Shown here in pieces: positions 1-64,000 of a DNA stretch of 64,000 nt (position 1 is its first letter; each line of letters begins with the position of its first letter). Origin of the DNA: an uncultured Bacillota bacterium. GTDB taxonomy: Bacteria; Bacillota_I; Bacilli_A; RFN20; CAG-826. The DNA lies in NCBI GenBank assembly GCA_949287245.1, contig CASEFL010000007.1, forward strand, positions 1 to 64,000, read 5' to 3'. Under the pieces are notes generated by a model that worked only from the letters and a program-made list of their open reading frames with translations, was not told the DNA's origin and did no database searches. Both the position numbers and the translations under genes were made by a program.

Positions 1-82
1 CTCGATTATTGAGTTGCTATCGTGTGTTTTTAGAGCCATATATGTATGTGCGAAGGCTAGAAAACACACCTTCGGGAAAGAG
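1..82 (+). repeat. 82-bp leader repeat, copy 1
   Basis: This stretch is identical, base for base, to 59427..59508. Both copies lie just upstream of an amidoligase gene copy. The repeat starts at or before the window edge, so its left limit is unknown. It carries a hairpin (see 22..69) and the end of it merges into the ribosome binding site of the amidoligase start at 95. Confidence 0.9.
22..69 (+). promoter_or_regulatory. long hairpin in amidoligase leader
   Basis: GTGTGTTTT at 22..30 pairs with AAAACACAC at 61..69. The stem continues inward as AGCC against GGCT with a small internal bulge, leaving an A/T-rich loop. The same hairpin occurs at 59448..59495. It sits 25 bases upstream of the native amidoligase ATG, so an RNA leader element is plausible. 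I recognise no known riboswitch class. Confidence 0.5.
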
Positions 83-94
83 GTAAATTTAGAT

Positions 95-472
95 ATGTTC
101 AAAGAGAAATTCGGAATCGAAATCGAGTTCACGGGAATCACTAGAAACAAGGCCAGCAAGGTCGTTGCTGAAGTCATCAATGGATCGATTACTGAAACAA
201 GAGACTATTATGACACAAAGGAGATAAAAACCTTGGACGGACGTAAGTGGAAGGTAATGTATGATGGTTCCCTTAGATGCCAAACCAAGAGGAATAGCGA
301 AATCATAAGCGCAGGCAGAGATTATTCCTGAGAACTTGTAAGCCCTATCCTTATATATGACGAGGACATCGAGACCTTACAGGAAATCGTTAGGGCATTA
401 AGGAAGAGTGGAGCATTTACTAACGCAAGCTGCGGTATCCACATCCACCTTGATGGCGCGAATCACGATAGA
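95..472 (+). pseudogene. amidoligase-family gene, 3'-truncated copy
   Basis: The open part runs 95..331 (78 residues) from an ATG preceded by GAGGTAAA. It begins with the GIEIEFTG-type motif that opens the amidoligase_2 family and matches the copy at 59435..60370 almost codon for codon. At 329..331 a TGA stands where the other copy has TGT (Cys). Similarity continues past this stop to about 472, then breaks off abruptly into an antisense helicase fragment. The gene therefore keeps the N-terminus that the 59-kb copy lacks, but has lost about two thirds of its C-terminal part. The product is very unlikely to be active. Known family context: amidoligases of this type are predicted to join amino groups to carboxylates and often sit beside gamma-glutamylcyclotransferases, as the second copy does. 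Confidence 0.8.
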
Positions 473-824
473 CATCGATAGAAGGCTTAATATTATTAAA
501 TGTCCGAATGCAATCAGAAACGCTAGATTTGATGCTTATTCTATGAAGTGTAGCCATTGCGAATCCATGGTAGTTAGTGACCGTAACGTTATTATTAGTG
601 ATTTTATTCTGAGCATCATTCTTTAACAGTCGGTTATAGGTTAAATAGAGAATTCTTTTGTTTGATGGTAAGGCATTGCAAAGATATTGGATTGCCGTTG
701 TTTTACCACTACCAATGCATGTATCAACTAAGATGTTTTTTCCTTCTAGGGCCTTTGTGATAAATTCAATTTGTTCAGAGGATAATTGTGTCTCTGAGAT
801 CCCGATTTTTGCGCTTTTTGTCAT
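473..824 (-). pseudogene. UvrD/Rep-like helicase N-terminal fragment
   Basis: The reading frame starts at 824 and encodes a superfamily 1 helicase N-terminus: a Q-motif-like LSSEQIEFI, then Walker A GSGKTT at about residue 39, then KRILYLTYNRLLKNDA (motif Ia region). After about 117 residues the frame runs into DNA that is the reverse complement of the amidoligase copy, so everything beyond motif Ia is missing; full helicases of this type are several hundred residues long. There is no ribosome binding site upstream of the ATG. I read this as a remnant created by the same rearrangement that cut the amidoligase. Confidence 0.7.
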
Positions 825-1066
825 TTTTTTTAATTTTAGATGATGTAATATAAATTATCCAATAACAGGAAAATATGATGTCTTAATATGCATATTTGTC
901 TTTTTTATGCATTTAGAATGAACGTTTATTAATTATGGACAATGTAATTTGTTAAAAAGAACGTATTCTTACAAAGATTTTTTATAAATCTATTGAAAGT
1001 GTACGAAATTTCATACTTGAGCAAACGTAGAGTTAGGTTTTACAATATTAACAATTGGAGGTTTTT
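825..1066 (+). other. intergenic, with weak promoter candidate
   Basis: AT-rich spacer between the helicase fragment and the DUF975-like gene. A possible sigma-A promoter is TTGAGC at 1017..1022 and TACAAT at 1041..1046 with an 18-base spacer. GGAGG at 1057..1061 is the ribosome binding site for the ATG at 1067. Nothing else is recognisable. Confidence 0.35.
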
Positions 1067-1774
1067 ATGAAAATTTCAGAAATCAAATGGAAAGCAAGGA
1101 AGGATATGAAAAACGGCTATGGTTTTGCTATCCTGACAATGATTCTTCTTAACCTAACATTAATTGGTTCCTTAACGATAGGATTTGTAATCGGGCTTAT
1201 TCTTGTTGCCGGGGCGGTACAATGCTGCTACATCGCTTATTTTAATGATGTGGCGTCCCATAAAAGAGAAGGTATTGATTCCACGTATCGAGGTTTTCGC
1301 CAATTTGCCCGTGCTTTAGCTCTTTATCTTTTCCACTTCCTTATTTTGGTTGTTCCTCTTCTTATTATTACAATCGTCATAGGAATGGTCACAATGACTA
1401 CTTCCGATCCTGCGGTTAATAATGGTATTTCTATTATAGGTCTTCTTGTCAGTTTTGTTTTGTCTATCGTTTATCTTGTTTATTACATTATTATGTCAAT
1501 CAAGCTTTACTTAAGCTTCTACATTCTTAATGATGAAATTGATCTTTCTGCCCTAGAATGCATTAAAAAATCTATTGCTTTGACCAAAGGAAATATGGGT
1601 CATATTTTCCTTTTTGAATTAAGTTTCATTGGGTGGTGGCTACTTTGTTTAATTACTTTAGGCGGCATGTATCTTTATGTTTATCCTTATTATATGACTG
1701 CACGGAGTAATTTATATTTTGATTTAGCAGGGAAGAACATAACTCCTTCTACTTCTACTAATCCGGTTGAATAA
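1067..1774 (+). CDS. DUF975-type integral membrane protein
   Basis: A 235-residue protein starting MKISEIKWKARKDMKNGYG, the typical opening of DUF975 membrane proteins (a short basic amphipathic N-terminus, then helices). About five or six hydrophobic segments follow (roughly residues 20-55, 85-120, 125-155, 185-215). The start at 1067 is chosen because GGAGG lies 5 bases upstream; an in-frame TTG at 1055 would overlap that site. Its function is unknown; related proteins are membrane-embedded, and no catalytic motif is visible. It is monocistronic, closed by the terminator at 1783. Confidence 0.75.
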   Translation: MKISEIKWKARKDMKNGYGFAILTMILLNLTLIGSLTIGFVIGLILVAGAVQCCYIAYFNDVASHKREGIDSTYRGFRQFARALALYLFHFLILVVPLLIITIVIGMVTMTTSDPAVNNGISIIGLLVSFVLSIVYLVYYIIMSIKLYLSFYILNDEIDLSALECIKKSIALTKGNMGHIFLFELSFIGWWLLCLITLGGMYLYVYPYYMTARSNLYFDLAGKNITPSTSTNPVE

Positions 1775-1782
1775 GAAAAATG

Positions 1783-1813
1783 ACCGCTAGGGCAACCTAG
1801 CGGTTTTCTTTTT
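1783..1813 (+). terminator. rho-independent terminator
   Basis: A perfect 9-bp stem, ACCGCTAGG/CCTAGCGGT, with a GCAA tetraloop followed by TTTCTTTTT. It ends the DUF975 gene. Confidence 0.95.
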
Positions 1814-1853
1814 AAAAACTACTCTCATTCAAGTAGAGTTCTTTTTCGTAGTC

Positions 1854-1870
1854 ATAGTGATTATCACTAT
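1854..1870. promoter_or_regulatory. 17-bp palindrome, candidate operator
   Basis: ATAGTGAT-T-ATCACTAT is a perfect dyad with 8-bp arms. It overlaps the first base of a possible -35 (TTGGCA at 1870..1875), which is 16 bases from TAAACT at 1892..1897. Its place 34 bases upstream of the TrmB-like regulator suggests autoregulation. Confidence 0.5.
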
Positions 1871-1904
1871 TGGCAAGAAAGAGAAGGCTTCTAAACTAGT
1901 TGTC

Positions 1905-2789
1905 ATGAAAAGAGAGACTAGTGAAGAAAACTACCAACAACTCTTAAATATTGGTTTTTCACTTAATGAAGCAAAAGTCTATGTAACTTTATTAAATCAT
2001 CAAATTTTAAATGGTTATGAAATCGCGAAATATTCCGGTGTTTCGCGTTCTTTGGTTTATAACGTTATTGTGCGCTTAGTCGATAAAGGTTATATCCATA
2101 AATTTAATGGAGAACCCAATTACTATAGCGCTGTTAATCCAGAGGAAATCATGAAGAATATTCGAAGAGAAAATGAACAACATCTTCATGAGGCGGAAAA
2201 CTATTTAAAAACCACGAATAAAATTCATAACGAAAGTGAATTTATTTATAACATTAAAGGATTTGATAATTTTATTAAGAAAGGTAAGGAACTCATCGCG
2301 AATGCGAAAAAAGAGATTTCTTTATCGATTTGGAAAACAGAATTTCATTTGTTAGAACCAGGGATTAAAGAAGCAATAAAAAGAGGGGTAAAAGTCTTTA
2401 TTTTCTCTTTTAATTCTTTAGATTCTCAAGGAGCAACCGTGTTTTCTTATGGAGTGAAAGATCCTGAGAAGCTTTTTCCTTACCGCCGCTTAACGATGGT
2501 GGTGGATAATGAATGGGTTTTAATTGGTGAAAACATGAGTGAGCATACGGTTTCTATTTTTACAAAAAACCATGCTGTTTTATCTTTAGCTACCGACGAG
2601 ATTGTTCTTAACGTATTTTGGCAACGGCTGATTAACAAAGAAAATTTCCTTGATAGATGCTCAACGGCAAATGGTTTTTTAAACGTCTTACATGAGCTTA
2701 AAAACCGCTACGGGATTGATGAAAATATGACAAAAAACTTTATGGTTTTTAATTTTCAATGTAAGGAGGAACTAAATGGAAGCGAGTAA
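1905..2789 (+). CDS. TrmB-family transcriptional regulator
   Basis: A 294-residue protein with an N-terminal winged-helix domain (about residues 14-80: LLNIGFSLNEAKVYVTLL, then SGVSRSLVYNVIVRLVDKGYI) and a C-terminal ligand-binding domain resembling the phospholipase-D-like half of TrmB sugar sensors. The family senses sugars or related metabolites and controls transport genes. The stop overlaps the next gene by 14 bases, so it is translationally coupled to an MFS transporter. The start is uncertain: ATG 1905 follows a plausible promoter so closely that the mRNA may be leaderless, while a GTG at 1857 would lie inside the palindrome. No Shine-Dalgarno sequence is seen for either. Confidence 0.8.
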   Translation: MKRETSEENYQQLLNIGFSLNEAKVYVTLLNHQILNGYEIAKYSGVSRSLVYNVIVRLVDKGYIHKFNGEPNYYSAVNPEEIMKNIRRENEQHLHEAENYLKTTNKIHNESEFIYNIKGFDNFIKKGKELIANAKKEISLSIWKTEFHLLEPGIKEAIKRGVKVFIFSFNSLDSQGATVFSYGVKDPEKLFPYRRLTMVVDNEWVLIGENMSEHTVSIFTKNHAVLSLATDEIVLNVFWQRLINKENFLDRCSTANGFLNVLHELKNRYGIDENMTKNFMVFNFQCKEELNGSE

Positions 2790-4203
2790 ACTTGAAAAGC
2801 GACGACTTCGCGAGGAAAAAGAATTAATCCGTAGGGAAAGACAGGCAAAATTCAAAGAAAATAAGTTTTATCTTATTTATCTTTTTATGATTTTGTCTCT
2901 CGTTTTTATTACCGATGAGATTGCTTCAACCATTTCAATTCAATTCCAATCGAATATTGTAAATGAATTCTTTGTTGAAAATATGGGTATGACATATGGG
3001 GAAGGTCTATCCTTATTTTCCGCATTAGGTTTTATTACGTATCCTGTCACCGCTTTAATTATCCTTTATCGACCATTAGCGGATAAATTCGGGCGAAAAC
3101 CTTTCCTTGTTCTTAATACTTTCTGCATGGCTTTAGGGTTATTTCTTGTTTATCTATCTCAAGAAATTGTTGTTTATATGATTGGTGGAACACTAATGGG
3201 CTTCATGGTGTCCCACGATATGCAGGCGGTTTATATCTTAGAATGTTCTGATCCTAAAAGCCGTGCTCGTAATTATTCGATAGTGAAAGCCATCGCGATT
3301 TTAGGGACCCTTCTTATTCCACTTTTGCGGGAAACATTAATGAAAAATGTCAGCTCTGAGTGGCATTTAGTTTATTTAGTTCCGGCGATTCTTGGTTTTG
3401 TTCTTGCTTTTGTCGCTCTCCTTTTTGCAAAAGAAACTCATACTTTTTTAGAAAAACGAATTAAATATTTAAAAACGCCGATTGAAGAACGAGAAAAAGC
3501 ATCCAAAGAAGAAAAAATGAACAATGCTCAAGGCGGCATTATTAATGGATTGAAATTCGCTTTTAAACATCATCAGCTTCGTTGGCTTATTATTGGTTGT
3601 ATCTTCTTTTATTTTGCCTCTTTAGCAACCTCAACCTATAACACGGTTATGGCGGAATCCGCGATGATGAGTGAACAAGATATTACCTATGCTTTATATC
3701 TTTACCCTGTAGGAAATGCGTTAGCAACTTTAATCACAGGCTTTGTATCGGATCGTTTTGGAAGAAAAACAACCATTATTGCTATGGGGACTGCTTCCCT
3801 TATTTGCTATAGTTTATTTATTACCAGTTCGATGCTTAACTGGACACCCTTCTTAACGGGTTTTGCTATTGGTGGTTTTATGGGCTGCTATTGGGGAGCA
3901 GGAGATACGATTGGTTCGATTATGTTCTCAGAATCTTCTCCAACGAATCTTCGTTCCTCAATTACTGTTATTAACACTTTACTAAATGGAATCGTTGGGG
4001 GAGTTGCGTCGATTATTTCGATGATTGTTGTGCCTTTAATTCCTCCAGAAGGATTTGGTTATTTTTATCTTTGTTTAACAATTCCTGGACTTCTTGGAGC
4101 GGTAATCGTAATCCTTAAATGTGTAGGAGAGACAAAAGGTCTCGATTTAACGAAAGTAACTGGTTTAGAATGGGATAAACAAAAGGAGAACCTACATGAA
4201 TAG
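2776..4203 (+). CDS. MFS transporter (sugar-porter-like)
   Basis: A 475-residue protein with a charged 30-residue N-terminal tail and about 12 membrane helices. Two MFS motif-A loops are visible, LADKFGRKPF near residue 97 and VSDRFGRKTT near residue 325. AAGGAGG lies just upstream of the ATG. It overlaps the TrmB gene upstream and the SGNH hydrolase downstream (8 bases), making a three-gene operon. The transported substrate is unknown; the TrmB regulator and a sugar-esterase-like partner favour a carbohydrate or an acylated sugar. Confidence 0.85.
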   Translation: MEASKLEKRRLREEKELIRRERQAKFKENKFYLIYLFMILSLVFITDEIASTISIQFQSNIVNEFFVENMGMTYGEGLSLFSALGFITYPVTALIILYRPLADKFGRKPFLVLNTFCMALGLFLVYLSQEIVVYMIGGTLMGFMVSHDMQAVYILECSDPKSRARNYSIVKAIAILGTLLIPLLRETLMKNVSSEWHLVYLVPAILGFVLAFVALLFAKETHTFLEKRIKYLKTPIEEREKASKEEKMNNAQGGIINGLKFAFKHHQLRWLIIGCIFFYFASLATSTYNTVMAESAMMSEQDITYALYLYPVGNALATLITGFVSDRFGRKTTIIAMGTASLICYSLFITSSMLNWTPFLTGFAIGGFMGCYWGAGDTIGSIMFSESSPTNLRSSITVINTLLNGIVGGVASIISMIVVPLIPPEGFGYFYLCLTIPGLLGAVIVILKCVGETKGLDLTKVTGLEWDKQKENLHE

Positions 4204-4987
4204 TAAAGTCTTTGAATGGAACGAAAACGAAAAACCTTTAGATAATTTAAAAGAAAATTGCGGTTTTGCTGGGATTTTTAAAGATATTGGTGTTGTTGGC
4301 GATTCTTTATCTAGCGGAGAATTTGAAGCGACAAACGAGGCAGGAGAGACGACATATCATGATATGTATGAATATTCCTGGCCTGCCATTCTTGAGCGTT
4401 TAACAGGAACCAAATACTATAACTATTCGCGTGGGGGAATGTCTTTTAAAGAGTTTTACGAATCTTGGGCGGATAAAAATGGGTTTTGGCAAAAAAGGCA
4501 AGCCTATATTGTGAACTTAGGAAATAACGATTTATTTGTTTTTCAGCAAAAGGTTGGAAGCGCGGAAGATATTCATCTTAACCATCCCGAAGAAAATTCT
4601 GATACCTACTTTGGATATATGGGCAAAGTGCTTTCTAAGTTAAAATCTTTGGAGCCAAAAGCAAGAATTTTCCTTGTTTCCTTACAAATTGATCACACCT
4701 CAAAAGAAAAAGATGCTTTAGCCTATTATGTAGCCGAAGAGATGAAGAAAGTAGTGGATATGTATTCTTATACTTATCTTCTTGATATGACCCATTTTGG
4801 TCCTATCTATGATGAAGAAACGCGGAAGAAATTTGCGATGGGTTTTCATCCAAACGCGATGGGATATTACGTTTATGCTTTAGCCATTGGAAACTATATC
4901 GATTATATTATTCGCGAAAAATATGAGGACTTTTTCCAAATTCCTTTTATAGGAACCTCTTTAAATAACGGAAATTATTCTCGTTAA
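4196..4987 (+). CDS. SGNH/GDSL-family hydrolase
   Basis: A 263-residue cytoplasmic protein without signal peptide. The SGNH blocks are visible: VVGDSLSSG (catalytic Ser about residue 37), RGGMS, LGNNDLF (Asn about 119) and FHPNAMGY (catalytic His about 223). Such enzymes are esterases or deacetylases. It is coupled to the MFS gene by an 8-base overlap, so it probably de-esterifies what that carrier imports. That role is inferred; no substrate can be read from sequence. Confidence 0.8.
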   Translation: MNSKVFEWNENEKPLDNLKENCGFAGIFKDIGVVGDSLSSGEFEATNEAGETTYHDMYEYSWPAILERLTGTKYYNYSRGGMSFKEFYESWADKNGFWQKRQAYIVNLGNNDLFVFQQKVGSAEDIHLNHPEENSDTYFGYMGKVLSKLKSLEPKARIFLVSLQIDHTSKEKDALAYYVAEEMKKVVDMYSYTYLLDMTHFGPIYDEETRKKFAMGFHPNAMGYYVYALAIGNYIDYIIREKYEDFFQIPFIGTSLNNGNYSR

Positions 4988-5027
4988 ATTGTATTTTTTT
5001 CTTGTATGATGAATACAAGGAGAAAAT

Positions 5028-5921
5028 ATGAAATCAAAAGTCTACTTTACCTCTTTCATTACTCCCGAAAAAGTTGTGGAGCTTTATAACGCCTTAGGAA
5101 TTATCCTTCCTTCGCCCATTGCTATAAAAGTACACTCTGGTGAGAAAGGGAATCAAAATTTCCTTCATCCTGAATTTTGGCAAAAGATTGTAGATACTCT
5201 TCATGGCACGATTGTGGAATGTAACACCGCGTATGGCGATGCATCTATAGGGGTAAGAGACCATACAGAAAGTCATTTAAAACTTTTAGAGGAACATGGT
5301 TGGACAAAACTGTTTCCTGTCGATTTAATGGATGCGGAAGGGCCCGATGTTTGTTTTAAAGTGAAAAACGGGAAAGTTTTAAAAGAAAATTATGTTGGAA
5401 AACATATTCTTAATTATCAGTCGATGCTCGTTTTAGCTCATTTTAAAGGGCACCCTATGGGGGGATATGGTGGAGCGTTAAAGCAATTAGCGATTGGCTG
5501 TGCTTCCCGGGCTGGAAAGGCCTTAATTCATTCAGGCGGAGTAACGGCTGATCGTTATAAAACTTGGGAACAACACGCTTCAAATGTCGTATTTCCTGAA
5601 GCTATGGCGGATGCTGCCATGACAATAGTGGAACATTTTAAAGGCCGAATTGCTTTTATCAATGTAATGAAAAACTTATCGGTTGATTGTGACTGCTGCG
5701 CGGTTGCAGAGGATCCTTGTATGAAAGATATTGGAATTCTGGCTTCTATTGACCCTGTTGCTATTGATCAAGCGTGTTTGGATTTAATTCAAAATAGTGA
5801 TGACCCCGGAAAAGAACATTTCTTAGAACGCGTTAATAGTCGGAACGGTATTCATACTATTGAAGCCGCTGCAGAACTTGGTATTGGTTCTCGTGATTAT
5901 GAATTAATTCGTTTGGAGTAA
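5028..5921 (+). CDS. DUF362-domain protein
   Basis: A 297-residue protein resembling the DUF362 family: N-terminal IAIKVHSGEKGN, central AHFKGHPMGGYGGALKQLAIGCASR, and a Cys cluster DCDCCAVAEDPC near residues 218-229 followed by DIGILASIDPVAIDQA. Members are often linked to ferredoxin-like domains, but no separate 4Fe-4S ferredoxin is present, only the Cys cluster, which could bind metal. It has its own GGAG site and is probably the last gene of the forward group. Its 3' end overlaps the convergent HAD gene by 18 bases. Its reaction is not known. Confidence 0.75.
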   Translation: MKSKVYFTSFITPEKVVELYNALGIILPSPIAIKVHSGEKGNQNFLHPEFWQKIVDTLHGTIVECNTAYGDASIGVRDHTESHLKLLEEHGWTKLFPVDLMDAEGPDVCFKVKNGKVLKENYVGKHILNYQSMLVLAHFKGHPMGGYGGALKQLAIGCASRAGKALIHSGGVTADRYKTWEQHASNVVFPEAMADAAMTIVEHFKGRIAFINVMKNLSVDCDCCAVAEDPCMKDIGILASIDPVAIDQACLDLIQNSDDPGKEHFLERVNSRNGIHTIEAAAELGIGSRDYELIRLE

Positions 5922-6479
5922 AGAAAAGAAACTTTCATTATTTGAAAAAAGAATCGTTTTAAACCCAAGATTTTTTGCGGGAACAAGATTTTTCGGATTA
6001 TCATCAATCATAAAAATTTCATCAAAAGGCGCATATTTTTGCGCTTTTTCTAATGTCCTTTTATAGATTCTTATATCAGGCTTGCTCATTTTCTCTTCAA
6101 AGGAAAGAGTAATGACATCGAAGTATTGTTCTAATGAAATCTTTTTATACACAAGGGGCATGAGGCCTTCGCTACAATTGCTTAATAAGGCAAAAGTATA
6201 ACCTTCTTTATTTTTGTGATTTTTTATCCATGTAAATAACTCTGAATTAATCAAAATATAAGAATTCATTTCCTTTAAAACGTCTTCATAAGAAAGAGAA
6301 AAATCCTTGGCAATATTCCTTAAAGCATCAAAGTAACTAAGTTCTCCTCTATCGGCGGGTTCAAAGTAAAAATTCTTCCGCACATTTGCTTCTTCAAGAG
6401 AGAATCTTTTAAGGAAAAAATTCGGAGTTATTTCTTTTGCTAAGACACCAAAGGAATCAAAAATCAAAAGCTTTTTCAT
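5904..6479 (-). CDS. HAD-superfamily hydrolase-like protein
   Basis: A 191-residue HAD subfamily IA protein. Motif I reads FDSFGVL: the nucleophile Asp8 is present, but the second Asp expected in phosphatases is Phe, as in haloacid-dehalogenase and YihX/epoxide-hydrolase-like branches where this position is also replaced. Motif II is LLSNCSE (about residue 99), the motif III Lys is in MSKPD, and motif IV is IDDNPKN. Substrate unknown. No ribosome binding site precedes the ATG; a TATGAT box only a few bases upstream suggests a short or absent leader. It converges with and overlaps the DUF362 gene. Confidence 0.7.
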   Translation of the reverse strand: MKKLLIFDSFGVLAKEITPNFFLKRFSLEEANVRKNFYFEPADRGELSYFDALRNIAKDFSLSYEDVLKEMNSYILINSELFTWIKNHKNKEGYTFALLSNCSEGLMPLVYKKISLEQYFDVITLSFEEKMSKPDIRIYKRTLEKAQKYAPFDEIFMIDDNPKNLVPAKNLGFKTILFSNNESFFSLLQTN

Positions 6480-6558
6480 AGGTAAATCATATGCAAACTA
6501 GCACGAAAATACATAAAAATAGAAAAAATATTGGCTTTTTAGAGGGATTTTTAAAAAC

Positions 6559-7707
6559 TTAGAGCAAAGAACGGTATAAAGCGATAACTTCTTCCTTAGT
6601 TGCAGTACGGGGATTACCGGGCATACAGGCATCCGCAAGAGCAGAATCCGCTAAGAAGGATAAGTCTTTCTCTTTCACAATGCCTTTTAAAGAAGTAGGA
6701 ATTCCAACGCTGATAGAAAGTTTTTTCACCGCCTCGATTGCGGCGGTTCTATATTCTTCGGTTATCATATCATCAACATTTTTAACACCCATTGCCCTTG
6801 CCAGTTCGCGGTACTTTTCTCCTGTATATCGCGCATTAAAGGCTAACCCGGTTGGAAGAAGGATTGAACATGCTACGCCATGGGGGGTGTCATATAAAGC
6901 GCTTAAAGGGTGAGCCATAGAATGAACAATACCTAAGCCGACATTAGAAAAACCCATACCCGCAACATATTGTCCAAGAGCCATCGCTTCTCTTCCTTCA
7001 TTTTCTCCTTTATAAGCAGAAGGAAGATTATGACTAATGAGTTTAATGGCTTCTAAATGTAAGGCATCAGATAACTCCCACGCTCCTTTTGTAATAAGTC
7101 CTTCGATGGCGTGAGTTAAAGCATCCATTCCCGTTGCAGCGGTTAAGCTTTTAGGCATGCTTTCCATCATGAGAGGATCAACAAAAGCAACAAGAGGCAT
7201 ATCATGAGGATCAACACAAACAAATTTACGGTGTTTTTCTTCATCAGTAATAACATAATTAATCGTAACTTCCGCAGCTGTTCCTGCTGTAGTAGGAATG
7301 GCAAATATGGGTGCACAAGGATTTCTCGTCGGAGCAACCCCTTCTAAACTGCGGACATCGGAAAACTCAGGATTTGCATTAATAATGGCAATGGCTTTTG
7401 CTGTATCCATAGCAGAACCACCGCCAACAGCGATAAGAAAATCTGCCCCACTTTTTTGATAAGCAAGTACGCCATCAAGTACATTTTGAATGGTAGGATT
7501 GGCTTTAATTCCATCATAAATTTCATAGGGGAAATTCATCTTATCAAGTAGTTTTGTAACATAATCAAGAACATGAGCTTTCATTAGCCCAGAATCGGTA
7601 GCAAGGAAGGCTTTCTAAAAATAATGGTTATGAATTTCATCCTCAAGATGACTAATCGCTCCATAACCATGATAAGAAACGGGATTTAAACAGAAACGGT
7701 TTGCCAC
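6559..7707 (-). pseudogene. fucO: lactaldehyde reductase (FucO-like), amber-interrupted
   Basis: The uninterrupted part, 6559..7584 (341 residues), is very like lactaldehyde:propanediol oxidoreductase: GGGSAMDTAKA, IPTTAGTAAEVTINYVITDEEK, and iron ligands in HSMAHPLSALYDTPHG. The family is about 382 residues long. Continuing upstream in the same frame gives the missing N-terminus (VANRFCLNPVSYHGYG) back to GTG 7707, which has GGAG 6 bases before it. The full frame is 382 codons with a single TAG at 7615..7617 (codon 31), where the E. coli enzyme has Gln. So one C-to-T change has split a full-length gene. A 341-residue product starting at ATG 7584 would lack the first strand of the Rossmann domain and has no visible ribosome binding site. 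A recent pseudogene, suppression, or a sequence error are all possible. Confidence 0.85.
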
Positions 7708-7854
7708 ATTTTCTCCTTTAAAAGCACGAAAAATATAACATGAAATTTATGAGGAAAAGGGAAATTTATATTCTTTTGTCCCCTTTAAGAAAATTAACCT
7801 TTTTCTTTTAAGTCCGTTATAATCGAATGGTTTTATAAACCAAGGATATTGATT

Positions 7855-9759
7855 ATGAAACGTCGAGTAATGTTCTCCTTCCTCTCCTTGCTTGTTTTGT
7901 TAACAGGATGTGTCGTGAATGAAGGAAGTTCACAATCTTCAAAAATAGATTCTTCCTCGGTAGATTCTTCAAGCATTTCTCATTCAAGTAGTTCCTCAAG
8001 TTCTTCAAGTGATTCTATAAAACGGGGAACAATCTCTTATGTTGAACCAACAGGAGGCACGCTTGCCTTCAAATCTTGGGGGAACCACGATTCTGTTCCG
8101 TTAGGAACAAAAGTGGAAGTAATTGCCACGCCCTTTGAAGGATATCTTTTAGAGACTTTAACAGTAAATTCTTCTAGTATTCTTGAACAACATTCTTTCT
8201 TTGTTGAGGAAGAAATTGAATACGTTGTCGAAGCTTCTTTTAAAAAGGAAAAGCTTCCCACAATAGAAGAGGAAGGCCATATATCTTTTTCGAATCTATC
8301 TAGTGGTTCGCTTTCTTTATCTTTAGACAATCTTGTTTTAGATAACGTCGAAGTCAAATCCATTTCTTCTAGTACTTTATATAACGAAGGAAATGATGAA
8401 GAAGTACGACTAGGAACTTCGAGTAACAAAGGAAAAATTGTTTTTTCTTTTGAAGAAAACTTACTTTTAAATGAAGTGATTTTAGAAGGAGAACCCTATC
8501 ATAACGATTCTCCTGATATTCAAGTTTCTACGGATAAGGAAAAAGTGAATCAATCTTACACAAACCCTTCTTATTCTTTTTCTGGTCTTGAAACTTCTAC
8601 TCTTACCATTGAAACCACAATTTCTAAAAATCGTTATCTTTTAAGGGGTATTACTTTAAAATTTGGAGAAAAAGAACTAATCATTCCTGAAAAAGCCACG
8701 ATCAAAACAGAACAAGTTGGAGAAGGAACAGTTGTTATTTCTCCCTCCTCAAATTGGTATACAGGAGATGAAATTGAAGTTCTGGCAACTCCTAGTGAGC
8801 ATTACTATTTGTCTTCTTTAACGTTAAATGGAGAGAATGGGGCGCGTCTTTCGAATGGAAAAACTTCTTTTGAAATTGTGGACACCGAGAATCTTTTAAA
8901 AGCGGTCTTTAAAGAATATTCTGGCGCACAAGAAGATTATTCTTACTTATATGCGAATACTTCCATTTATCCTGATCGCGGCGCAGTGCAAATGGATATT
9001 GATGCTTATTATGAGCCTGTACGCGGTTTAAAAGGCGCCGCGCTTAAAAAGGGTTTACACGATATTATTGATGATCATGTTGAGTTCTCTTATGACGATT
9101 TAGGACAAAGCGATTGGGAATATATCGATGAAGATCCTTTTGATTCCTCGCGTTTTTATGTCATTTATGAAGGCAGCACAAAGAAGGGTTATAAAGTAAA
9201 TAAAGAACATACGTGGGCAAAAAGTCATGGAAGTTTTGGCACTTCTCGTCCAGCAGGAAGCGATGTTCATAATTTACGTGGTGCAAATTCCAATTTAAAT
9301 TCCACAAGAAGCAATCTTGATTTTGGGGAAGTAAATCATTCTTCTTCTACATCCGTTGGAGATAAATATGATTGGGCAACAACGGCAATGATGGGGAATT
9401 ACCGTGGAGATTCCGCATTTGAACCCAAAGATAGTTGGAAGGGAGATGTTGCAAGAATCATTTTCTACATGGCGACACGTTATGAAGGGAACGGGGAACC
9501 CAATTTAGAAGTGTCTGGAAATATTGATACATCTCGTTTTTATGATTACACCTCTGGGGCAAGTGGTTTGCATGGAAACTTTGAAGATTTATATAACTGG
9601 GCAACTTCAGGAATCGATCCTGTTGACGATTATGAAATTAACCGCAACAACATTGTGGATCAAGATTATCAACATAACCGCAACCCCTTTATCGACCATC
9701 CAGAATTCATCATCATGATTTATGATAAAAACTATGATGGTCCTGGGGCTCTTTTATAA
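7855..9759 (+). CDS. secreted endonuclease I-family lipoprotein
   Basis: A 634-residue lipoprotein. Residues 1-19 form a signal peptide ending in the lipobox LLTGC. A Ser-rich linker follows (about 22-60), then an InlB-B-repeat-like domain (GTISYVEPTGGTLAF ... GTKVEVIATPFEGY), a middle beta domain, and a second such repeat (GEGTVVISPSSNWYTGDEIEVLATPSEHY, about 280-330). The C-terminal domain (about 400-634) carries the endonuclease I signature: NKEHTWAKSHG, SDVHNLRGANSNLNSTRSN and NYRGD. Known family members (EndA/NucM, secreted Bacillus nucleases) cut DNA or RNA outside the cell with Mg2+. Likely role: surface nuclease for nucleic-acid scavenging. ATG 7855 is preferred, with AAGGA upstream. 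Confidence 0.85.
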   Translation: MKRRVMFSFLSLLVLLTGCVVNEGSSQSSKIDSSSVDSSSISHSSSSSSSSSDSIKRGTISYVEPTGGTLAFKSWGNHDSVPLGTKVEVIATPFEGYLLETLTVNSSSILEQHSFFVEEEIEYVVEASFKKEKLPTIEEEGHISFSNLSSGSLSLSLDNLVLDNVEVKSISSSTLYNEGNDEEVRLGTSSNKGKIVFSFEENLLLNEVILEGEPYHNDSPDIQVSTDKEKVNQSYTNPSYSFSGLETSTLTIETTISKNRYLLRGITLKFGEKELIIPEKATIKTEQVGEGTVVISPSSNWYTGDEIEVLATPSEHYYLSSLTLNGENGARLSNGKTSFEIVDTENLLKAVFKEYSGAQEDYSYLYANTSIYPDRGAVQMDIDAYYEPVRGLKGAALKKGLHDIIDDHVEFSYDDLGQSDWEYIDEDPFDSSRFYVIYEGSTKKGYKVNKEHTWAKSHGSFGTSRPAGSDVHNLRGANSNLNSTRSNLDFGEVNHSSSTSVGDKYDWATTAMMGNYRGDSAFEPKDSWKGDVARIIFYMATRYEGNGEPNLEVSGNIDTSRFYDYTSGASGLHGNFEDLYNWATSGIDPVDDYEINRNNIVDQDYQHNRNPFIDHPEFIIMIYDKNYDGPGALL

Positions 9760-9792
9760 AAACTTTGCAAAACTCAACTTGTTTTTTAGATT

Positions 9793-10914
9793 TTACGATA
9801 TTTTTTTGATAAAAGAACGACGTCTTTTATGAAGAATTGTTTCAAAACGTTGCCAGTTATTTTGGATACCAGAATTATCTTCTAAGTTAAGATTTGTTTC
9901 GCAGTATTCAATTTGTCCATCTTTTAACATTTTCATCAATTCCAGTAAGATTGCCCAAGCGACACCGGAATCACGATGTTCTTTATCAATGGCAATAAGA
10001 CCTAAATCGAGAATTTTTGGTTTTCTTAAACTTTTTAATAAACGAATCAAAGCGCAGGGAGTAAGTCTTCCTCCTGATTTTTGTAAGGCTTTACCAATGG
10101 AGGGGAAACATAAACCCGCTCCTACAACTTTATCATTCTCGTCTACGATAATTCTTATCCAGCGAGAAGATAAAATCATTTTAAAAGTCCCAATCATTTC
10201 TTCTCGTTCTTCTTTGCTAAAAGGAACCGTCATATATAAATCACCATATTCTTTATCAATTAAATCAAAGAAACCCTCTCCATAGCGGGAAATGATTTGA
10301 CGCGATGATAAGCCTCGTACAACATGAAGTTTTGCACGCTTCATCATGATGTTTGTTACGCGTCCAATCTTTTCATCGATTTCTTTTGGGGCAAAGATTT
10401 TTCTTTCAACCCAGTCTACATCTTTTGTAAAACCTTCCTTTTCTAAGAGTTTTTGATAATAAGGGAAGTTATATTGTTCTTCAAAAGTACTTAATTCATC
10501 AAATCCTTCAATAAGAAGACCTTCCCTATCCATATCGCTATACCCAAGAGGCCCTACGAGTTCATTCATACCCTTTTCTTTTGCGAATTTGGTAATTGCT
10601 TCAATTAATAAATGAACAACTTCTTGATTATCTATGGCGTCAAAACGCGTAAACCGCACTTGTTTTAACCCGCGAATTTCATTCGAACGATAGGAAAGTA
10701 TGGCCTGAATTCTTCCTACAACCCTTTTTCCTTCATAGACAAGATAAAAGGCTACATCATTATATTTTTTGTGATAATCGTCTTTTCGAAAAAGCTTTAA
10801 TTCGTCTCCATAAAGAGGAGGAACAAAATAAGGATTATTTTTATATAAATTTAAGGGAAAGTTGATAAAATCACGAATTTCTTTCCGAGTTTTTACTTCA
10901 ATGAGACGATACAT
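9793..10914 (-). CDS. GNAT-like N-acetyltransferase-fold protein
   Basis: A 373-residue protein starting MYRLIEVKTRKEIRDFINFPLNLYKNNPYFVPPL, the opening of a widespread family of uncharacterised acetyltransferase-like proteins. VVGRIQAILSYRSNE and ELVGPLGYSDMDREGLLIEGF follow, with a second GNAT-like half near the C-terminus (IIVDENDKVVGAGLCFPSIG, LGLIAIDKEHRDSGVAWAILLELM). The substrate is unknown. The start at 10914 has AAGGA 8 bases upstream; longer frames would run into the divergent gene's leader and are rejected. It is transcribed alone, divergently from the PH-domain gene. Confidence 0.65.
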   Translation of the reverse strand: MYRLIEVKTRKEIRDFINFPLNLYKNNPYFVPPLYGDELKLFRKDDYHKKYNDVAFYLVYEGKRVVGRIQAILSYRSNEIRGLKQVRFTRFDAIDNQEVVHLLIEAITKFAKEKGMNELVGPLGYSDMDREGLLIEGFDELSTFEEQYNFPYYQKLLEKEGFTKDVDWVERKIFAPKEIDEKIGRVTNIMMKRAKLHVVRGLSSRQIISRYGEGFFDLIDKEYGDLYMTVPFSKEEREEMIGTFKMILSSRWIRIIVDENDKVVGAGLCFPSIGKALQKSGGRLTPCALIRLLKSLRKPKILDLGLIAIDKEHRDSGVAWAILLELMKMLKDGQIEYCETNLNLEDNSGIQNNWQRFETILHKRRRSFIKKIS

Positions 10915-11031
10915 ATATATTTCCTTCTTTCTTTTTAGGTTACAAGATTCCCTTCCTAAAAGGTAGTTTTTATTCATTATAACAAGAAAGTTCTTTGCTT
11001 TTTCTTTCTTAAAAAAGAATAAAATTGAAAT

Positions 11032-11730
11032 ATGAAAAAAATCGATGAGAAATATTTTTTGTATCCAGAAGGAAAAAAAGAACAAGAAGAACAAGGAATT
11101 CATGTTACTTTAGAACCGGGAGAAAGCATTCTTTGGAAAGGAAAACCAAATAAAAAATGCTTTATTTGGAGTGCTTTTCTCCGTCTTCTGCCTTTCGCGC
11201 TTCTTTGGCTTTTATTTGATGGATTTGCCCTAGGTATGATTTTTGGCTTTATGCAAGGGATTCCCTGGTTTGTTTATTTTATTTTTGTTATCTTCTTCCT
11301 TTTTCACTTAATCCCTGTTTGGGCGTGGATTGCCTCCATATTTTCCGCGAAAAAGCGTCAAGAAATAGAAGAATACGCGTTTACAGAAACAAGGATTTTC
11401 ATTCGCAAAGGATTTATTGGTTCCTCTACAGTAAGTGTTCCTTATGTTTCTCTTACCTCTTTAAATCTTCGCATTGGTCTTTTAGAGAAGATCTTTCATG
11501 TGGGAGATATTTACATTGTTGCAGGGAAAGAAAAATATGTATTAGAGGATTTAGAACACCCAGAATTTCTCTTTTCTCGTTTACAAGAGATTTCTCATCA
11601 AGTGAAAACCGATATTCTTTATCCTAACGCTTATCGTCCCAAAGAAAACCCCGGTTATCATGTTACTTTAATGGACAATTCAAAGGAATCTTCAGGGAGT
11701 GAGAGCAGCTCTTGCAATAAGGAAGAATAA
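11032..11730 (+). CDS. membrane protein with bacterial PH domain
   Basis: A 232-residue protein: a charged N-terminus with LEPGESILWKGKP, typical of bacterial PH-like (bPH2/YdbT-type) proteins, two membrane helices (about residues 47-70 and 78-108), then a cytosolic PH-like beta domain (YAFTETRIFIRKGFIGSSTVSVPYVSLTSLNLRIGLLEKIFHVGDIYI). The role is unknown. It is followed 7 bases later by a small lipoprotein gene, so the two are probably cotranscribed. Confidence 0.7.
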   Translation: MKKIDEKYFLYPEGKKEQEEQGIHVTLEPGESILWKGKPNKKCFIWSAFLRLLPFALLWLLFDGFALGMIFGFMQGIPWFVYFIFVIFFLFHLIPVWAWIASIFSAKKRQEIEEYAFTETRIFIRKGFIGSSTVSVPYVSLTSLNLRIGLLEKIFHVGDIYIVAGKEKYVLEDLEHPEFLFSRLQEISHQVKTDILYPNAYRPKENPGYHVTLMDNSKESSGSESSSCNKEE

Positions 11731-11737
11731 GCATAAA

Positions 11738-12202
11738 ATGACGTGCATGATGAAAAATGGAATTGGTATTGTCTTATTTGCTACTTTGCTTTTAGTTTCC
11801 TGTGGAGGTACCGCGACTACTTCAAGCAGTGCTTCTATGGAAAATTCTTCCGAAGCTCAATCTTCTTCTCATTCAAGTTCAATCACACCTCTTGAAGGAC
11901 GAAAGGTGACGGGAACTTTTGTAGATGACTGGGCATTAAGCGATAATCCTCTTTTCTTTCTATGGGCATGGGGAGGAGACATTTCTGGAATGTATTATGA
12001 AGCAGAAATTGTCGAAGACTCGCTTCATGCGACAATTGATGAAGAAATCACTGGATTAGTTGTTCAACGCTTCGCCCCAGATGCGGAAACTTTACCCGAA
12101 GATGGTGGGACAACTTTTATTGATGATTGTTGGAATAAGTCTGAGGATATTGATGTTTCTTCCTCGGATACTTTTACTATCACTTTCATTCCCGGCGTAT
12201 AA
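11738..12202 (+). CDS. small Ser-rich lipoprotein
   Basis: About 154 residues. A signal peptide with lipobox LLVSC is followed by a Ser/Thr-rich tether (TATTSSSASMENSSEAQSSSHSSS) and a folded domain with many aromatics (WAWGGDISGMYYEAE, WNKSEDIDVSSSDTFTITF). The spacing of Trp-rich strands recalls starch-binding modules, but I cannot assign it. ATG 11738, 11747 or 11750 could be the start; AAGGAAG at 11720..11726 fits 11738 best. It sits directly after the PH-domain gene and is closed by the terminator at 12223. Confidence 0.65.
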   Translation: MTCMMKNGIGIVLFATLLLVSCGGTATTSSSASMENSSEAQSSSHSSSITPLEGRKVTGTFVDDWALSDNPLFFLWAWGGDISGMYYEAEIVEDSLHATIDEEITGLVVQRFAPDAETLPEDGGTTFIDDCWNKSEDIDVSSSDTFTITFIPGV

Positions 12203-12222
12203 GGACTCGAAAAACGATTATT

Positions 12223-12248
12223 AAGGCAGGGCATCCTGCCTTTTTATT
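12223..12248 (+). terminator. rho-independent terminator
   Basis: AAGGCAGG/CCTGCCTT stem with a GCAT loop and TTTATT tail. It overlaps the 3' end of the convergent ABC transporter gene. Confidence 0.85.
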
Positions 12249-14880
12249 CGCTTCTTAAGGCTTCTACAGGATCTTTTTTGGCAGCAAGAGAAGCAGGAAT
12301 TAAACCAGAAAGTAAGGTCAAACCCATGGAAAGAAGAATCATAATCAGTGCTTCCCACCAAGGAAGTGAGGCGATGGTATAAACTCCCGTAAAGGCTCCG
12401 ACAATGACGTTTAATAAAATTTCTAAAATATACGTAATAAGAATTCCTAAAGCTCCTGCTAAAAAACCAATGATTAATGTTTCTGCATTAAATAGTCGAC
12501 TGACATCTTTCTTTCTTCCTCCAAGAGAACGAATAACACCAATTTCCTTTACCCGTTCCATAACCGAAACATAAGTAATTACAGCAATCATGACCGTAGA
12601 GACCACTAAAGATAGGGCAGTAAAGGCAACAAGAGCAATGGTTACTAATTCAACCATGGAGTTCACCATGGTAAGGACCATGCTAAGGGTGTCGTTATAA
12701 CGAATTTGTGTCCGTTCATCAAAAGGATATATTTCCCCGTTAATCTCTATATCTCCGTCTTCATTCCAAGCGTCTAAATAGGCACGAATATGGTTCATTT
12801 GATCGGTACTTTTTGGATAAATTTCAATAAGAGAAGGCATTTCCGCTCCTCCTAAAGCATTTAAGGACATTAAGATCGTTCCCGAGGGATTAATCATTCC
12901 TTCCATAACCGAATTTTGCGTTAAACTTGAAAGCATGGTGCCATATATTTTTTGATTTCCTTGGAAAGAATACGTATATAAATAACCAATTCCGTTACTT
13001 GTGGTATAGCCTTCTAAGTTATTTTCCTTTAAATAAGAAACAATTGGAGAAGAGGCATTCTCTTCGCGGAATAAAGAGGCAAAAGCTTCTGTATAGTAAA
13101 ACCCACTTGAAAGACAGCCATAGTTTACTTCGTCTTTCTTTTGCAAAATCGCGGTAATTTTTAATTCCAGCCTCGGTGTTTCTTCCGTAAGAGTTTTTGT
13201 ATGGTTATATTGCCAATTTCCTCCAATTAATGGGTTTCCTCCTTCTACATATAAAGAGGAACTTGGATAGTAATAAAAACTCTTATTCATTAAATCTTCA
13301 TAAGAAATACGAGGCATTTCTAAATTGGGATCATAATGTTCATCTCCGATTGTTTCGTAAATGTTGTTTAAGAAACTGGCTTGACTCATATAACCAGTTT
13401 CTGCAAGAGTTAAATCGCTTAAGGAATCATCGGCGATAACAAGGACGATTTCGTTTTCTTTTTCGGGAAGGTGACTCGTTTTTTCATCACTTACAATGTC
13501 ATATTGAGAAAGAATCAGTTCTTCACTACTTGGGAATAAGGAAAAGGGCTCTGGAAGAAAATTGACGTATTGCGAATAATCTTCAAATTCCGTTTCTCCT
13601 AAAATCGATTGATATACCGCACGAATTGCGGATAAAGAAGCAACAGTACCTTCGTTTTCATAAGGATAACCTTCAAGTTTGGTTTCCACAAAAATATTCG
13701 GACTAACATCAATTCCATAATCAAAAACAATCCCGCTATAGTAGTCTTCGTGCATATTTTCAACATAGGAAAGATATTCAGGAGTAATTTCGTTTTTAAA
13801 AAGAAATTGTTTAACGTTTCCTGAAGAATCTACCAAAGAAGAAATGGTTTCGCTGATATTAACATATCCATCTTCTATTCCTTCAATAAGCGCACTTGAT
13901 TGTCCTAAACTTCCGGCTAAATTCATCAAGCCATTTAAATCTAAGCCACTTTCTTCAATCATGATGGGATTGCCAGAAAGCATATCGGCTTCCATATCGT
14001 GAATATAATTTTGTACGCCGCTAGAGATGGCAAGTACAGAGGAAACACCAATAATGCCAATCGAGGCCGCAATTGCAATTAATGCGGTTCTTTTGGATTT
14101 TGATTTGAGATTTTGGGCCGATAAATGGAAGGCGCTCATAAAAGATAAACGACTCTTATTTTTAGAATCTTCTTTTTTCTTTTCTGTAATTTCTTCTTGA
14201 TAAGGATTAGTGTCTGAAATAATTTGGCCATCTAATAAATTAACAATTCTTGTTGCGTATTGTTTGGCTAAATCAGGGTTATGGGTAACCATAATCACCA
14301 AACGGTCTTTTGAAATTTCTTGAATTATATCCATGATTTGCAGGGATGTTTCTGTATCTAAGGCTCCCGTCGGCTCATCGGCTAAAAGAATTTCTGGGTC
14401 AGAGACTAGGGCTCTAGCGATGGCCACTCTTTGACATTGCCCACCCGATAATTGATTGGGTTTTTTGTAATATTCATCTTTTAGTCCAACTCGATCTAAA
14501 GCTTCTTTTGCTTTCCGAATTCGTTCTTCTTTATTGATGCCACCGATGGCTAAGGCAAGTTCCACATTTTGCAATACACTTTGATGAGGAATGAGATTAT
14601 AGGATTGAAAAATAAAACCAATCCGATGGTTACGGTAATTATCCCACTCATAGTCTGTGTAGTTTTTCGTGGAAACCTCATCAATTTGTAAATCTCCTTC
14701 AGAGGCATGATCTAAACCACCAATGATATTAAGTAATGTTGTTTTTCCACATCCTGAAGGGCCAAGAATGGCCACGAACTCATTATCGCGGAAAGCAACA
14801 TTAAGCCCTTTTAAGGCATGGACGAGGCCAACATCTCCACCGACAACATAATCCTTTTTTAAATTAATGAGTTTTAACAT
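12244..14880 (-). CDS. MacB/FtsX-type ABC transporter, ATPase-permease fusion
   Basis: An 878-residue fusion. The N-terminal ATPase (about 1-235) has Walker A GPSGCGKTT, signature LSGGQCQR and Walker B ILLADEPTGALD, and is of the LolD/MacB subfamily. A first membrane helix follows at about 266-288, then a roughly 480-residue extracytoplasmic domain, then three C-terminal helices with the FtsX-like core (VMERVKEIGVIRSLGGRKKDVSRLF). Such pumps move lipoproteins, peptides or antimicrobials by mechanotransmission. It lies one base after a MarR gene in the same operon, so it is probably drug- or peptide-responsive. Substrate unknown. Confidence 0.85.
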   Translation of the reverse strand: MLKLINLKKDYVVGGDVGLVHALKGLNVAFRDNEFVAILGPSGCGKTTLLNIIGGLDHASEGDLQIDEVSTKNYTDYEWDNYRNHRIGFIFQSYNLIPHQSVLQNVELALAIGGINKEERIRKAKEALDRVGLKDEYYKKPNQLSGGQCQRVAIARALVSDPEILLADEPTGALDTETSLQIMDIIQEISKDRLVIMVTHNPDLAKQYATRIVNLLDGQIISDTNPYQEEITEKKKEDSKNKSRLSFMSAFHLSAQNLKSKSKRTALIAIAASIGIIGVSSVLAISSGVQNYIHDMEADMLSGNPIMIEESGLDLNGLMNLAGSLGQSSALIEGIEDGYVNISETISSLVDSSGNVKQFLFKNEITPEYLSYVENMHEDYYSGIVFDYGIDVSPNIFVETKLEGYPYENEGTVASLSAIRAVYQSILGETEFEDYSQYVNFLPEPFSLFPSSEELILSQYDIVSDEKTSHLPEKENEIVLVIADDSLSDLTLAETGYMSQASFLNNIYETIGDEHYDPNLEMPRISYEDLMNKSFYYYPSSSLYVEGGNPLIGGNWQYNHTKTLTEETPRLELKITAILQKKDEVNYGCLSSGFYYTEAFASLFREENASSPIVSYLKENNLEGYTTSNGIGYLYTYSFQGNQKIYGTMLSSLTQNSVMEGMINPSGTILMSLNALGGAEMPSLIEIYPKSTDQMNHIRAYLDAWNEDGDIEINGEIYPFDERTQIRYNDTLSMVLTMVNSMVELVTIALVAFTALSLVVSTVMIAVITYVSVMERVKEIGVIRSLGGRKKDVSRLFNAETLIIGFLAGALGILITYILEILLNVIVGAFTGVYTIASLPWWEALIMILLSMGLTLLSGLIPASLAAKKDPVEALRSE

Positions 14881-14881
14881 T

Positions 14882-15292
14882 TTATTTTACCTCTTGTAAC
14901 TTTCTTGTAATTAAACGAAGGGAAGCGATGTCTTCCGCTGATAAAATATTTTCTAAATGTCTAGTAAAAACTTCGATTTTTTGATGACTTCGATTTAAAT
15001 ATTCTTTTCCTTTTTTCGTTAAGGTGATTTCTCTTTTCCTTGCATCTAATTTCGATGTTTTTACTTTTGCAAAACCTAGAAAAACAAGATGATTAATTAA
15101 CACAGTGATGCGCGGATTTGAAACATTTAAAGACTTTGCCAATTCGCTAGAGGAAAGAGGCTCGTTATTTTTTTCTAAAAGTTCTAAAACGCGAATCCCA
15201 ATTTTCCGCTGCTCATTAAGAATGTCGTTTAACCTTTCTACTAGAGGCGAGGAGAGTAGCATTTCTAAAATTTCATCCAACCCTTTATTCAT
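14882..15292 (-). CDS. MarR-family transcriptional regulator
   Basis: A 136-residue winged-helix protein (core EPLSSSELAKSLNVSNPRITVLINHLVFLGFAKVKTSKLDARKREITLTKKGKEYL) of the MarR family. It is the first gene of the operon with the MacB-type transporter. No Shine-Dalgarno sequence precedes ATG 15292; an AT-rich -10 candidate lies so close that the transcript may be leaderless. A 7-bp inverted repeat at 15302 is its likely operator. Confidence 0.8.
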   Translation of the reverse strand: MNKGLDEILEMLLSSPLVERLNDILNEQRKIGIRVLELLEKNNEPLSSSELAKSLNVSNPRITVLINHLVFLGFAKVKTSKLDARKREITLTKKGKEYLNRSHQKIEVFTRHLENILSAEDIASLRLITRKLQEVK

Positions 15293-15301
15293 AGCGAGAG
15301 A

Positions 15302-15321
15302 TATTTAACACCTATTAAATA
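15302..15321. promoter_or_regulatory. inverted repeat, candidate MarR operator
   Basis: TATTTAA-N6-TTAAATA, perfect 7-bp arms, lies 10 bases upstream of the marR-like ATG and over its probable -10. MarR proteins typically bind such dyads in their own promoters. Confidence 0.5.
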
Positions 15322-15357
15322 AATTTCAAGAAATATTTCTCATCAATTTTCTTTCTC

Positions 15358-15386
15358 TTGCACGAAGATGAAAAACGCATTAATAT
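15358..15386 (+). promoter_or_regulatory. promoter of initiator tRNA
   Basis: TTGCAC at 15358..15363, 17-base spacer, TAATAT at 15381..15386, ending 23 bases before the tRNA 5' end. Confidence 0.65.
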
Positions 15387-15409
15387 AACGCAGCCTTAAG
15401 AGGCGATAT

Positions 15410-15486
15410 CGCGGGGTAGAGCAGCCTGGTAGCTCGTCAGGCCCATAACCTGAAGGTCGGTGGTTCAAATCCACCCCCCGCAACCA
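15410..15486 (+). tRNA. initiator tRNA-fMet (CAT)
   Basis: A full cloverleaf with encoded CCA. It has the C1-A72 mismatch that marks bacterial initiators. The anticodon arm is TCAGG-CCCATAA-CCTGA: the normally universal U33 is C, and the first of the three conserved G-C pairs (29-41) is A-U. Typical bacterial initiators have GGG/CCC and CUCAUAA here. It is a single gene with its own promoter and terminator. Confidence 0.93.
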
Positions 15487-15535
15487 CAAAAATGAAAGTT
15501 TAAACGAGAAAAGCTTAAACTTATACGAAATATTG

Positions 15536-15563
15536 CGCCTAACAATAGGCGTTTTTTCTTTTC
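15536..15563 (+). terminator. rho-independent terminator
   Basis: CGCCTA-ACAA-TAGGCG followed by TTTTTTCTTTT, downstream of the initiator tRNA. A second, AT-rich inverted repeat (AAGTTTAA/TTAAACTT) lies between the tRNA and this hairpin. Confidence 0.9.
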
Positions 15564-15678
15564 TGCCTCTATCTATATCAACTTCATAAAACTTATGTAT
15601 CAATTACTTTTCTTTTTCCTTTATAGAAGCGTGAAGTTTTTATTTCAAGAAGAGAACAAATTGAAATTGTAAAATCTT

Positions 15679-15692
15679 TTTAAGCGCTTACA
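15679..15692. promoter_or_regulatory. cre (CcpA) site
   Basis: TTTAAGCGCTTACA differs at one position from the palindromic cre form TGTAAGCGCTTACA. It lies just upstream of the promoter of the glycerol operon, which in Firmicutes is commonly under carbon catabolite control. Confidence 0.65.
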
Positions 15693-15699
15693 TTCCTTA

Positions 15700-15728
15700 T
15701 TTACAAACTTTTTGAAAGTTTTTAGAAT
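15700..15728 (+). promoter_or_regulatory. glycerol operon promoter
   Basis: TTTACA at 15700..15705, 17-base spacer, TAGAAT at 15723..15728; each box is one mismatch from the sigma-A consensus. It places the transcript start a little before the ATG at 15751. Confidence 0.65.
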
Positions 15729-15750
15729 GAAGGCAATGGGAGATGAAAAT

Positions 15751-17187
15751 ATGGTTCATGATATTATTATCATTGGAGCCGGCATTGTTGGGTGTTCTTT
15801 AGCAAGAGAACTTTCTCGCTATAAGGCTTCTTTGCTCGTGGTTGAAAAAGAAAACGATGTTTCAACCGGGACAAGTAAAGCCAACTCCGGTATATGTCAT
15901 GCTGGCTTTGATGCCAAAGAGGGCACAAAGAAAGCAAAGTTCAACGTCGAAGGAAATAGGTTAATTAAGGAACTTGCTAAAGAACTTGATTTTCCTGTTA
16001 AAGAAAATGGTGCGCTAGTTTTAGGCTTTGATGAAGAGTCTTTACCAAAATTACAAGAGCTTTATCAACGCGGTATCAAAAATGGTGTTCCTAATTTAAA
16101 AATCCTTAAAAAGGAGGAGATATTATCCTTAGAACCCACGATTAATCCAGATGTGAAATATGCTTTATACGCACCAACTTCTGCGATTGTTTCGCCTTAT
16201 GAAATGACGATTGCTTATGCGGAAAATGCTGCTAAAAATGGTGTTAATTTCCTTTTTGAAAAAGAGGTAACAAAAATTGACCATATCGCGGATCATTTTG
16301 TTTTATATTTTGCTGATGGTAGTCAAGTAGAGGGCAAGGTTTTAGTTAATTGTGCTGGGATTTACGCTGATAAAATCCACTCTTTCATCACGAATAAAGA
16401 AGCTCCTTACCATATTGTTCCAAGAAAGGGAGAATATGTTCTTCTTGATAAAACTTATGGCGATTTAACAAAACATACTTTATTCCAAACCCCAACAAAG
16501 ATGGGGAAAGGGATTTTGGTTACACCAACAACCCATAACAATATTTTAGTTGGTCCTAATGCCCATGATCTTGAGGATAAGGAAGATTTAAACACCACGA
16601 TTGAGGGATTAGATGAAGTTTGGAAGAAAGCCTTATTAACCATTCCTACTTTACCAAAAAGAGGGATTATTACGCAGTTTGCCGGACTTCGTGCCCATGC
16701 CTTAGAAACGGATGATTTCATCGTTGGTTTTGATCAAGATGTTATTGGTTTATATGAAATTGCTGCTATTGAGTCTCCTGGGTTAACTTCTGCGCCAGCA
16801 ATAGCTGTCCATGCTGCTAAAGAAATTGCTAGTTATTTAAAACTAGAAGATAACAAGAATTTTGATCCTACAAGAAAAGACATTCCTCATATTGCTCATT
16901 TATCCAATGAAGAAAGAGAAAAACTCATTGAAGAAAATCCTTTATATGGGCATGTCATTTGCCGCTGTGAAGTAGTAAGTGAAGGGGAAATTGTAGAAGC
17001 GATTCATCGCTTCCCTGGTGCAAAAGATCTTGATGGAATTAAAAGACGAACTAGAAGTGGCATGGGTCGTTGTCAAATGGGTTTCTGCACTCCAAAAGTG
17101 ATGGAAATTTTATCAAGAGAGCTTCATAAAGACATCACGGACATCACGAAAAAAGGTCATGATTCATATTTAGCGGAGAAGAGGTAA
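15751..17187 (+). CDS. FAD-dependent glycerol-3-phosphate dehydrogenase (GlpA-like)
   Basis: A 478-residue flavoprotein. The FAD-binding Rossmann motif IIIGAGIVGCSLAREL is at residues 5-20, and the DAO-type fold ends near 370. A C-terminal BFD-like [2Fe-2S] domain has HVICRCEVVSEGEI and GMGRCQMGFCTPKV (four Cys). The same order of GlpA-type oxidase, NAD/FAD oxidoreductase, DUF1667 protein and glycerol kinase is common in Firmicutes, so the likely reaction is glycerol-3-phosphate to dihydroxyacetone phosphate. ATG 15751 follows GGGAGATG; the promoter at 15700 excludes earlier starts. It is the first gene of a four- or five-gene operon. Confidence 0.85.
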   Translation: MVHDIIIIGAGIVGCSLARELSRYKASLLVVEKENDVSTGTSKANSGICHAGFDAKEGTKKAKFNVEGNRLIKELAKELDFPVKENGALVLGFDEESLPKLQELYQRGIKNGVPNLKILKKEEILSLEPTINPDVKYALYAPTSAIVSPYEMTIAYAENAAKNGVNFLFEKEVTKIDHIADHFVLYFADGSQVEGKVLVNCAGIYADKIHSFITNKEAPYHIVPRKGEYVLLDKTYGDLTKHTLFQTPTKMGKGILVTPTTHNNILVGPNAHDLEDKEDLNTTIEGLDEVWKKALLTIPTLPKRGIITQFAGLRAHALETDDFIVGFDQDVIGLYEIAAIESPGLTSAPAIAVHAAKEIASYLKLEDNKNFDPTRKDIPHIAHLSNEEREKLIEENPLYGHVICRCEVVSEGEIVEAIHRFPGAKDLDGIKRRTRSGMGRCQMGFCTPKVMEILSRELHKDITDITKKGHDSYLAEKR

Positions 17188-17190
17188 TTT

Positions 17191-18456
17191 ATGATTCATC
17201 ATGAGTTAGTTATTGTTGGCGGAGGACCAGCAGGATTAGCTGCTGCTCTTGGTGCCTATGAAGAAGGTTTACGCGACATCTTAATCTTAGAACGGGAAGA
17301 TCAATTAGGAGGAATCCTTAATCAATGCATTCATAATGGATTTGGCCTACATACTTTTAAAGAGGAGTTAACAGGTCCTGAATACGCATCGCGTTACATC
17401 AAGCAAGTGAAAGAGAAAAAGATTCCTTATAAGCTTGGAACAACAGTTATTGATGTAACAAAAGAGAAAGTCATCACTGCTTTAAATCAAGAGGATGGAT
17501 TACTTCTCATACAAGCGGATGCCATTATTTTAGCTTGTGGATGTAGAGAACGTCCGCGAGGTGCAATTAATATTGCAGGAGGTCGGTGCGCAGGAATTTA
17601 TTCTGCAGGTACAGCGCAAAAACTCGTCAATATCGATGGACTGAAAGTAGGAAAAGAAGTTGTTATTTTAGGTTCTGGGGATATTGGCTTAATCATGGCA
17701 AGAAGAATGACTTTTGAAGGGGCAAAAGTTAAGGCTGTCTGCGAGTTAATGCCTTATTCTTCCGGATTAAATCGAAACATTGTTCAATGCTTAAATGACT
17801 TCGACATTCCTTTATATTTTTCTCACACTGTTATTAATATTAAAGGGAAAAATCGTGTGGAAGGGGTCACGATTGCAAAAGTAGATGAACATTTAAATCC
17901 CATTCTTGATACCGCTTTTGAAATTCCTTGTGACACCCTTTTGCTTTCTGTTGGTTTGCTTCCAGAAAACGAGTTAGCAAGAACTTGTGGGGTAAATTTA
18001 TCGCGTGTGACTAGTGGTGCGGTCGTTGACGAGAATATGATGACAAATTTAGAAGGGATTTTTGAATGTGGAAACGTTCTCCATGTTCATGATCTTGTAG
18101 ATTTTGTCTCGGAAGAAGCCATAAATGCAGGGAAATCGGCCGCCAAATATCTGCGTAAAGAAATCACCTCTCAAGAGCATGTTCTAACGATTAAAACTTC
18201 TAACGGAATTCGTTATAGTGTGCCGCAGCTGATTAAAATTAACGAAGATTACTCTCCAATTCAATTTAAAATGCGGGTGAATAATGTTTATAAAAATGTA
18301 GAAGTTGCTTTGCTTGTCGATGGAGAAAAAGTAGCGCGCAAAATCAAACAAATCGTCACTCCAGGGGAAATGGAAACTTTGCTTGTAAAAGAAGATGTTG
18401 TGGAAAAAATAAAACACGCAAAAGAAGTGGAATTTACATTAATCAGGAGGAGTTAA
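17191..18456 (+). CDS. FAD/NAD(P)-dependent oxidoreductase (glycerol operon)
   Basis: A 421-residue pyridine-nucleotide-disulfide-type oxidoreductase. It has the FAD motif VGGGPAGLAAALGAYEEG at residues 8-25, the NAD(P) motif VILGSGDIGLIMARRM near 157, and a C-terminal FAD contact EGIFECGNVLHVHDLVDFV. It starts 3 bases after the GlpA-like gene. In such clusters it is thought to pass electrons from the GlpA-like flavoprotein to NAD or a carrier; this is inferred from context. Confidence 0.85.
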   Translation: MIHHELVIVGGGPAGLAAALGAYEEGLRDILILEREDQLGGILNQCIHNGFGLHTFKEELTGPEYASRYIKQVKEKKIPYKLGTTVIDVTKEKVITALNQEDGLLLIQADAIILACGCRERPRGAINIAGGRCAGIYSAGTAQKLVNIDGLKVGKEVVILGSGDIGLIMARRMTFEGAKVKAVCELMPYSSGLNRNIVQCLNDFDIPLYFSHTVINIKGKNRVEGVTIAKVDEHLNPILDTAFEIPCDTLLLSVGLLPENELARTCGVNLSRVTSGAVVDENMMTNLEGIFECGNVLHVHDLVDFVSEEAINAGKSAAKYLRKEITSQEHVLTIKTSNGIRYSVPQLIKINEDYSPIQFKMRVNNVYKNVEVALLVDGEKVARKIKQIVTPGEMETLLVKEDVVEKIKHAKEVEFTLIRRS

Positions 18457-18457
18457 G

Positions 18458-18820
18458 ATGCGCGAACTGATTTGTATTTGCTGTCCGTTAGGTTGCCACA
18501 TTAAAGTGGATGATTCGGATATTCATCATTTAAAAGTAACAGGGAATACTTGTCTTAGAGGGGATAAGTACGCTCGCGATGAAGTGACTTGCCCAAAAAG
18601 AGTTGTCACTTCTATTTGCGAAGTTGATGGAGGAGAAATTGAAGTTGTTTCTTGCAAGACAAAAGAAGCAATTGATAAAAAGCTCATTTTCCCTGCTTTA
18701 GAGGAAATTAAAAAAGTTAAGTTAACTGCTCCTGTTCATGAAGGAGATATCTTAATTGCGAACATTCTTGGTACAGGTGTGGATATTGTTGCCACAAAAA
18801 CTGTAGAAAGGAGAAAATAA
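18458..18820 (+). CDS. DUF1667-family Cys-rich protein
   Basis: A 120-residue protein with [12 protein letters not shown] at the N-terminus and further Cys at [16 protein letters not shown] and TSIC: the conserved pattern of DUF1667, a probable metal or Fe-S binding partner of glycerol-3-phosphate oxidoreductases. AGGAGG lies just upstream. It overlaps glpK by one base (TAATGG junction). Confidence 0.88.
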
Positions 18821-20316
18821 TGGAGCAATCCAAATACATTTTGGCTTTAGACCAAGGTACAACTTCTTCCCGAGCAATCATCTTTGATTCTCATGGAGAA
18901 ATTCGGGGAATTGCTCAACAAGAATTCGCTCAGATTTATCCCAAAACAGGCTGGGTTGAACATGATCCCATTGAAATTCTTAGTTCACAAATTGGGGTAA
19001 TACCTGAAGCCTTAATCCGGGCAAAAATCCAAGCAAAAGACATTGTGGCAATAGGGATTACTAATCAAAGAGAAACAACGATTGTTTGGGATAAAGAAAC
19101 GGGGGAACCCATTTATAACGCAATTGTTTGGCAGTGTCGAAGAACGGCGTGTTTTTGTGAAGAACTTATTAAAAAAGGATACAAAGACATCATTTATGAT
19201 AAGACCGGTTTGGTGATTGACGCTTATTTTTCTGCTACAAAAATTAAATGGATTTTGGATAATGTTCCAAAAGCAAGAGAAAAAGCAAATAAAGGTCAAC
19301 TCCTTTTTGGCACGATTGATACTTTCTTAATGTGGAAATTATCCAATGGGAAGATTTTTGCCACAGACTATACCAATGCCTCAAGGACCATGCTTTTTAA
19401 TATTCATACCTTAAAATGGGATGATGAGTTATTAGAGCTTTTTGACATTCCGCGAAGCATGTTACCAGAAGTTTATCCTTCTTCTTATATGTATGGGTAT
19501 GCGCATGAGTCGTATTTAGGTCACCGTATACCTATTTGTGGTGTTGTTGGTGATCAACAAGCGGCCTTATTTGGTCAACTTTGTGTCCATAAAGGGGAAG
19601 TAAAAAATACTTTTGGCACAGGATGTTTCCTTTTAGCGAATACGGGCGATATATGTGTAAAATCCAAAAACGGTTTAATTACTACCCTATCGGCTTGTAC
19701 AAAAGGAAATAAACCAAGTTATGTTTTAGAAGGTTCCGTTTTTGTTGGTGGCGCCATTGTTCAGTGGCTTCGTGATGAGATGCGCTTAGTAAAAAGCGCC
19801 GAAGAAACAGAAAAATACGCCAATGCAGTTTCCTCTTGTAACGGAGTTTATATCGTTCCTTCATTTGTTGGTCTTGGGGCCCCACACTGGCAACCGGATG
19901 TTCGGGGTTTAGTGACAGGTTTAACAAGAGGTACAAAAAAAGAACACTTTATTCGCGCCGCCTTAGAAGGAATTGCTTATCAAGTTTATGATATTTATAA
20001 GGCTATGGAAGAAGATTTGGGAGTGAGTCTCACTTCTTTAAGTGTTGATGGTGGTGCTTCAAGAAATAATTTCTTAATGCAGTTCCAAGCCGATATTCTT
20101 GGATGCAAAGTCATTCGTCCAAAAGTTGTTGAAGTTACCGCTTTAGGCGCAGCTTATCTAGCTGGTTTAGAAGCGGGTTATTGGAAAGATATAGAAGAAA
20201 TTAAACATAACAAAGTCATAGAACGGGAATTCCTCCCGTCTATGGACTTGGAAAGGAGGGAGCGACGAATTAAAGGTTGGCATAAAGCCGTCAAGATGGC
20301 TTGTATGAAAGATTAG
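18820..20316 (+). CDS. glpK: glycerol kinase
   Basis: A 498-residue FGGY-family kinase. [16 protein letters not shown] is the N-terminal phosphate-binding motif, [16 protein letters not shown] and [11 protein letters not shown] are glycerol kinase signatures, and [13 protein letters not shown] and [13 protein letters not shown] complete the ATP site. Full family length (about 500). It makes glycerol-3-phosphate, the substrate of the dehydrogenase encoded upstream in the same operon. No glycerol facilitator gene is nearby. Confidence 0.95.
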
Positions 20317-20354
20317 CCATCCATTTTAGCCATGAAGAAAGGAGTATAAAAATC

Positions 20355-22418
20355 ATGCTAAAATATTGGAAAGAAAACAAAAAGAGCCTGCTTTGCCTAA
20401 TTATTGGGCTTTTAGCCATTCTTGTTAGCTCTTTTTGTGGTTCTTTAATACAAACTGCTGGATATTCTGTCTCGGTTAGCGATCTTAGGGATGCGAGTAA
20501 TGAAGGGACGATGTCCAAAGTAGTGGTTAGTGAGACGGGAGAAGAGACTACAGAAGAAATTGAAATTGAAGGTCTTGTTGTCTCCGGACTTTTATTTAAA
20601 CCAAATTCTGCTACGGCAGATTCTCCTCATCCTGGTGTTGTTTTAACCCATGGTTATTTAAATAACCGGGAATTACAACTTCCTTTTGCTATTGAGTTAG
20701 CGCGTCGTGGATTTGTTGTTTTAGCCATTGACCGTGAAGGCCATGGTAATTACGAAAATAGTGGTAGTACCGGCGCGATGATGGCTACAAATGGGTTATA
20801 TGATTCGGCCAAATATTTATATAACCTTGATTATGTTGATAAGGATCGTATCGGCATTTCTGGTCACTCGATGGGTGGCTTTACTACGGCCATGGTATTA
20901 ATGCAAGATGCTAGCGTTGGTATTGTATCTGCTGGCTTAATGCAAGGCTGGTCGACCTTCATGGGCGCTGGAAGCGATGTTGACGTTGGCTTCTTAAAGG
21001 CTGACGATGATGAATTCTTCTTTACGGGTGTGGATGCCTCTGGAGAACCAACCATTTCTCGAGAATTCCTCCACTCCACAACCGCCGCAAATTTTGTTGG
21101 TCTTACTTATGAAGAAGGCGGAGAAATTAATGTTCAAAATAAAGCCTATTATGTAAATGGGCAAGTTGTTGAACGGACTCTTGGAACGGCCATTGATGAA
21201 CCCTTTAGAGTCATCTATGAAGAAAATGAAATCCACCCATTAAATCACTGGTCGATTCCTTCTACGGGTAATTTGGTTGATTTCTTCTATACCGCTTTTG
21301 GTACCCCAGAGGGTTACGGTGTTCTTGATTTATCTAACCAAGTATGGTGGTTAAAAGAAGCGTTCGCCTTAATTGGCCTTCTTGCCATATTCTTCTTAAT
21401 CTTCCCGCTTGTCTCTCTTGCCTTAACCATTCCTGCCTTTAAGTCATTAAAGACGAGAAAAGTGAAATTTGCCCTTGCTTTATTACCAAGCGGAGAAGGA
21501 AGAGAAAACGCTCCCAGTCCAGAGGCTTATGCCTATCAGGATGTCGAGGTGACAGAAGAAGAACTCAAGAAAGAAGAGAAACCATTAAAACATCCATTAG
21601 ATTGGGTGTTCTATTTCCTCCCTGCTCTTGCTTGTACCTTCTTCTCAGGTTTTGTTATCCAAAGCTTTGTCAATGAATGGGGTGATCGTTGGTTCCCCAA
21701 CACCCAACTTTATCCACAAGATACAACAAACTGGGTTGCTTTGTGGTCTGTTGCCTGTGGTGTCTTTGCGATTGTCATGGTCTTACTCTTCTACTTTGTT
21801 AAACTTGGAATTAATAAGTGGCAGTATCGCACCAATCCTCAAGAAGCACCAAAAGTGGATAATCCTTTAGCAACTGCAAAAATTAGTGGTACAAACTTCT
21901 TAAAGACCCTTGTTCTTGCTTTTGGAATCGTTATTGTTCTTTATCTTATCGTCTTCATTAACTGGTCTATCTTCACTGTTGACTTCCGTATTTGGACATT
22001 CACGATCAAAGTGTTTAATGTTCCAGAAATGGTCCCAACCGCCATGAGATATCTCCTCTTCTTTGCCATGTTCTATGTGTTAAGCGGCATTGCCAATCAA
22101 ACATATCGGACATCGACATTGCCAGAATGGGCAAGCATTGCTATTAACGCCTTCTTTAATGTCTTTGGTATCTTCTTAGTCATTATGATTCAATATGGTA
22201 CTTTCAAGTCTACTGGTGTCTTATGGCAAGGCGATATGGCCTTAGGATACATTGTCCTATTCCCAATTATTCCTATTCTCATTATTGCGACCATCATTTC
22301 TCGTTTACTTTACAAGAAGACAGGAAACATCTGGCTTGGTTCCTTAATTAACGCAATTCTCTTCACGATGATTACGGTTTCAGGAACAGCTGCTTCCTTC
22401 TCCTATGTAATGGGTTAA
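20355..22418 (+). CDS. membrane-anchored alpha/beta hydrolase
   Basis: A 687-residue protein. One N-terminal helix (about 12-32) is followed by an extracytoplasmic alpha/beta hydrolase domain: GVVLTHGYLNNRELQLPFA (oxyanion region), FVVLAIDREGHG, and the nucleophile elbow GISGHSMGGFT (Ser about residue 179). The C-terminal half has about eight membrane helices (from about 340 to the end). This fusion of a dienelactone-hydrolase-like domain to a polytopic membrane domain occurs in uncharacterised Firmicutes proteins. ATG 20355 follows AAAGGAG. It lies 38 bases after glpK and may be cotranscribed; the substrate is unknown. Confidence 0.75.
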   Translation: MLKYWKENKKSLLCLIIGLLAILVSSFCGSLIQTAGYSVSVSDLRDASNEGTMSKVVVSETGEETTEEIEIEGLVVSGLLFKPNSATADSPHPGVVLTHGYLNNRELQLPFAIELARRGFVVLAIDREGHGNYENSGSTGAMMATNGLYDSAKYLYNLDYVDKDRIGISGHSMGGFTTAMVLMQDASVGIVSAGLMQGWSTFMGAGSDVDVGFLKADDDEFFFTGVDASGEPTISREFLHSTTAANFVGLTYEEGGEINVQNKAYYVNGQVVERTLGTAIDEPFRVIYEENEIHPLNHWSIPSTGNLVDFFYTAFGTPEGYGVLDLSNQVWWLKEAFALIGLLAIFFLIFPLVSLALTIPAFKSLKTRKVKFALALLPSGEGRENAPSPEAYAYQDVEVTEEELKKEEKPLKHPLDWVFYFLPALACTFFSGFVIQSFVNEWGDRWFPNTQLYPQDTTNWVALWSVACGVFAIVMVLLFYFVKLGINKWQYRTNPQEAPKVDNPLATAKISGTNFLKTLVLAFGIVIVLYLIVFINWSIFTVDFRIWTFTIKVFNVPEMVPTAMRYLLFFAMFYVLSGIANQTYRTSTLPEWASIAINAFFNVFGIFLVIMIQYGTFKSTGVLWQGDMALGYIVLFPIIPILIIATIISRLLYKKTGNIWLGSLINAILFTMITVSGTAASFSYVMG

Positions 22419-22436
22419 TCCATCTTTAAATGAGAT

Positions 22437-22463
22437 AAGAGCTCCTTCGGGAGCTCTTTTTTG
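22437..22463 (+). terminator. rho-independent terminator
   Basis: AAGAGCTCC-TTCG-GGAGCTCTT followed by TTTT; a strong hairpin ending the glycerol/hydrolase operon. Confidence 0.95.
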
Positions 22464-22626
22464 TAAATTAGAGACTTATTCTTTCTTCCACTGTTCATCA
22501 ATTTCTTATTCTTTAAGAAAATATTTCATGAATAATGTGAAAGTCTCCATAATTTTTTGCTTCTATTCTTTAAAAATCTCTTAATAAAATGATTGAAATA
22601 TATCGATAAGGATTACTATTCTCCAA

Positions 22627-22725
22627 AATAGAGAATTAGGAGTAGAGTTTTCTCTATTCTAAATACTCCCTTGTAAGAGTACTTGCACAATTTCTTTATA
22701 CAATGCTTATGGAGGTACTTTCCTT
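22627..22725 (+). promoter_or_regulatory. leader with competing hairpins before glycosyltransferase
   Basis: AATAGAGAA at 22627..22635 pairs with TTCTCTATT at 22650..22658. GGAGTA at 22639..22644 pairs with TACTCC at 22663..22668, which in turn can pair its TACTC with GAGTA at 22677..22681. These pairings exclude each other, as in an attenuator. The ribosome binding site GGAGG lies at 22710..22714. It is unclear whether the region is transcribed. Confidence 0.35.
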
Positions 22726-23916
22726 ATGGTTGTAACCGTTGTAGCTGATGTGCTTGGCGAACAAAGTAATGGCGTGACCATTTGTGCGCTCAATCTTATT
22801 CACGCTTTAAAAGAAGCTGGTCATACTGTTCGTGTTTTATGTGCCGATGAAGATAAAAAAGGAGTAGAAGGATATTATGTTTTGCCTTCTATCAATGTCG
22901 GTCCTTTTCAAAAAATTGTCGATGAAAATGGTGTTGTTCTTGCAAAACCTGATGTGTTAGAAATTTGTCGTGCTTTTCGAGGAGCGGATTTAGTTCACAT
23001 TATGGCTCCCTTTCCTATGGGGAGAGTTGCGGCAAAAATTGCACATCTTTTAAATATTCCTATAACTATGGGTTTTCATGTTCAACCAAAAAACGTAACG
23101 GCACATTTTGTAGGAACCTTCCGTTCTCGGTTTATCAGCAATCTTCTTTTTAAAGATTTCTGGAAACATTTTTATATTTATGCGGATGCTGTCCATTATC
23201 CTATTCTATTTATTCGCGATTCTTTTGAGTCTGCTTGTGGACATCGAACCAATGGTTATGTTATTTCCAATGGTACGCCAAAAGACTTTTTGCCTCGTAA
23301 TGTGGAGCGTCCACTTGAATGGGGAGATAAGTTTGTCATTGTTTGTACTGGAAGATATTCAAAAGAAAAGAAACAAATTCTGCTTCTTAAAGCTTTGACT
23401 CATTCGAAATATAAAGATCGAATTCTTCCTATTTTCCCAGGGCAAGGAAGAAAAGAAAAACAATTAAAAAACTATGCAAAACGCCATCATTTACATCCAA
23501 TTTTTAAATTATTTGGTCGTGAAGAGATGAGTGATTTGCTGAATGCTGCTGATTTATATGTTTTATCAAGCGAAGCCGAAATTGAGTCTGTTGCGTGTTT
23601 AGAAGCCATGACCTGTGGGGCGGTACCCGTAATGAATAATTCTCCCTGGAACGGGAATAGGAGTTACGCTCTTCATCCTGAGAATTTATTTGCCAAAAAC
23701 AATCCTCGTGATTTAGCAAGAAAAATCGATTATTGGATTGAGCATCCTGAACGTTTAAAAGAAGTAAAAAAGGAATATATCGAATTTTCTAATGGGATGA
23801 CGATTGAACTTTCCATGCGTAAAATGGTGGCCATGATTGAAGAAGTGGCACATCACGGAAAAAGAGGAAATGAAGAAGTTCTTTTATCCGAGCCGGAAAG
23901 AGTCTTTGAAGAATGA
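22726..23916 (+). CDS. GT4-family glycosyltransferase, probable glycolipid synthase
   Basis: A 396-residue GT-B enzyme. The N-terminal half opens with VADVLGEQSNGVTICALNLI and contains VHIMAPFPMGRVAAKIA. The C-terminal half has the nucleotide-sugar site (CTGRYSKEKKQ) and SSEAEIESVACLEAMTCGAVPVM with the EX7E pattern. It resembles the 1,2-diacylglycerol glucosyltransferases of Acholeplasma and other Bacilli. The next gene, overlapping by 4 bases (ATGA), is a lysophospholipid-type acyltransferase, supporting a membrane-lipid role. The exact sugar cannot be told. Confidence 0.75.
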   Translation: MVVTVVADVLGEQSNGVTICALNLIHALKEAGHTVRVLCADEDKKGVEGYYVLPSINVGPFQKIVDENGVVLAKPDVLEICRAFRGADLVHIMAPFPMGRVAAKIAHLLNIPITMGFHVQPKNVTAHFVGTFRSRFISNLLFKDFWKHFYIYADAVHYPILFIRDSFESACGHRTNGYVISNGTPKDFLPRNVERPLEWGDKFVIVCTGRYSKEKKQILLLKALTHSKYKDRILPIFPGQGRKEKQLKNYAKRHHLHPIFKLFGREEMSDLLNAADLYVLSSEAEIESVACLEAMTCGAVPVMNNSPWNGNRSYALHPENLFAKNNPRDLARKIDYWIEHPERLKEVKKEYIEFSNGMTIELSMRKMVAMIEEVAHHGKRGNEEVLLSEPERVFEE

Positions 23917-24707
23917 AAAAAAAGATTGTCTATTATCATTCCTTAACGCAGGAATTCGCGACAACAAAAAACTGGAAACGAGTCGATTTACCAGATAACT
24001 ATCCTTATGTGCATAAAAACCCGTTTTATCGGTTTTTTAGTCATCTTTTTTATTATGCGATTGGTATGCCTGTTCTTTTTTTATGGATGAAAATTGGGAT
24101 AGGTTATAAAACAATTGGGAGAAAAAAATTAAAGAAGCTTAGAAAAAATGGTGGTTTTTTTGTTTATATGAATCATACTTCCGCCATTGGTGATGTATGC
24201 ATACCTCCCTTAACTATTGCCTTTCCTCATCGTTTTCGTGTGGTTTGTAATCGAGAAGCGGTTTCAAAACCTATTGTTCGCGGAATTGTCTCTACTTTTG
24301 GAGGGCTCCCTCTTCCAAATGAAAATAGTGCGAAACAAGGGAAAAATTTTGTCGAAGCCATTGAGTATTATCTAAAAAAAGGCGAAGACATTGTTATTTT
24401 TCCTGAGGCCCATATTTGGCCATATTGTACTTTTTTAAGACCTTTTGCCGCCCATGCTTTTGTCTATCCTGCAAAACTTGGCGTGCCTGTTGTTGCTTCA
24501 GTAACCACGTATAAAGAAAGAACGTTCTTTAAATTTCTTCCTCCGACAAGGGTCATACATCTTGGAGGACCTTTTTATCCTGATATGTCTCTTCCTTTGG
24601 GTGAGCGAATGGAAAAATTAGAGAAAGAAGTTCGTGAATTTATGGAAGATAAATTAGGCGCTTTAGATAATTATGAACATATTATTTATCAAAAGCAGGA
24701 CGAATAA
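23913..24707 (+). CDS. PlsC-like acyltransferase
   Basis: A 264-residue protein with one N-terminal membrane segment (about 38-62) and a PlsC-type fold. The catalytic block reads NHTSAIGD, that is His and Asp separated by five residues instead of the usual four. Block II is FGGLPLPNENSAKQG and block III IFPEAHIWPYC, in place of FPEGTRS. It is thus a divergent branch of the lysophosphatidate acyltransferase family. It is translationally coupled to the glycosyltransferase, so glycolipid or phosphatidic-acid acylation is likely; the acceptor is uncertain. Confidence 0.7.
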   Translation: MKKKIVYYHSLTQEFATTKNWKRVDLPDNYPYVHKNPFYRFFSHLFYYAIGMPVLFLWMKIGIGYKTIGRKKLKKLRKNGGFFVYMNHTSAIGDVCIPPLTIAFPHRFRVVCNREAVSKPIVRGIVSTFGGLPLPNENSAKQGKNFVEAIEYYLKKGEDIVIFPEAHIWPYCTFLRPFAAHAFVYPAKLGVPVVASVTTYKERTFFKFLPPTRVIHLGGPFYPDMSLPLGERMEKLEKEVREFMEDKLGALDNYEHIIYQKQDE

Positions 24708-24824
24708 CATTGCAAAAGGCCATTATTTTTTCTGATATTAATTTCGCATTTCGATTTCGCTTTATTTCTTGAAAAACTTTTTTGTTAATTTGTGCATCTT
24801 ACTCGCCCTTTGATAGTAAAGAAC

Positions 24825-24839
24825 TTATAATGTTTATAC
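24825..24839. promoter_or_regulatory. PerR-box-like site at rubrerythrin promoter
   Basis: TTATAAT-G-TTTATAC matches 13 of 15 positions of the PerR consensus TTATAATnATTATAA and includes the TATAAT -10 box of rubrerythrin. Peroxide control of rubrerythrin by PerR is established in clostridia. Confidence 0.55.
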
Positions 24840-24855
24840 ATAAAGGAGTTAAAAC

Positions 24856-25401
24856 ATGAAATCTCTTAAGGGAACACAAACCGAAAAGAATCTACAAGCT
24901 GCTTTTGCTGGCGAAAGTCAAGCCCGCAACAAATACACTTATTTTGCTTCAAAAGCAAAAAAAGAAGGCTATGAACAAATTGCCGCCATTTTCCTTGAAA
25001 CTGCTGATAATGAAAAGGAACACGCTAAACTTTGGTTTAAGTATTTAGAAGGTGGAGATATCCACACTACTTTAGAAAATCTCAAAGCGGCTGCGGATGG
25101 CGAAAATTATGAATGGACTGACATGTACGCCACTTTTGCGAAAGTTGCTCGTGAAGAAGGCTTTGATGAAATTGCTGCAAAATTCGAAATGGTCGGCGCC
25201 ATTGAAAAACGTCACGAAGAACGCTATTTGAAACTATTAGAAAATGTCAAAGAAGGCGTTGTCTTTATTGGCGATTCTGATCATGCTGTTTGGAAATGCC
25301 GGAACTGTGGACATATTGTTATTGGAAAATATGCTCCACAAGTTTGCCCAGTTTGCAATCACCCACAAAGTTATTTCGAACTTCGCGCTGTGAATTATTA
25401 A
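24856..25401 (+). CDS. rbr: rubrerythrin
   Basis: A 181-residue non-haem di-iron peroxidase. The ferritin-like domain has the ligands [32 protein letters not shown] and [14 protein letters not shown]. The C-terminal rubredoxin-like domain has CRNCGHIV and CPVCNHPQ, two CxxC knuckles. It reduces peroxide in anaerobes, pointing to an anaerobic, oxygen-sensitive host. It is monocistronic, with AAAGGAG upstream and a strong terminator after it. Confidence 0.95.
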
Positions 25402-25410
25402 TCTAGACAT

Positions 25411-25442
25411 AAAAAAAGAGCCGGCAATGCCGGCCTTTTTTA
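25411..25442. terminator. bidirectional rho-independent terminator
   Basis: GCCGGC-AAT-GCCGGC flanked by AAAAAAAG on the left and CTTTTTT on the right, so it can serve rubrerythrin and the convergent lipoprotein gene. Confidence 0.93.
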
Positions 25443-26363
25443 GAATGTTTTTGTATAGATTTCACTTGATCCTTTGAAGGTAAGTTCATAAGTTATCGAC
25501 CCATCATCATTAGGAATGATACGAATCTTGCCTTCCTTTTCTTTTCCTGAACGTGTTTCTACTTCAAATTCTGCGGATAAAAGGGTACTGCCGTCGCTAT
25601 AAAGAGTAATTTCTCTTTCTTCTCCATCAAATTCACGTTCAATGGATATAGCAAGGATTCCGTTTCGTTCTTGCTCAAACTCATATTCTTTATTCTCGAC
25701 AAGACGACCGTTTTGTACTAATTCGTATTCGTATTCGTTTTCATCATCTTCTAAAGACTGTTCAACTTTCACATAATTTAACTTGTCTTTTGCGATAGTC
25801 AGTTCTAGCTCTTGTTCCCATTCATCGCGTTCTTTTTCTTCACTTTTTTCTCCTCGGACTTGATATTCCTCTTCTCCTTTGATTGCAATCCCGTTAAGAA
25901 TGGTTACTTTTTCCCATTCATCATGGTCATTTTCTTCATAAATTTTTTCATTTAAGTAGAGAGAATATGTTTCTTTTTCTCCGTTAAAGTCATTTAAGGT
26001 AACTTGGTATAGTTTTTCAAACTCTTCACGATCAGATGGTAAGATTTCTACTTCCTGAGGAGTAAAGGTTAAAAGCGAAGAAAGACCAGACATAGAATCA
26101 AGGATTTCATTGGCCATTTCTTCTTCAATTGGTGAAGTTTCCGTTTGTAACCCACTCGGTGCAGATAATGTTTCGATTGCAGGAAGTTGTTCTAAAAGAT
26201 TAAGTGATAGAACTGTTTGGGCTAAATATCCTTCTTCTTTTGATACTACGGAGGTGTTATTTCCTCCATTTGATGAGTGTTCGTCACCTCCGCGAAATAA
26301 ATCACAACTGGCTAATAAGGTTGCGGCACTTAAGCAGAGGGCTCCAAGAATTACTTTTTTCAT
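25440..26363 (-). CDS. lipoprotein of the ECF sigma regulon
   Basis: A 307-residue lipoprotein with signal peptide and lipobox LLASC, a short Gly/Asn/Ser tether, then an all-beta, Glu-rich domain. The domain resembles by eye the external part of the anti-sigma factor encoded upstream (ENEYEYEL then KEYEFEQE here, ENEYSYEF then LEYEREIE there). ATG 26363 is chosen because TGGAG precedes it. Its own promoter (26402..26433) carries the same boxes as the sigma factor's, so it is a probable direct target of that sigma factor. Function unknown; it could be a decoy or sensor for the same signal. Confidence 0.7.
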   Translation of the reverse strand: MKKVILGALCLSAATLLASCDLFRGGDEHSSNGGNNTSVVSKEEGYLAQTVLSLNLLEQLPAIETLSAPSGLQTETSPIEEEMANEILDSMSGLSSLLTFTPQEVEILPSDREEFEKLYQVTLNDFNGEKETYSLYLNEKIYEENDHDEWEKVTILNGIAIKGEEEYQVRGEKSEEKERDEWEQELELTIAKDKLNYVKVEQSLEDDENEYEYELVQNGRLVENKEYEFEQERNGILAISIEREFDGEEREITLYSDGSTLLSAEFEVETRSGKEKEGKIRIIPNDDGSITYELTFKGSSEIYTKTF

Positions 26364-26401
26364 ATTTTTCTCCATTTCTGAGGTTTTTTCCTCTTTATAC
26401 C

Positions 26402-26433
26402 TACTAAACGGAGCAATTTTTGTTTTTATTACA
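26402..26433 (-). promoter_or_regulatory. ECF-type promoter of lipoprotein gene
   Basis: Read on the minus strand: TGTAATAA (26433..26426), 15 bases, CGTTTAGTA (26410..26402). The same two boxes at the same spacing lie upstream of the sigma factor gene at 28019..28050. Confidence 0.7.
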
Positions 26434-26449
26434 AGAAATAAAAAATATT

Positions 26450-26476
26450 TTAAAAAAACTTCCCTTAAGGAAGTTT
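26450..26476 (-). terminator. terminator after anti-sigma gene
   Basis: On the minus strand AACTTCC-TTAAG-GGAAGTT followed by a T run. It overlaps the anti-sigma stop codon, so the downstream lipoprotein depends mainly on its own promoter. Confidence 0.8.
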
Positions 26477-27493
26477 AATATCATAAAGAGGATAGCTTTC
26501 CTCTTCATCTTCATAGAAGGTGTAATGATGACCATCAGAAATCTTTTGAATAAGACAAAATGTCTCAATCTCCTCTTTGCCATTTTCCTTTTCATATTGC
26601 GCAAAGAAGCGATCACCCATTTCTTTTCCACGATATTCAAAGGAACAGGAAGTTTGGATATCTCCTTCTTGAATTTCTAAGGAAGATTCTCCTTTCATTC
26701 CCTCAATTTCTCGTTCATATTCAAGTGTTTTATAAGGGGTATTTTGATTTGGAGCATAAAACTCATAAGAATATTCGTTTTCTCCTTGTTCCACTTCTTG
26801 TTCGACCTCAATTCTTTCTCCATTAGGAAGAAGAAGCGAAGTTTCAATTTCTTTTTCTTGTCCATTTTGCTCAATTCTTCCTTGGAAGGGATAAGAGGAA
26901 CCTTGGTAAACGAGTGACCCTTGAAAACGTTGAAGATTTTCGTTAATGATTTCTTCCTCATACTGAATGGTATACGTTAAATCGCCTTTTTCGATTTCTA
27001 AAAAATCAGAAGATACAAGCGCGTAATAAAATCCGTCTTCACTTTCGAATTGCTCAATCATATCAATATATTCATCGATGTCTTTCGCAACGCTTTGATA
27101 AGTGGATTGTTCATATCTTTTTCTTTTTATATTTATAAGAGAAGCAGAAGTGTTCTCTTCATCAATAAAAGTTATTAAGGAAAGAGTTTGACGGGCAAAA
27201 ATGCTAATTTCTTTATTGTCTAAAGTAGTTTGAATGGGCAGTGAAGTATTCGTTGAAGGAAAAGAGGATTGAGGAGTAAGTGTTAAAGGCAAAACAATGG
27301 CCAAAATAATTCCACAGGCAAAAACAGGAACAAGAGGAACAAAAATACGGGGAGAAGTTTTCTTTGCTTTGTTTTCCTTAAAGGAAGAAGGATCGATTGC
27401 TTCAATTTTCTTTTGTGTTTTCTCAAGTTCAAAAGGAACTTCTACCTGAGAGAAAGCATCTTTGATTTGTTGTTTAACATCATTCTTCTTCAT
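26465..27493 (-). CDS. membrane-bound anti-sigma factor (probable)
   Basis: A 342-residue single-pass protein: a short cytoplasmic N-terminus (about 1-45, KKNDVKQQIKDAFSQVEVPFELEKT), one membrane helix (about 50-72), and a large external Glu-rich beta domain. Overlap with the ECF sigma gene (14 bases) and this topology mark it as the anti-sigma partner. No zinc-finger HxxxCxxC anti-sigma motif is present, so it is not a ZAS-type. The start at ATG 27493 has AAAGGAG at proper spacing; ATG 27499 is too close to that site. Confidence 0.75.
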   Translation of the reverse strand: MKKNDVKQQIKDAFSQVEVPFELEKTQKKIEAIDPSSFKENKAKKTSPRIFVPLVPVFACGIILAIVLPLTLTPQSSFPSTNTSLPIQTTLDNKEISIFARQTLSLITFIDEENTSASLINIKRKRYEQSTYQSVAKDIDEYIDMIEQFESEDGFYYALVSSDFLEIEKGDLTYTIQYEEEIINENLQRFQGSLVYQGSSYPFQGRIEQNGQEKEIETSLLLPNGERIEVEQEVEQGENEYSYEFYAPNQNTPYKTLEYEREIEGMKGESSLEIQEGDIQTSCSFEYRGKEMGDRFFAQYEKENGKEEIETFCLIQKISDGHHYTFYEDEEESYPLYDIKLP

Positions 27494-27992
27494 CTTCATT
27501 CTCCTTTCGTAATTTTTTCATTGCTCTATGGTAGGTAACGAGGATAGAACTTAGAGATTTATTCATAAGTTGGGCAATTTCACGGAATTTCATTTCTTCT
27601 ACTACATGATAGAGGACGATTTCTCTTTCCATGGGCTTTAAGGATGCTAAGTAGTGGTCAATTTCCTCATGATCATGATAGGTGTCGTCTTTTCCTTGTT
27701 CGTTTTCTTCATATAGAAGAGGGGAATGTTCTCTTTTTCGTAGTTCATCAAAGGCTAAATTACGAACAATTGTTGCAAAGAAGGCATAGATATTTGTTCC
27801 CTTTTGATAGGAAGATAGGGAAATGATTAATTTTGCGTAAGCTTCCTGCGTAATATCTTCGGCAGCTTCTTTTGTACCTAATAATCCATAAGCGATAAAG
27901 TACATTTTGCGATGAGTTGCATCGTAAAAAGTAGGGAAGTTTTGATAATTCCCTTCGCGAAGCTCCTCGATTATGCTTTGTAACTCTTCCAC
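27480..27992 (-). CDS. ECF-type RNA polymerase sigma factor
   Basis: A 170-residue sigma factor with region 2 (FYDATHRKMYFIAYGLLGTKEAAEDITQEAYAKLI and NIYAFFATIVRNLAFDELRKRE) and region 4 (HYLASLKPMEREIVLYHVVEEMKFREIAQLMNKSLSSILVTYHRAMKKLRK). It starts at GTG 27992 with AAGGA upstream. It is the first gene of the operon with its anti-sigma factor and is preceded by a promoter shared in form with the nearby lipoprotein, so it probably drives its own transcription. Confidence 0.9.
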   Translation of the reverse strand: MEELQSIIEELREGNYQNFPTFYDATHRKMYFIAYGLLGTKEAAEDITQEAYAKLIISLSSYQKGTNIYAFFATIVRNLAFDELRKREHSPLLYEENEQGKDDTYHDHEEIDHYLASLKPMEREIVLYHVVEEMKFREIAQLMNKSLSSILVTYHRAMKKLRKENEDEEE

Positions 27993-28018
27993 AATATCCT
28001 TTCATTTACCCCTCCATT

Positions 28019-28050
28019 TACTAAACGGAGGAAGTTTTAAAATTATTACA
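28019..28050 (-). promoter_or_regulatory. ECF-type autoregulatory promoter of sigma operon
   Basis: Minus strand: TGTAATAA (28050..28043), 15 bases, CGTTTAGTA (28027..28019). Box sequence and spacing are identical to 26402..26433. The stretch from CTCC to GTTTAGTA is also shared. Confidence 0.7.
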
Positions 28051-28055
28051 AAAAT

Positions 28056-28811
28056 TTATTTCTTTTTCTTTTGTATGCGGTAGGCAACTTTCCTTAGAAG
28101 AAAAACAGGACAAATTTTCGTCCCTAGATGGGCTAGTTTCATTTTTAAACTAGGAAATAGATAAAATTTCTTTTGCGAAAATTTCTTTAACGCATACTTT
28201 ACTACATAAGAAGCAGAAACCCCTTTTAAAGCAAAATGAACTCCTGCTACTTCATTAAATTCTGTATTCACAGGACCCGGACATAAAATAGCGATTTGTA
28301 CAGGGGATTTCTCTTGATGAAGTTCTTCAAGAATTGCTTCAGAAAGCCGAACAACATAATTTTTTGAAGCATAATAAGTACTCATTAATGGTCCAGGTAA
28401 AAAACCAGCAATCGACGCGACATTGATGATTTTCCCTTCATGTGCATCTTTCATTTTTGATAAGTAAAAGTGTAATAAATGAGTAAAGGCGAGAATATTT
28501 GTATTTAATAACTGTGCCTCTTTTTCCCATGAGTTATTCCCAAAAGATCCAAAAAGGCCAAAGCCGGCATTGTTGATAAGAAAATCAACCTTTGGAAACG
28601 CTTTAAAAAGAGTTAGCCGTTCTTCTTCTTTTGTTAAATCACATGGAAAGATAATGGATTCACCATCACATTTTTTAGCGGTATCTTCGAGTGCATCTTT
28701 TCTTCTTGCGACAAGAACAACTTTGTATCCCATTTTTGAAAGTTGTATAGCGAATTCTTTTCCAATACCCGAAGAGGCGCCTGTTACTAAAGCGATTTTT
28801 TCCTTTTTCAT
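28056..28811 (-). CDS. short-chain dehydrogenase/reductase
   Basis: A 251-residue SDR with the cofactor motif TGASSGIGKEFA at residues 10-21, NNAG at about 80, the catalytic YYASK (Tyr about 154) with the upstream Ser in VASIAGF, and the C-terminal PGPVNTEF. RR after VLVA at about 36 favours NADP(H). It resembles the classical DltE/YqjQ-like reductases of Firmicutes. The MazG-like gene ends 2 bases upstream, so the two are cotranscribed. Substrate unknown. Confidence 0.85.
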   Translation of the reverse strand: MKKEKIALVTGASSGIGKEFAIQLSKMGYKVVLVARRKDALEDTAKKCDGESIIFPCDLTKEEERLTLFKAFPKVDFLINNAGFGLFGSFGNNSWEKEAQLLNTNILAFTHLLHFYLSKMKDAHEGKIINVASIAGFLPGPLMSTYYASKNYVVRLSEAILEELHQEKSPVQIAILCPGPVNTEFNEVAGVHFALKGVSASYVVKYALKKFSQKKFYLFPSLKMKLAHLGTKICPVFLLRKVAYRIQKKKK

Positions 28812-28813
28812 AG

Positions 28814-29134
28814 TTAAAGTTTTGTATATTTGTCGCTTCGTCCGCGTGCTTTCTCTATGGGATATTTTTCTTCATTTTTCTTCATTTTTTCTTGAACAAT
28901 ACTATCCACATCAAGATTTAACTTATCTAAAAGATTTTGGGAATAAACGAGAATATCCGCGAGTTCTTCTTTTACCGCTTGTAAATCAAAATGAGTTTCA
29001 TCCCATTGGAAACATTCCAAAAGTTCACCTGCTTCAATAACAATGCTTTTTGCTAAATTGGCAGGAGTATGAAATTGATCCCAATCCCGATCTTCCGTAA
29101 ATTTTCGGATTCTTTCCAAAGTCTCTTTTTTCAT
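28814..29134 (-). CDS. MazG-like nucleotide pyrophosphohydrolase
   Basis: A 106-residue all-alpha NTP pyrophosphatase: RDWDQFHTPANLAKSIVIEAGELLECFQW and KEELADILVYSQNL give the EExx...ExxD metal-binding pattern of the MazG/dCTPase family. It presumably cleans non-canonical nucleotides. ATG 29134 is preferred over the in-frame TTG 29143. No strong ribosome binding site is seen. It is the upstream partner of the SDR gene. Confidence 0.85.
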   Translation of the reverse strand: MKKETLERIRKFTEDRDWDQFHTPANLAKSIVIEAGELLECFQWDETHFDLQAVKEELADILVYSQNLLDKLNLDVDSIVQEKMKKNEEKYPIEKARGRSDKYTKL

Positions 29135-29212
29135 AAAACACAATTTTTAATGAACTTTTGCAGAGGTTTTATTCCAATTTAATATTTTTATTTCTCTAAA
29201 ACTATCATGAAA

Positions 29213-29482
29213 TTAAAGGTTGGAATAGTCCTCATTAAACTGCATTAAATCTATATTTTCTTTATGAAGAGAGATTTCCTCTAAGGCCTTTTCTAATTGC
29301 TGATAAGCTTCTTCGGCCTTTTCGTCACCTTTCTTTTTGGCCGCGGAGGCCATCATTAAGATAAAGGAATATCCCATTAAAAGTTCTTCTACATCTTTTT
29401 GTTCTTTTAAAGGGGAAAGCTTTTCACCTTTTGTGAAATCCTTTAAAGTTTTTATCGTTTCTATGCTTACTTTATAACTCAT
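29213..29482 (-). CDS. small hypothetical helical protein
   Basis: An 89-residue, charged, probably all-helical cytoplasmic protein (KGDEKAEEAYQQLEKALEEISLHKENIDLMQF). I do not recognise the family. It lies 78 bases upstream of the MazG-like gene on the same strand, with a separate AT-rich gap, so it may be the first gene of that small operon. No motif suggests a function. Confidence 0.55.
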   Translation of the reverse strand: MSYKVSIETIKTLKDFTKGEKLSPLKEQKDVEELLMGYSFILMMASAAKKKGDEKAEEAYQQLEKALEEISLHKENIDLMQFNEDYSNL

Positions 29483-29544
29483 ATGTTTAGTATAACTTTT
29501 TTATCTTCTTTACAAAAGAAAAGAGTGCATGACAAGAAAATGAA

Positions 29545-29568
29545 AAGCAGACGAATGTACGTCTGCTT
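29545..29568 (-). terminator. hairpin, terminator-like on minus strand
   Basis: AAGCAGACG-N6-CGTCTGCTT, a perfect 9-bp stem. On the minus strand it is followed by TTCATTTTCTTG, a moderately T-rich tail. The nearest gene it could end is the AAA ATPase 510 bases away. Confidence 0.55.
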
Positions 29569-29569
29569 A

Positions 29570-30037
29570 TTAACAAATGTCTTCCTAGAGCAAGTTTGAT
29601 ACTTTTGAACACCCTTAACAATTACAAGACACCCTCTACAAACTAAATAGATTCATTACCTATATTAAGTGTTGTTTGAATAATAAGGAAATTTATTTTG
29701 TTTCCTATAAAACTCGTAGTCGTTTTCAAAAAATACGCTCAATTATATTTGGAAAAAACTTCTTCCTATTCTAGATTTAACCTCTTTTTTTGTCTTGTTT
29801 AGTAATCGAAGAACTATCTTTGGTAGGCAACTTCCGAGATACTCTTTACTCTTTTATAAACAAATGTATGGCTTGAATCAATTATAGGATTGATAATCCA
29901 AATTTCTCTTGCTTTGTCATATGAAACACTCAGCTTTTCTCAAATGTTATACATCTCATTGCAAAATATAATTTTGCTTGCTAAATAAGCGTTCCATATA
30001 TTTAGCCATTTCAAATGTATCACTAAATTAGTTTTTC
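29570..30037. other. gene-free stretch
   Basis: No coding frame with recognisable content on either strand. At 29606..29628 the text GAACACCCTTA then ACAATTACAAG repeats, in a different order, two blocks of the tRNA-linked repeat (31611..31890). The rest is AT-rich and looks like decayed sequence. Confidence 0.4.
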
Positions 30038-30078
30038 AAAATGTGTTACAAAGTTAAAATTATTTTCAGTTTGTAACA
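30038..30078. repeat. 41-bp direct repeat, left copy
   Basis: Matches 31336..31376 at 40 of 41 bases in the same orientation. It contains a perfect dyad, TGTTACAAA near the left end and TTTGTAACA at the right end. The ATPase stop codon begins at the very next base. Confidence 0.9.
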
Positions 30079-31302
30079 TTAAAACAGTATCAAATCCTTT
30101 TTATGAAGAAGCCAATCCTCAATGTTTAAATGAATGATACCGTCAGCGGACATATCAAATTTATCAAGACTTAATACGTATTTGGGCGCATTATCTTTTA
30201 CCGATTTATAGGAGCCGAATTCTCTTTCAATTACTTCTTCGCTAGACAACAAATAAGCCACTTGCACAAAGCACTTCTTACCATCCTTCATTACAACAAA
30301 GTCTATTTCCCCTTTATATGTTTTACCGATTTTTACATCATAACCTCTCAAAACCATTTCGTTATAAATTACATTTTCTAAAAGATGTGAAGCGAGAAGA
30401 TGATTTGTTTGTGAACATGCTAAAATGAAACCATTATCACAAACGAATTGTTTTTCATTTTTCTTTAAAATCCTTTTTGAAGAAACATTATATTGTTTTA
30501 CTCTACTAAGGATGCATGCTTCTTCAAGCTTTTTTAAATACCTGCTTATAGTAATTCGATATATTTCGCTATCGTTATTTTTATTAAAAAAATTTACAAT
30601 CCTTTCAGAAGAAAATTCCTTAGTTACATTTGAAATAATATATGTTGCAATTGTTATGAAATTATCGCGATCAATTCTCGATTTTTGATTACAAATATCT
30701 TTGTCTATGATTCCATAAAAAATTGATTTTAAATATCTTTTTATATCCTCTTCATTACTATAATCAAATCTTTGAGGCATCCCTCCATATCGCAAATAAT
30801 TAACTAATGGTTCTTCGGGTAAAGACAAATTATTTGCCTGATAAAATTTTATAAATTCAGCATAAGAAAAAGGCATTATTTTAAATTCGACACATCTTCC
30901 AACTAAAAGCGTGGCAAGTTTGCCTGAAAGCAAATTGGAATTGCTTCCTGTTATGAACAAGGAAACATTTCTTGTAGCTTTTAAAGAAGCCAAAATTCTT
31001 TCAAATTGATTAACATGTTGAATTTCATCAATGAATATAAAATACTTTTTGTCATCTTTAATGAGCTTATTTATGTATGTATTTAATCTATTAGCGTTCT
31101 TTAAAGATGCAAATTTAAAATCCTCTAAATTTATATAAATAATGTGATACTGGTTTGCTTTATCAAGATAGAGTATCTCGTCTCTAATCTGCGAAAGTAA
31201 AACACTTTTACCACTTCTCCTCACTCCGGTAAGTACTTTAATTAAGTTTGAGTCGTAATATCTTCTAATTGTTTCTAAATAATATTCTCTTTTAATATAC
31301 AT
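30079..31302 (-). CDS. AAA-family ATPase with DUF4143-type C-terminus
   Basis: A 407-residue protein of the AAA_14/DUF4143 group. Walker A is GVRRSGKSVLL (about residue 27), Walker B YFIFIDEIQ (about 92) and sensor FITGSNS (about 118). A winged-helix-like middle (ISRYLKKLEEACILSRVKQYN) and a nuclease-like C-terminal domain (GEIDFVVMKDGKKCFVQVAY, a D-x(n)-Q motif of the PD-(D/E)xK fold) follow. Members are numerous in gut bacteria, often mobile and of unknown function. The gene stands alone between near-identical 41-bp direct repeats, suggesting it moved in as a cassette. Codon use is AT-rich like the host. Confidence 0.85.
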   Translation of the reverse strand: MYIKREYYLETIRRYYDSNLIKVLTGVRRSGKSVLLSQIRDEILYLDKANQYHIIYINLEDFKFASLKNANRLNTYINKLIKDDKKYFIFIDEIQHVNQFERILASLKATRNVSLFITGSNSNLLSGKLATLLVGRCVEFKIMPFSYAEFIKFYQANNLSLPEEPLVNYLRYGGMPQRFDYSNEEDIKRYLKSIFYGIIDKDICNQKSRIDRDNFITIATYIISNVTKEFSSERIVNFFNKNNDSEIYRITISRYLKKLEEACILSRVKQYNVSSKRILKKNEKQFVCDNGFILACSQTNHLLASHLLENVIYNEMVLRGYDVKIGKTYKGEIDFVVMKDGKKCFVQVAYLLSSEEVIEREFGSYKSVKDNAPKYVLSLDKFDMSADGIIHLNIEDWLLHKKDLILF

Positions 31303-31335
31303 AATCTATCTGCTTTAATTGTATCAAATATTTTG

Positions 31336-31376
31336 AAAATGTGTTACAAATTTAAAATTATTTTCAGTTTGTAACA
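31336..31376. repeat. 41-bp direct repeat, right copy
   Basis: Same orientation as 30038..30078, with one mismatch (T for G). It lies 33 bases upstream of the ATPase ATG, so its dyad could also be an operator for the gene. Confidence 0.9.
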
Positions 31377-31610
31377 CTAATTTCAATGATTAATGAGTTG
31401 CTTATTATATAAGAATATGATTAATAAATTGCTTGAGCAAAGAAGCAAATGATAAAAAGAAAAGGTATTAATGCTTCCAGACATCTTACTTTTTAAATAA
31501 GCGATGCCTTTCGTAAAGATTTGTCAGAAACATATGCATTTAATAGCTTTTAAATCTTCTCTATTTTTCTTTCGTTATAGCGAGGCATAAGCACCTACTA
31601 AATATAGAGA
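31377..31610. other. gene-free stretch
   Basis: AT-rich DNA between the ATPase cassette and the tRNA-linked repeat. No supported gene, hairpin or promoter was found. Confidence 0.4.
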
Positions 31611-31890
31611 AAGATTTGAGTAGCGTTTTGACTAGTGCCTGGACAAAGAAAAAAGCAAAAAAGTCCTTACCAATCCTTATTGAATCCAATAGAGACTAAG
31701 GGTGTTCACGTCCCCTTGTAATTGTTGAGCGCCTTGTATTTGTGAATCCTCTTCTTGTAGTGGTTGCTCCAAAAAATCCGTGAGTTCGACCACTATTACA
31801 AGGGGCTGTTTTCAAAAGCCCTTAATTGTCGGTATAAAAAGAAAAAGCCCGAACACCCCTAAAGGTATCAGGCATAATCTACGATAATGG
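31611..31890 (-). repeat. tRNA-linked inverted repeat, copy A
   Basis: Read leftward from the CCA end of tRNA-Phe, this about 280-bp sequence matches copy B (53854..54132) read rightward from the CCA end of tRNA-Thr. The match is near-exact in the first 35 bases and in a central block of about 110 bases, and diverged between. It holds the tRNA terminator and a cluster of TTACAAG-like motifs on both strands. The two copies face each other across about 22 kb. Confidence 0.85.
31836..31873 (-). terminator. tRNA operon terminator
   Basis: On the minus strand GCCTGA...TCGGGC (one G-T pair) followed by TTTTTCTTTTT. The homologous hairpin at 53871 has TCAGGC, a base change that keeps the pair. Confidence 0.8.
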
Positions 31891-31963
31891 TGGCCCAAGG
31901 CGGAATCGAACCGCCGACACAGGGATTTTCAGTCCCTTGCTCTACCGACTGAGCTATCGGGCC
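31891..31963 (-). tRNA. tRNA-Phe (GAA)
   Basis: Cloverleaf of 73 bases, anticodon loop CTGAAAA, discriminator A, CCA encoded at 31888..31890. It is second in a two-tRNA transcript. Confidence 0.96.
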
Positions 31964-31970
31964 GCGCTGG

Positions 31971-32044
31971 CGGACCATACGGGATTCGAACCCGTGGTCT
32001 CCTCCGTGACAGGGAGGCATGTTAGGCCGCTACACCAATGGTCC
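31971..32044 (-). tRNA. tRNA-Asp (GTC)
   Basis: Cloverleaf of 74 bases, anticodon loop CTGTCAC, discriminator G, CCA encoded at 31968..31970. It precedes tRNA-Phe in the same transcript. Confidence 0.96.
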
Positions 32045-32063
32045 TTTCATTTAGCGCTTGGCT

Positions 32064-32092
32064 ATTATCATCGTCTTTAAGGTGTTAGGCAA
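32064..32092 (-). promoter_or_regulatory. promoter of tRNA-Asp/Phe operon
   Basis: Minus strand TTGCCT (32092..32087), 17 bases, GATAAT (32069..32064), 20 bases before the tRNA-Asp 5' end. Confidence 0.65.
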
Positions 32093-32312
32093 CAATTTTT
32101 ATTATTTTCTGAATATTTTCCCCTAGAACTTTCTATAAAACATAGGGTTTAAGTTTCATTTACAAGAACTTCTTGTATTTCCTTCCTACTTTTAATGATT
32201 TATGTCTTAAGTCTTCATAAGAAAACGAAACTATGGTTATTATTGATTAACAATTAAGTTATCCTGTTTATTCCTTTCTTTCCTTTTGGTAATCCTATTG
32301 ACTTTTACTCAC

Positions 32313-32819
32313 ATGGTGAGACAATCTCTCAGAGAATTTATCTCACAGCATGAGCGATTTATGGAAGAAAAAGAATTAAAAGAATATGGGGCCAAAATAG
32401 GCAGGGTAACACGGGCCTTGGCCGCTCTTCCTCATGAAGGGAGAGTTCTTGCCTTTGGGCAAGGAAAAAGCAAAACTTTATTTCTTTTGTCCGAAAAGAA
32501 TGAAGGAATGACTCCTGGTGAATTATCCGATATCTTAAATGTGGGTAGCGGAAGAATTGGTAATCTTCTTCATGACCTTGAAGAAACCGGCTACATTTCC
32601 CGTGAAAGCGATTGTTTTGACAAAAGAAAAACAATTGTTGTCTTAACAGAAAAGGGAAAAGATTATGTCGTTACACAAGGCAAGATTCTAAAACAACTTC
32701 TTGACGCTTTAATTACGCGTATTGGCAAAAATGAATTTAATCAATTTCTTGATTTATATGCCCAAATTGCAGAGATATTACTCGATATTGTGAAGAAAGG
32801 AGATAGGGCAAATGTTTAA
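32313..32819 (+). CDS. MarR-family transcriptional regulator
   Basis: About 168 residues with a MarR winged helix (MTPGELSDILNVGSGRIGNLLHDLEETGYISRESDCFDKRKTIVVLTEKGKDYV) and helical dimerisation ends. It is coupled by an 8-base overlap to a heterodimeric ABC exporter, the usual arrangement for a drug-responsive repressor and its pump. The start is uncertain: ATG 32313 is the most natural, but no ribosome binding site is visible before it. Confidence 0.8.
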   Translation: MVRQSLREFISQHERFMEEKELKEYGAKIGRVTRALAALPHEGRVLAFGQGKSKTLFLLSEKNEGMTPGELSDILNVGSGRIGNLLHDLEETGYISRESDCFDKRKTIVVLTEKGKDYVVTQGKILKQLLDALITRIGKNEFNQFLDLYAQIAEILLDIVKKGDRANV

Positions 32820-34770
32820 GATTTATACTAAATTTCGAAAACGGGATTGGTGGATTATTTTGCTTATTGTCCTCTTAACCATTTTACAAGTGTATTGCAC
32901 AATGCTGATGGTTGATTATATCAGTGGAATGATTACTGCTATTGAGTATGTGAATGCTCATAATAGTGCAAACGAGCTCCTCTCCATTTTTAGTAATGCT
33001 TTATCAAATCAACCAGGAGGCGATTCCTTTCTTTTCACTCTTACTGGTCTTATTCGCCCTCATGTCCAAAATGATGTAATTGTTTGGGATCAATTAATGA
33101 CTGACTCTTCTTTCCAAGCCTTTCTTTCTGTTTTGCCAAAAGAGATAGGGGATATGTTTACTACCATTAGTAAAGCAGGACCTGGCGATATTTGGATTGA
33201 GGGGGGAATGATGGTTCTTGTCGCGGCAGGTATTATGGGTTGTCAAATTGTAATTGAAGTTGCTGCTTCTTATGTAACCGCGAATTTAGCAACCAAAGTT
33301 CGCAAAGAACTTAACGAGAAGATTTCTAATTTCTCTTTAGCAGAAATTAAGCACTTTACTCCAGCTTCCTTAATTACTCGTACCACGAATGATGTTCAAC
33401 AAGTAAGCATGTGTACTCTTCTTGTTCTACGGATGATTTTTGCTGCCCCTGTTACTGCCATTTGGGCCATATGTAAAATCCAGGCAGCAAGTTGGGAATT
33501 GACTTTATCTACGGCAATTACGATTGTTGTTCTTGTTCTTGCTCTTGTTGTCATCATGTGTCTTGTTCTTCCTATATTTAAAACAATGCAGAAGAAAATC
33601 GATCGTATTAATTCTTTGATGCAAGAAAATCTAACAGGAATTCGTGTTGTTCGTGCCTATAATGCAGAATCTTATCAAGAAGAAAAATTTAAGAAATCGA
33701 ATAATGATTTAACAAAAGCACAACTATTTACTGGAAGAATTTTAGCCTTACTTTCTCCCATTATGATGATTTTAATGAATGTTTTAACGCTTGCGATTTA
33801 TTGGATTGGGGCTTATCTGATGAATGGGGAGACAAACTTAAATTATGCTAATGTCAGTGCATTTTCTTCTTTAGCTACTCAAATTGTCATGTCTTTCATG
33901 ATGCTTTTAATGATGTTTGTCATGTGGCCAAGAGCTAGTGTATCCGCAAAAAGAATTAACGAAGTTTTAGAATGTCCTTTATCGATACAAGATCCTATCA
34001 ACCCTATGACACCAAAAGAGACGGGAACGGTTGTCTTTGATGATGTGTCTTTTCGTTATCCAGATGCAGAAGAAGATGTGTTAGAGCATATTTCTTTTGT
34101 AGCAAATCAAGGGGATACGATTGCTTTTATCGGTTCAACTGGTTCGGGAAAATCTTCTTTAGTAAATTTAGTTGCCCGTTTATACGATGTTACAGAAGGA
34201 CACGTTTATATCGATGGGGTAGATATTCGCAATTTAACGCAAGTTGATTTGCGGAAAAGGATAGGTTTTGTACCACAACAAGGCCTTCTTTTTAGTGGTA
34301 CTGTTCGTTCAAATTTATCTTTAGGAGCTGAAGGCGAATATAACGATGAAGAGTGTTTACGGGCATTGAAGATTGCCTCAGCGGACTCTTTTGTATCGGA
34401 AATGGAAGGCGGAATTGATGCATCGATTGCGCAAGGAGGGACAAATGTTTCTGGAGGACAAAGGCAACGCCTTTGTATTGCAAGAGCGGTCGCGATAAAA
34501 CCTGAAATCTTTGTCTTTGATGACTCTTTCTCTGCTTTAGATTTCAAAACAGATAAAACCGTTAGGGAAAATCTTGCTAGAGAAGAAAAGAATGCAACAA
34601 AACTTATTGTTGCTCAAAGAATCGGAACCATTATGGATGCAGACTGCATTCTTGTTCTACAAGAAGGGAAAGTTGTAGGGAAGGGTACACATAAAGAATT
34701 ACTAAAAACATGTGAGATTTACCGCGATATTGCTTTAAGTCAAATGTCTAAGGAGGAACTCGGATTATGA
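32812..34770 (+). CDS. ABC exporter half, degenerate-site subunit
   Basis: A 652-residue exporter half: six membrane helices (about 15-390, with a long external loop after helix 1) and a C-terminal ATPase. Walker A is GSTGSGKSS, the signature VSGGQRQR is canonical, but Walker B ends FDDSF: the catalytic Glu is Asp. In known heterodimeric exporters (BmrCD, TM287/288, TmrAB) this marks the subunit forming the degenerate ATP site. It pairs with the next gene (ATGA overlap). Probable multidrug or lipid exporter under MarR control. Confidence 0.88.
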   Translation: MFKIYTKFRKRDWWIILLIVLLTILQVYCTMLMVDYISGMITAIEYVNAHNSANELLSIFSNALSNQPGGDSFLFTLTGLIRPHVQNDVIVWDQLMTDSSFQAFLSVLPKEIGDMFTTISKAGPGDIWIEGGMMVLVAAGIMGCQIVIEVAASYVTANLATKVRKELNEKISNFSLAEIKHFTPASLITRTTNDVQQVSMCTLLVLRMIFAAPVTAIWAICKIQAASWELTLSTAITIVVLVLALVVIMCLVLPIFKTMQKKIDRINSLMQENLTGIRVVRAYNAESYQEEKFKKSNNDLTKAQLFTGRILALLSPIMMILMNVLTLAIYWIGAYLMNGETNLNYANVSAFSSLATQIVMSFMMLLMMFVMWPRASVSAKRINEVLECPLSIQDPINPMTPKETGTVVFDDVSFRYPDAEEDVLEHISFVANQGDTIAFIGSTGSGKSSLVNLVARLYDVTEGHVYIDGVDIRNLTQVDLRKRIGFVPQQGLLFSGTVRSNLSLGAEGEYNDEECLRALKIASADSFVSEMEGGIDASIAQGGTNVSGGQRQRLCIARAVAIKPEIFVFDDSFSALDFKTDKTVRENLAREEKNATKLIVAQRIGTIMDADCILVLQEGKVVGKGTHKELLKTCEIYRDIALSQMSKEELGL

Positions 34771-36554
34771 AAATGAGAGATAGTGAGAAACGTACGTTTT
34801 CTCCTTTAAAAGATTTATTTTACGATTTTGGAAAACGTTTTATCCCTGTCGCGATTGCCTCCCTTCTTTTAATTACATCGGTTGTGTTGCAAATTCTTGC
34901 ACCAACCTATCTCCGACAATTTACCGATGAGATTGCCAATAACTATTTAAGCCATGCAATTAATATGGATGCTCTTTTAAAAACCGGGATCACTTTGATT
35001 GTCTTCTATGTTGCTGTGGCCCTTTTTGGGTACTCTGCAAACTATATCATGACAACCGTTACTCAACGTTATGCTGAAAATTTAAGAAATCGGATTGCCA
35101 GCAAAATTAATCGTATACCTCTTTCGTATTTTGATGGTCATTCCCATGGAGATTTGCTTTCTACATTAACCAATGATGTTGATCAAATCGGTCAGTCGCT
35201 TCAGCAAAGTGTGAGCATGGTTATTCAATCTTTATTCATGATTGTTGGCGTTTTAATCGCAATGTTTTCTGTTTCTTGGCAGATGGCTTTAGCCGCCATG
35301 TCCTCTTTGCCGTTTATGATTATTTTTGTTCTTATTGTTTTAAAACTAGCTATGCCTCGCTTTAAAAGGAGACAAGATGCGATTGCTCTTGTGAATTCTA
35401 TCGTGGAAGAAGTCTACTCTGGTCATCTAGTGATTAAATGTTTTAACGCCAAAAAGAAAACGAATGACCATTTTGATAAAGAAAATGAAAATTTAAATAA
35501 GGCAATGTATCAAGCACAATGCCTTGGAGGGTTGTTTCAGCCATTAATGAGTTTTATCTCTTACTTTGCCTATGCCATGGTCTTCCTAGTGGGAGGATTA
35601 TTAATGAATGCGCAAGCTGGCGTTACCTTTGGCACGATTACAGCATTTACCGTTTATGTATCTCTTTTCCAATCGCCTTTAAGCCAAATTGCCCAATCCT
35701 TAAATGTACTTCAAATGGCGACAGCTTCTGCAAATCGTGTTTTTGCTTTCCTTCATGAAAAAGAATTAGAAAATGAGGACGAGAAAAGGGATGTTTTCCC
35801 TTTAATCAAGGGAAAGAAATCAGTCCGCGGAGAGGTCATCTTTGATCATGTTTCTTTTTCTTACGATGAAAGCCGCGAAATTATTCATGATTTCTCGGCG
35901 AAAGTACAACCAGGGATGAAAGTTGCTATTGTGGGTCCTACAGGAGCAGGTAAGACAACAATGGTTAATCTTTTGATGCGCTTTTATGAAATTAATTCAG
36001 GCAATATTTATATTGATGGAGTCTCAACAAAAGAAATGAAAAGGGAAGAACTTCATTCCATTTTTGGTATGGTCTTACAGGATACGTGGCTATTTGAAGG
36101 GACAGTTCGGGAAAATTTAGTTTATAACACAGAAAATGTTAGTGACGATAAATTGCGTCACGCCATAAAAGAAGGTTCTCTATCTCATTATGTAAAAACA
36201 TTACCTGGCGGACTAAATTATGAAATTCATGATCCTTCCTCAATCGCAGGTGGTCAGAAACAATTAATGACAATTGTTCGTGCTAGTTTAAAAGACGCTC
36301 CATTGCTTATTCTTGATGAGGCGACATCAAATGTTGATACAAGAACGGAAGAAAAGATTCAAGAAGCAATGGACCGTTTAATGGAAGGACGAACCTCTTT
36401 TGTTATCGCGCACCGCTTATCAACAATCAAAAATGCCGATTTAATTTTAGTAATGAAAGATGGAAATATTGTCGAGCAAGGAACTCATGATAGTTTAATG
36501 GAAGAGAATGGTTTCTATGCTTCCTTATATAATTCCCAGTTTGCCTTAGAGTAA
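34767..36554 (+). CDS. ABC exporter half, catalytic subunit
   Basis: A 595-residue exporter half with six helices (about 20-330) and an ATPase with Walker A GPTGAGKTT, Walker B ILDEATS (catalytic Glu present) and H-loop IAHRLS. Its signature is IAGGQKQ instead of LSGGQ. This is the complement of the partner's defect: the degenerate site combines this signature with the partner's Asp. It is the last gene of the MarR-ABC-ABC operon. Confidence 0.9.
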   Translation: MKMRDSEKRTFSPLKDLFYDFGKRFIPVAIASLLLITSVVLQILAPTYLRQFTDEIANNYLSHAINMDALLKTGITLIVFYVAVALFGYSANYIMTTVTQRYAENLRNRIASKINRIPLSYFDGHSHGDLLSTLTNDVDQIGQSLQQSVSMVIQSLFMIVGVLIAMFSVSWQMALAAMSSLPFMIIFVLIVLKLAMPRFKRRQDAIALVNSIVEEVYSGHLVIKCFNAKKKTNDHFDKENENLNKAMYQAQCLGGLFQPLMSFISYFAYAMVFLVGGLLMNAQAGVTFGTITAFTVYVSLFQSPLSQIAQSLNVLQMATASANRVFAFLHEKELENEDEKRDVFPLIKGKKSVRGEVIFDHVSFSYDESREIIHDFSAKVQPGMKVAIVGPTGAGKTTMVNLLMRFYEINSGNIYIDGVSTKEMKREELHSIFGMVLQDTWLFEGTVRENLVYNTENVSDDKLRHAIKEGSLSHYVKTLPGGLNYEIHDPSSIAGGQKQLMTIVRASLKDAPLLILDEATSNVDTRTEEKIQEAMDRLMEGRTSFVIAHRLSTIKNADLILVMKDGNIVEQGTHDSLMEENGFYASLYNSQFALE

Positions 36555-36563
36555 AATCTAAGC

Positions 36564-36593
36564 AAAATCAATTTATTTTATGTGATTTTTAAT
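36564..36593 (+). terminator. weak AT-rich terminator
   Basis: AAAATCA and TGATTTT arms around an AT loop, followed by TTAATT. It lies between two convergent operons; weak but the only candidate. Confidence 0.4.
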
Positions 36594-36601
36594 TAAAAAG
36601 A

Positions 36602-39247
36602 CTAAAGTGTTTTTGCTTGGTTTCTTAAATCGTGCAAGGAAGGCGTTTCATTAAACCATGGATGAGTATTGTTGTTTAATAGAGTTAGTTGATATGGGTG
36701 AAATCCTAAAATATGTGAGGCAGCCCTGCGCATGGCAATTTGCATTGTTACAAATTTTGCATCCGCATCTTTCATAAAGGCATCATATTCCATTCTTTCT
36801 TGACTAAAGGTTAAAGAATAGGGATAAGGATCAAGTTCTAATTGGTCTTGAAAATAACGTTCCATATTTTCATCATAAGTGATAGAAGAAAGATTCGCGC
36901 CACCCCCGTTTTCAAAAATAGGAAGAGAAATGTAGCTATTATCTCCATTTTTATAAAGGACATCCGAATGCTCATCTTTAATCATTTTTCTTAATGGTAG
37001 ATAGTCATCGTCTGTAATGGTACGATTTGTGCCAACTCCACCATGATCACGAATAAGACCATAAATATCTTGGAATAGGACAGAGGAAAATTGAAGATTA
37101 TCAATTGTTTTCCAATCGTAAAAACGTGTATTCCCTTCAATAGATATAGAGGATGGGCGCATTGTTGTTGCATAGCCAGTTGTGTCAATTCCTGATAAAT
37201 ATACGGAAAGAAGCATCGCAAAAATGCTTGTTATATTGGAATATAGATAAGAACCCTGAGGACTCACATCAGTTGTAATTGACGCAATTCCGGATTGATA
37301 AAAATAAGTATCTATTATTCTTGCCTCAGTGCCATATTCATAACTTCCATCTGGATTTTTAAAAGGTTCGTCATTGGTTAAGGCTTCAGCAACAACATGA
37401 GCACCATTAATGTAATCTTCTTTAGAATAAGGATCAATAGGGTTATCTTTTCCTGCTTGGAGGAGGAAGGTGTCGGTCATATTGCCGGTCATGATGCCTC
37501 CAGAGAGTAAGGTGTCTGCTTTATAACCCATTCCAGCAATCGCAGTTAAATCTTGTTCCATATAACTTTTTACCGTGTCTTCATATTCATTCCCGCCTGC
37601 GCTCCATTTGACTTTTTTATCATCATTTGGCTCGCTAAGATCATAAGAGCCGACACGAATAAGATATTCCATCGCGCGTTGAATTAAAGAATTCTCTAAA
37701 GTAAAGTTTTTCGCATCATAAGCACGAATAACATTTCTTCCTGACTCAATTACAGAATTTTGAATTTGAATATTTTCTCCTGTAACTTCTACGACCGTTC
37801 CTGTGTATTCAAGGTTGGTAAGGTTATTTCCAAAATCACAATTTTTAAAATGGACATCATTAAGAGTAATGTCATTTCCTTCCACATAAAAACCAATGTT
37901 ATCTTGTCCATATAAGGCAAACATCGGCCACGGGCTACCAGGATCTACAGGGTCAACTTTTGTTTTAGGTGAACCTAGGGAAATAACTAATTGTGGTCCG
38001 TCAAAAATATCATTTTTTGTAGGCATGACCGCCAAAGTTTCATCGCCAGAATTTTCTACGCCATCAGGATCTAGTTCCACATATTGTCGTGGATAAGCTA
38101 AATCGTGAAGATTCGCGACAAAGCCATTTCCATACCATGATTTTTGAATATGAAAACCTGCATATATATTGAGATCAACGGGGTATATATTGTCATCTTG
38201 ATATTTATTTGCTTCTTCATTCCATTCCTCCAAAAACCTTGTTTGGTTTTTCATTGGGAAAGAATAAATTTCTTCTTGATAGGAAAAGGAATCATTTTCA
38301 ATATCATAATGTCCCATGAGGGCAGTAGCCCCACTAGTATCTTTATAAATTAAATTCCCTCTTTCATCTAAAGAAGGAACGTAGCGCGCAGTTTCTTTAT
38401 TAAAGTATCCTTGAACCGTATTTTGTAATGAATCAAGGTTTACGCGTTGAACAATGGTTTCCCCATCGGAAGAAAAATTTGTTGCCATTAGTAAATCATC
38501 ATAAGAATAGATATTAACCCCATCGATAATTTCAAAAGAAAGGCGATAAGTGGCTAATGTTGATTCTGACCAAGGATTTTCAAATTCGATGTAGGCAGGT
38601 CCTGCCTGTAAAAAAGAGATTCTTCCTTCGGGACGTGAAACAGAAATATTCTCACTATAATTCATCAGTAGATCGTCAACTTCAATTTGATTTGCACCAA
38701 ATAAGGAAAGAGAAAATCCCAAAGAAGAGGGGACTTTTGCATAGTTATCTAACGATAGTGTGTCATAAGACAAATCATATAGACCAACATATTTTGTTGA
38801 ATCAATATTTTGTTGACTCCATGGACGATCAATATCCACAATGACGGCACCGCCATCATCATAAAATGTTGCCGTAAATCTTCTTTCAACGTTACCTTTT
38901 TCGTTATGACAATTTACTAACACTCGTCCTGGGCGATTAGGAACTAAAAATGTTGCCGCCTCTTCAACTTCAATATAGGCAACATCTTCAAAAGGAGGAA
39001 GATTTTCTACTTCCCATACAAGATTATTCCCTTCACTTAAAGGATAGCGGTCGTCATAAATTCCCTCTGCTTTTAAAGAGATTCTCCCGTCTTCTAAAGA
39101 GAAGGCTTCGTTTTCTTTATAGTCCCAATCAATACGTTGAATGTCTTGTTCTACCTCACGAATAACATAATTTGAGGTGACAAAAGAAAGGACTGCAATA
39201 GCAAAAGGGGCAAGAAGAAGAAATGCTAAAGCTTTTCGCCGCATCAT
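36602..39247 (-). CDS. large extracytoplasmic beta-helix-like protein
   Basis: An 881-residue protein with an N-terminal signal anchor (about 5-25) and a long external region. Middle repeats with NITLNDVHFKNCDFGNNL, NIQIQNSVIESGRNVIRAYDAKNFTLENSLIQRA have the spacing of a right-handed parallel beta-helix. There is no catalytic triad, LPXTG or lipobox. It overlaps the ABC permease gene by 4 bases, in one operon with an ATPase and a second giant surface protein. I cannot match it to a named family. Possible roles: a surface structure assembled or released by the transporter, or its external substrate-binding part. Confidence 0.65.
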   Translation of the reverse strand: MMRRKALAFLLLAPFAIAVLSFVTSNYVIREVEQDIQRIDWDYKENEAFSLEDGRISLKAEGIYDDRYPLSEGNNLVWEVENLPPFEDVAYIEVEEAATFLVPNRPGRVLVNCHNEKGNVERRFTATFYDDGGAVIVDIDRPWSQQNIDSTKYVGLYDLSYDTLSLDNYAKVPSSLGFSLSLFGANQIEVDDLLMNYSENISVSRPEGRISFLQAGPAYIEFENPWSESTLATYRLSFEIIDGVNIYSYDDLLMATNFSSDGETIVQRVNLDSLQNTVQGYFNKETARYVPSLDERGNLIYKDTSGATALMGHYDIENDSFSYQEEIYSFPMKNQTRFLEEWNEEANKYQDDNIYPVDLNIYAGFHIQKSWYGNGFVANLHDLAYPRQYVELDPDGVENSGDETLAVMPTKNDIFDGPQLVISLGSPKTKVDPVDPGSPWPMFALYGQDNIGFYVEGNDITLNDVHFKNCDFGNNLTNLEYTGTVVEVTGENIQIQNSVIESGRNVIRAYDAKNFTLENSLIQRAMEYLIRVGSYDLSEPNDDKKVKWSAGGNEYEDTVKSYMEQDLTAIAGMGYKADTLLSGGIMTGNMTDTFLLQAGKDNPIDPYSKEDYINGAHVVAEALTNDEPFKNPDGSYEYGTEARIIDTYFYQSGIASITTDVSPQGSYLYSNITSIFAMLLSVYLSGIDTTGYATTMRPSSISIEGNTRFYDWKTIDNLQFSSVLFQDIYGLIRDHGGVGTNRTITDDDYLPLRKMIKDEHSDVLYKNGDNSYISLPIFENGGGANLSSITYDENMERYFQDQLELDPYPYSLTFSQERMEYDAFMKDADAKFVTMQIAMRRAASHILGFHPYQLTLLNNNTHPWFNETPSLHDLRNQAKTL

Positions 39248-40863
39248 AGTTCATTTCCTCCTTCATAACGATAAAACAAGCGATTAATTCTTGATGGCGC
39301 TTTTATTAATAAAAGTAAGAAAAGAATTCCCTCCATCGCGATTAAAGAAACGTAAAAAGTAACTTCTAAGCTTTCCTTAAATGTAGGGATTAATGTTAAT
39401 AAAGAGGCAAGAAGCACAAAAAGGACGGGGAAAAGGAAATCAAGAACAATAGAAATTGCACTTCCAGAACCTTTGTCAAGAAAATCCACATAAAGACCAC
39501 TATAAAGAAGTATCCCAATTAGCAAGAGGCCCATAATAAGAACATAGATGAAATTTGACCACGCAATTTCCCCCATCGCACATAGAAGAATGCTTGTTGA
39601 TAAATAAGAAAAGGAGGAAACAAGGAAAGGAACGAGAAGCTTTAACATCATTTGTTTTGCAGGAGAATAAGGAAGCACTTTTAAAAGGGGGATTGTTTTC
39701 TTTTCGCGAGTAAGGGAAGAGGCAGCCATAGAATTAATAATGGACAAGAAAAGAAGAATGCATAAAGCGTCAATTGAGGAATATATATTAGGGAAAAGAC
39801 TTCGAATGTAAGTTAAATTTCCTGTAGAGAAAATGACATTGAGTGTTGATACAACAAGGTAAATTAGAAAAGGTTGAACAATTACCAAAACAACATAAGA
39901 GGCCATATTCCCATCTTCTTTAAAAGTAAGTAGGAACTCTTTTTTTAAAAAAGCAATAGTTGGAGAAGAAGGACGAAAGGGACGAATTTTTCTTTCTTTA
40001 TTTTGAACTTGTTGTTGGTTAGTTAATGAATATCGATAATGGAAATAGGAACCAAATATACCAAAAAGTAGAAAAGCAAAGGGAAGAAGAATTATTGTGG
40101 GAATATTCCAAATTAGGTCTACCTCATTTGCTACTAAAGTAAAGGCACTTGTTGGGTATAAACTAACCGCCAAATTTCTTAATACATTAAGGCTTTCTAC
40201 CGTAAATAGTTCATCTAAAGATCCACCTTGAAGCAAATTAACAAATAAATTTAAAACCTGACTATAAAGAAGCGCTAAAAGATACATAACAGCAATACCA
40301 AATAAAAGAAGAAGGATTTGCTGAGATTTTAAAAATTTACTAATTTCATTATAAAGAGGCAAGAGAAGATAAACGACACCTAAAGCAGCGAAAGGAATAA
40401 GAATGACTTCAAAAAAAGCGACAAGATAAAATACAAACCCCGCATGGACAAAAATACCATAACAAAGGGCAATTGGGAGCGAAGTAATAAGTTGAATTCC
40501 TAGCGCAAATAGGTAGGCATAAAGACTTTTCCCTATAAATACCTCAAAAGGATGAACAGGAGTCATTAAAACGATGTATCGCTCCTTTTGACTTGCGTAA
40601 AGACGTTTATTTAAAAAGGGAAGCAAAATAAAAATACTAAGAAGAAAGAAAGCAAAGAGAAGAGCAGAAAATAATGACCAATTTACTCCAGAATATACCT
40701 TTAAGTGATCAAAAAGTTTCCATGCTAAAAAGCACTCTAAAGCAATCACGAAGGCAAATATAACAAGGGAAGAGAAAAGCGAAAAAAGACGCTTCTTTAC
40801 ACTTCCTTGAAAAAGAGGTGAAGGAGCAAATTCCCTTTTAAAGAAGGTCAAAATGGTATTCAT
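39244..40863 (-). CDS. ABC-2-type transporter permease
   Basis: A 539-residue integral membrane protein with about 12 hydrophobic segments in two halves of six, the second starting near residue 310 (TIAFLKKEFLLTFKEDGNMASYVVLVIVQPFLIYL). This duplication resembles large ABC-2 permeases for which one chain supplies the whole membrane domain. It overlaps its ATPase gene and the downstream beta-helix gene by 4 bases each, so stoichiometric, coupled synthesis is expected. Substrate unknown. Confidence 0.8.
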   Translation of the reverse strand: MNTILTFFKREFAPSPLFQGSVKKRLFSLFSSLVIFAFVIALECFLAWKLFDHLKVYSGVNWSLFSALLFAFFLLSIFILLPFLNKRLYASQKERYIVLMTPVHPFEVFIGKSLYAYLFALGIQLITSLPIALCYGIFVHAGFVFYLVAFFEVILIPFAALGVVYLLLPLYNEISKFLKSQQILLLLFGIAVMYLLALLYSQVLNLFVNLLQGGSLDELFTVESLNVLRNLAVSLYPTSAFTLVANEVDLIWNIPTIILLPFAFLLFGIFGSYFHYRYSLTNQQQVQNKERKIRPFRPSSPTIAFLKKEFLLTFKEDGNMASYVVLVIVQPFLIYLVVSTLNVIFSTGNLTYIRSLFPNIYSSIDALCILLFLSIINSMAASSLTREKKTIPLLKVLPYSPAKQMMLKLLVPFLVSSFSYLSTSILLCAMGEIAWSNFIYVLIMGLLLIGILLYSGLYVDFLDKGSGSAISIVLDFLFPVLFVLLASLLTLIPTFKESLEVTFYVSLIAMEGILFLLLLIKAPSRINRLFYRYEGGNEL

Positions 40864-41594
40864 TCTTCCTCCTTACAGTGCTCCAGGAAGTAAGAAGGAA
40901 GAGTTGATCTTGCTTCAGGTTCTTTTTGAAAATCAAAAATAGAATCGATGGTTCCATCTTTAATAATTGCAACCCTATCGGCAATTTCCGAAACAAGATG
41001 GATGTTATGGGATGCTAAAAATACCGTATTTCCTTGATTTTTGTATTCTTTTAAAAGAAGCACAAGCTCTTCCGTAGTAAAGGCATCTAAACCCACCGTT
41101 GGTTCATCAAGAATAAGAAGCGGGGGATTAGACACCATTGCTGCAATCAAACATATTTTTTGTTGCATACCGTGGCTATACTCACGAATCGGGCGATTTA
41201 AATCACGAAGAGTGAGTTCTAACCTTTTTGCTAAATACAGCATACGTTTATAGGCTTCATCACTCTTTGTTTTATAAATTGCGGCAATAAAACGGATGTA
41301 GGAGACACCAGTCATTTCTTCATACGCCATTGGTTCTGAAGAACTATAACCAATAAACTCTTTGGCTTTAATTGGTTCCTCTTTAATAGAGTGACCATAG
41401 ATTTCAATCGTCCCACTATCAAAAGGTTTGATCCCAATTGCGGATTCAATGGTTGTTGATTTACCAACTCCATTCCTTCCGATAAAACCAAAGATTTCTC
41501 CTGGGTAAACAGTCAAAGTGATATCTTTTAAAACAATCTTTTTACCGTAGGATTTTTGTAAATGATCAATTTTTAAAGCAATTGTACTCTTCAT
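40860..41594 (-). CDS. ABC-2-type transporter ATPase
   Basis: A 244-residue ATPase with Walker A GRNGVGKSTT, signature YSHGMQQK (degenerate S-x-G), Walker B LLILDEPTVGLD and H-loop ASHNIH. It is of the DRA/ABC-2 subfamily used for export of lipids, polysaccharides or antibiotics. The giant surface protein gene ends 8 bases upstream; the permease overlaps its end by 4 bases. Confidence 0.92.
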   Translation of the reverse strand: MKSTIALKIDHLQKSYGKKIVLKDITLTVYPGEIFGFIGRNGVGKSTTIESAIGIKPFDSGTIEIYGHSIKEEPIKAKEFIGYSSSEPMAYEEMTGVSYIRFIAAIYKTKSDEAYKRMLYLAKRLELTLRDLNRPIREYSHGMQQKICLIAAMVSNPPLLILDEPTVGLDAFTTEELVLLLKEYKNQGNTVFLASHNIHLVSEIADRVAIIKDGTIDSIFDFQKEPEARSTLPSYFLEHCKEEE

Positions 41595-41602
41595 AAAATG
41601 AA

Positions 41603-44600
41603 TTATGCTTCAACGCTAGGCAATGTCCATTTTTGCCCGTTATACGTAAAGGATTGATTTTCTTTTAGTTGGCTACTGCTTGTGCCGATTATCCACGCAA
41701 TAGAGCGGTTAAATCTTTCAAAATTTGCGGTTACCTGTGTTGAAGAATTTATCGAGGCAACCTCAAGATGCGCGCCATTAAAGAAGATGTACTGATTACC
41801 ATTGTTCACTGTAGCAACATGATTTTCGTATTTTGTAACTTCTTCCCATGAACCATCAAGAAGAGGCTTAAATTCAAAGCCAGGAACTTCATTTGCGGAT
41901 AACAAATAGATATAGTTTTTCCCATTAACGTTCATCAATCCAGTATTTTTATCATAACTTCCACTCACTAAATTAGTTGAATTAGCGTCAGGAACATACG
42001 TTTTTCCATCAGAGGTTGTTAAGTTTAAGGGAATGGAATAGTAATTTTGAACGGCAGCATGGTTGAAAAACACAACAGGCTTATAATTTCCAACAACAAA
42101 GGCGTTACTTGCTGTGAAACTTACTTTCTTGCTATTCATAGCAGAGGTAAGGCCTTCAATGGAATTAATATTCATATTTCCTCCGATAATATAAGGAGTA
42201 TTAAGTTCTGGATTTTCGCCAAAGGAGAAGTTATTTGGCAAATGAACTGTAGAACTTTTAGCATTCATATAATTCCAGAAAGTATCCATTTTCTTTAAAA
42301 CATCACCACCATTAAATTCTTTAATTGTGGTTGAATTCATATAACTTTTTGTATTTGGAATGTCTAGGGTAGGAACGGCAACAAGTCCTCCAACACCTTG
42401 ATACTCAATTTTGCCTGATATAGCTAAAAGATTTGATAACTCATCAGTATTTGTCTTAGAAAAATTTAATGTGCCGTCTGGATCCATAACAAAACTAGAA
42501 CCAGGAAGAAGAGTCATCTGGTTATTTAAGGTAACATTGCTATCTCCGTGTAAGGCGATATCAAAATATGGGGCAACTAGGAACGGGGCACGATTCGAAT
42601 CAAGTCTAGCATTTTTTGGGCTAGTAATGTGCACCGAGAAATGATTTAAAGCGGCGGTTATGCTATTTCCTTCATAAGAAATTCGTTGATATTCAACGTT
42701 ATGGTAACCTATGTCACTTTGATTGTAGGCTGTATTTGCATTGAGTTTTGTGTTGTATTTTGCCTTCATTTGGCTTTTTAAACTTGCATCGTAACTTACT
42801 GATCTTGTTAAAACACCTTTGCTTAGAACAATTAAGGCATCATCTTCTGGTGTGTCTAGGGTCCCGTTAGCATTAGCACTAACTAAAACAATATTTTGGT
42901 TGATACCATCGGTTCCGTTGCCAGCTAATTTAGCGCGCATATTACCAATAACAGTCGCACCCGCATGGATATCTATATCGGCATTAATATAAGGCATGCG
43001 GTAAAGAAGAAAGGGCATTGTTCCATTAATGAAACTTACGGCATAAGCAGCTTCTTTGATGTTATTTTGAATGACTAAAGGAGATTGGAAAGTTGCTCCA
43101 TCTAAAAGAATAATCTTTCCTCCACCGATAGAGTCAGTAATGGAACCATAAGAAATTAAACTTGCGCCACTACCAACAACTAAATCATGACCGGCTAAAT
43201 CAAGTTCAGAATAACTAGAAATAATTGCACCTTGATGATTAATCATTGCAAAAACATCAGTGCTATCTTTCCTTATGTTACCGTAGTATCCCGTAATACC
43301 TCCTAATACCAAAGAACCACTCAAATATTGGTCGGATTCTAAAGTAATTCTTGTTGAAACATAATTTGTAGGACCAATTCCGTTACGAGTTGTGTCAATA
43401 GTGGTAGAACCTATTGTCGGCTTATAGTTTAAGGTGCGTTCACTTACATTTTCATCATTTGTTCTTTCCGTATCTTCAAGAGCGATAGTGAAATCACCAG
43501 GGGACACTTGAGACGCTTGTCCATTAGGTGATGGCACTTGAGGAGCGGTAATTTTCCCTTCTGAATTTTTAAATAAACGTTGAGAAACACCATTATAGTT
43601 GATGCCGTTTTGTGTGCTTAAATCAACGCTTGTGACTTCAGTGTAAGTATTTCCGGTCGAGGTATCAATCGCCGAAACAGTCACTGTACTTGAAGAAATA
43701 CTGTAGGAACCCTCTTTTGTTATTACAGAATTTTGTAAAGAAGGATTCTCACCTGGGGTTAAATTCTCTTGGTAGGAAGTTGAAAGAGAACTATTTTCGT
43801 TCGTAGAAGATACAACCTCTGCTTTAAAATTCATTGAATGGGTGACAAGGGGATGGTTATTAAGGATTTGACCATCATTATCTTTATAAAGGTAATAGTT
43901 TGATCCTTCTCCATAAGAAGGAGCATCACTTAAAGAAAGCGTCGTTCCGTTTTCAATCCATGAGCCAGTTACGTTGCCATTTGGCTCTGTGAAGGTAACG
44001 TAGGAATAACTTTTTGCATCGCTTGTATCACCCACAATTGTGAAAACAATTTTTGCAATATTTACTTTTCCGTTTGTGGAAATAGTTATCGTTGTACTTT
44101 CAGCCCCGGTATTATTATCTAGGCCTGTTACATAATTTAAAGATTGATCGGCTTGATCAGAAATATCGGGAGTCCCTGTTTTTTCGATGATAGTCGTTAA
44201 TGCTTGAGGGTGTGCAGAACTAGAAAGCGAAATTGTTACAGGATTAGTATCGACTGTAGCAATAACTCTTACTCCACGAATCGCTACGCCCTTTCCAGGG
44301 AATGTTAAAGTAAAAGAACCATTTGCTTCTAGTCTCATCATCGAACCAGTTTCGGCATAAGCACCACTCACTTCTTTTAAGCCGGGATTGATTTTGCCGT
44401 AGTTTCCTTCTACGGATTCGGTCCAATCACCAACATCAAGAACATCATTTCCTATATAGGCTTTTGTGCCAAAAATAAGATCTGCGCAATAAACAGAACT
44501 AATTTGATCGGCAATTGTTGGAAGAAATTGATGAACCGTACTTCCGACAACAATTCCAACGCCAGCAAGAAGTGAGAGGGCGATGGAGCCAATATAGATA

Positions 44601-44620
44601 GCAGTTTTCTTTTTAATCAT
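41603..44620 (-). CDS. giant signal-anchored surface protein
   Basis: A 1005-residue protein: an N-terminal membrane helix (about 6-28), then an all-external, Ser/Thr/Asn/Gly-rich beta region. About residues 440-530 read as short solenoid repeats (HQGAIISSYSELDLAGHD, GASLISYGSITDSIGGGK, KIILLDGATF), followed by a similar block around 545-600 and a C-terminal module with aromatic strands. No cell-wall sorting signal, lipobox or enzyme motif is present. ATG 44620 has AAGGAG upstream. It is the first gene of the operon with the ABC-2 transporter and the beta-helix protein. No family recognised. Confidence 0.65.
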   Translation of the reverse strand: MIKKKTAIYIGSIALSLLAGVGIVVGSTVHQFLPTIADQISSVYCADLIFGTKAYIGNDVLDVGDWTESVEGNYGKINPGLKEVSGAYAETGSMMRLEANGSFTLTFPGKGVAIRGVRVIATVDTNPVTISLSSSAHPQALTTIIEKTGTPDISDQADQSLNYVTGLDNNTGAESTTITISTNGKVNIAKIVFTIVGDTSDAKSYSYVTFTEPNGNVTGSWIENGTTLSLSDAPSYGEGSNYYLYKDNDGQILNNHPLVTHSMNFKAEVVSSTNENSSLSTSYQENLTPGENPSLQNSVITKEGSYSISSSTVTVSAIDTSTGNTYTEVTSVDLSTQNGINYNGVSQRLFKNSEGKITAPQVPSPNGQASQVSPGDFTIALEDTERTNDENVSERTLNYKPTIGSTTIDTTRNGIGPTNYVSTRITLESDQYLSGSLVLGGITGYYGNIRKDSTDVFAMINHQGAIISSYSELDLAGHDLVVGSGASLISYGSITDSIGGGKIILLDGATFQSPLVIQNNIKEAAYAVSFINGTMPFLLYRMPYINADIDIHAGATVIGNMRAKLAGNGTDGINQNIVLVSANANGTLDTPEDDALIVLSKGVLTRSVSYDASLKSQMKAKYNTKLNANTAYNQSDIGYHNVEYQRISYEGNSITAALNHFSVHITSPKNARLDSNRAPFLVAPYFDIALHGDSNVTLNNQMTLLPGSSFVMDPDGTLNFSKTNTDELSNLLAISGKIEYQGVGGLVAVPTLDIPNTKSYMNSTTIKEFNGGDVLKKMDTFWNYMNAKSSTVHLPNNFSFGENPELNTPYIIGGNMNINSIEGLTSAMNSKKVSFTASNAFVVGNYKPVVFFNHAAVQNYYSIPLNLTTSDGKTYVPDANSTNLVSGSYDKNTGLMNVNGKNYIYLLSANEVPGFEFKPLLDGSWEEVTKYENHVATVNNGNQYIFFNGAHLEVASINSSTQVTANFERFNRSIAWIIGTSSSQLKENQSFTYNGQKWTLPSVEA

Positions 44621-44647
44621 AGGTATTTTCTCCTTACACGATATATG

Positions 44648-44669
44648 ACTTCTTTTTCAAAAAAGAAGT
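44648..44669. other. AT-rich hairpin in leader of giant-protein operon
   Basis: ACTTCTTTTT and AAAAAGAAGT form a perfect 10-bp stem. It lies 28 bases upstream of ATG 44620 and is followed on the plus strand by TTTT, so it may be a terminator for rightward antisense RNA or a leader structure of the leftward operon. Confidence 0.4.
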
Positions 44670-44732
44670 TTTTAAAACAAATCGACAACGCTATGCCCCT
44701 AGGCAACAAAAGGATAATAAACAAATTAAAGT

Positions 44733-44748
44733 TGTCAATTGATTGACA
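44733..44748. promoter_or_regulatory. 16-bp dyad between divergent operons
   Basis: TGTCAAT-TG-ATTGACA is a perfect palindrome. Each arm includes a consensus -35 hexamer (TTGACA), one for each strand, although no well-spaced -10 box is obvious. It is a likely operator between the giant-protein operon and the MFS operon. Confidence 0.5.
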
Positions 44749-44896
44749 TTATGAATTTGTATTATTCCCAAAAACAACGAAGTTTTGCATGGTTTTTTTG
44801 ATTCTCCTGTTTAGGAAAAACTTTAAATTTTCAAATTTCTTTTCTTTCAACCTTTTTTCTTTATGGTAAAGAAGAAAAAGAAGTTAAAATATTTAC

Positions 44897-46345
44897 ATGG
44901 AACAAACGAAAAAGCCTACACATTTGGCCTTAAAATTAAATTACAAACGAACCTTTTTGATCGGTTTCGCCTTCTTTGGAATTCTTTTATTGTGGCAAGT
45001 TTACGATTCTTGGTGTCCAACGATTCTTACTGAACTTTTTGCTCGCAATATTTTTGGTGTTGATGGTGGTGAGGCATTAACGACAGAACTGTCATTAGAG
45101 GTTCAATATTTAGTAGGAATTATGATGGCAATTGATAATTTAGCCGCCTTAATTCTTCTTCCTTTATTTGGTTCAATTTCGGATCGAACCCACACAAAAA
45201 TAGGGAAAAGAATGCCCTTTATTTTAATTGGGACATTAATCGCAGCCATCGCCTTCCCTTTTATTCCTTTATTGTTTCATTATCTTCCTAATTCAATTGG
45301 TGGCCTAATTGGTGTGATATTAATCATGCTTGTTGTCATTATTGCCATGATGATGTATCGCAGTCCTGCTGTATCACTTATGCCTGACTTAACGCCAAAG
45401 CCTTTAAGAAGTAAGGCTAACGGTATTATTAATATCATGGGATATTTAGGTGGAGCTTGTGCTACTTTTATGGGCCTTGGCTTCGTCTTAAGTGATTATG
45501 TTCGTAACCCCGATTCTTGGTGTTATCAAAACATATGGGCGATTGAGCTCCCTTTCTTAGTTGCTTCTATTTTGATGGTTATTTCTGCCTTTGTTTTATA
45601 TGCAAAAGTAAAAGAAAACAAGTTAGCAGAAGAACTTCGTCCTGAACTAGAGGAAGGCGAACGTTTAGCAATGACCGAAGAAAAGGTGGAAGATGATAAG
45701 CCAATGCCAAAGGCAAATAAAATTATGCTTGGTTTAATTTTAGCAGCAGAAGTATGTTGGTTTATGGCTGATAACGCCGTTAATACATTCTTTTCTTTGT
45801 ATGTTCAATATTATTTAAATTGTTCCACTTCTTCCTCCTCAATTTTAACCATTTTGGGCGGTGTTTTCTCTGTTATAGGTTTCTGGTTTGGGGGAGTAAT
45901 CGCGGACCGTATTGGACGCAAATGGACGATTTCCATGGGTTTAGGACTTTATATAATTGCCGCAATTTTAATGTGTTTTGCCTGGCCTTCACAAAATGCA
46001 GAGGGGGTTTATCAACTCCCATGGATTCTTTATCTTGTCTTCATTATTAAAGGCTTTGGGATTGCTTTAGTGAACACTTGTTCCTTCCCGATGGTTGTTG
46101 AACTTTGTTCATCAAAAAAGGTCGGTCGTTTTACTTCCTATTACTATACTGCCTCGATGGGCGCACAGGCTCTTACTTCGATTGCTCTTGGTGGGCTGTT
46201 ATATGCAATAGGGAGTTATAGTACTCTTCCTATTTACGCCACAGTATTTATGGCAGTAGCTTTCCTTATTTTCCTTTTTGTGAAAAACATTAAGGCTAAA
46301 GTAGTTAAAACAAAACATGGTCTTGAGGCTTTAGACCAAGATTAG
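44897..46345 (+). CDS. MFS/GPH-type sugar transporter
   Basis: A 482-residue transporter with about 12 helices. The first cytosolic loop reads GSISDRTHTKIGKRMPFILIG, the form found in GPH and SLC45-like sugar carriers; the second motif-A loop is ADRIGRKWT. A charged cytoplasmic loop joins the halves (about 238-275). It heads a forward gene group that includes aldose epimerase and 4-alpha-glucanotransferase further on, so a maltose/oligosaccharide substrate is plausible but unproved. Confidence 0.8.
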   Translation: MEQTKKPTHLALKLNYKRTFLIGFAFFGILLLWQVYDSWCPTILTELFARNIFGVDGGEALTTELSLEVQYLVGIMMAIDNLAALILLPLFGSISDRTHTKIGKRMPFILIGTLIAAIAFPFIPLLFHYLPNSIGGLIGVILIMLVVIIAMMMYRSPAVSLMPDLTPKPLRSKANGIINIMGYLGGACATFMGLGFVLSDYVRNPDSWCYQNIWAIELPFLVASILMVISAFVLYAKVKENKLAEELRPELEEGERLAMTEEKVEDDKPMPKANKIMLGLILAAEVCWFMADNAVNTFFSLYVQYYLNCSTSSSSILTILGGVFSVIGFWFGGVIADRIGRKWTISMGLGLYIIAAILMCFAWPSQNAEGVYQLPWILYLVFIIKGFGIALVNTCSFPMVVELCSSKKVGRFTSYYYTASMGAQALTSIALGGLLYAIGSYSTLPIYATVFMAVAFLIFLFVKNIKAKVVKTKHGLEALDQD

Positions 46346-46354
46346 GAGAGAGAT

Positions 46355-47350
46355 ATGCCAGCAATTATCACTCATTATGCCTTTGCATTAAGCACGATGG
46401 AGCATAAAAATCGTGCTCCAAAAGAAAAAACCGCGCTTCTTATTGGCGCGCAAGGTCCCGACCCTTTCTTTTTCTATGGACAAAAACCTTGGAATCATCG
46501 TCATTCAAGGGAAGAAGTTACTTCCTTTGGACACGAACTCCATCATGTTGATCCTACCGATTGTTATTTTGCGATGCTTGAAGGAATTTCAGCCTTTCCT
46601 ATAGAAATGCAACCAATTCTTTTCTCATACATGGAAGGACTTTTTCTTCATTATTGTTTGGACCGTAACGCTCATCCATATATTTGGAGTCGATCGGGTT
46701 TTGGATTAACTCCCGAAGAGAAAAAGGATTGGGGAGCGATGCATACTTGGCTTGAGACTTTAATTGATGTGATATACGGTACAGAACAAAAGGTTTTTAC
46801 TCGCAGTGCTTACCATTATTTAGAAATTGATTATTCTTCCTTACGTGCTATTGCTGAACTTTGGGTAATTGGAAATAATGCCACGTTGAAGAAAAAACGC
46901 TTTGATGAAAGCTCTTTTATTCTTTCTCTAATTGATTATCGTGCCATAATGCGCTTAACGAATGTTCCCTATTGGTGGAGTCACTTCCTTACGCGCTTTA
47001 TGGGGAAAAAGTCAGTTCCTTATCGGATGAATTTTCCTAAAAAAATTGACGAATCTATTTTGTCTCTTGATGTAATGAATGATTCTCATGCCTTATGGCG
47101 TGATCCCGTGAAAGGTCATCATCGAAGCGAATCTTTGCGCGAATTAATGGTTAAAGCGCGAGAGGACTACCTTTTCGTTCTTCCTATTTTAAGAAAAGCA
47201 TCTGAAAAAATAGAAGGAAGCAAAGAGGATTTGCGGAGATTTTGTCATGATTTAGATCATGATGGATATCGACCAAGTGAGAAACTGCTTTATATGTCAC
47301 CTATTTGGCCGAACACGAAAGAACGTGGTCCAAAGGAAGGAAAGTCATAA
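46355..47350 (+). CDS. zinc-dependent phospholipase C-like protein
   Basis: A 331-residue cytoplasmic protein with the His/Asp pattern of the Zn-dependent phospholipase C/S1-P1 fold: MPAIITHYAFA (His at 7), IGAQGPDPFFF, GHELHHVD, EGLFLHYCLDRNAHPY and MHTWLE. No signal peptide. Intracellular members of this group are uncharacterised. It overlaps the cardiolipin synthase gene by one base (TAATG), suggesting a joint role in phospholipid turnover. Confidence 0.75.
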   Translation: MPAIITHYAFALSTMEHKNRAPKEKTALLIGAQGPDPFFFYGQKPWNHRHSREEVTSFGHELHHVDPTDCYFAMLEGISAFPIEMQPILFSYMEGLFLHYCLDRNAHPYIWSRSGFGLTPEEKKDWGAMHTWLETLIDVIYGTEQKVFTRSAYHYLEIDYSSLRAIAELWVIGNNATLKKKRFDESSFILSLIDYRAIMRLTNVPYWWSHFLTRFMGKKSVPYRMNFPKKIDESILSLDVMNDSHALWRDPVKGHHRSESLRELMVKAREDYLFVLPILRKASEKIEGSKEDLRRFCHDLDHDGYRPSEKLLYMSPIWPNTKERGPKEGKS

Positions 47351-48915
47351 TGAAAATCTTTCGTTCTGGTTTTTGGACGAAAGCTTTTATTTGCTTAATT
47401 GTTCTTTTTGAACTCGGCCTTCTTATCTATTTTATTTATGTTTTATCCGCAGGTTTTTTGCAAAGCACTTTTGCCCTTCTTTTTCTTTTAATTCTTTTCT
47501 TACTGAATCTTTTAACCGTTGTTGTTCTTTTTAATACTCATAGTCAAGTTGATTACAAACTTTCTTGGCTGAGTTTTATTTGCATTTTGCCGGTGTTTGG
47601 CCTTGTTTTTTATGTCTTATTCGCGCATAAATTTCAAACGACTAGACAAAAAGAGTTTTTAAACCGATACAACATGACCCTTAAGGAAACAAGTAAAAAT
47701 CCTTTAATTTATACCTCTTTAGAACGAGATTTTCCTGCTTCCGCAAAAATTGCTCATTACATTGAAAATGCTTCCTTATCACCAATATATCAAAACTCTT
47801 CTTTAGAGTATTTTTCGTTAGGAGATGAAGCTTTTCCTATCATGATAGAGGAACTGAAAAAAGCAAAGCATTATATTTTCTTAGAATATTTTATTATTCA
47901 TCCTGGTCTTTTTTGGGACTCGATTGAGAAGATTCTTATTGAGAAAGCCAAAGAAGGTCTAGACATCCGTCTTCTATATGATGATTTTGGCTCCATGAGT
48001 ACTTTGCCAATTGATTTTGCTTCGCGGTTAAAAAAAGCAGGGATACAGTGCAATGCTTTTTCAAAAATTCGTCCATTTCTCGATATTCGTATGAACAATC
48101 GTGATCATAGAAAAATTCTTGTTATTGATGGACATACTGCATTTTCTGGCGGGATTAATCTTGCGGACGAATATATCAATAAGAAAAGCCGTTTTGGTCA
48201 TTGGAAAGATAATGCGGTTATGGTGAAAGGGAAAGCGGTTGAAGGGTTTACTTTTCTCTTCTTAAGCAACTGGAAAGCTTCCTTTGGAGTGAAAGATGCT
48301 CCTTTATTTTACGATTATTATCGACCTGAAACTTTTATTGATGAAATTGGTGGTTTTCCTAAAAGTGATGGTTATTTACAACCTTATGGTGACTTACCTT
48401 ACGACAAATATTCTGTCGGAGTTGGTGTTTATAGTTCCATGATTATGCGGGCACGGAAATATTTATATATTTCTACTCCTTATTTGATTCTAGATACTCA
48501 GTTAAAGGCTGAACTTGTACAAGCGGCTTTATCTGGCGTTGCTGTGCGTCTATTAATCCCTGGAATTCCTGATAAAAAGCTTGTGTATTCTTTAACGGAA
48601 TTCAATTGCGGTGAGTTATTAAAAGCGGGGGTACGTATTTATAAATACACGCCCGGTTTCGTTCATCAAAAGATGTTTATTTCGGATGATGAAGTAGCAA
48701 CTTGTGGTACGATTAATTTAGATTATCGTGCGTTATATCTTCATATGGAAAATGGTTTATTTGTTGTCAATAACAGTAAAATTTCTTCCATGCGTGATGA
48801 CTTTTTAAGCACGTTAGAAGTCTCAAAGGAAATGTCTTTGGAAGATTGGAAAAAAAGAAGAAAAAGATGTTTATTAAAATGGATTTTCTTAAATTTCTTT
48901 TCTCCATTATTATAA
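47350..48915 (+). CDS. cls: cardiolipin synthase
   Basis: A 521-residue phospholipase-D-superfamily enzyme: two N-terminal membrane helices (about 10-35 and 37-60) plus a third near 75-95, and two HKD motifs, HRKILVID (about residue 255) and HQKMFISD (about 440), each followed by the G-x-x-N block (GGINLADEY, GTINLDYR). It joins two phosphatidylglycerols into cardiolipin at the membrane. The start at 47350 overlaps the previous stop. Confidence 0.92.
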   Translation: MKIFRSGFWTKAFICLIVLFELGLLIYFIYVLSAGFLQSTFALLFLLILFLLNLLTVVVLFNTHSQVDYKLSWLSFICILPVFGLVFYVLFAHKFQTTRQKEFLNRYNMTLKETSKNPLIYTSLERDFPASAKIAHYIENASLSPIYQNSSLEYFSLGDEAFPIMIEELKKAKHYIFLEYFIIHPGLFWDSIEKILIEKAKEGLDIRLLYDDFGSMSTLPIDFASRLKKAGIQCNAFSKIRPFLDIRMNNRDHRKILVIDGHTAFSGGINLADEYINKKSRFGHWKDNAVMVKGKAVEGFTFLFLSNWKASFGVKDAPLFYDYYRPETFIDEIGGFPKSDGYLQPYGDLPYDKYSVGVGVYSSMIMRARKYLYISTPYLILDTQLKAELVQAALSGVAVRLLIPGIPDKKLVYSLTEFNCGELLKAGVRIYKYTPGFVHQKMFISDDEVATCGTINLDYRALYLHMENGLFVVNNSKISSMRDDFLSTLEVSKEMSLEDWKKRRKRCLLKWIFLNFFSPLL

Positions 48916-48942
48916 AAACTATAAAAAGGATGGGTTTTTGCA

Positions 48943-49929
48943 ATGAAAATAGTTTCAAAGATAATTCATGACGCTTGCTTTTACACCTTAACAAATCAAA
49001 GTGGTTTTTCTATTACCTTTTGCGATATTGGGGCATCAATTTATGATCTTTCTTATCAAAATCAGTCGTTAATTTGTTCTCCAAAAGACTACAAACGATT
49101 TTTAGAAGGCTGGGGGTTTCACGGAAAGGTGATTGGGCGAGTTGCAGGAAGAATTAAGGATGCTTCCTTATCTTATTTAGGCAAAACCTATCCTCTTGAA
49201 CGGAATTCCGGTTCATGTACTTTACATGGGGGATATAGCACTTTTGCCTTCAAACGATTCCATCTTGAACTTGCAGAAGTGGCGAATGGTTATACCCTAA
49301 CTTTTTCTTATGTATCAAAAGATGGGGAGGGTGGTTTTCCCGGGGAACTCATGCTTCTTGTTCGTTATTTTGTCCCTAATGAGGGCACGGAGCTAACAAT
49401 GGAATTTATTGCCGAAAGCGATAAAGCCACTCCTTTTGGACCGACGATGCATCTTTATCTTAATTTAGGAGAAGACACGATTCTTAATCATCGTCTTTTA
49501 TTAAAAGCAAATAAAATTATGTCTTACGATGACAATCTACTTCCCCTTGATTTTATTGATGTTCCAGAAGAACTTTCCTTTCAAAAAGAAAGAAAAATAC
49601 AAGATGTCGTAAATTCTCCTCTTTTATCTTCTCTTGGAGGACTTGATCATCTTTATTTATTTTCATCTCTGGAAGAGGAAGAAAAACTCATTCTCAGCCA
49701 TAAAAATGTTAAATGTGTCATTAAGACAGATTTTCCCGCGATTCAAGTATTCACGGATAATCATGGAAATGGAGAATGGTTAACAAATGGAAGAAAAGAA
49801 ATTTCTCATGCTGGAATTGCTTTAGAGCCTATGTATTCTCCAAAAGATTTCCGCGGCATGGGATTAATACCGAAAATGCGAAGAAAAAATAAAATTACCT
49901 ATTCTTTTTCTTTTGATGAGCCTCGCTAA
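48943..49929 (+). CDS. galM: aldose 1-epimerase (mutarotase)
   Basis: A 328-residue galactose-mutarotase-like enzyme: FCDIGASIYDL, GRVAGRIKDASLSYLGKTY, the substrate loop NSGSCTLHGG (His about 89), MHLYLNLG (catalytic His about 168) and ALEPMYSPKDF (Glu about 286). It interconverts alpha and beta sugar anomers. It lies between cls and malQ, each with its own ribosome binding site, and probably serves the glucan-degrading pathway. Confidence 0.88.
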   Translation: MKIVSKIIHDACFYTLTNQSGFSITFCDIGASIYDLSYQNQSLICSPKDYKRFLEGWGFHGKVIGRVAGRIKDASLSYLGKTYPLERNSGSCTLHGGYSTFAFKRFHLELAEVANGYTLTFSYVSKDGEGGFPGELMLLVRYFVPNEGTELTMEFIAESDKATPFGPTMHLYLNLGEDTILNHRLLLKANKIMSYDDNLLPLDFIDVPEELSFQKERKIQDVVNSPLLSSLGGLDHLYLFSSLEEEEKLILSHKNVKCVIKTDFPAIQVFTDNHGNGEWLTNGRKEISHAGIALEPMYSPKDFRGMGLIPKMRRKNKITYSFSFDEPR

Positions 49930-49974
49930 AATCTTACTTTTTTGTTATAATTATCCAGAATTAAGGAGAATTAT

Positions 49975-51462
49975 ATGGAGAGAATTACCGGCATATTATG
50001 CCCTGTGGCAAGTTTGCCTTCTCGTCATGGAATTGGCGATTTTGGAAAAAAGAGTTACGAATTTGCAGAGATTTTAAAATCTGCAGGTTGTCGTTTGTGG
50101 CAAGTATTGCCCTTAAATCCTTTGGGTTATGGACATTCGCCATACCAACCATTTTCTAGTTTTGCTATCGATGAACTTTATGTTGATTTAGATGCCTTAA
50201 AAGAAGAAGGGCTTATCGAGGAGGCAATCCCTGATTTTGCAAGTGATTCGCCAAAAATTCTTTATGAAGAAATTCGTGAATTTAAACTTCCTTACTTAAA
50301 GAAAGCCTTTTTAAAAGCAAAAAAGAAACGTTCTTTCAAAAAAGATATTGATTCTTTCTTAAAAGAAGAAGAATGGGCGACAGCATGGGGATTATTCATG
50401 ATGAATAAAAGAAAAGAATCTCTCCAAAGCTGGAAATTTTGGGATAAAAAACGCCAAAAAATGAATGAAGGTGATGTTTATTTATCCAAAGAAGAAATGG
50501 ACGACTATCTTTTTGAAATTTGGTTACAAATGACTTTATATTCTCAGTGGAAAAAACTTTTAGCCTATTGTCATACATTAGGCTTAAAACTTGTTGGGGA
50601 TGTGCCTTTCTATGTTGGTTTTGACTCTGCTGATGTGTGGGCAAATCAAGAATTCTTCCTTATTGATCCAAAAACAAAAGATGAAAAATTTATTGCCGGC
50701 GTACCCCCTGATTATTTCTCAGAAACAGGGCAACGTTGGGGTAATCCTATGTATAACTGGGATTACCTAGAGAAGAAGAATTTCTCGTTTTTAACAAAGC
50801 GCCTTATAGGAAATGCGAAACTTTACGATATCATTCGTTTAGATCATTTCCGGGCATTTGATACATATTGGAAAATTCCTGCTTCTTGCCCTACCGCTAT
50901 TGATGGGGTATGGAACGAGGCTCCTGGATATAAATTCTTTGATACCTTATTAAAAGAAGCTCCCGATATGGAAATTATTGCCGAAGATTTAGGAGACTTA
51001 CGAAAAGAGGTTCTTACTCTTCGCGATCATTATGATTTCCCAGGAATGAATGTTGTGGAATTTACTTTTAAAGATGCTGAAGTTTTAAAGACCGATAATC
51101 GGGACCGCGAAAACATGGTTGCCTATCTTGGTACGCATGATAATGATCCAATTTGTTCTTATTTTGAGACATTAACGGAAGAAGAAAAAGGAGACTGGGA
51201 AAAAGCTTTAGATGGTTTAGGCATTGAAAAAGGTCCCATCCATGAACGTCTTATTTCCTATGAATTATCTTTAAAGGCAAAATATGCCATTTTTGCGGTG
51301 CAAGACCTCCTTGGTCTTGGGGGAGAAGCTCGGTTAAATAAACCTGGTATTGTGGATGATGTAAACTGGACTTGGCGTTTAATTGATTACTCTTCTTTAA
51401 AGGCCACCCTTCCTTCTTTCCTTAAAAAATCTTTGCATTACGGACGGATGATTAACGAATGA
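49975..51462 (+). CDS. malQ: 4-alpha-glucanotransferase
   Basis: A 495-residue GH77 amylomaltase. SLPSRHGIGDFGKKSYEF opens the family, VGDVPFYVGFDSADVW and IIRLDHFRAFDTYW (nucleophile Asp), AEDLGDL (acid/base Glu) and LGTHDND (third carboxylate) complete the active site. It transfers alpha-1,4-glucan segments between malto-oligosaccharides. Full family length. It overlaps rimO by 4 bases (ATGA). Confidence 0.95.
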   Translation: MERITGILCPVASLPSRHGIGDFGKKSYEFAEILKSAGCRLWQVLPLNPLGYGHSPYQPFSSFAIDELYVDLDALKEEGLIEEAIPDFASDSPKILYEEIREFKLPYLKKAFLKAKKKRSFKKDIDSFLKEEEWATAWGLFMMNKRKESLQSWKFWDKKRQKMNEGDVYLSKEEMDDYLFEIWLQMTLYSQWKKLLAYCHTLGLKLVGDVPFYVGFDSADVWANQEFFLIDPKTKDEKFIAGVPPDYFSETGQRWGNPMYNWDYLEKKNFSFLTKRLIGNAKLYDIIRLDHFRAFDTYWKIPASCPTAIDGVWNEAPGYKFFDTLLKEAPDMEIIAEDLGDLRKEVLTLRDHYDFPGMNVVEFTFKDAEVLKTDNRDRENMVAYLGTHDNDPICSYFETLTEEEKGDWEKALDGLGIEKGPIHERLISYELSLKAKYAIFAVQDLLGLGGEARLNKPGIVDDVNWTWRLIDYSSLKATLPSFLKKSLHYGRMINE

Positions 51463-52754
51463 AAAAAATTGCCTTAGTGTCGCTTGGTTGTGCAAAGAAT
51501 CTTGTTGATAGCGAGATGATGCTCGCTTTAATCCAAAGTGGTGATTTTGAATTCACAAATGAATTAAAAGACGCGGATTGTGTCCTTTTAAACACCTGCG
51601 CGTTTATTGCCTCGGCAAGAGAAGAGGCGATTCGTGAATGCAAAAACATTCGTAAAAAGAGTAAGGCGAAAATTGTTGTTTTAGGCTGTTACCCTGAACG
51701 TTCTCTAGATGAAGTAAAAGAGAATATGCCAGAAGCAGATCTTTTCGTTCCTTTAAAAGATTATCCTCGTTTGCACACAATATTAACTTCTTTTCTCTCC
51801 TCTACCAAACCTCTTAGTCCCTTGGATCCTTTAAAAAGAGTGCTTGCAACCCCTTTTTATAGTGCTTATCTCCGAATTAGCGAAGGATGTGACAACTTTT
51901 GTGCTTTTTGTGCCATTCCTTATATTCGCGGAAGATTTATATCTCGTCCTTTGGATTCATTACTTGAAGAAGCAAGAATTTTACGGGAAAAAGGCGTTAT
52001 TGAACTTTCGATAGTATCTCAAGATACCGCTCATTATGGAAAAGATATTCCTAACGGCCCAAGACTTATTGATTTATTGAAAAAACTTGATGAAATGGGC
52101 TTTTATTCGATTCGCTTGTTTTATTTATATCCCTACGAAATTGATGATGAGTTATTAGAATTTATCGCAACTTCGAAATCAATTGCCCATTATTTTGACC
52201 TGCCAATCCAATGTGCCTCTGACTCTCTTTTAAAGAAGATGAATCGAAGAGATACTGTTGATGGAATGCGTACATTAATCCAAAAAATCTTCGCTTTAAT
52301 GCCAGAAGCGGTTTTAAGAACAACTTTGATTACTGGTTTTCCTGGAGAAAGCGAAGAAGATCATCAAAATACTTTATCCTTTATGAAAGAAGTTCGTTTT
52401 CATCATTTAGGATGCTTCCGCTTTAGTAGAGAAAAGGGAACAAGGGCTTACGATATGCCAGATCAAGTTCCTGAAGATGTTATGCGCGCAAGAGAGCGTG
52501 ACATTATGGGTTTACAACTTCAAATAGCCGCGGAAAGGTGTCGCGAAATGGTGGATAGAGAAATAGAAGGAATTGTCACAGGATATGATGCTCATCGTCA
52601 CCAATATACTTTCCGTTCCTATTGGAATGCTCCTGATGAAATTGATGCCAATATTTATTTCTCTTATCCTTTACCAATCAAAGAAGGCACGATTAAAAAG
52701 CTGAAAATCGTAAATGGATTTGTACGAGATTTAGCCGGTCAACTTGTTGAGTAA
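51459..52754 (+). CDS. rimO: ribosomal protein S12 methylthiotransferase
   Basis: A 431-residue radical-SAM methylthiotransferase. The N-terminal UPF0004 domain has SLGCAKNLVDSE, CVLLNTCAFI and VVLGCYPE (three Cys for one cluster). The radical-SAM motif is CDNFCAFCAIPYIRG, and a C-terminal TRAM domain is present. SLGCAKN and DTAHYGKD fit RimO rather than MiaB. It modifies an Asp of S12. It is placed in a sugar operon by overlap with malQ, a genomic accident or coupling without obvious meaning. Confidence 0.93.
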   Translation: MKKIALVSLGCAKNLVDSEMMLALIQSGDFEFTNELKDADCVLLNTCAFIASAREEAIRECKNIRKKSKAKIVVLGCYPERSLDEVKENMPEADLFVPLKDYPRLHTILTSFLSSTKPLSPLDPLKRVLATPFYSAYLRISEGCDNFCAFCAIPYIRGRFISRPLDSLLEEARILREKGVIELSIVSQDTAHYGKDIPNGPRLIDLLKKLDEMGFYSIRLFYLYPYEIDDELLEFIATSKSIAHYFDLPIQCASDSLLKKMNRRDTVDGMRTLIQKIFALMPEAVLRTTLITGFPGESEEDHQNTLSFMKEVRFHHLGCFRFSREKGTRAYDMPDQVPEDVMRARERDIMGLQLQIAAERCREMVDREIEGIVTGYDAHRHQYTFRSYWNAPDEIDANIYFSYPLPIKEGTIKKLKIVNGFVRDLAGQLVE

Positions 52755-52760
52755 TTTAGA

Positions 52761-52790
52761 AAGAACCGTGCAAAACGCGGTTCTTTTTTC
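52761..52790 (+). terminator. rho-independent terminator
   Basis: AAGAACCGTG-CAAAA-CGCGGTTCTT (one G-T pair) followed by TTTTC. It ends the sugar/rimO operon and lies next to the convergent nucleoside hydrolase. Confidence 0.93.
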
Positions 52791-52795
52791 TTATT

Positions 52796-53680
52796 TTAGG
52801 AATTTAGACTTTGATAAAAATAAGTAAGGAAGTCTGTGCGTGAAAAATGGTCAAGATAATTGATTTTTGTTCCTTTCTTTACTCTAAGATACCCCCTGAC
52901 TCGTTCCTCTTTCTTAAAAAGAATATCTACATCACATTTTTTCCAAACAAGCTTATCTTTATTCTCTAAGGCATATAAGGCTAAAAAATCATGGGGAGTT
53001 ACACTCCAGTGAGTTGCCCTTTTAAAGCGAGTAATACATTCCTTCCGGTACTCGCTTATGGCCATGCTACCTATATGCATTAATTGTTCTTCTTCCTCTG
53101 AATTAAGAAGCGTTTTTTCTGTTTCTTCTAGCCCTATTGCGTATAAAGATAAATTGCTTGAAAGAAGTTCAGAAAAAGCAAGAACATCACATTCTAAATT
53201 CCATTCAGGTATTTCGCGTTTATAATCTCCGCCCATAAAAAAGATGGGATGTTCTTTTAAAACAGCCTCATCATCAAGACGCTGAGCAAGAGCAATATTG
53301 GTTAAAGGACCAATTGATAAAACAACGCTCCCGGGGTTATTTTTTAAAGTTTCTAGCATTTCCAAACTTGCTTTTTGGCTTTTTGCTTCCTCTTTTAATG
53401 AAGGAGGAACCATTCCAAGTTCCTCACCCCATTGAGAGAAAATTTCATGAGGACGAACTGGCGTTAATCCTTTTAAAGGGCGACTTGCACCCGCAAAAAT
53501 AGGCAAACTCGGTTTGCCACTCATTGAGGCCATATGTTTTGCCATCAAAGCTCGTAAAGGAGAATTTTTAAAAACCGTGGAAATACCAAGAAGTTCAATG
53601 GAGGGGTGCTTAAGTAAAGCTTCCACGACAAGCGTGTCATCAATATCATCACCTAAATCGGTATCTAGCCAAACTTTCAT
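52796..53680 (-). CDS. inosine/uridine-preferring nucleoside hydrolase-like protein
   Basis: A 294-residue protein opening VWLDTDLGDDIDDTLVVEALL, the Ca2+-binding DTDxGxDDxxA signature with the final Ala changed. FAGASRPL and SIGPLTNIALA also match the family. It is somewhat short at the C-terminus. It probably hydrolyses purine or pyrimidine ribosides; specificity cannot be assigned. It is transcribed alone, toward the rimO terminator. Confidence 0.82.
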   Translation of the reverse strand: MKVWLDTDLGDDIDDTLVVEALLKHPSIELLGISTVFKNSPLRALMAKHMASMSGKPSLPIFAGASRPLKGLTPVRPHEIFSQWGEELGMVPPSLKEEAKSQKASLEMLETLKNNPGSVVLSIGPLTNIALAQRLDDEAVLKEHPIFFMGGDYKREIPEWNLECDVLAFSELLSSNLSLYAIGLEETEKTLLNSEEEEQLMHIGSMAISEYRKECITRFKRATHWSVTPHDFLALYALENKDKLVWKKCDVDILFKKEERVRGYLRVKKGTKINYLDHFSRTDFLTYFYQSLNS

Positions 53681-53732
53681 AACTTAATCTTACAAGAATA
53701 GGGAAAAAAATATAGAGTTTTCACCTTTTCTC

Positions 53733-53761
53733 TTGCGTCTTGTCCTCGTTTCTACTATTAT
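53733..53761 (+). promoter_or_regulatory. promoter of tRNA-Thr
   Basis: TTGCGT at 53733..53738, 17 bases, TATTAT at 53756..53761, about 21 bases before the tRNA. Confidence 0.6.
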
Positions 53762-53782
53762 CGCAACGCTCAATAAGAGCAT

Positions 53783-53856
53783 GCCCCGCTAGTTAAATGG
53801 CATAACGGATCCATGGTAAGGATCAATCCGTAGTTCGATTCTGCGGCGGGGCACCA
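53783..53856 (+). tRNA. tRNA-Thr (GGT)
   Basis: Cloverleaf of 71 bases plus encoded CCA (53854..53856), anticodon loop ATGGTAA. The D arm is short and AT-rich and the T stem has one G-U pair. The accessory island starts at its 3' end. Confidence 0.92.
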
Positions 53857-54132
53857 TTATCGTAGATTATGCCTGATACCTTTAGGGGTGCTCAGGCTTT
53901 TTCTTTTTGTGCCGACAATTAAGGGCTTTTCAAAATTGCACCTTGTAATAGTGGTCGAACTCACGGATTTTTTGGAGCAACCATTACAAGAAGAGGGTTC
54001 ACAAATACAAGGCGCTCAACAATTACAAGGGGACGTGAACACCCCAGGTTTTTACTGATTTCGACAAGGATTAGTGGTGACTTTTTTTGATTTTTTCTCC
54101 GACAAACACTAGTCAAAACGCCTTCCGAATCT
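53854..54132 (+). repeat. tRNA-linked inverted repeat, copy B
   Basis: The mirror of copy A (31611..31890), starting at the tRNA CCA end. Four TTACAAG-type motifs are visible: CTTGTAAT at 53942..53949, ATTACAAG at 53983..53990, AATACAAG at 54004..54011 and ATTACAAG at 54022..54029. Such short repeats beside a tRNA end look like integrase arm-type sites of an integrated element. Confidence 0.85.
53871..53909 (+). terminator. tRNA-Thr terminator
   Basis: GCCTGA...TCAGGC stem followed by TTTTTCTTTTT; homologous to the hairpin at 31836..31873. Confidence 0.85.
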
Positions 54133-54188
54133 CCATATATTGAGCAGGCTGTTCTTCGCTTGCTCTAAATGAAAGGAGATTGAAGAAG

Positions 54189-54752
54189 ATGAAGAAAAAG
54201 AAGAAGTTTTATCTGTTGCTTCAAAACGGGGAGACCTTGATGAAGGAAGCATCGGAAAGCGTAAGGGTCAACAGGCTGACCGGAAAAGAAAACGTTCTGG
54301 CGATAATGCCTGTTGCGGAAGATGAGGATATCGACGACTCTGTCGACAAGATGATGTCGAGTTCCGGCGAGTTCTTGGATGGTGTATATACCTTCAAGAT
54401 CATTGATTTGGTGAGGAGACACTCCAAAGGCTTCGACAACTTGCCGCCATGCACGAAGATAGATGTCACGTTCCGACTTTACAGCGACAATTGTTATCTA
54501 GACATTTATGATGATTTTTATCTGAACAAAATGGATAAAGATAGAATCGACGATATATTCTGGAGCGTCGGATTAAAAAGAGACAAAGACAACGGTTTGG
54601 ACAATTTCAATGTTTGTGATTTGATCGGAAAAAAAGGTGTCTGCTATATAAAGTGCTACGAAAGCAAAACACGTTCCGGAGACATTCAGCGTGAAAGAAG
54701 GATCACTAAGTTTTTCGACTATAACCCCTATGTGATCCAGGAGGTTAAATAG
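54189..54752 (+). CDS. phage-type ssDNA-binding-like protein (tentative)
   Basis: A 187-residue acidic cytoplasmic protein. The C-terminal two thirds (FLDGVYTFKI ... VTFRLYSDNCYLDIYDDFYLN ... DLIGKKGVCYIKCYES) have the layout of the DUF669-like proteins that precede replication genes in phages and are thought to bind single-stranded DNA. I assign this by layout only. It starts the island; AAAGGAG precedes ATG 54189, and the primase gene follows after 2 bases. Codon use (ATC, AAG, AGG, GAC) differs from the host genes. Confidence 0.5.
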   Translation: MKKKKKFYLLLQNGETLMKEASESVRVNRLTGKENVLAIMPVAEDEDIDDSVDKMMSSSGEFLDGVYTFKIIDLVRRHSKGFDNLPPCTKIDVTFRLYSDNCYLDIYDDFYLNKMDKDRIDDIFWSVGLKRDKDNGLDNFNVCDLIGKKGVCYIKCYESKTRSGDIQRERRITKFFDYNPYVIQEVK

Positions 54753-54754
54753 TC

Positions 54755-57100
54755 ATGTTTGCCATCTATTCATCCAATGTCCTTGAGAAAGAATATAACA
54801 CCTCATATAAGAGGAAATTTGAAGTTAACAATCTTGACGATTTAAAGCAAGCCGTCTCTCGTGATTATGTTTCGATTCGCTTTAAAGACTGCCAAAGAAG
54901 CAATGATAATTTTTTAGAGTCGGACTGCATCGTCATGGACATCGACAACGACCATAGCGATGATCCTTCCAGCTGGATCGGCCCTGAGAAAATAGGCGAT
55001 GTCTTCCCCGATGTCGAATATTACGTCCATTTTTCCAGGCATCATTTGATCGCCAAGGGAAGCAAGGAGGCCAGGCCCAAGTTTCATGTCCTGTTTCCGA
55101 TCAAGAAGTGCTCCAACGGAGAAGATTACAAGGCGATAAAATTGAAGATACTGAGATTCTGCAAGCTTTTCGACAAGAAGGCCATCGATAACGGCCACTT
55201 CTTCTATGGCACGAAAGAACCTCGGGTCATGTATTTCAAGGGCGGGCAGACGATAGATGATTTCCTCGAGATCTATGACCTCAACGAACTCAACCTGAAA
55301 GTGGATGACAACGGTGAAATCCTTGATGATTTTAACTTGTCCGATTCCAGGGAGATACTTCGCTTTCCGATAGAGGAAGGCAACAGGAACAACACAATGT
55401 TCAATCTAGGTCGAAAATTCATCATGAGGCATGACGACACCGGGATTGCCTATCGATTGTTTTCGGAGCAGGCGAAGTATTGCAATCCGCCGCTCGACGA
55501 CAGAGAACTCAACACGATTTGGGCTTCGCTCAAGAAAGGGTTGGCCAATTTGAAGGCTCAAGGAAAATATTTGTCGCCCAAGGAGTTCTTCAAGAACAAC
55601 GTCGTGCTCAAGACCTTGAAGCCGAAGAACTTCAGCGACTATGATCAGGCGGTCGTTTTCTCGAAGTACTTCATGGACAAGATTGCCTACAGCGATGCCA
55701 CAAGCTTTTTGATCTACAAGGGAAGTCACTGGGAAGAGGACGATGTCACTGCAAGACGCTTTGCCCAGATATTGACAGATGAGCAACTTAAAGAAGCTGA
55801 TAAACTGTTCTTCGATGCCGAGAACAAAATAGAAGACTTGGACGGCGGGTTCGAGGTGTTGAAAAAAAGACTTCACGATGGCACGGCGACCGACGAGGAG
55901 AAAGGGTTGGCCTCTCAGTACCAAGACGCCAAGGACTATAAGAGCTACATCTTGAAGAGAAGAAATTCCGGGAAGATCCAATCGTCGCTCAACGAGCTGG
56001 CCCCGATCGTCCAGTTTTCCATCAAGGAGCTGGACAAAGACGAGTTCCTGCTTTCCACCCCGGCTGCCACCTATGACTTGAGGGAAGGATTGAAGGGCGC
56101 CAGGACTCCTTCGCCAAAGGACATGCTCACCAAGATCACCGGCGTGTCCCCATCGAACCGAGGAAAGGATCTATGGCTCAAGTTCTTGAGTGATGTCTTT
56201 GATGACGACCAAGAGCTGATCGATTACGTGCAAATGATATGCGGGGTATGCGCCATCGGGAAGGTCTATATCGAGGGCATCATCATTTCATATGGTGACG
56301 GAGGAAACGGCAAATCGACATTCTGGAATACCGTTGCCAAGGTCTTGGGAAGCTACTACGGCAAGATCAGCGCCGACGCCTTGACGACGAACTGCAAAAG
56401 GAATGTGAAGCCGGAACTTGCCGAACTCAGGGGAAAGAGGCTGATCATCGCAAGCGAATCCCAGGAAGGGGCGAGGCTTGACGACAGCGAGATCAAGGAG
56501 CTCTGCTCCACCGACGATATCAGGGGCGAGAAGAAATACAAGGCTCCTTTCGATTTCACCCCGACCCATACTTTGGTTCTCTACACAAACCACCTCCCCA
56601 AGGTCAAAGGCGTGGACGACGGCATCTGGAGAAGGATCATCGTCATCCCTTTCAACCACAAATTCACAAAGGACAACGCCGACATCAAGAACTATAGCGA
56701 CATCCTCTTCGAAGAAAGCGGGGAATATGTTCTTTCCTGGATCATCGAAGGCGCGAAGAAAGTCTACGATTCTAAGTTCAAGATCAAAAACCCTAAAGTG
56801 GTGCAGGAAGCCATCGACAGCTACAAAAAGGACAACGATTGGTTTGGCAAGTTCATAGACAATTGCTGCGAGGTCAATCCAGGTGAGGAGTGCAAGTCCT
56901 CGGATCTTTATCAAGCTTACAGGACATACGCCACTTCGCAAGGTGAATATCCAAGGGGCACGATCGAGTTCTACACCGAACTGGAAAGAAGGGGCTTCAG
57001 GAAGGTGCCGAGAAGGGAGCGCGGGGTCAGGCTGGTCTTTGTCAAAGGACTGAGCATCATAAACGCCGATGTCATCGATGATTTTTCCTTCCTGCAATGA
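54755..57100 (+). CDS. phage/plasmid primase with SF3 helicase domain
   Basis: A 781-residue replication protein. The N-terminal archaeo-eukaryotic-type primase has the metal-binding DxD in MDIDND (Asp 62 and 64) and RPKFHVLFPI. A PriCT-like helical segment follows (about 210-270). The C-terminal D5/P4-type superfamily 3 helicase has Walker A GDGGNGKST (about 512), Walker B GKRLIIASES, and motif C/arginine finger TNHLPKVKGVDDGIWRRI. Such proteins start replication of P4-like elements, phages and satellites at an iteron-bearing origin. The GC-rich third positions mark it as foreign to the surrounding genome. Confidence 0.92.
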   Translation: MFAIYSSNVLEKEYNTSYKRKFEVNNLDDLKQAVSRDYVSIRFKDCQRSNDNFLESDCIVMDIDNDHSDDPSSWIGPEKIGDVFPDVEYYVHFSRHHLIAKGSKEARPKFHVLFPIKKCSNGEDYKAIKLKILRFCKLFDKKAIDNGHFFYGTKEPRVMYFKGGQTIDDFLEIYDLNELNLKVDDNGEILDDFNLSDSREILRFPIEEGNRNNTMFNLGRKFIMRHDDTGIAYRLFSEQAKYCNPPLDDRELNTIWASLKKGLANLKAQGKYLSPKEFFKNNVVLKTLKPKNFSDYDQAVVFSKYFMDKIAYSDATSFLIYKGSHWEEDDVTARRFAQILTDEQLKEADKLFFDAENKIEDLDGGFEVLKKRLHDGTATDEEKGLASQYQDAKDYKSYILKRRNSGKIQSSLNELAPIVQFSIKELDKDEFLLSTPAATYDLREGLKGARTPSPKDMLTKITGVSPSNRGKDLWLKFLSDVFDDDQELIDYVQMICGVCAIGKVYIEGIIISYGDGGNGKSTFWNTVAKVLGSYYGKISADALTTNCKRNVKPELAELRGKRLIIASESQEGARLDDSEIKELCSTDDIRGEKKYKAPFDFTPTHTLVLYTNHLPKVKGVDDGIWRRIIVIPFNHKFTKDNADIKNYSDILFEESGEYVLSWIIEGAKKVYDSKFKIKNPKVVQEAIDSYKKDNDWFGKFIDNCCEVNPGEECKSSDLYQAYRTYATSQGEYPRGTIEFYTELERRGFRKVPRRERGVRLVFVKGLSIINADVIDDFSFLQ

Positions 57101-57102
57101 TT

Positions 57103-57215
57103 ACAAGGCAGGGTCGGTAGGGTCTTTTCCATACTTTCTCACGTCTAGGGTAAGGAGAAAGAAAAATGAATAATATAGAGTTTTGGGAATTGACACTACC
57201 GACCATGACCCTTGT
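57103..57215. repeat. inverted repeat flanking a small gene start
   Basis: ACAAGG (57103..57108) and GGTCGGTAG (57112..57120) are mirrored by CTACCGACC (57196..57204) and CCTTGT (57210..57215). The arms are perfect in both blocks, with 3 and 5 bases between them. They surround the ribosome binding site and first codons of the 42-residue gene. Confidence 0.75.
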
Positions 57216-57294
57216 ATTTGTTGAAGATTATAAAAACCTCGATAAACACGGGCTATTAGAGCAAAGCGAGGTGATGAATATTGAGATTGAGTGA
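57166..57294 (+). CDS. small island protein
   Basis: A 42-residue frame with AAGGAG at 57152..57157 before its ATG. It opens MNNIEFWELTLP and ends overlapping the next gene by 14 bases, so it is likely translated and coupled to it. No family is recognised; small proteins of this kind often precede ArpU-like regulators in phages. Confidence 0.55.
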   Translation: MNNIEFWELTLPTMTLVFVEDYKNLDKHGLLEQSEVMNIEIE

Positions 57295-57646
57295 ACACCT
57301 TGGATTGATAAAGCTGAAGCAGGCCGATATCGCCAAGGAGGAGCAGATATTGAATTTCTGCAAAGGACAAGCCGATGCTTCCGGAAATTCATCCCCCTGG
57401 AAAGCCAAGTGCGAGGCCGAGGCGGCGAAAATAAGCGAAGACAGGCAAATGCTCGACGATATGAAACTGAAGGCACTGAACGCCTTGAAAGGCCAAGGGA
57501 ACGAAAGAGCAATGTCTTTCATCATCAACCATTATTTGGCCTTCAAGACCTACAAGGAGATGGAAAAGGAGATGTATCTTTCAAGGAGCACGCTTTATCG
57601 AACAAGGGACGAGGCCATAAAAATCATGGAAGAGATAGAAGTATGA
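57281..57646 (+). CDS. ArpU/sigma-like phage transcription regulator
   Basis: A 121-residue helical protein. The N-terminal half is a charged coiled coil; the C-terminal half (MSFIINHYLAFKTYKEMEKEMYLSRSTLYRTRDEAIKIM) is a sigma-70 region-4-like helix-turn-helix, as in ArpU-type late-gene activators of Gram-positive phages. The start is TTG 57281, supported by GAGGTGA at 57268..57274, 6 bases upstream. Likely role: activating the packaging (TerS) segment downstream. Confidence 0.7.
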   Translation: MRLSEHLGLIKLKQADIAKEEQILNFCKGQADASGNSSPWKAKCEAEAAKISEDRQMLDDMKLKALNALKGQGNERAMSFIINHYLAFKTYKEMEKEMYLSRSTLYRTRDEAIKIMEEIEV

Positions 57647-58340
57647 AGTGTATTTCCTTGGCCATGTCGAATGAATCCAAGCGGTTCTGACGTATCAAGA
57701 GTATTTGAAGATTATAAAAGACGTTTGAATTGCCTTGGTCACGTTAGATGGTTTCAACGTAATGACACGTGAAGAGACAATTGTCTGGTTTGCGGTCTCC
57801 TTGGATTCTAACATAGCGCCTCGAAGTCGACCAACGTTAAGACAGCAACCGTACAAGGCGGTATTCGGTTTTGGCTATAGATGCCCATAAAGGCTAAATG
57901 AGTGCAACGTACGGCAAATGTGGGGCCTACACGAAAGAATGTTGTTATATAAGTGTTCTTATCTAATGAAAATATGTAGGGGAGATTTCTGTCTTACGTT
58001 TTGTATACGTCGAAATACATTAGGACATCTAACGTGTTCCAAGGAAAAGGCGCCTTGAGGAGATTTTGTCTTCCGCTCGGTATACCTTGAAATACGTCAG
58101 GAATATTCAACGTAATCCAACGTAGGGATGCTTTTCGGATTTTTGTCTTTCTCGTCGTCTCTTGACGTCATGCGTCGAATCGATCCAAGCGTAATCGACA
58201 TGGTCAAGGATGCATCTGATAAAGTTGGAACATCATGAGACAAAATGGAACTATAGGGATAAAAATGGCGATGATAAAATTAAGGTGTAAGAAGAAAAAA
58301 TCTTATTCTGCATGATTTTCGAATAGAAAGGAGGAATCTC
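57647..58340. other. non-coding repeat region, candidate origin
   Basis: About 690 bases without a supported gene. The motif CAACGTAAT/CCAACGTA recurs (about 57753, 57819, 58108, 58117, with a CCAAGCGTAATC variant near 58184), and the DNA holds the degenerate tandem repeats at 57981. AAAGGAGG just before 58341 is the ribosome binding site of the TerS-like gene. Confidence 0.55.
57981..58214. repeat. three degenerate 78-bp tandem repeats
   Basis: Units begin at 57981, 58059 and 58137, exactly 78 bases apart. Each opens GGA(GA)TTT..TGTCTT. Units 1 and 2 share GTATAC, GAAATAC, AGGA, AACGT and TCCAA in register; unit 3 is more diverged but keeps TTGA, TC and TCCAAGCGTAATC. This looks like an iteron-type replication origin or a multi-site regulatory region. 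Confidence 0.65.
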
Positions 58341-58871
58341 ATGAGCAAGAACAAACGTTTGTATGGTTCAAGTATTTATAACGATTGGGTCAATAGCGGG
58401 AAGCTCAATGACGTCCTTTCATTCATCAAAAAATGCGCACAAAGACTGGTCACCCAAAAGGAGATGTGCAAGCAATTGGGCATGAATGCTTCGACCTTCT
58501 CTTCCTTGAAGAAGGAACACCCGGACATCCAAGCCGCCATCGACAGTGCCAAATATGACCTCAAGTGCGATTTGGCCAGCGCCATGTATAAAAGAGCGAT
58601 CGGCTACGAAGTCATAGAGGAAGATCAATTAGTCGAGGAAAGAGACGGGAAGACCAAAAAGAAAGTCCATCGCATCAAGAAACAGGTCGGACCGGACTAC
58701 AAGGCACTCGTCTATCTCTTGACCAAGCATTTTGGAAAGGAATATGGCGAAAGTTACGAAGAGTTGCTTTTGAATGAGCGAAAATTTGCTGCCAAAGAGG
58801 TGACATGGACTAACGCAGATGAAGTCTCGGAAGAAGAGGAATACGAAGAAGTGGATGACAGTTTCCTCTAG
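58341..58871 (+). CDS. terminase small subunit-like protein
   Basis: A 176-residue protein: an N-terminal helix-turn-helix (VTQKEMCKQLGMNASTFSSLKKEHPDIQAAI, about 37-68), a helix with KCDLASAMYKRAIGYEVIEEDQ, a charged beta hairpin, then VGPDYKALVYLLTKHFGKEY. The block of RAIGYE, a charged hairpin and a PD..A...L segment is typical of phage small terminase subunits, which recognise DNA for packaging. A large terminase subunit does not follow; the gene is followed by a C/G-run region and then a non-phage gene. A lone TerS is a hallmark of phage satellites. Confidence 0.65.
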   Translation: MSKNKRLYGSSIYNDWVNSGKLNDVLSFIKKCAQRLVTQKEMCKQLGMNASTFSSLKKEHPDIQAAIDSAKYDLKCDLASAMYKRAIGYEVIEEDQLVEERDGKTKKKVHRIKKQVGPDYKALVYLLTKHFGKEYGESYEELLLNERKFAAKEVTWTNADEVSEEEEYEEVDDSFL

Positions 58872-59167
58872 CCATGTAAATTGAAAAAATCAATAATTGA
58901 AGTCTTTAATCTCCCATGGGCTTGGCGGTTGTCATGGCTGCTAAGTCCTTTTTGGTAGCTGACCCCTCCCCCCCGGTCCTCCTTTTTTTCTGGGGCTGGG
59001 TACCGCACGAGGGGGACTCACGAAAAATACGGGCCAAATATTTTGGAATTCTCGGTTTTCCAAAAAAAGACATGAGTTTTGTAGGGTTTTTGCTCGAATA
59101 ACTAGTGTTAATTGACTTGATATAACCGTCTCAAAGAGTGATGTATATACACGAGGAGGCATGGATT
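58872..59167. other. gap with C/G runs, candidate cos-like site
   Basis: No supported gene. GACCCCTCCCCCCCGG at 58961..58976 and GAGGGGG at 59009..59015 form a partial inverted repeat (CCCCTC/GAGGGG) in an otherwise AT-rich setting. C-run blocks next to terS are common at cos sites of Gram-positive phages. The ribosome binding site of the next gene (GAGGAGG) is at the right end. Confidence 0.35.
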
Positions 59168-59374
59168 ATGTCATTAGAAAAACTAGAGGGAAAGCTAAGT
59201 AGTCTCAGTGAGGAAACAAGGTCCTTATATAACAAGATAGATGAAAAGTACCGAATAACCATCAATGGCAAGGGTAGCTTAGAGCTTGTTGATATAAGTA
59301 ACTTCAAGGTCCTTGCTAGAGGCGAAAAGAAGATAAGAGAAGAGATGAAAAAACTTCTTGATGGAGCTAGGTAA
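59168..59374 (+). CDS. small hypothetical protein
   Basis: A 68-residue, charged, mostly helical protein (MSLEKLEGKLSSLSEETRSLYNKIDEKYRITINGKGSLELVDISN). ATG 59168 follows GAGGAGG at good spacing; an earlier GTG at 59138 would translate through that site. Unknown family. A terminator hairpin overlaps its 3' end. Confidence 0.6.
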   Translation: MSLEKLEGKLSSLSEETRSLYNKIDEKYRITINGKGSLELVDISNFKVLARGEKKIREEMKKLLDGAR

Positions 59375-59390
59375 TGGCTCCTTTTTTTCT
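59363..59390 (+). terminator. rho-independent terminator
   Basis: GGAGC...GCTCC stem overlapping the stop codon of the small gene, followed by TTTTTTT. Confidence 0.8.
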
Positions 59391-59426
59391 TGGTTTAAAG
59401 CAGTACAAAAATATAGTTCAAAATAC

Positions 59427-59508
59427 CTCGATTATTGAGTTGCTATCGTGTGTTTTTAGAGCCATATATGTATGTGCGAAGGCTAGAAAACACACCTTCG
59501 GGAAAGAG
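59427..59508 (+). repeat. 82-bp leader repeat, copy 2
   Basis: Identical to 1..82, with the same hairpin (59448..59495). In this copy the repeat joins directly to codon 21 of the amidoligase, after a 74-bp deletion bounded by the dinucleotide AG. Confidence 0.9.
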
Positions 59509-60370
59509 TAAGGTTGTTGCTGAAGTCATCAATGGATCGATTACTGAAACAAGAGACTATTATGACACAAAGGAGATAAAAGCCCTGGACGGACGTAAGT
59601 GGAAGGTCATGTACGATGGTTCCCTTAGATGCCAAACCAAAAGGAACGGCGAAATCATAAGCGCAGGTAGAGATTATTCTTGTGAGCTTGTGAGCCCTAT
59701 CCTTACATATGATGAGGACATCGAGACCTTACAAGAAATAGTTAGGGCTTTAAGAAAGAGTGGTGCATTCACGAACGCAAGTTGCGGTATCCACATCCAC
59801 CTTGATGGCGCTGACCACGATGTAAGGACCATTAGGAACTTCATCAACATCATCGCTAGCAAAAACGACCTTCTTTATAAGGCTTTGGAAATCAAACCCG
59901 AAAGAATGAGGTTCTGTAAGAAGATGGATGAGCACTTGGTCACAAACATCAATAAGAAGCATCCTAAGACATTGGCCCAACTCGCTGATATTTGGTACCA
60001 AGGTTACTACGGAAGCAGAAACACGCACTACCACGATAGCAGATATCACTTCCTTAATCTCCATAGTTTCTTCACAGGAAACCATACAGTTGAACTTAGA
60101 GGATTTAACTCTGAACTTCATGCTGGAAAGGTTAGAAGTTACATTTGCTTAGCACTTGCCTTAAACCATCAAGCATTAACTCAAAAGTGCGCTAGTTCGA
60201 AGAAGCCTCAAGTCGAGAACGAGAAGTTTGCGATGCGCACCTACCTTAACCGAATCGGGATGATAGGTGAGGAATTCAAGAACTGCAGAGTCCATTTGAC
60301 TAACGCCTTAAGCGGATGCTCGGCTTGGAGATTCGGAAGAAGCGAAGCAACTTTAGGAGGAGCAAGATAA
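59435..60370 (+). pseudogene. amidoligase-family gene, N-terminally deleted copy
   Basis: From about 59510 the frame encodes residues 22 onward of an amidoligase_2-type protein: [21 protein letters not shown] (His-rich block), GNHTVELRGFNSEL and a helical C-terminus. A 74-bp deletion has removed the ATG, its ribosome binding site and the GIEIEFTG motif kept in the copy at 95. The frame stays open upstream through the leader to a TTG at 59435, giving a 311-residue hybrid whose first 23 residues are translated leader. Loss of the Glu-bearing N-terminal motif probably abolishes ligase activity. It overlaps the cyclotransferase gene by one base. Confidence 0.7.
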
Positions 60371-60792
60371 TGAAAAAGTATTACTTAGCATATGGTTCAA
60401 ACTTAAACCTTAGCCAAATGAGAAGGAGATGCCCTAACGCCAAGAAGGTGGGGAGTTTCCTTCTTAGAGGCTACGAACTAGAGTTTAGATACTATTTGAC
60501 AATCAGGGAAAGTCCCAATGGCGAGGTTCCTTTGGGCATCTTTGAAATCGACGAAAACGACGAAAGGAGCCTAGATAGATACGAAGGATATCCGACGCAT
60601 TATAGGAAGGAATACCTAGAAGTCGAACTTAGCGGCAAACCGATAAAAGCCTTGGTCTATGTCATGAACGAGGAGATTAGGGGAATTATGGTTCCCGACA
60701 TGTTCTACGTGAACACGTGCCTAAAAGGCTACAGGGACTTCGGTTTCGATAGCGGTTATCTATTCAAGGCATACGAGAGATCGTTGCATTAA
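60370..60792 (+). CDS. gamma-glutamylcyclotransferase-like protein
   Basis: A 140-residue AIG2/GGCT-fold protein: YYLAYGSNLNLSQMRRRCPNA is the family's substrate loop, LGIFEIDENDERSLDRYEGYP carries the general-acid Glu region (LDRYEG), and KALVYVMNE follows. The family cleaves gamma-glutamyl-amine bonds to 5-oxoproline. Its pairing with amidoligases is an established genomic theme (make and undo an amide bond). Here its partner is damaged. It begins at the TAATG junction. Confidence 0.88.
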   Translation: MKKYYLAYGSNLNLSQMRRRCPNAKKVGSFLLRGYELEFRYYLTIRESPNGEVPLGIFEIDENDERSLDRYEGYPTHYRKEYLEVELSGKPIKALVYVMNEEIRGIMVPDMFYVNTCLKGYRDFGFDSGYLFKAYERSLH

Positions 60793-60806
60793 TAGAGCAA
60801 ATATCG

Positions 60807-60888
60807 TTTTTGATAATTTTCAATAATTCACAAAAATTTTTAATTATTTTTGAATAAAATGCTTTATTTTAAATTATTTTTGATAATT
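60807..60888. repeat. three short direct repeats upstream of HTH gene
   Basis: TTTTTGATAATT at 60807..60818 and 60877..60888, with TTTTTGAATAA at 60847..60857, in very AT-rich DNA before the type I restriction operon. Possible regulator or curvature sites. Confidence 0.5.
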
Positions 60889-60927
60889 CGCTCTAATCTC
60901 ATATTTTGCCAATTTTCTTTTTTCGAT

Positions 60928-60944
60928 ATAGCAAAAAGTGCTAT
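60928..60944. promoter_or_regulatory. dyad operator at restriction operon promoter
   Basis: ATAGCA-N5-TGCTAT, perfect 6-bp arms, 7 bases before a TATAAT -10 box at 60952..60957; the dyad covers the -35 position. It is the probable binding site of the HTH protein encoded next. Confidence 0.6.
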
Positions 60945-60985
60945 AAATGTGTATAATTTAATCTATAAAGTCTTTGAGGTGTTTT

Positions 60986-61183
60986 ATGATAGTTGATAAT
61001 TATCCATTAGCCATTAAGCAATTAAGAGAAAAAATGATGTTGTCCCAGCAGGAGTTCGCCAAAGTTCTTGGTGTTTCTTTTGCATCTATTAATAGATGGG
61101 AAAATGGGGTTCATGAGCCAACTATCAAAGTAAAGAGAAAGCTTCGCTCACTTTTTAATGAGTATGGCATAAAAATCAATTAG
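60986..61183 (+). CDS. XRE-family HTH regulator (controller-like)
   Basis: A 65-residue protein that is essentially one HTH_3 domain: LREKMMLSQQEFAKVLGVSFASINRWENGVHEPT. ATG 60986 follows GAGGTG. It stands 13 bases before hsdR and behind a promoter with a dyad over the -35, the arrangement of restriction-modification controller proteins, which delay or cap nuclease expression. Its role is inferred from this context. Confidence 0.8.
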   Translation: MIVDNYPLAIKQLREKMMLSQQEFAKVLGVSFASINRWENGVHEPTIKVKRKLRSLFNEYGIKIN

Positions 61184-61196
61184 GAAGGTGGCTAGT

Positions 61197-63509
61197 ATGA
61201 CAGAAGAGGAAGTAAAACTTAACTTTATAACTCCTGCAATAGAAGAAGCTGGGTGGGTAAAAAAGCAAATCGCAATGGAACGACCTATCACAGCCGGAAA
61301 AATCGTTGTAAGAGGCAATGTTGCAAAAAGATTAAAAGTCTTAAAGCCTGACTATGTCCTTTATTATAAGGAAAACCTACCTTTAGCAGTCGTTGAGGCA
61401 AAAGACAATTCCCACAGAGTGGGCGATGGAATGCAGCAGGCTTTGGAATATGCAGAAAAACTGGATGTTAGATTTGTTTTTACATCAAACGGTGATAATT
61501 TCCTTTTTCATGACAGAAAATTAGGAACTGAAGTCATTAAAGAGTTAGACGAGTTCCCTTCTCCTGAAGATTTATTCAAAAAACAATATGGCGATGAAAT
61601 CGAAACCTATCCAAATTTGCAGAAGGTAATTAATGAACCCTATTACTTTGGTGAGGGTTCGTATTCTCCTAGGTACTATCAGAGAATAGCAATAAATAAG
61701 ACCGTTGAGGCAATAGCCAAAGGACAAGACAGAGTACTTTTAGTTATGGCAACAGGTACAGGGAAGACCTTCATGGCCTTTCAAATAATATGGAGACTTT
61801 GGAAATCTGGATTAAAAAAGAAAATCCTATATTTAGCAGACAGAAATATACTCGTTGATCAAACAATCATTGGCGATTTTAAACCATTCAAAAACTCGAT
61901 GTATAAGGTCGAGCATAAGAAGATGGACACTTCTTACGAGATCTATTTATCTCTGTACCAACAGTTATCTGAAAACGAAACTGAAGATTCACTTGCTTTA
62001 TTGAAAGAAAGTTTTAAACCTGATTTTTTCGACTTAATTATTGTCGATGAATGTCATCGTGGAAGTGCTAGGGACGATTCTAATTGGCGTAAGATCCTGG
62101 ATTATTTTAATAAAGCTACGAAGATTGGTATGACTGCGACACCAAAAGAGACAAACGAGGTGTCTAATATAGATTATTTTGGTGAGCCGATTTATACATA
62201 TTCATTAAAAGATGGTATTGATGATGGGTTCTTAGCGCCATATAGAGTTATTAGATATGCAATCGATACTGATGTCTATGGTTATCGACCATCCAAAGGA
62301 AAAACTGATAAAGATGGAGATCTAGTTGAAGATAGGGAATACGGAATAAAGGACTATGACAAGAACTTAGTCATTGATGAAAGAACACAGCTTGTAGCTG
62401 AAAAAATAACGGAATATTTAAAGAACACAGATAGATTAGCCAAGACCATTGTTTTCTGTGTTGACATTGATCACGCAGAAAGGATGCGTCAAGCTTTGGT
62501 AAACCTGAATTCCGATCTTTGCGCGGACAATCATAGATATGTAATGAGAATTACTGGGGATAACGATGAAGGCAAAAAGCAATTAGATAATTTTATAGAT
62601 AACAATTGCGTTTATCCTACCATAGTTACCACATCTAAATTAATGACAACGGGCGTTAACTGCCAAACCTGCAAAAACATCGTGTTGGATAATATTTTTG
62701 GCGAAAATGGCATGACTGAATTCAAACAAATCATTGGTCGTGGCACGAGAATTGCTGAAGACTACGGCAAGATGTATTTCACAATTTTGGATTTTAGAAA
62801 TGCTACGAGATTATTTGCCGATCCTAAATTTAATGGCCCAGACATTCAGGATATCGATTATGATCCAGAATATCATAAAGATAAGAAACATGTAGCTGTT
62901 GTCACGGATGAGCCTAGTATTGATGGTGAAGACTCTGACAATCAAGTAAAGAAAAAAGTTTATATAAATAACGTTCAGGTTCAACTTCTATCTGAAAGAG
63001 TGCAATATTACGATAACGAAGGCAAATTAGTAACAGAAAGTTTGAAGGATTTCACCAAGAAAAATATATTGAGAGATTATGCCTCACTTGATGACTTCCT
63101 GCAATTTTGGACTAGCGACGAAAAGAGAGCAGCCATTATTCAGGAGTTGGAAGAAAAAGGGATATTCATCGAGGAACTAAGAAAAATGTATCCTGCTGAT
63201 GTCGATGACTTCGATTTGATATGCGATATTGCATATGGAATTAAACCTCTAACTAAAAGTGAGAGAACTAAAAATAATAAGGTAATTGAAGTCTTGAATC
63301 ACTATTCCAACGAATGCAAAGAAGTTTTAAATATATTACTTACTAAATATGCCAATGACGAGATAGACGATATTACCGACCAAAAAATACTTAAGTTACC
63401 TGATTTCAATGAATTTGGAAGCCTAGTAAAGATTGCTCGAATGTTTGGTGGATTGAATGGATATTTACAAGCAGTGCAAAACGTTCAGCATGCCTTATAT
63501 GCTCGATAA
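61197..63509 (+). CDS. hsdR: type I restriction enzyme R subunit
   Basis: A 770-residue HsdR. The N-terminal PD-(D/E)xK nuclease is visible as PDYVLYY...AVVEAKD. The translocase follows: Walker A MATGTGKTF, motif II VDECHRGS, motif III MTATPKE, motif VI IIGRGTRI. The C-terminal EcoEI-type domain ends with MFGGLNGYLQAV. GTG 61188 would overlap the AAGG ribosome binding site, so ATG 61197 is chosen. It cuts unmodified DNA after ATP-driven translocation in complex with HsdM and HsdS. Confidence 0.93.
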   Translation: MTEEEVKLNFITPAIEEAGWVKKQIAMERPITAGKIVVRGNVAKRLKVLKPDYVLYYKENLPLAVVEAKDNSHRVGDGMQQALEYAEKLDVRFVFTSNGDNFLFHDRKLGTEVIKELDEFPSPEDLFKKQYGDEIETYPNLQKVINEPYYFGEGSYSPRYYQRIAINKTVEAIAKGQDRVLLVMATGTGKTFMAFQIIWRLWKSGLKKKILYLADRNILVDQTIIGDFKPFKNSMYKVEHKKMDTSYEIYLSLYQQLSENETEDSLALLKESFKPDFFDLIIVDECHRGSARDDSNWRKILDYFNKATKIGMTATPKETNEVSNIDYFGEPIYTYSLKDGIDDGFLAPYRVIRYAIDTDVYGYRPSKGKTDKDGDLVEDREYGIKDYDKNLVIDERTQLVAEKITEYLKNTDRLAKTIVFCVDIDHAERMRQALVNLNSDLCADNHRYVMRITGDNDEGKKQLDNFIDNNCVYPTIVTTSKLMTTGVNCQTCKNIVLDNIFGENGMTEFKQIIGRGTRIAEDYGKMYFTILDFRNATRLFADPKFNGPDIQDIDYDPEYHKDKKHVAVVTDEPSIDGEDSDNQVKKKVYINNVQVQLLSERVQYYDNEGKLVTESLKDFTKKNILRDYASLDDFLQFWTSDEKRAAIIQELEEKGIFIEELRKMYPADVDDFDLICDIAYGIKPLTKSERTKNNKVIEVLNHYSNECKEVLNILLTKYANDEIDDITDQKILKLPDFNEFGSLVKIARMFGGLNGYLQAVQNVQHALYAR

Positions 63510-63530
63510 AAATTAATAGGAGATAAAACA

Positions 63531-64000
63531 ATGGCAATTAACAATTTAGTTAAAAGAATACAAGACATCATGCGCAATGACGCTGGTGTTGATGGTGATG
63601 CTCAAAGAATAAGCCAGATGACCTGGATGTTCTTTTTGAAGGTTTACGACGTAAAAGAAGAAGAATGGGAAATGCTCGATGAAAACTATAAAAGTTTGAT
63701 ACCTGACGAGCTTAAATGGCGTAATTGGGCTATAGATGATCACAGCAACAACGTTATTACCGGCGATACTTTACTTAACTTCATTAATAATATCCTTTTT
63801 CCTTTTTTCAAGGGCAGAGAGATCGATTTGAATTATAAGAAATACCGTTTTGAGATAACTCCCGATACACCTTTAAAACAAAGGATAATCCAATATGTAT
63901 TTGAAGATGCTTCAAATTATATGAAAGATGGCGTTCTTTTAAGACAAGTTATAAACGTTATCAATGAAGTAGACTTTTCTGAATACAAGGAAAGGCATGA
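63531..64000 (+). CDS. hsdM: type I restriction M subunit, partial (runs off window)
   Basis: The open frame from ATG 63531 (AGGAG upstream) encodes an HsdM N-terminal helical domain: LVKRIQDIMRNDAGVDGDAQRISQMTWMFFLKVYD, then LIPDELKWRNWAID and GDTLLNFINNILFPFF. The methyltransferase core with its NPPF motif must lie beyond the window, and so must HsdS. It is the second subunit gene of the operon, 21 bases after hsdR. Confidence 0.92.
   Translation, partial: MAINNLVKRIQDIMRNDAGVDGDAQRISQMTWMFFLKVYDVKEEEWEMLDENYKSLIPDELKWRNWAIDDHSNNVITGDTLLNFINNILFPFFKGREIDLNYKKYRFEITPDTPLKQRIIQYVFEDASNYMKDGVLLRQVINVINEVDFSEYKERH

Follow-up and report, generated by a model that had tools for sequence, protein, structure and literature searches.

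Downstream of a tRNA-Thr gene, an uncultured bacterium with a small genome carries a short block of phage-type genes that includes a primase and a terminase small subunit gene and is free of virion genes. Whether such a block represents a phage satellite or the remnant of a prophage is the question raised by this locus. The analysed window comprises 64,000 nucleotides (G000:C7:1-64000) of contig C7 (65,252 bases), which is part of a genome of 1.117 Mb in 13 contigs (97% complete); relatives of the host are annotated as uncultured Bacilli/Firmicutes. An earlier note on this DNA had titled the block a satellite, while allowing for a prophage remnant. The block is very probably no satellite but a cryptic prophage of a temperate tailed phage that several deletions have reduced to a remnant. 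Starting with the primase, its genes follow the order of those in complete prophages; its flank holds more phage genes, of which one is broken; and a stump of the large terminase gene lies elsewhere in the genome.

Gene content of the block

The features of the block and its surroundings are as follows (positions in the window):

1..469 (+): second broken amidoligase fragment at the contig start, 98.8% and 91.4% identical to 59427-59821
53783..53856 (+): tRNA-Thr (GGT), predicted with ARAGORN, located 3' of rimO and a nucleoside hydrolase gene, likewise in several relatives
53857..54188 (+): noncoding post-tRNA repeat that begins with an intrinsic-terminator-like hairpin and is not island-specific
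54189..54752 (alternative start 54180) (+): DUF669/SSB-like phage replication protein, 187 aa (phrog_2698, 3e-13)
54755..57100 (+): P4-type primase/helicase, 781 aa, intact (phrog_1883, 1.8e-273; D5_N, DUF5906, TIGR01613 P4-family)
57281..57646 (+): ArpU-like late regulator, 121 aa (phrog_36, 6.5e-6)
57647..58340 (no strand): noncoding ACGT array, candidate packaging site or origin from ACGT count and spacing
58341..58871 (+): TerS-family protein, 176 aa (phrog_309 terminase small subunit, 6.6e-20)
58998..59091 (no strand): scar, 86% identical to phage DNA 3' of the methyltransferase, MetK and 127-aa genes in intact prophages
59138..59374 (+): P78, a 78-aa phage gene, 88% identical to the G097 prophage gene directly 5' of the amidoligase gene
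59435..60370 (+): amidoligase pseudogene (Pfam, 1.3e-65) that has lost ~73 nt, including the start codon and first residues
60316..60792 (+): gamma-glutamyl cyclotransferase-like (GGCT) phage gene (phrog_2520, 1e-39)

The earlier description of a GC-richer block after tRNA-Thr, encoding an SSB-like protein, a P4-type primase, an ArpU-like protein, a repeat-rich noncoding region and a TerS-like protein, agrees with the phrog, Pfam and TIGR matches, the GC content and the ACGT count. The GC content climbs from ~0.36 to 0.47-0.51 across 55-57 kb and amounts to 0.42 in the DUF669-like gene, 0.48 in the primase gene, 0.46 in the ArpU-like gene and 0.45 in the TerS gene. The DUF669-like protein shares 22.7% identity with the DUF669-like protein of the G004 prophage, which itself matches phrog_2698 (2.5e-60), and its distant matches are phage proteins annotated as DUF669; its structure prediction was uninformative (pLDDT 35). 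The primase shares 60-61% identity with the prophage primases of G048, G072 and G097 and 47-49% with those of G014. Identities of the ArpU-like protein with its positional homologs in prophages range between 32 and 37%, and these homologs match phrog_36 at 3e-12 to 4e-22, the match of the window protein itself being weak. Scans of viral contigs with the DUF669-like protein and with TerS yielded no confirmed relatives, and Rfam gave no match.

The product of 58341-58871 is predicted to be a TerS by family, as the earlier note had supposed. In addition to its phrog_309 affiliation, it matches annotated terminase small subunits, e.g. those of phages Tuc2009 and phiFL2, and shares 56-59% identity with the same gene in related prophages. 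In G097 and G004, the TerS-family gene is located several genes 5' of TerL and another small protein (phrog_1066, a family with no assigned function) directly precedes TerL, so that the TerS-family protein is a putative small subunit and one of two candidates. In its structural model, of low confidence (pLDDT 63), a helical region at the N-terminus is accompanied by a long helix and a beta hairpin. Among PDB structures, Sf6 TerS was the most probable match of this model (probability 0.77, E-value not significant), and a sequence search of the PDB gave no match.

The end of the island had been set at 59,374, which is too early, as phage genes (P78, amidoligase, GGCT) run on past this position to ~60,790. 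The GGCT gene is followed by an XRE-type HTH gene (60,974) and by a type I restriction locus made up of hsdR, hsdM and a probable hsdS start that is broken by the contig end. The HTH and restriction genes have a host-like GC content of 0.34-0.36, and the boundary between phage and host DNA presumably lies between 60,792 and 60,974. At the G004 locus, a restriction region contains a 43% match to the HTH protein, and in G014 other genes near tRNA-Thr are likewise preceded by a similar HTH gene.

Colinearity with complete prophages

The prophages of G097, G072, G014 and G004 form one phage family, in which TerL, portal, head and tail genes are seen wherever the contig reaches. In G097 (contig CASDSU010000005.1), genes are arranged in one direction in the order DUF2800, DUF2815, PolA, primase, VRR-NUC, SNF2, ArpU, noncoding interval, TerS, methyltransferase, MetK, HNH, a 127-aa and a 396-aa protein, P78, amidoligase, GGCT, three short genes, TerL, portal, head, tail and serine recombinases. 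The window retains this order for primase, ArpU, noncoding interval, TerS, P78, amidoligase and GGCT. In contrast to the complete G097 prophage with its PolA, SNF2, methyltransferase, TerL, portal, capsid, tail and recombinase genes, it has none of these, nor DUF2800, DUF2815, VRR-NUC, MetK, HNH or anything else from TerL on; the missing methyltransferase is of the ParB-like type. A DUF669-like gene is located where G097 encodes DUF2815 and PolA. The gene order is common to G097 and its relatives in G072 and G048, and identities with the G097 proteins are 61% for the primase, 57% for TerS, 88% for P78, 97% for the amidoligase and 88% for GGCT. A P78 homolog also occurs alone in G062 (77% identity).

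A second complete relative, the G004:C1 prophage from the same genus, likewise begins ~700 bp after tRNA-Thr and runs in the same direction as the block in the window. Both share DUF669, ArpU, TerS (56%), the ACGT array (26 sites), amidoligase (84%) and GGCT (75%), and in G004 as in G097 three short genes separate GGCT from TerL. The G004 prophage differs in its primase (phrog_2597), a DEAD helicase, the presence of a structural region and serine recombinases at the far end before rimP-nusA. The G014 prophage is also located between tRNA-Thr and nusA, and the tRNA-Thr flank with rimO is common to the relatives. Hence, the features expected of a remnant are present: a locus used by such phages, colinearity with an undamaged prophage from its own family, and essential modules lost along with broken genes.

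Compared with the intact prophage copies, the amidoligase gene carries its deletion at 59507/59508. DNA alignment to G097 covers 58998-59091 at 86% and 59073-59508 at 89%, two segments flanking the position of the 396-aa gene; as G004 is without this gene, G097 may instead have gained it by insertion. Between TerS and the scar at 58998, the methyltransferase gene, MetK and the genes downstream of them are absent. Since the relatives have them, the methyltransferase gene, MetK and the TerL region are best regarded as deleted. That VRR-NUC, SNF2 and PolA are missing may reflect mosaicism or an ancestral state, as the replication module of G004 is a different one that includes DUF669. A DUF669 gene adjoining the primase gene was found in none of 146 primase loci, and as this adjacency is unseen in relatives, the left part of the island is mosaic. 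The surviving part is the middle of a phage genome, composed of replication operon, ArpU-like regulator, ACGT array, terS and a small cargo cassette. The parent phage was probably of the HK97-like kind, whose members in relatives carry TerL, portal, head, tail and serine recombinase genes.

In agreement with the earlier note, the block contains no structural genes and no integrase gene. Throughout the host genome, no portal protein was matched and the sole TerL signal is a C-terminal stump of 68 aa (C3:2492-2698) with 85-88% identity to the TerLs of G004 and G097. A serine recombinase or phage-type integrase was likewise not found in the genome; its only two Phage_integrase matches are XerC/XerD-like recombinases of 296 and 302 aa encoded beside housekeeping genes. 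The host genome thus shows neither machinery to move the island nor an intact helper prophage of the TerL/portal type. The TerL stump lies 640 bp after an IS-interrupted copy of the post-tRNA repeat and near an HlyC-type gene pair. This pair hints at C3 adjoining C7, but nusA is located on C1, which leaves the adjacency tentative.

In the parent phage, DNA would have been replicated by the products of the early operon (DUF669-like protein and primase), the late genes would have been switched on by the ArpU-like protein, and packaging would have been started by TerS at a recognised site, probably the ACGT array. At the present day, the remnant would be incapable of excising or making virions on its own. 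At most, an infecting related phage could use its replication genes and packaging site.

The tRNA-Thr junction and rival readings

The first 250-330 bp after tRNA-Thr, with which the island begins in the earlier note, form a separate repeat that is also located 3' of other tRNAs without phage genes and hence is not a marker of the island alone. The core of the repeat is CATTATCGTAGATTATGCCTGATACC, and the core copy sought as a second att copy was CATTATCGTAGATTATGCCTGA. Copies with 83-93% identity are located after tRNA-Phe (31554-31911, minus strand) and on C3; in other genomes, across genera of the order, the repeat follows tRNA-Thr, Leu, Glu, Lys, Arg, Ala, Phe or tmRNA. Among the matches listed, there are 20 copies in 14 of 279 genomes, most of them beginning at the tRNA 3' end. 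The RNA fold of the repeat includes a terminator-like hairpin, with an overall z of only -1.19, and its core had no exact match in viral contigs. At five loci, including 30079-31302 (minus strand) of the window, a gene for an AAA/DUF4143-type ATPase follows the repeat, an identity confirmed by Pfam for the window copy and assigned to the others from similar N-terminal sequences. The loci with repeat and ATPase hint at a recurring tRNA-linked unit.

Relatives without the island carry other DNA after tRNA-Thr. In a genome of another genus (G150:C15; locus L253, 8930-9463), tRNA-Thr is followed by the repeat, by 84 nt at 98% identity and by 69 nt from the 5' end of the DUF669 gene (97% identity), after which unrelated sequence begins, with a second copy of the 22-nt core 444 bp downstream. 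On the basis of these identities, the G150 locus appears to be a nearly deleted relative of the left end of the island. The RimO proteins of G000 and G150 are only 42% identical; set against 97-98% identity of the left-end DNA, this indicates that the left-end stretch moved recently between lineages. A mobile element at the tRNA-Thr site is supported most strongly by the G150 left end, and such a movement is explained by any mobile element, a satellite included.

It is mainly for this movement that some weight is left to a PICI-type satellite, intact or defective, that a helper would package; its cargo would be the type I restriction genes, and its integrase and right att site would lie beyond the contig. 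We regard such a satellite as unlikely. Gram-positive PICIs share with the island a primase, terS and the absence of virion genes, its primase and TerS are intact, the same left end with a second core copy occurs in G150, and no right att site is reached before the contig stops at 65,252. PICIs are recognised in surveys by an integrase with att sites, exclusive genes and a regulator (PMC6092414). Compared with this definition, the island has no integrase, regulator, att pair, interference or capsid gene and consists of ordinary prophage genes: up to C7:65,252, neither a second core copy nor a tRNA repeat was found as right att; all genes except the DUF669-like one have close homologs in the same order in complete prophages, and the DUF669-like family also occurs in phages; no Stl/AlpA-type regulator was detected among the ORFs of 53,854-60,792, the HTH at 60,974 adjoining type I restriction genes; and no excision or capsid-remodelling gene was found. 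PICMIs of the Vibrionaceae, defined by the core genes int and alpA and a fis attachment site, are likewise small and carry a DUF5906-type primase, but the island is without int, alpA and the fis attachment site (PMC10803314). Colinearity reaches into the late-region cargo of full prophages, and the broken amidoligase and the TerL stump also count against a satellite. The comparison of TerS and primase proposed earlier led to relatives in complete prophages; a compact set with DUF669 and primase was present in 0 of 146 related primase loci and in no second genome. Without integrase, att pair and exclusive genes, the satellite reading was rejected, and the title of the earlier note with it, as no satellite-specific feature was found; the likeness of the island to a satellite is limited to its gene set.

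Also quite unlikely is a satellite-like element, mobile until recently, with tRNA 3' ends in several genera of the order as its targets; G000 would hold the largest copy of this element, with restriction cargo, and G150 a copy almost fully deleted between two core repeats. The intactness of the four core genes (DUF669-like, primase, ArpU-like and TerS) counts against a remnant. Together with the broken cargo gene and the adjoining type I restriction-modification locus, it would fit a domesticated block in which the host keeps primase, TerS and ACGT array to interfere with related phages through a decoy site and TerS competition. However, the island genes have no match to known defence families, the primase occurs in only 2 of 37 genomes of the genus (G000 and the complete G014 prophage) with no sign of long-term retention, and recent arrival explains the intact frames equally well, which makes domestication very improbable. 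For the preferred reading, a prophage remnant, it follows that remnants can mimic the gene set of satellites and are a likely trap for satellite surveys; here, the neighbouring cargo genes and the intact relatives settled the question.

The ACGT array upstream of terS

The island is ordinary except for the array of short sequence repeats before its DNA-packaging gene. The interval 57647-58340 contains 14 ACGT sites versus 3.1 expected (0 of 1000 shuffles reached 14) and is the densest such stretch in the 64 kb. The corresponding ArpU-TerS intervals hold 12 sites in G072, 26 in G004 and 5 in G097; the array was not seen in the two G014 prophages. In the four related elements pooled, 15 pairs of ACGT are spaced 9-10 bp apart, whereas 2000 random placements gave 2.5 such pairs on average and 8 at most, and the array sequences themselves have diverged between the elements. 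The array is hence a conserved feature of part of the phage family. Its position directly 5' of the TerS-family gene suggests a candidate packaging site. It lies 3' of the intact primase gene and after ArpU, and a role as putative replication origin is possible; the same array is present in full prophages. A literature search on a repeat array between ArpU and terS returned no matching paper. Conserved as it is upstream of terS, the array offers a concrete, testable candidate packaging or origin site for this phage family. In the intact G004 prophage (locus L234, 12149-13026), its 26 ACGT sites are organized in repeated modules with spacings of 12, 9, 16 and 10 bp.
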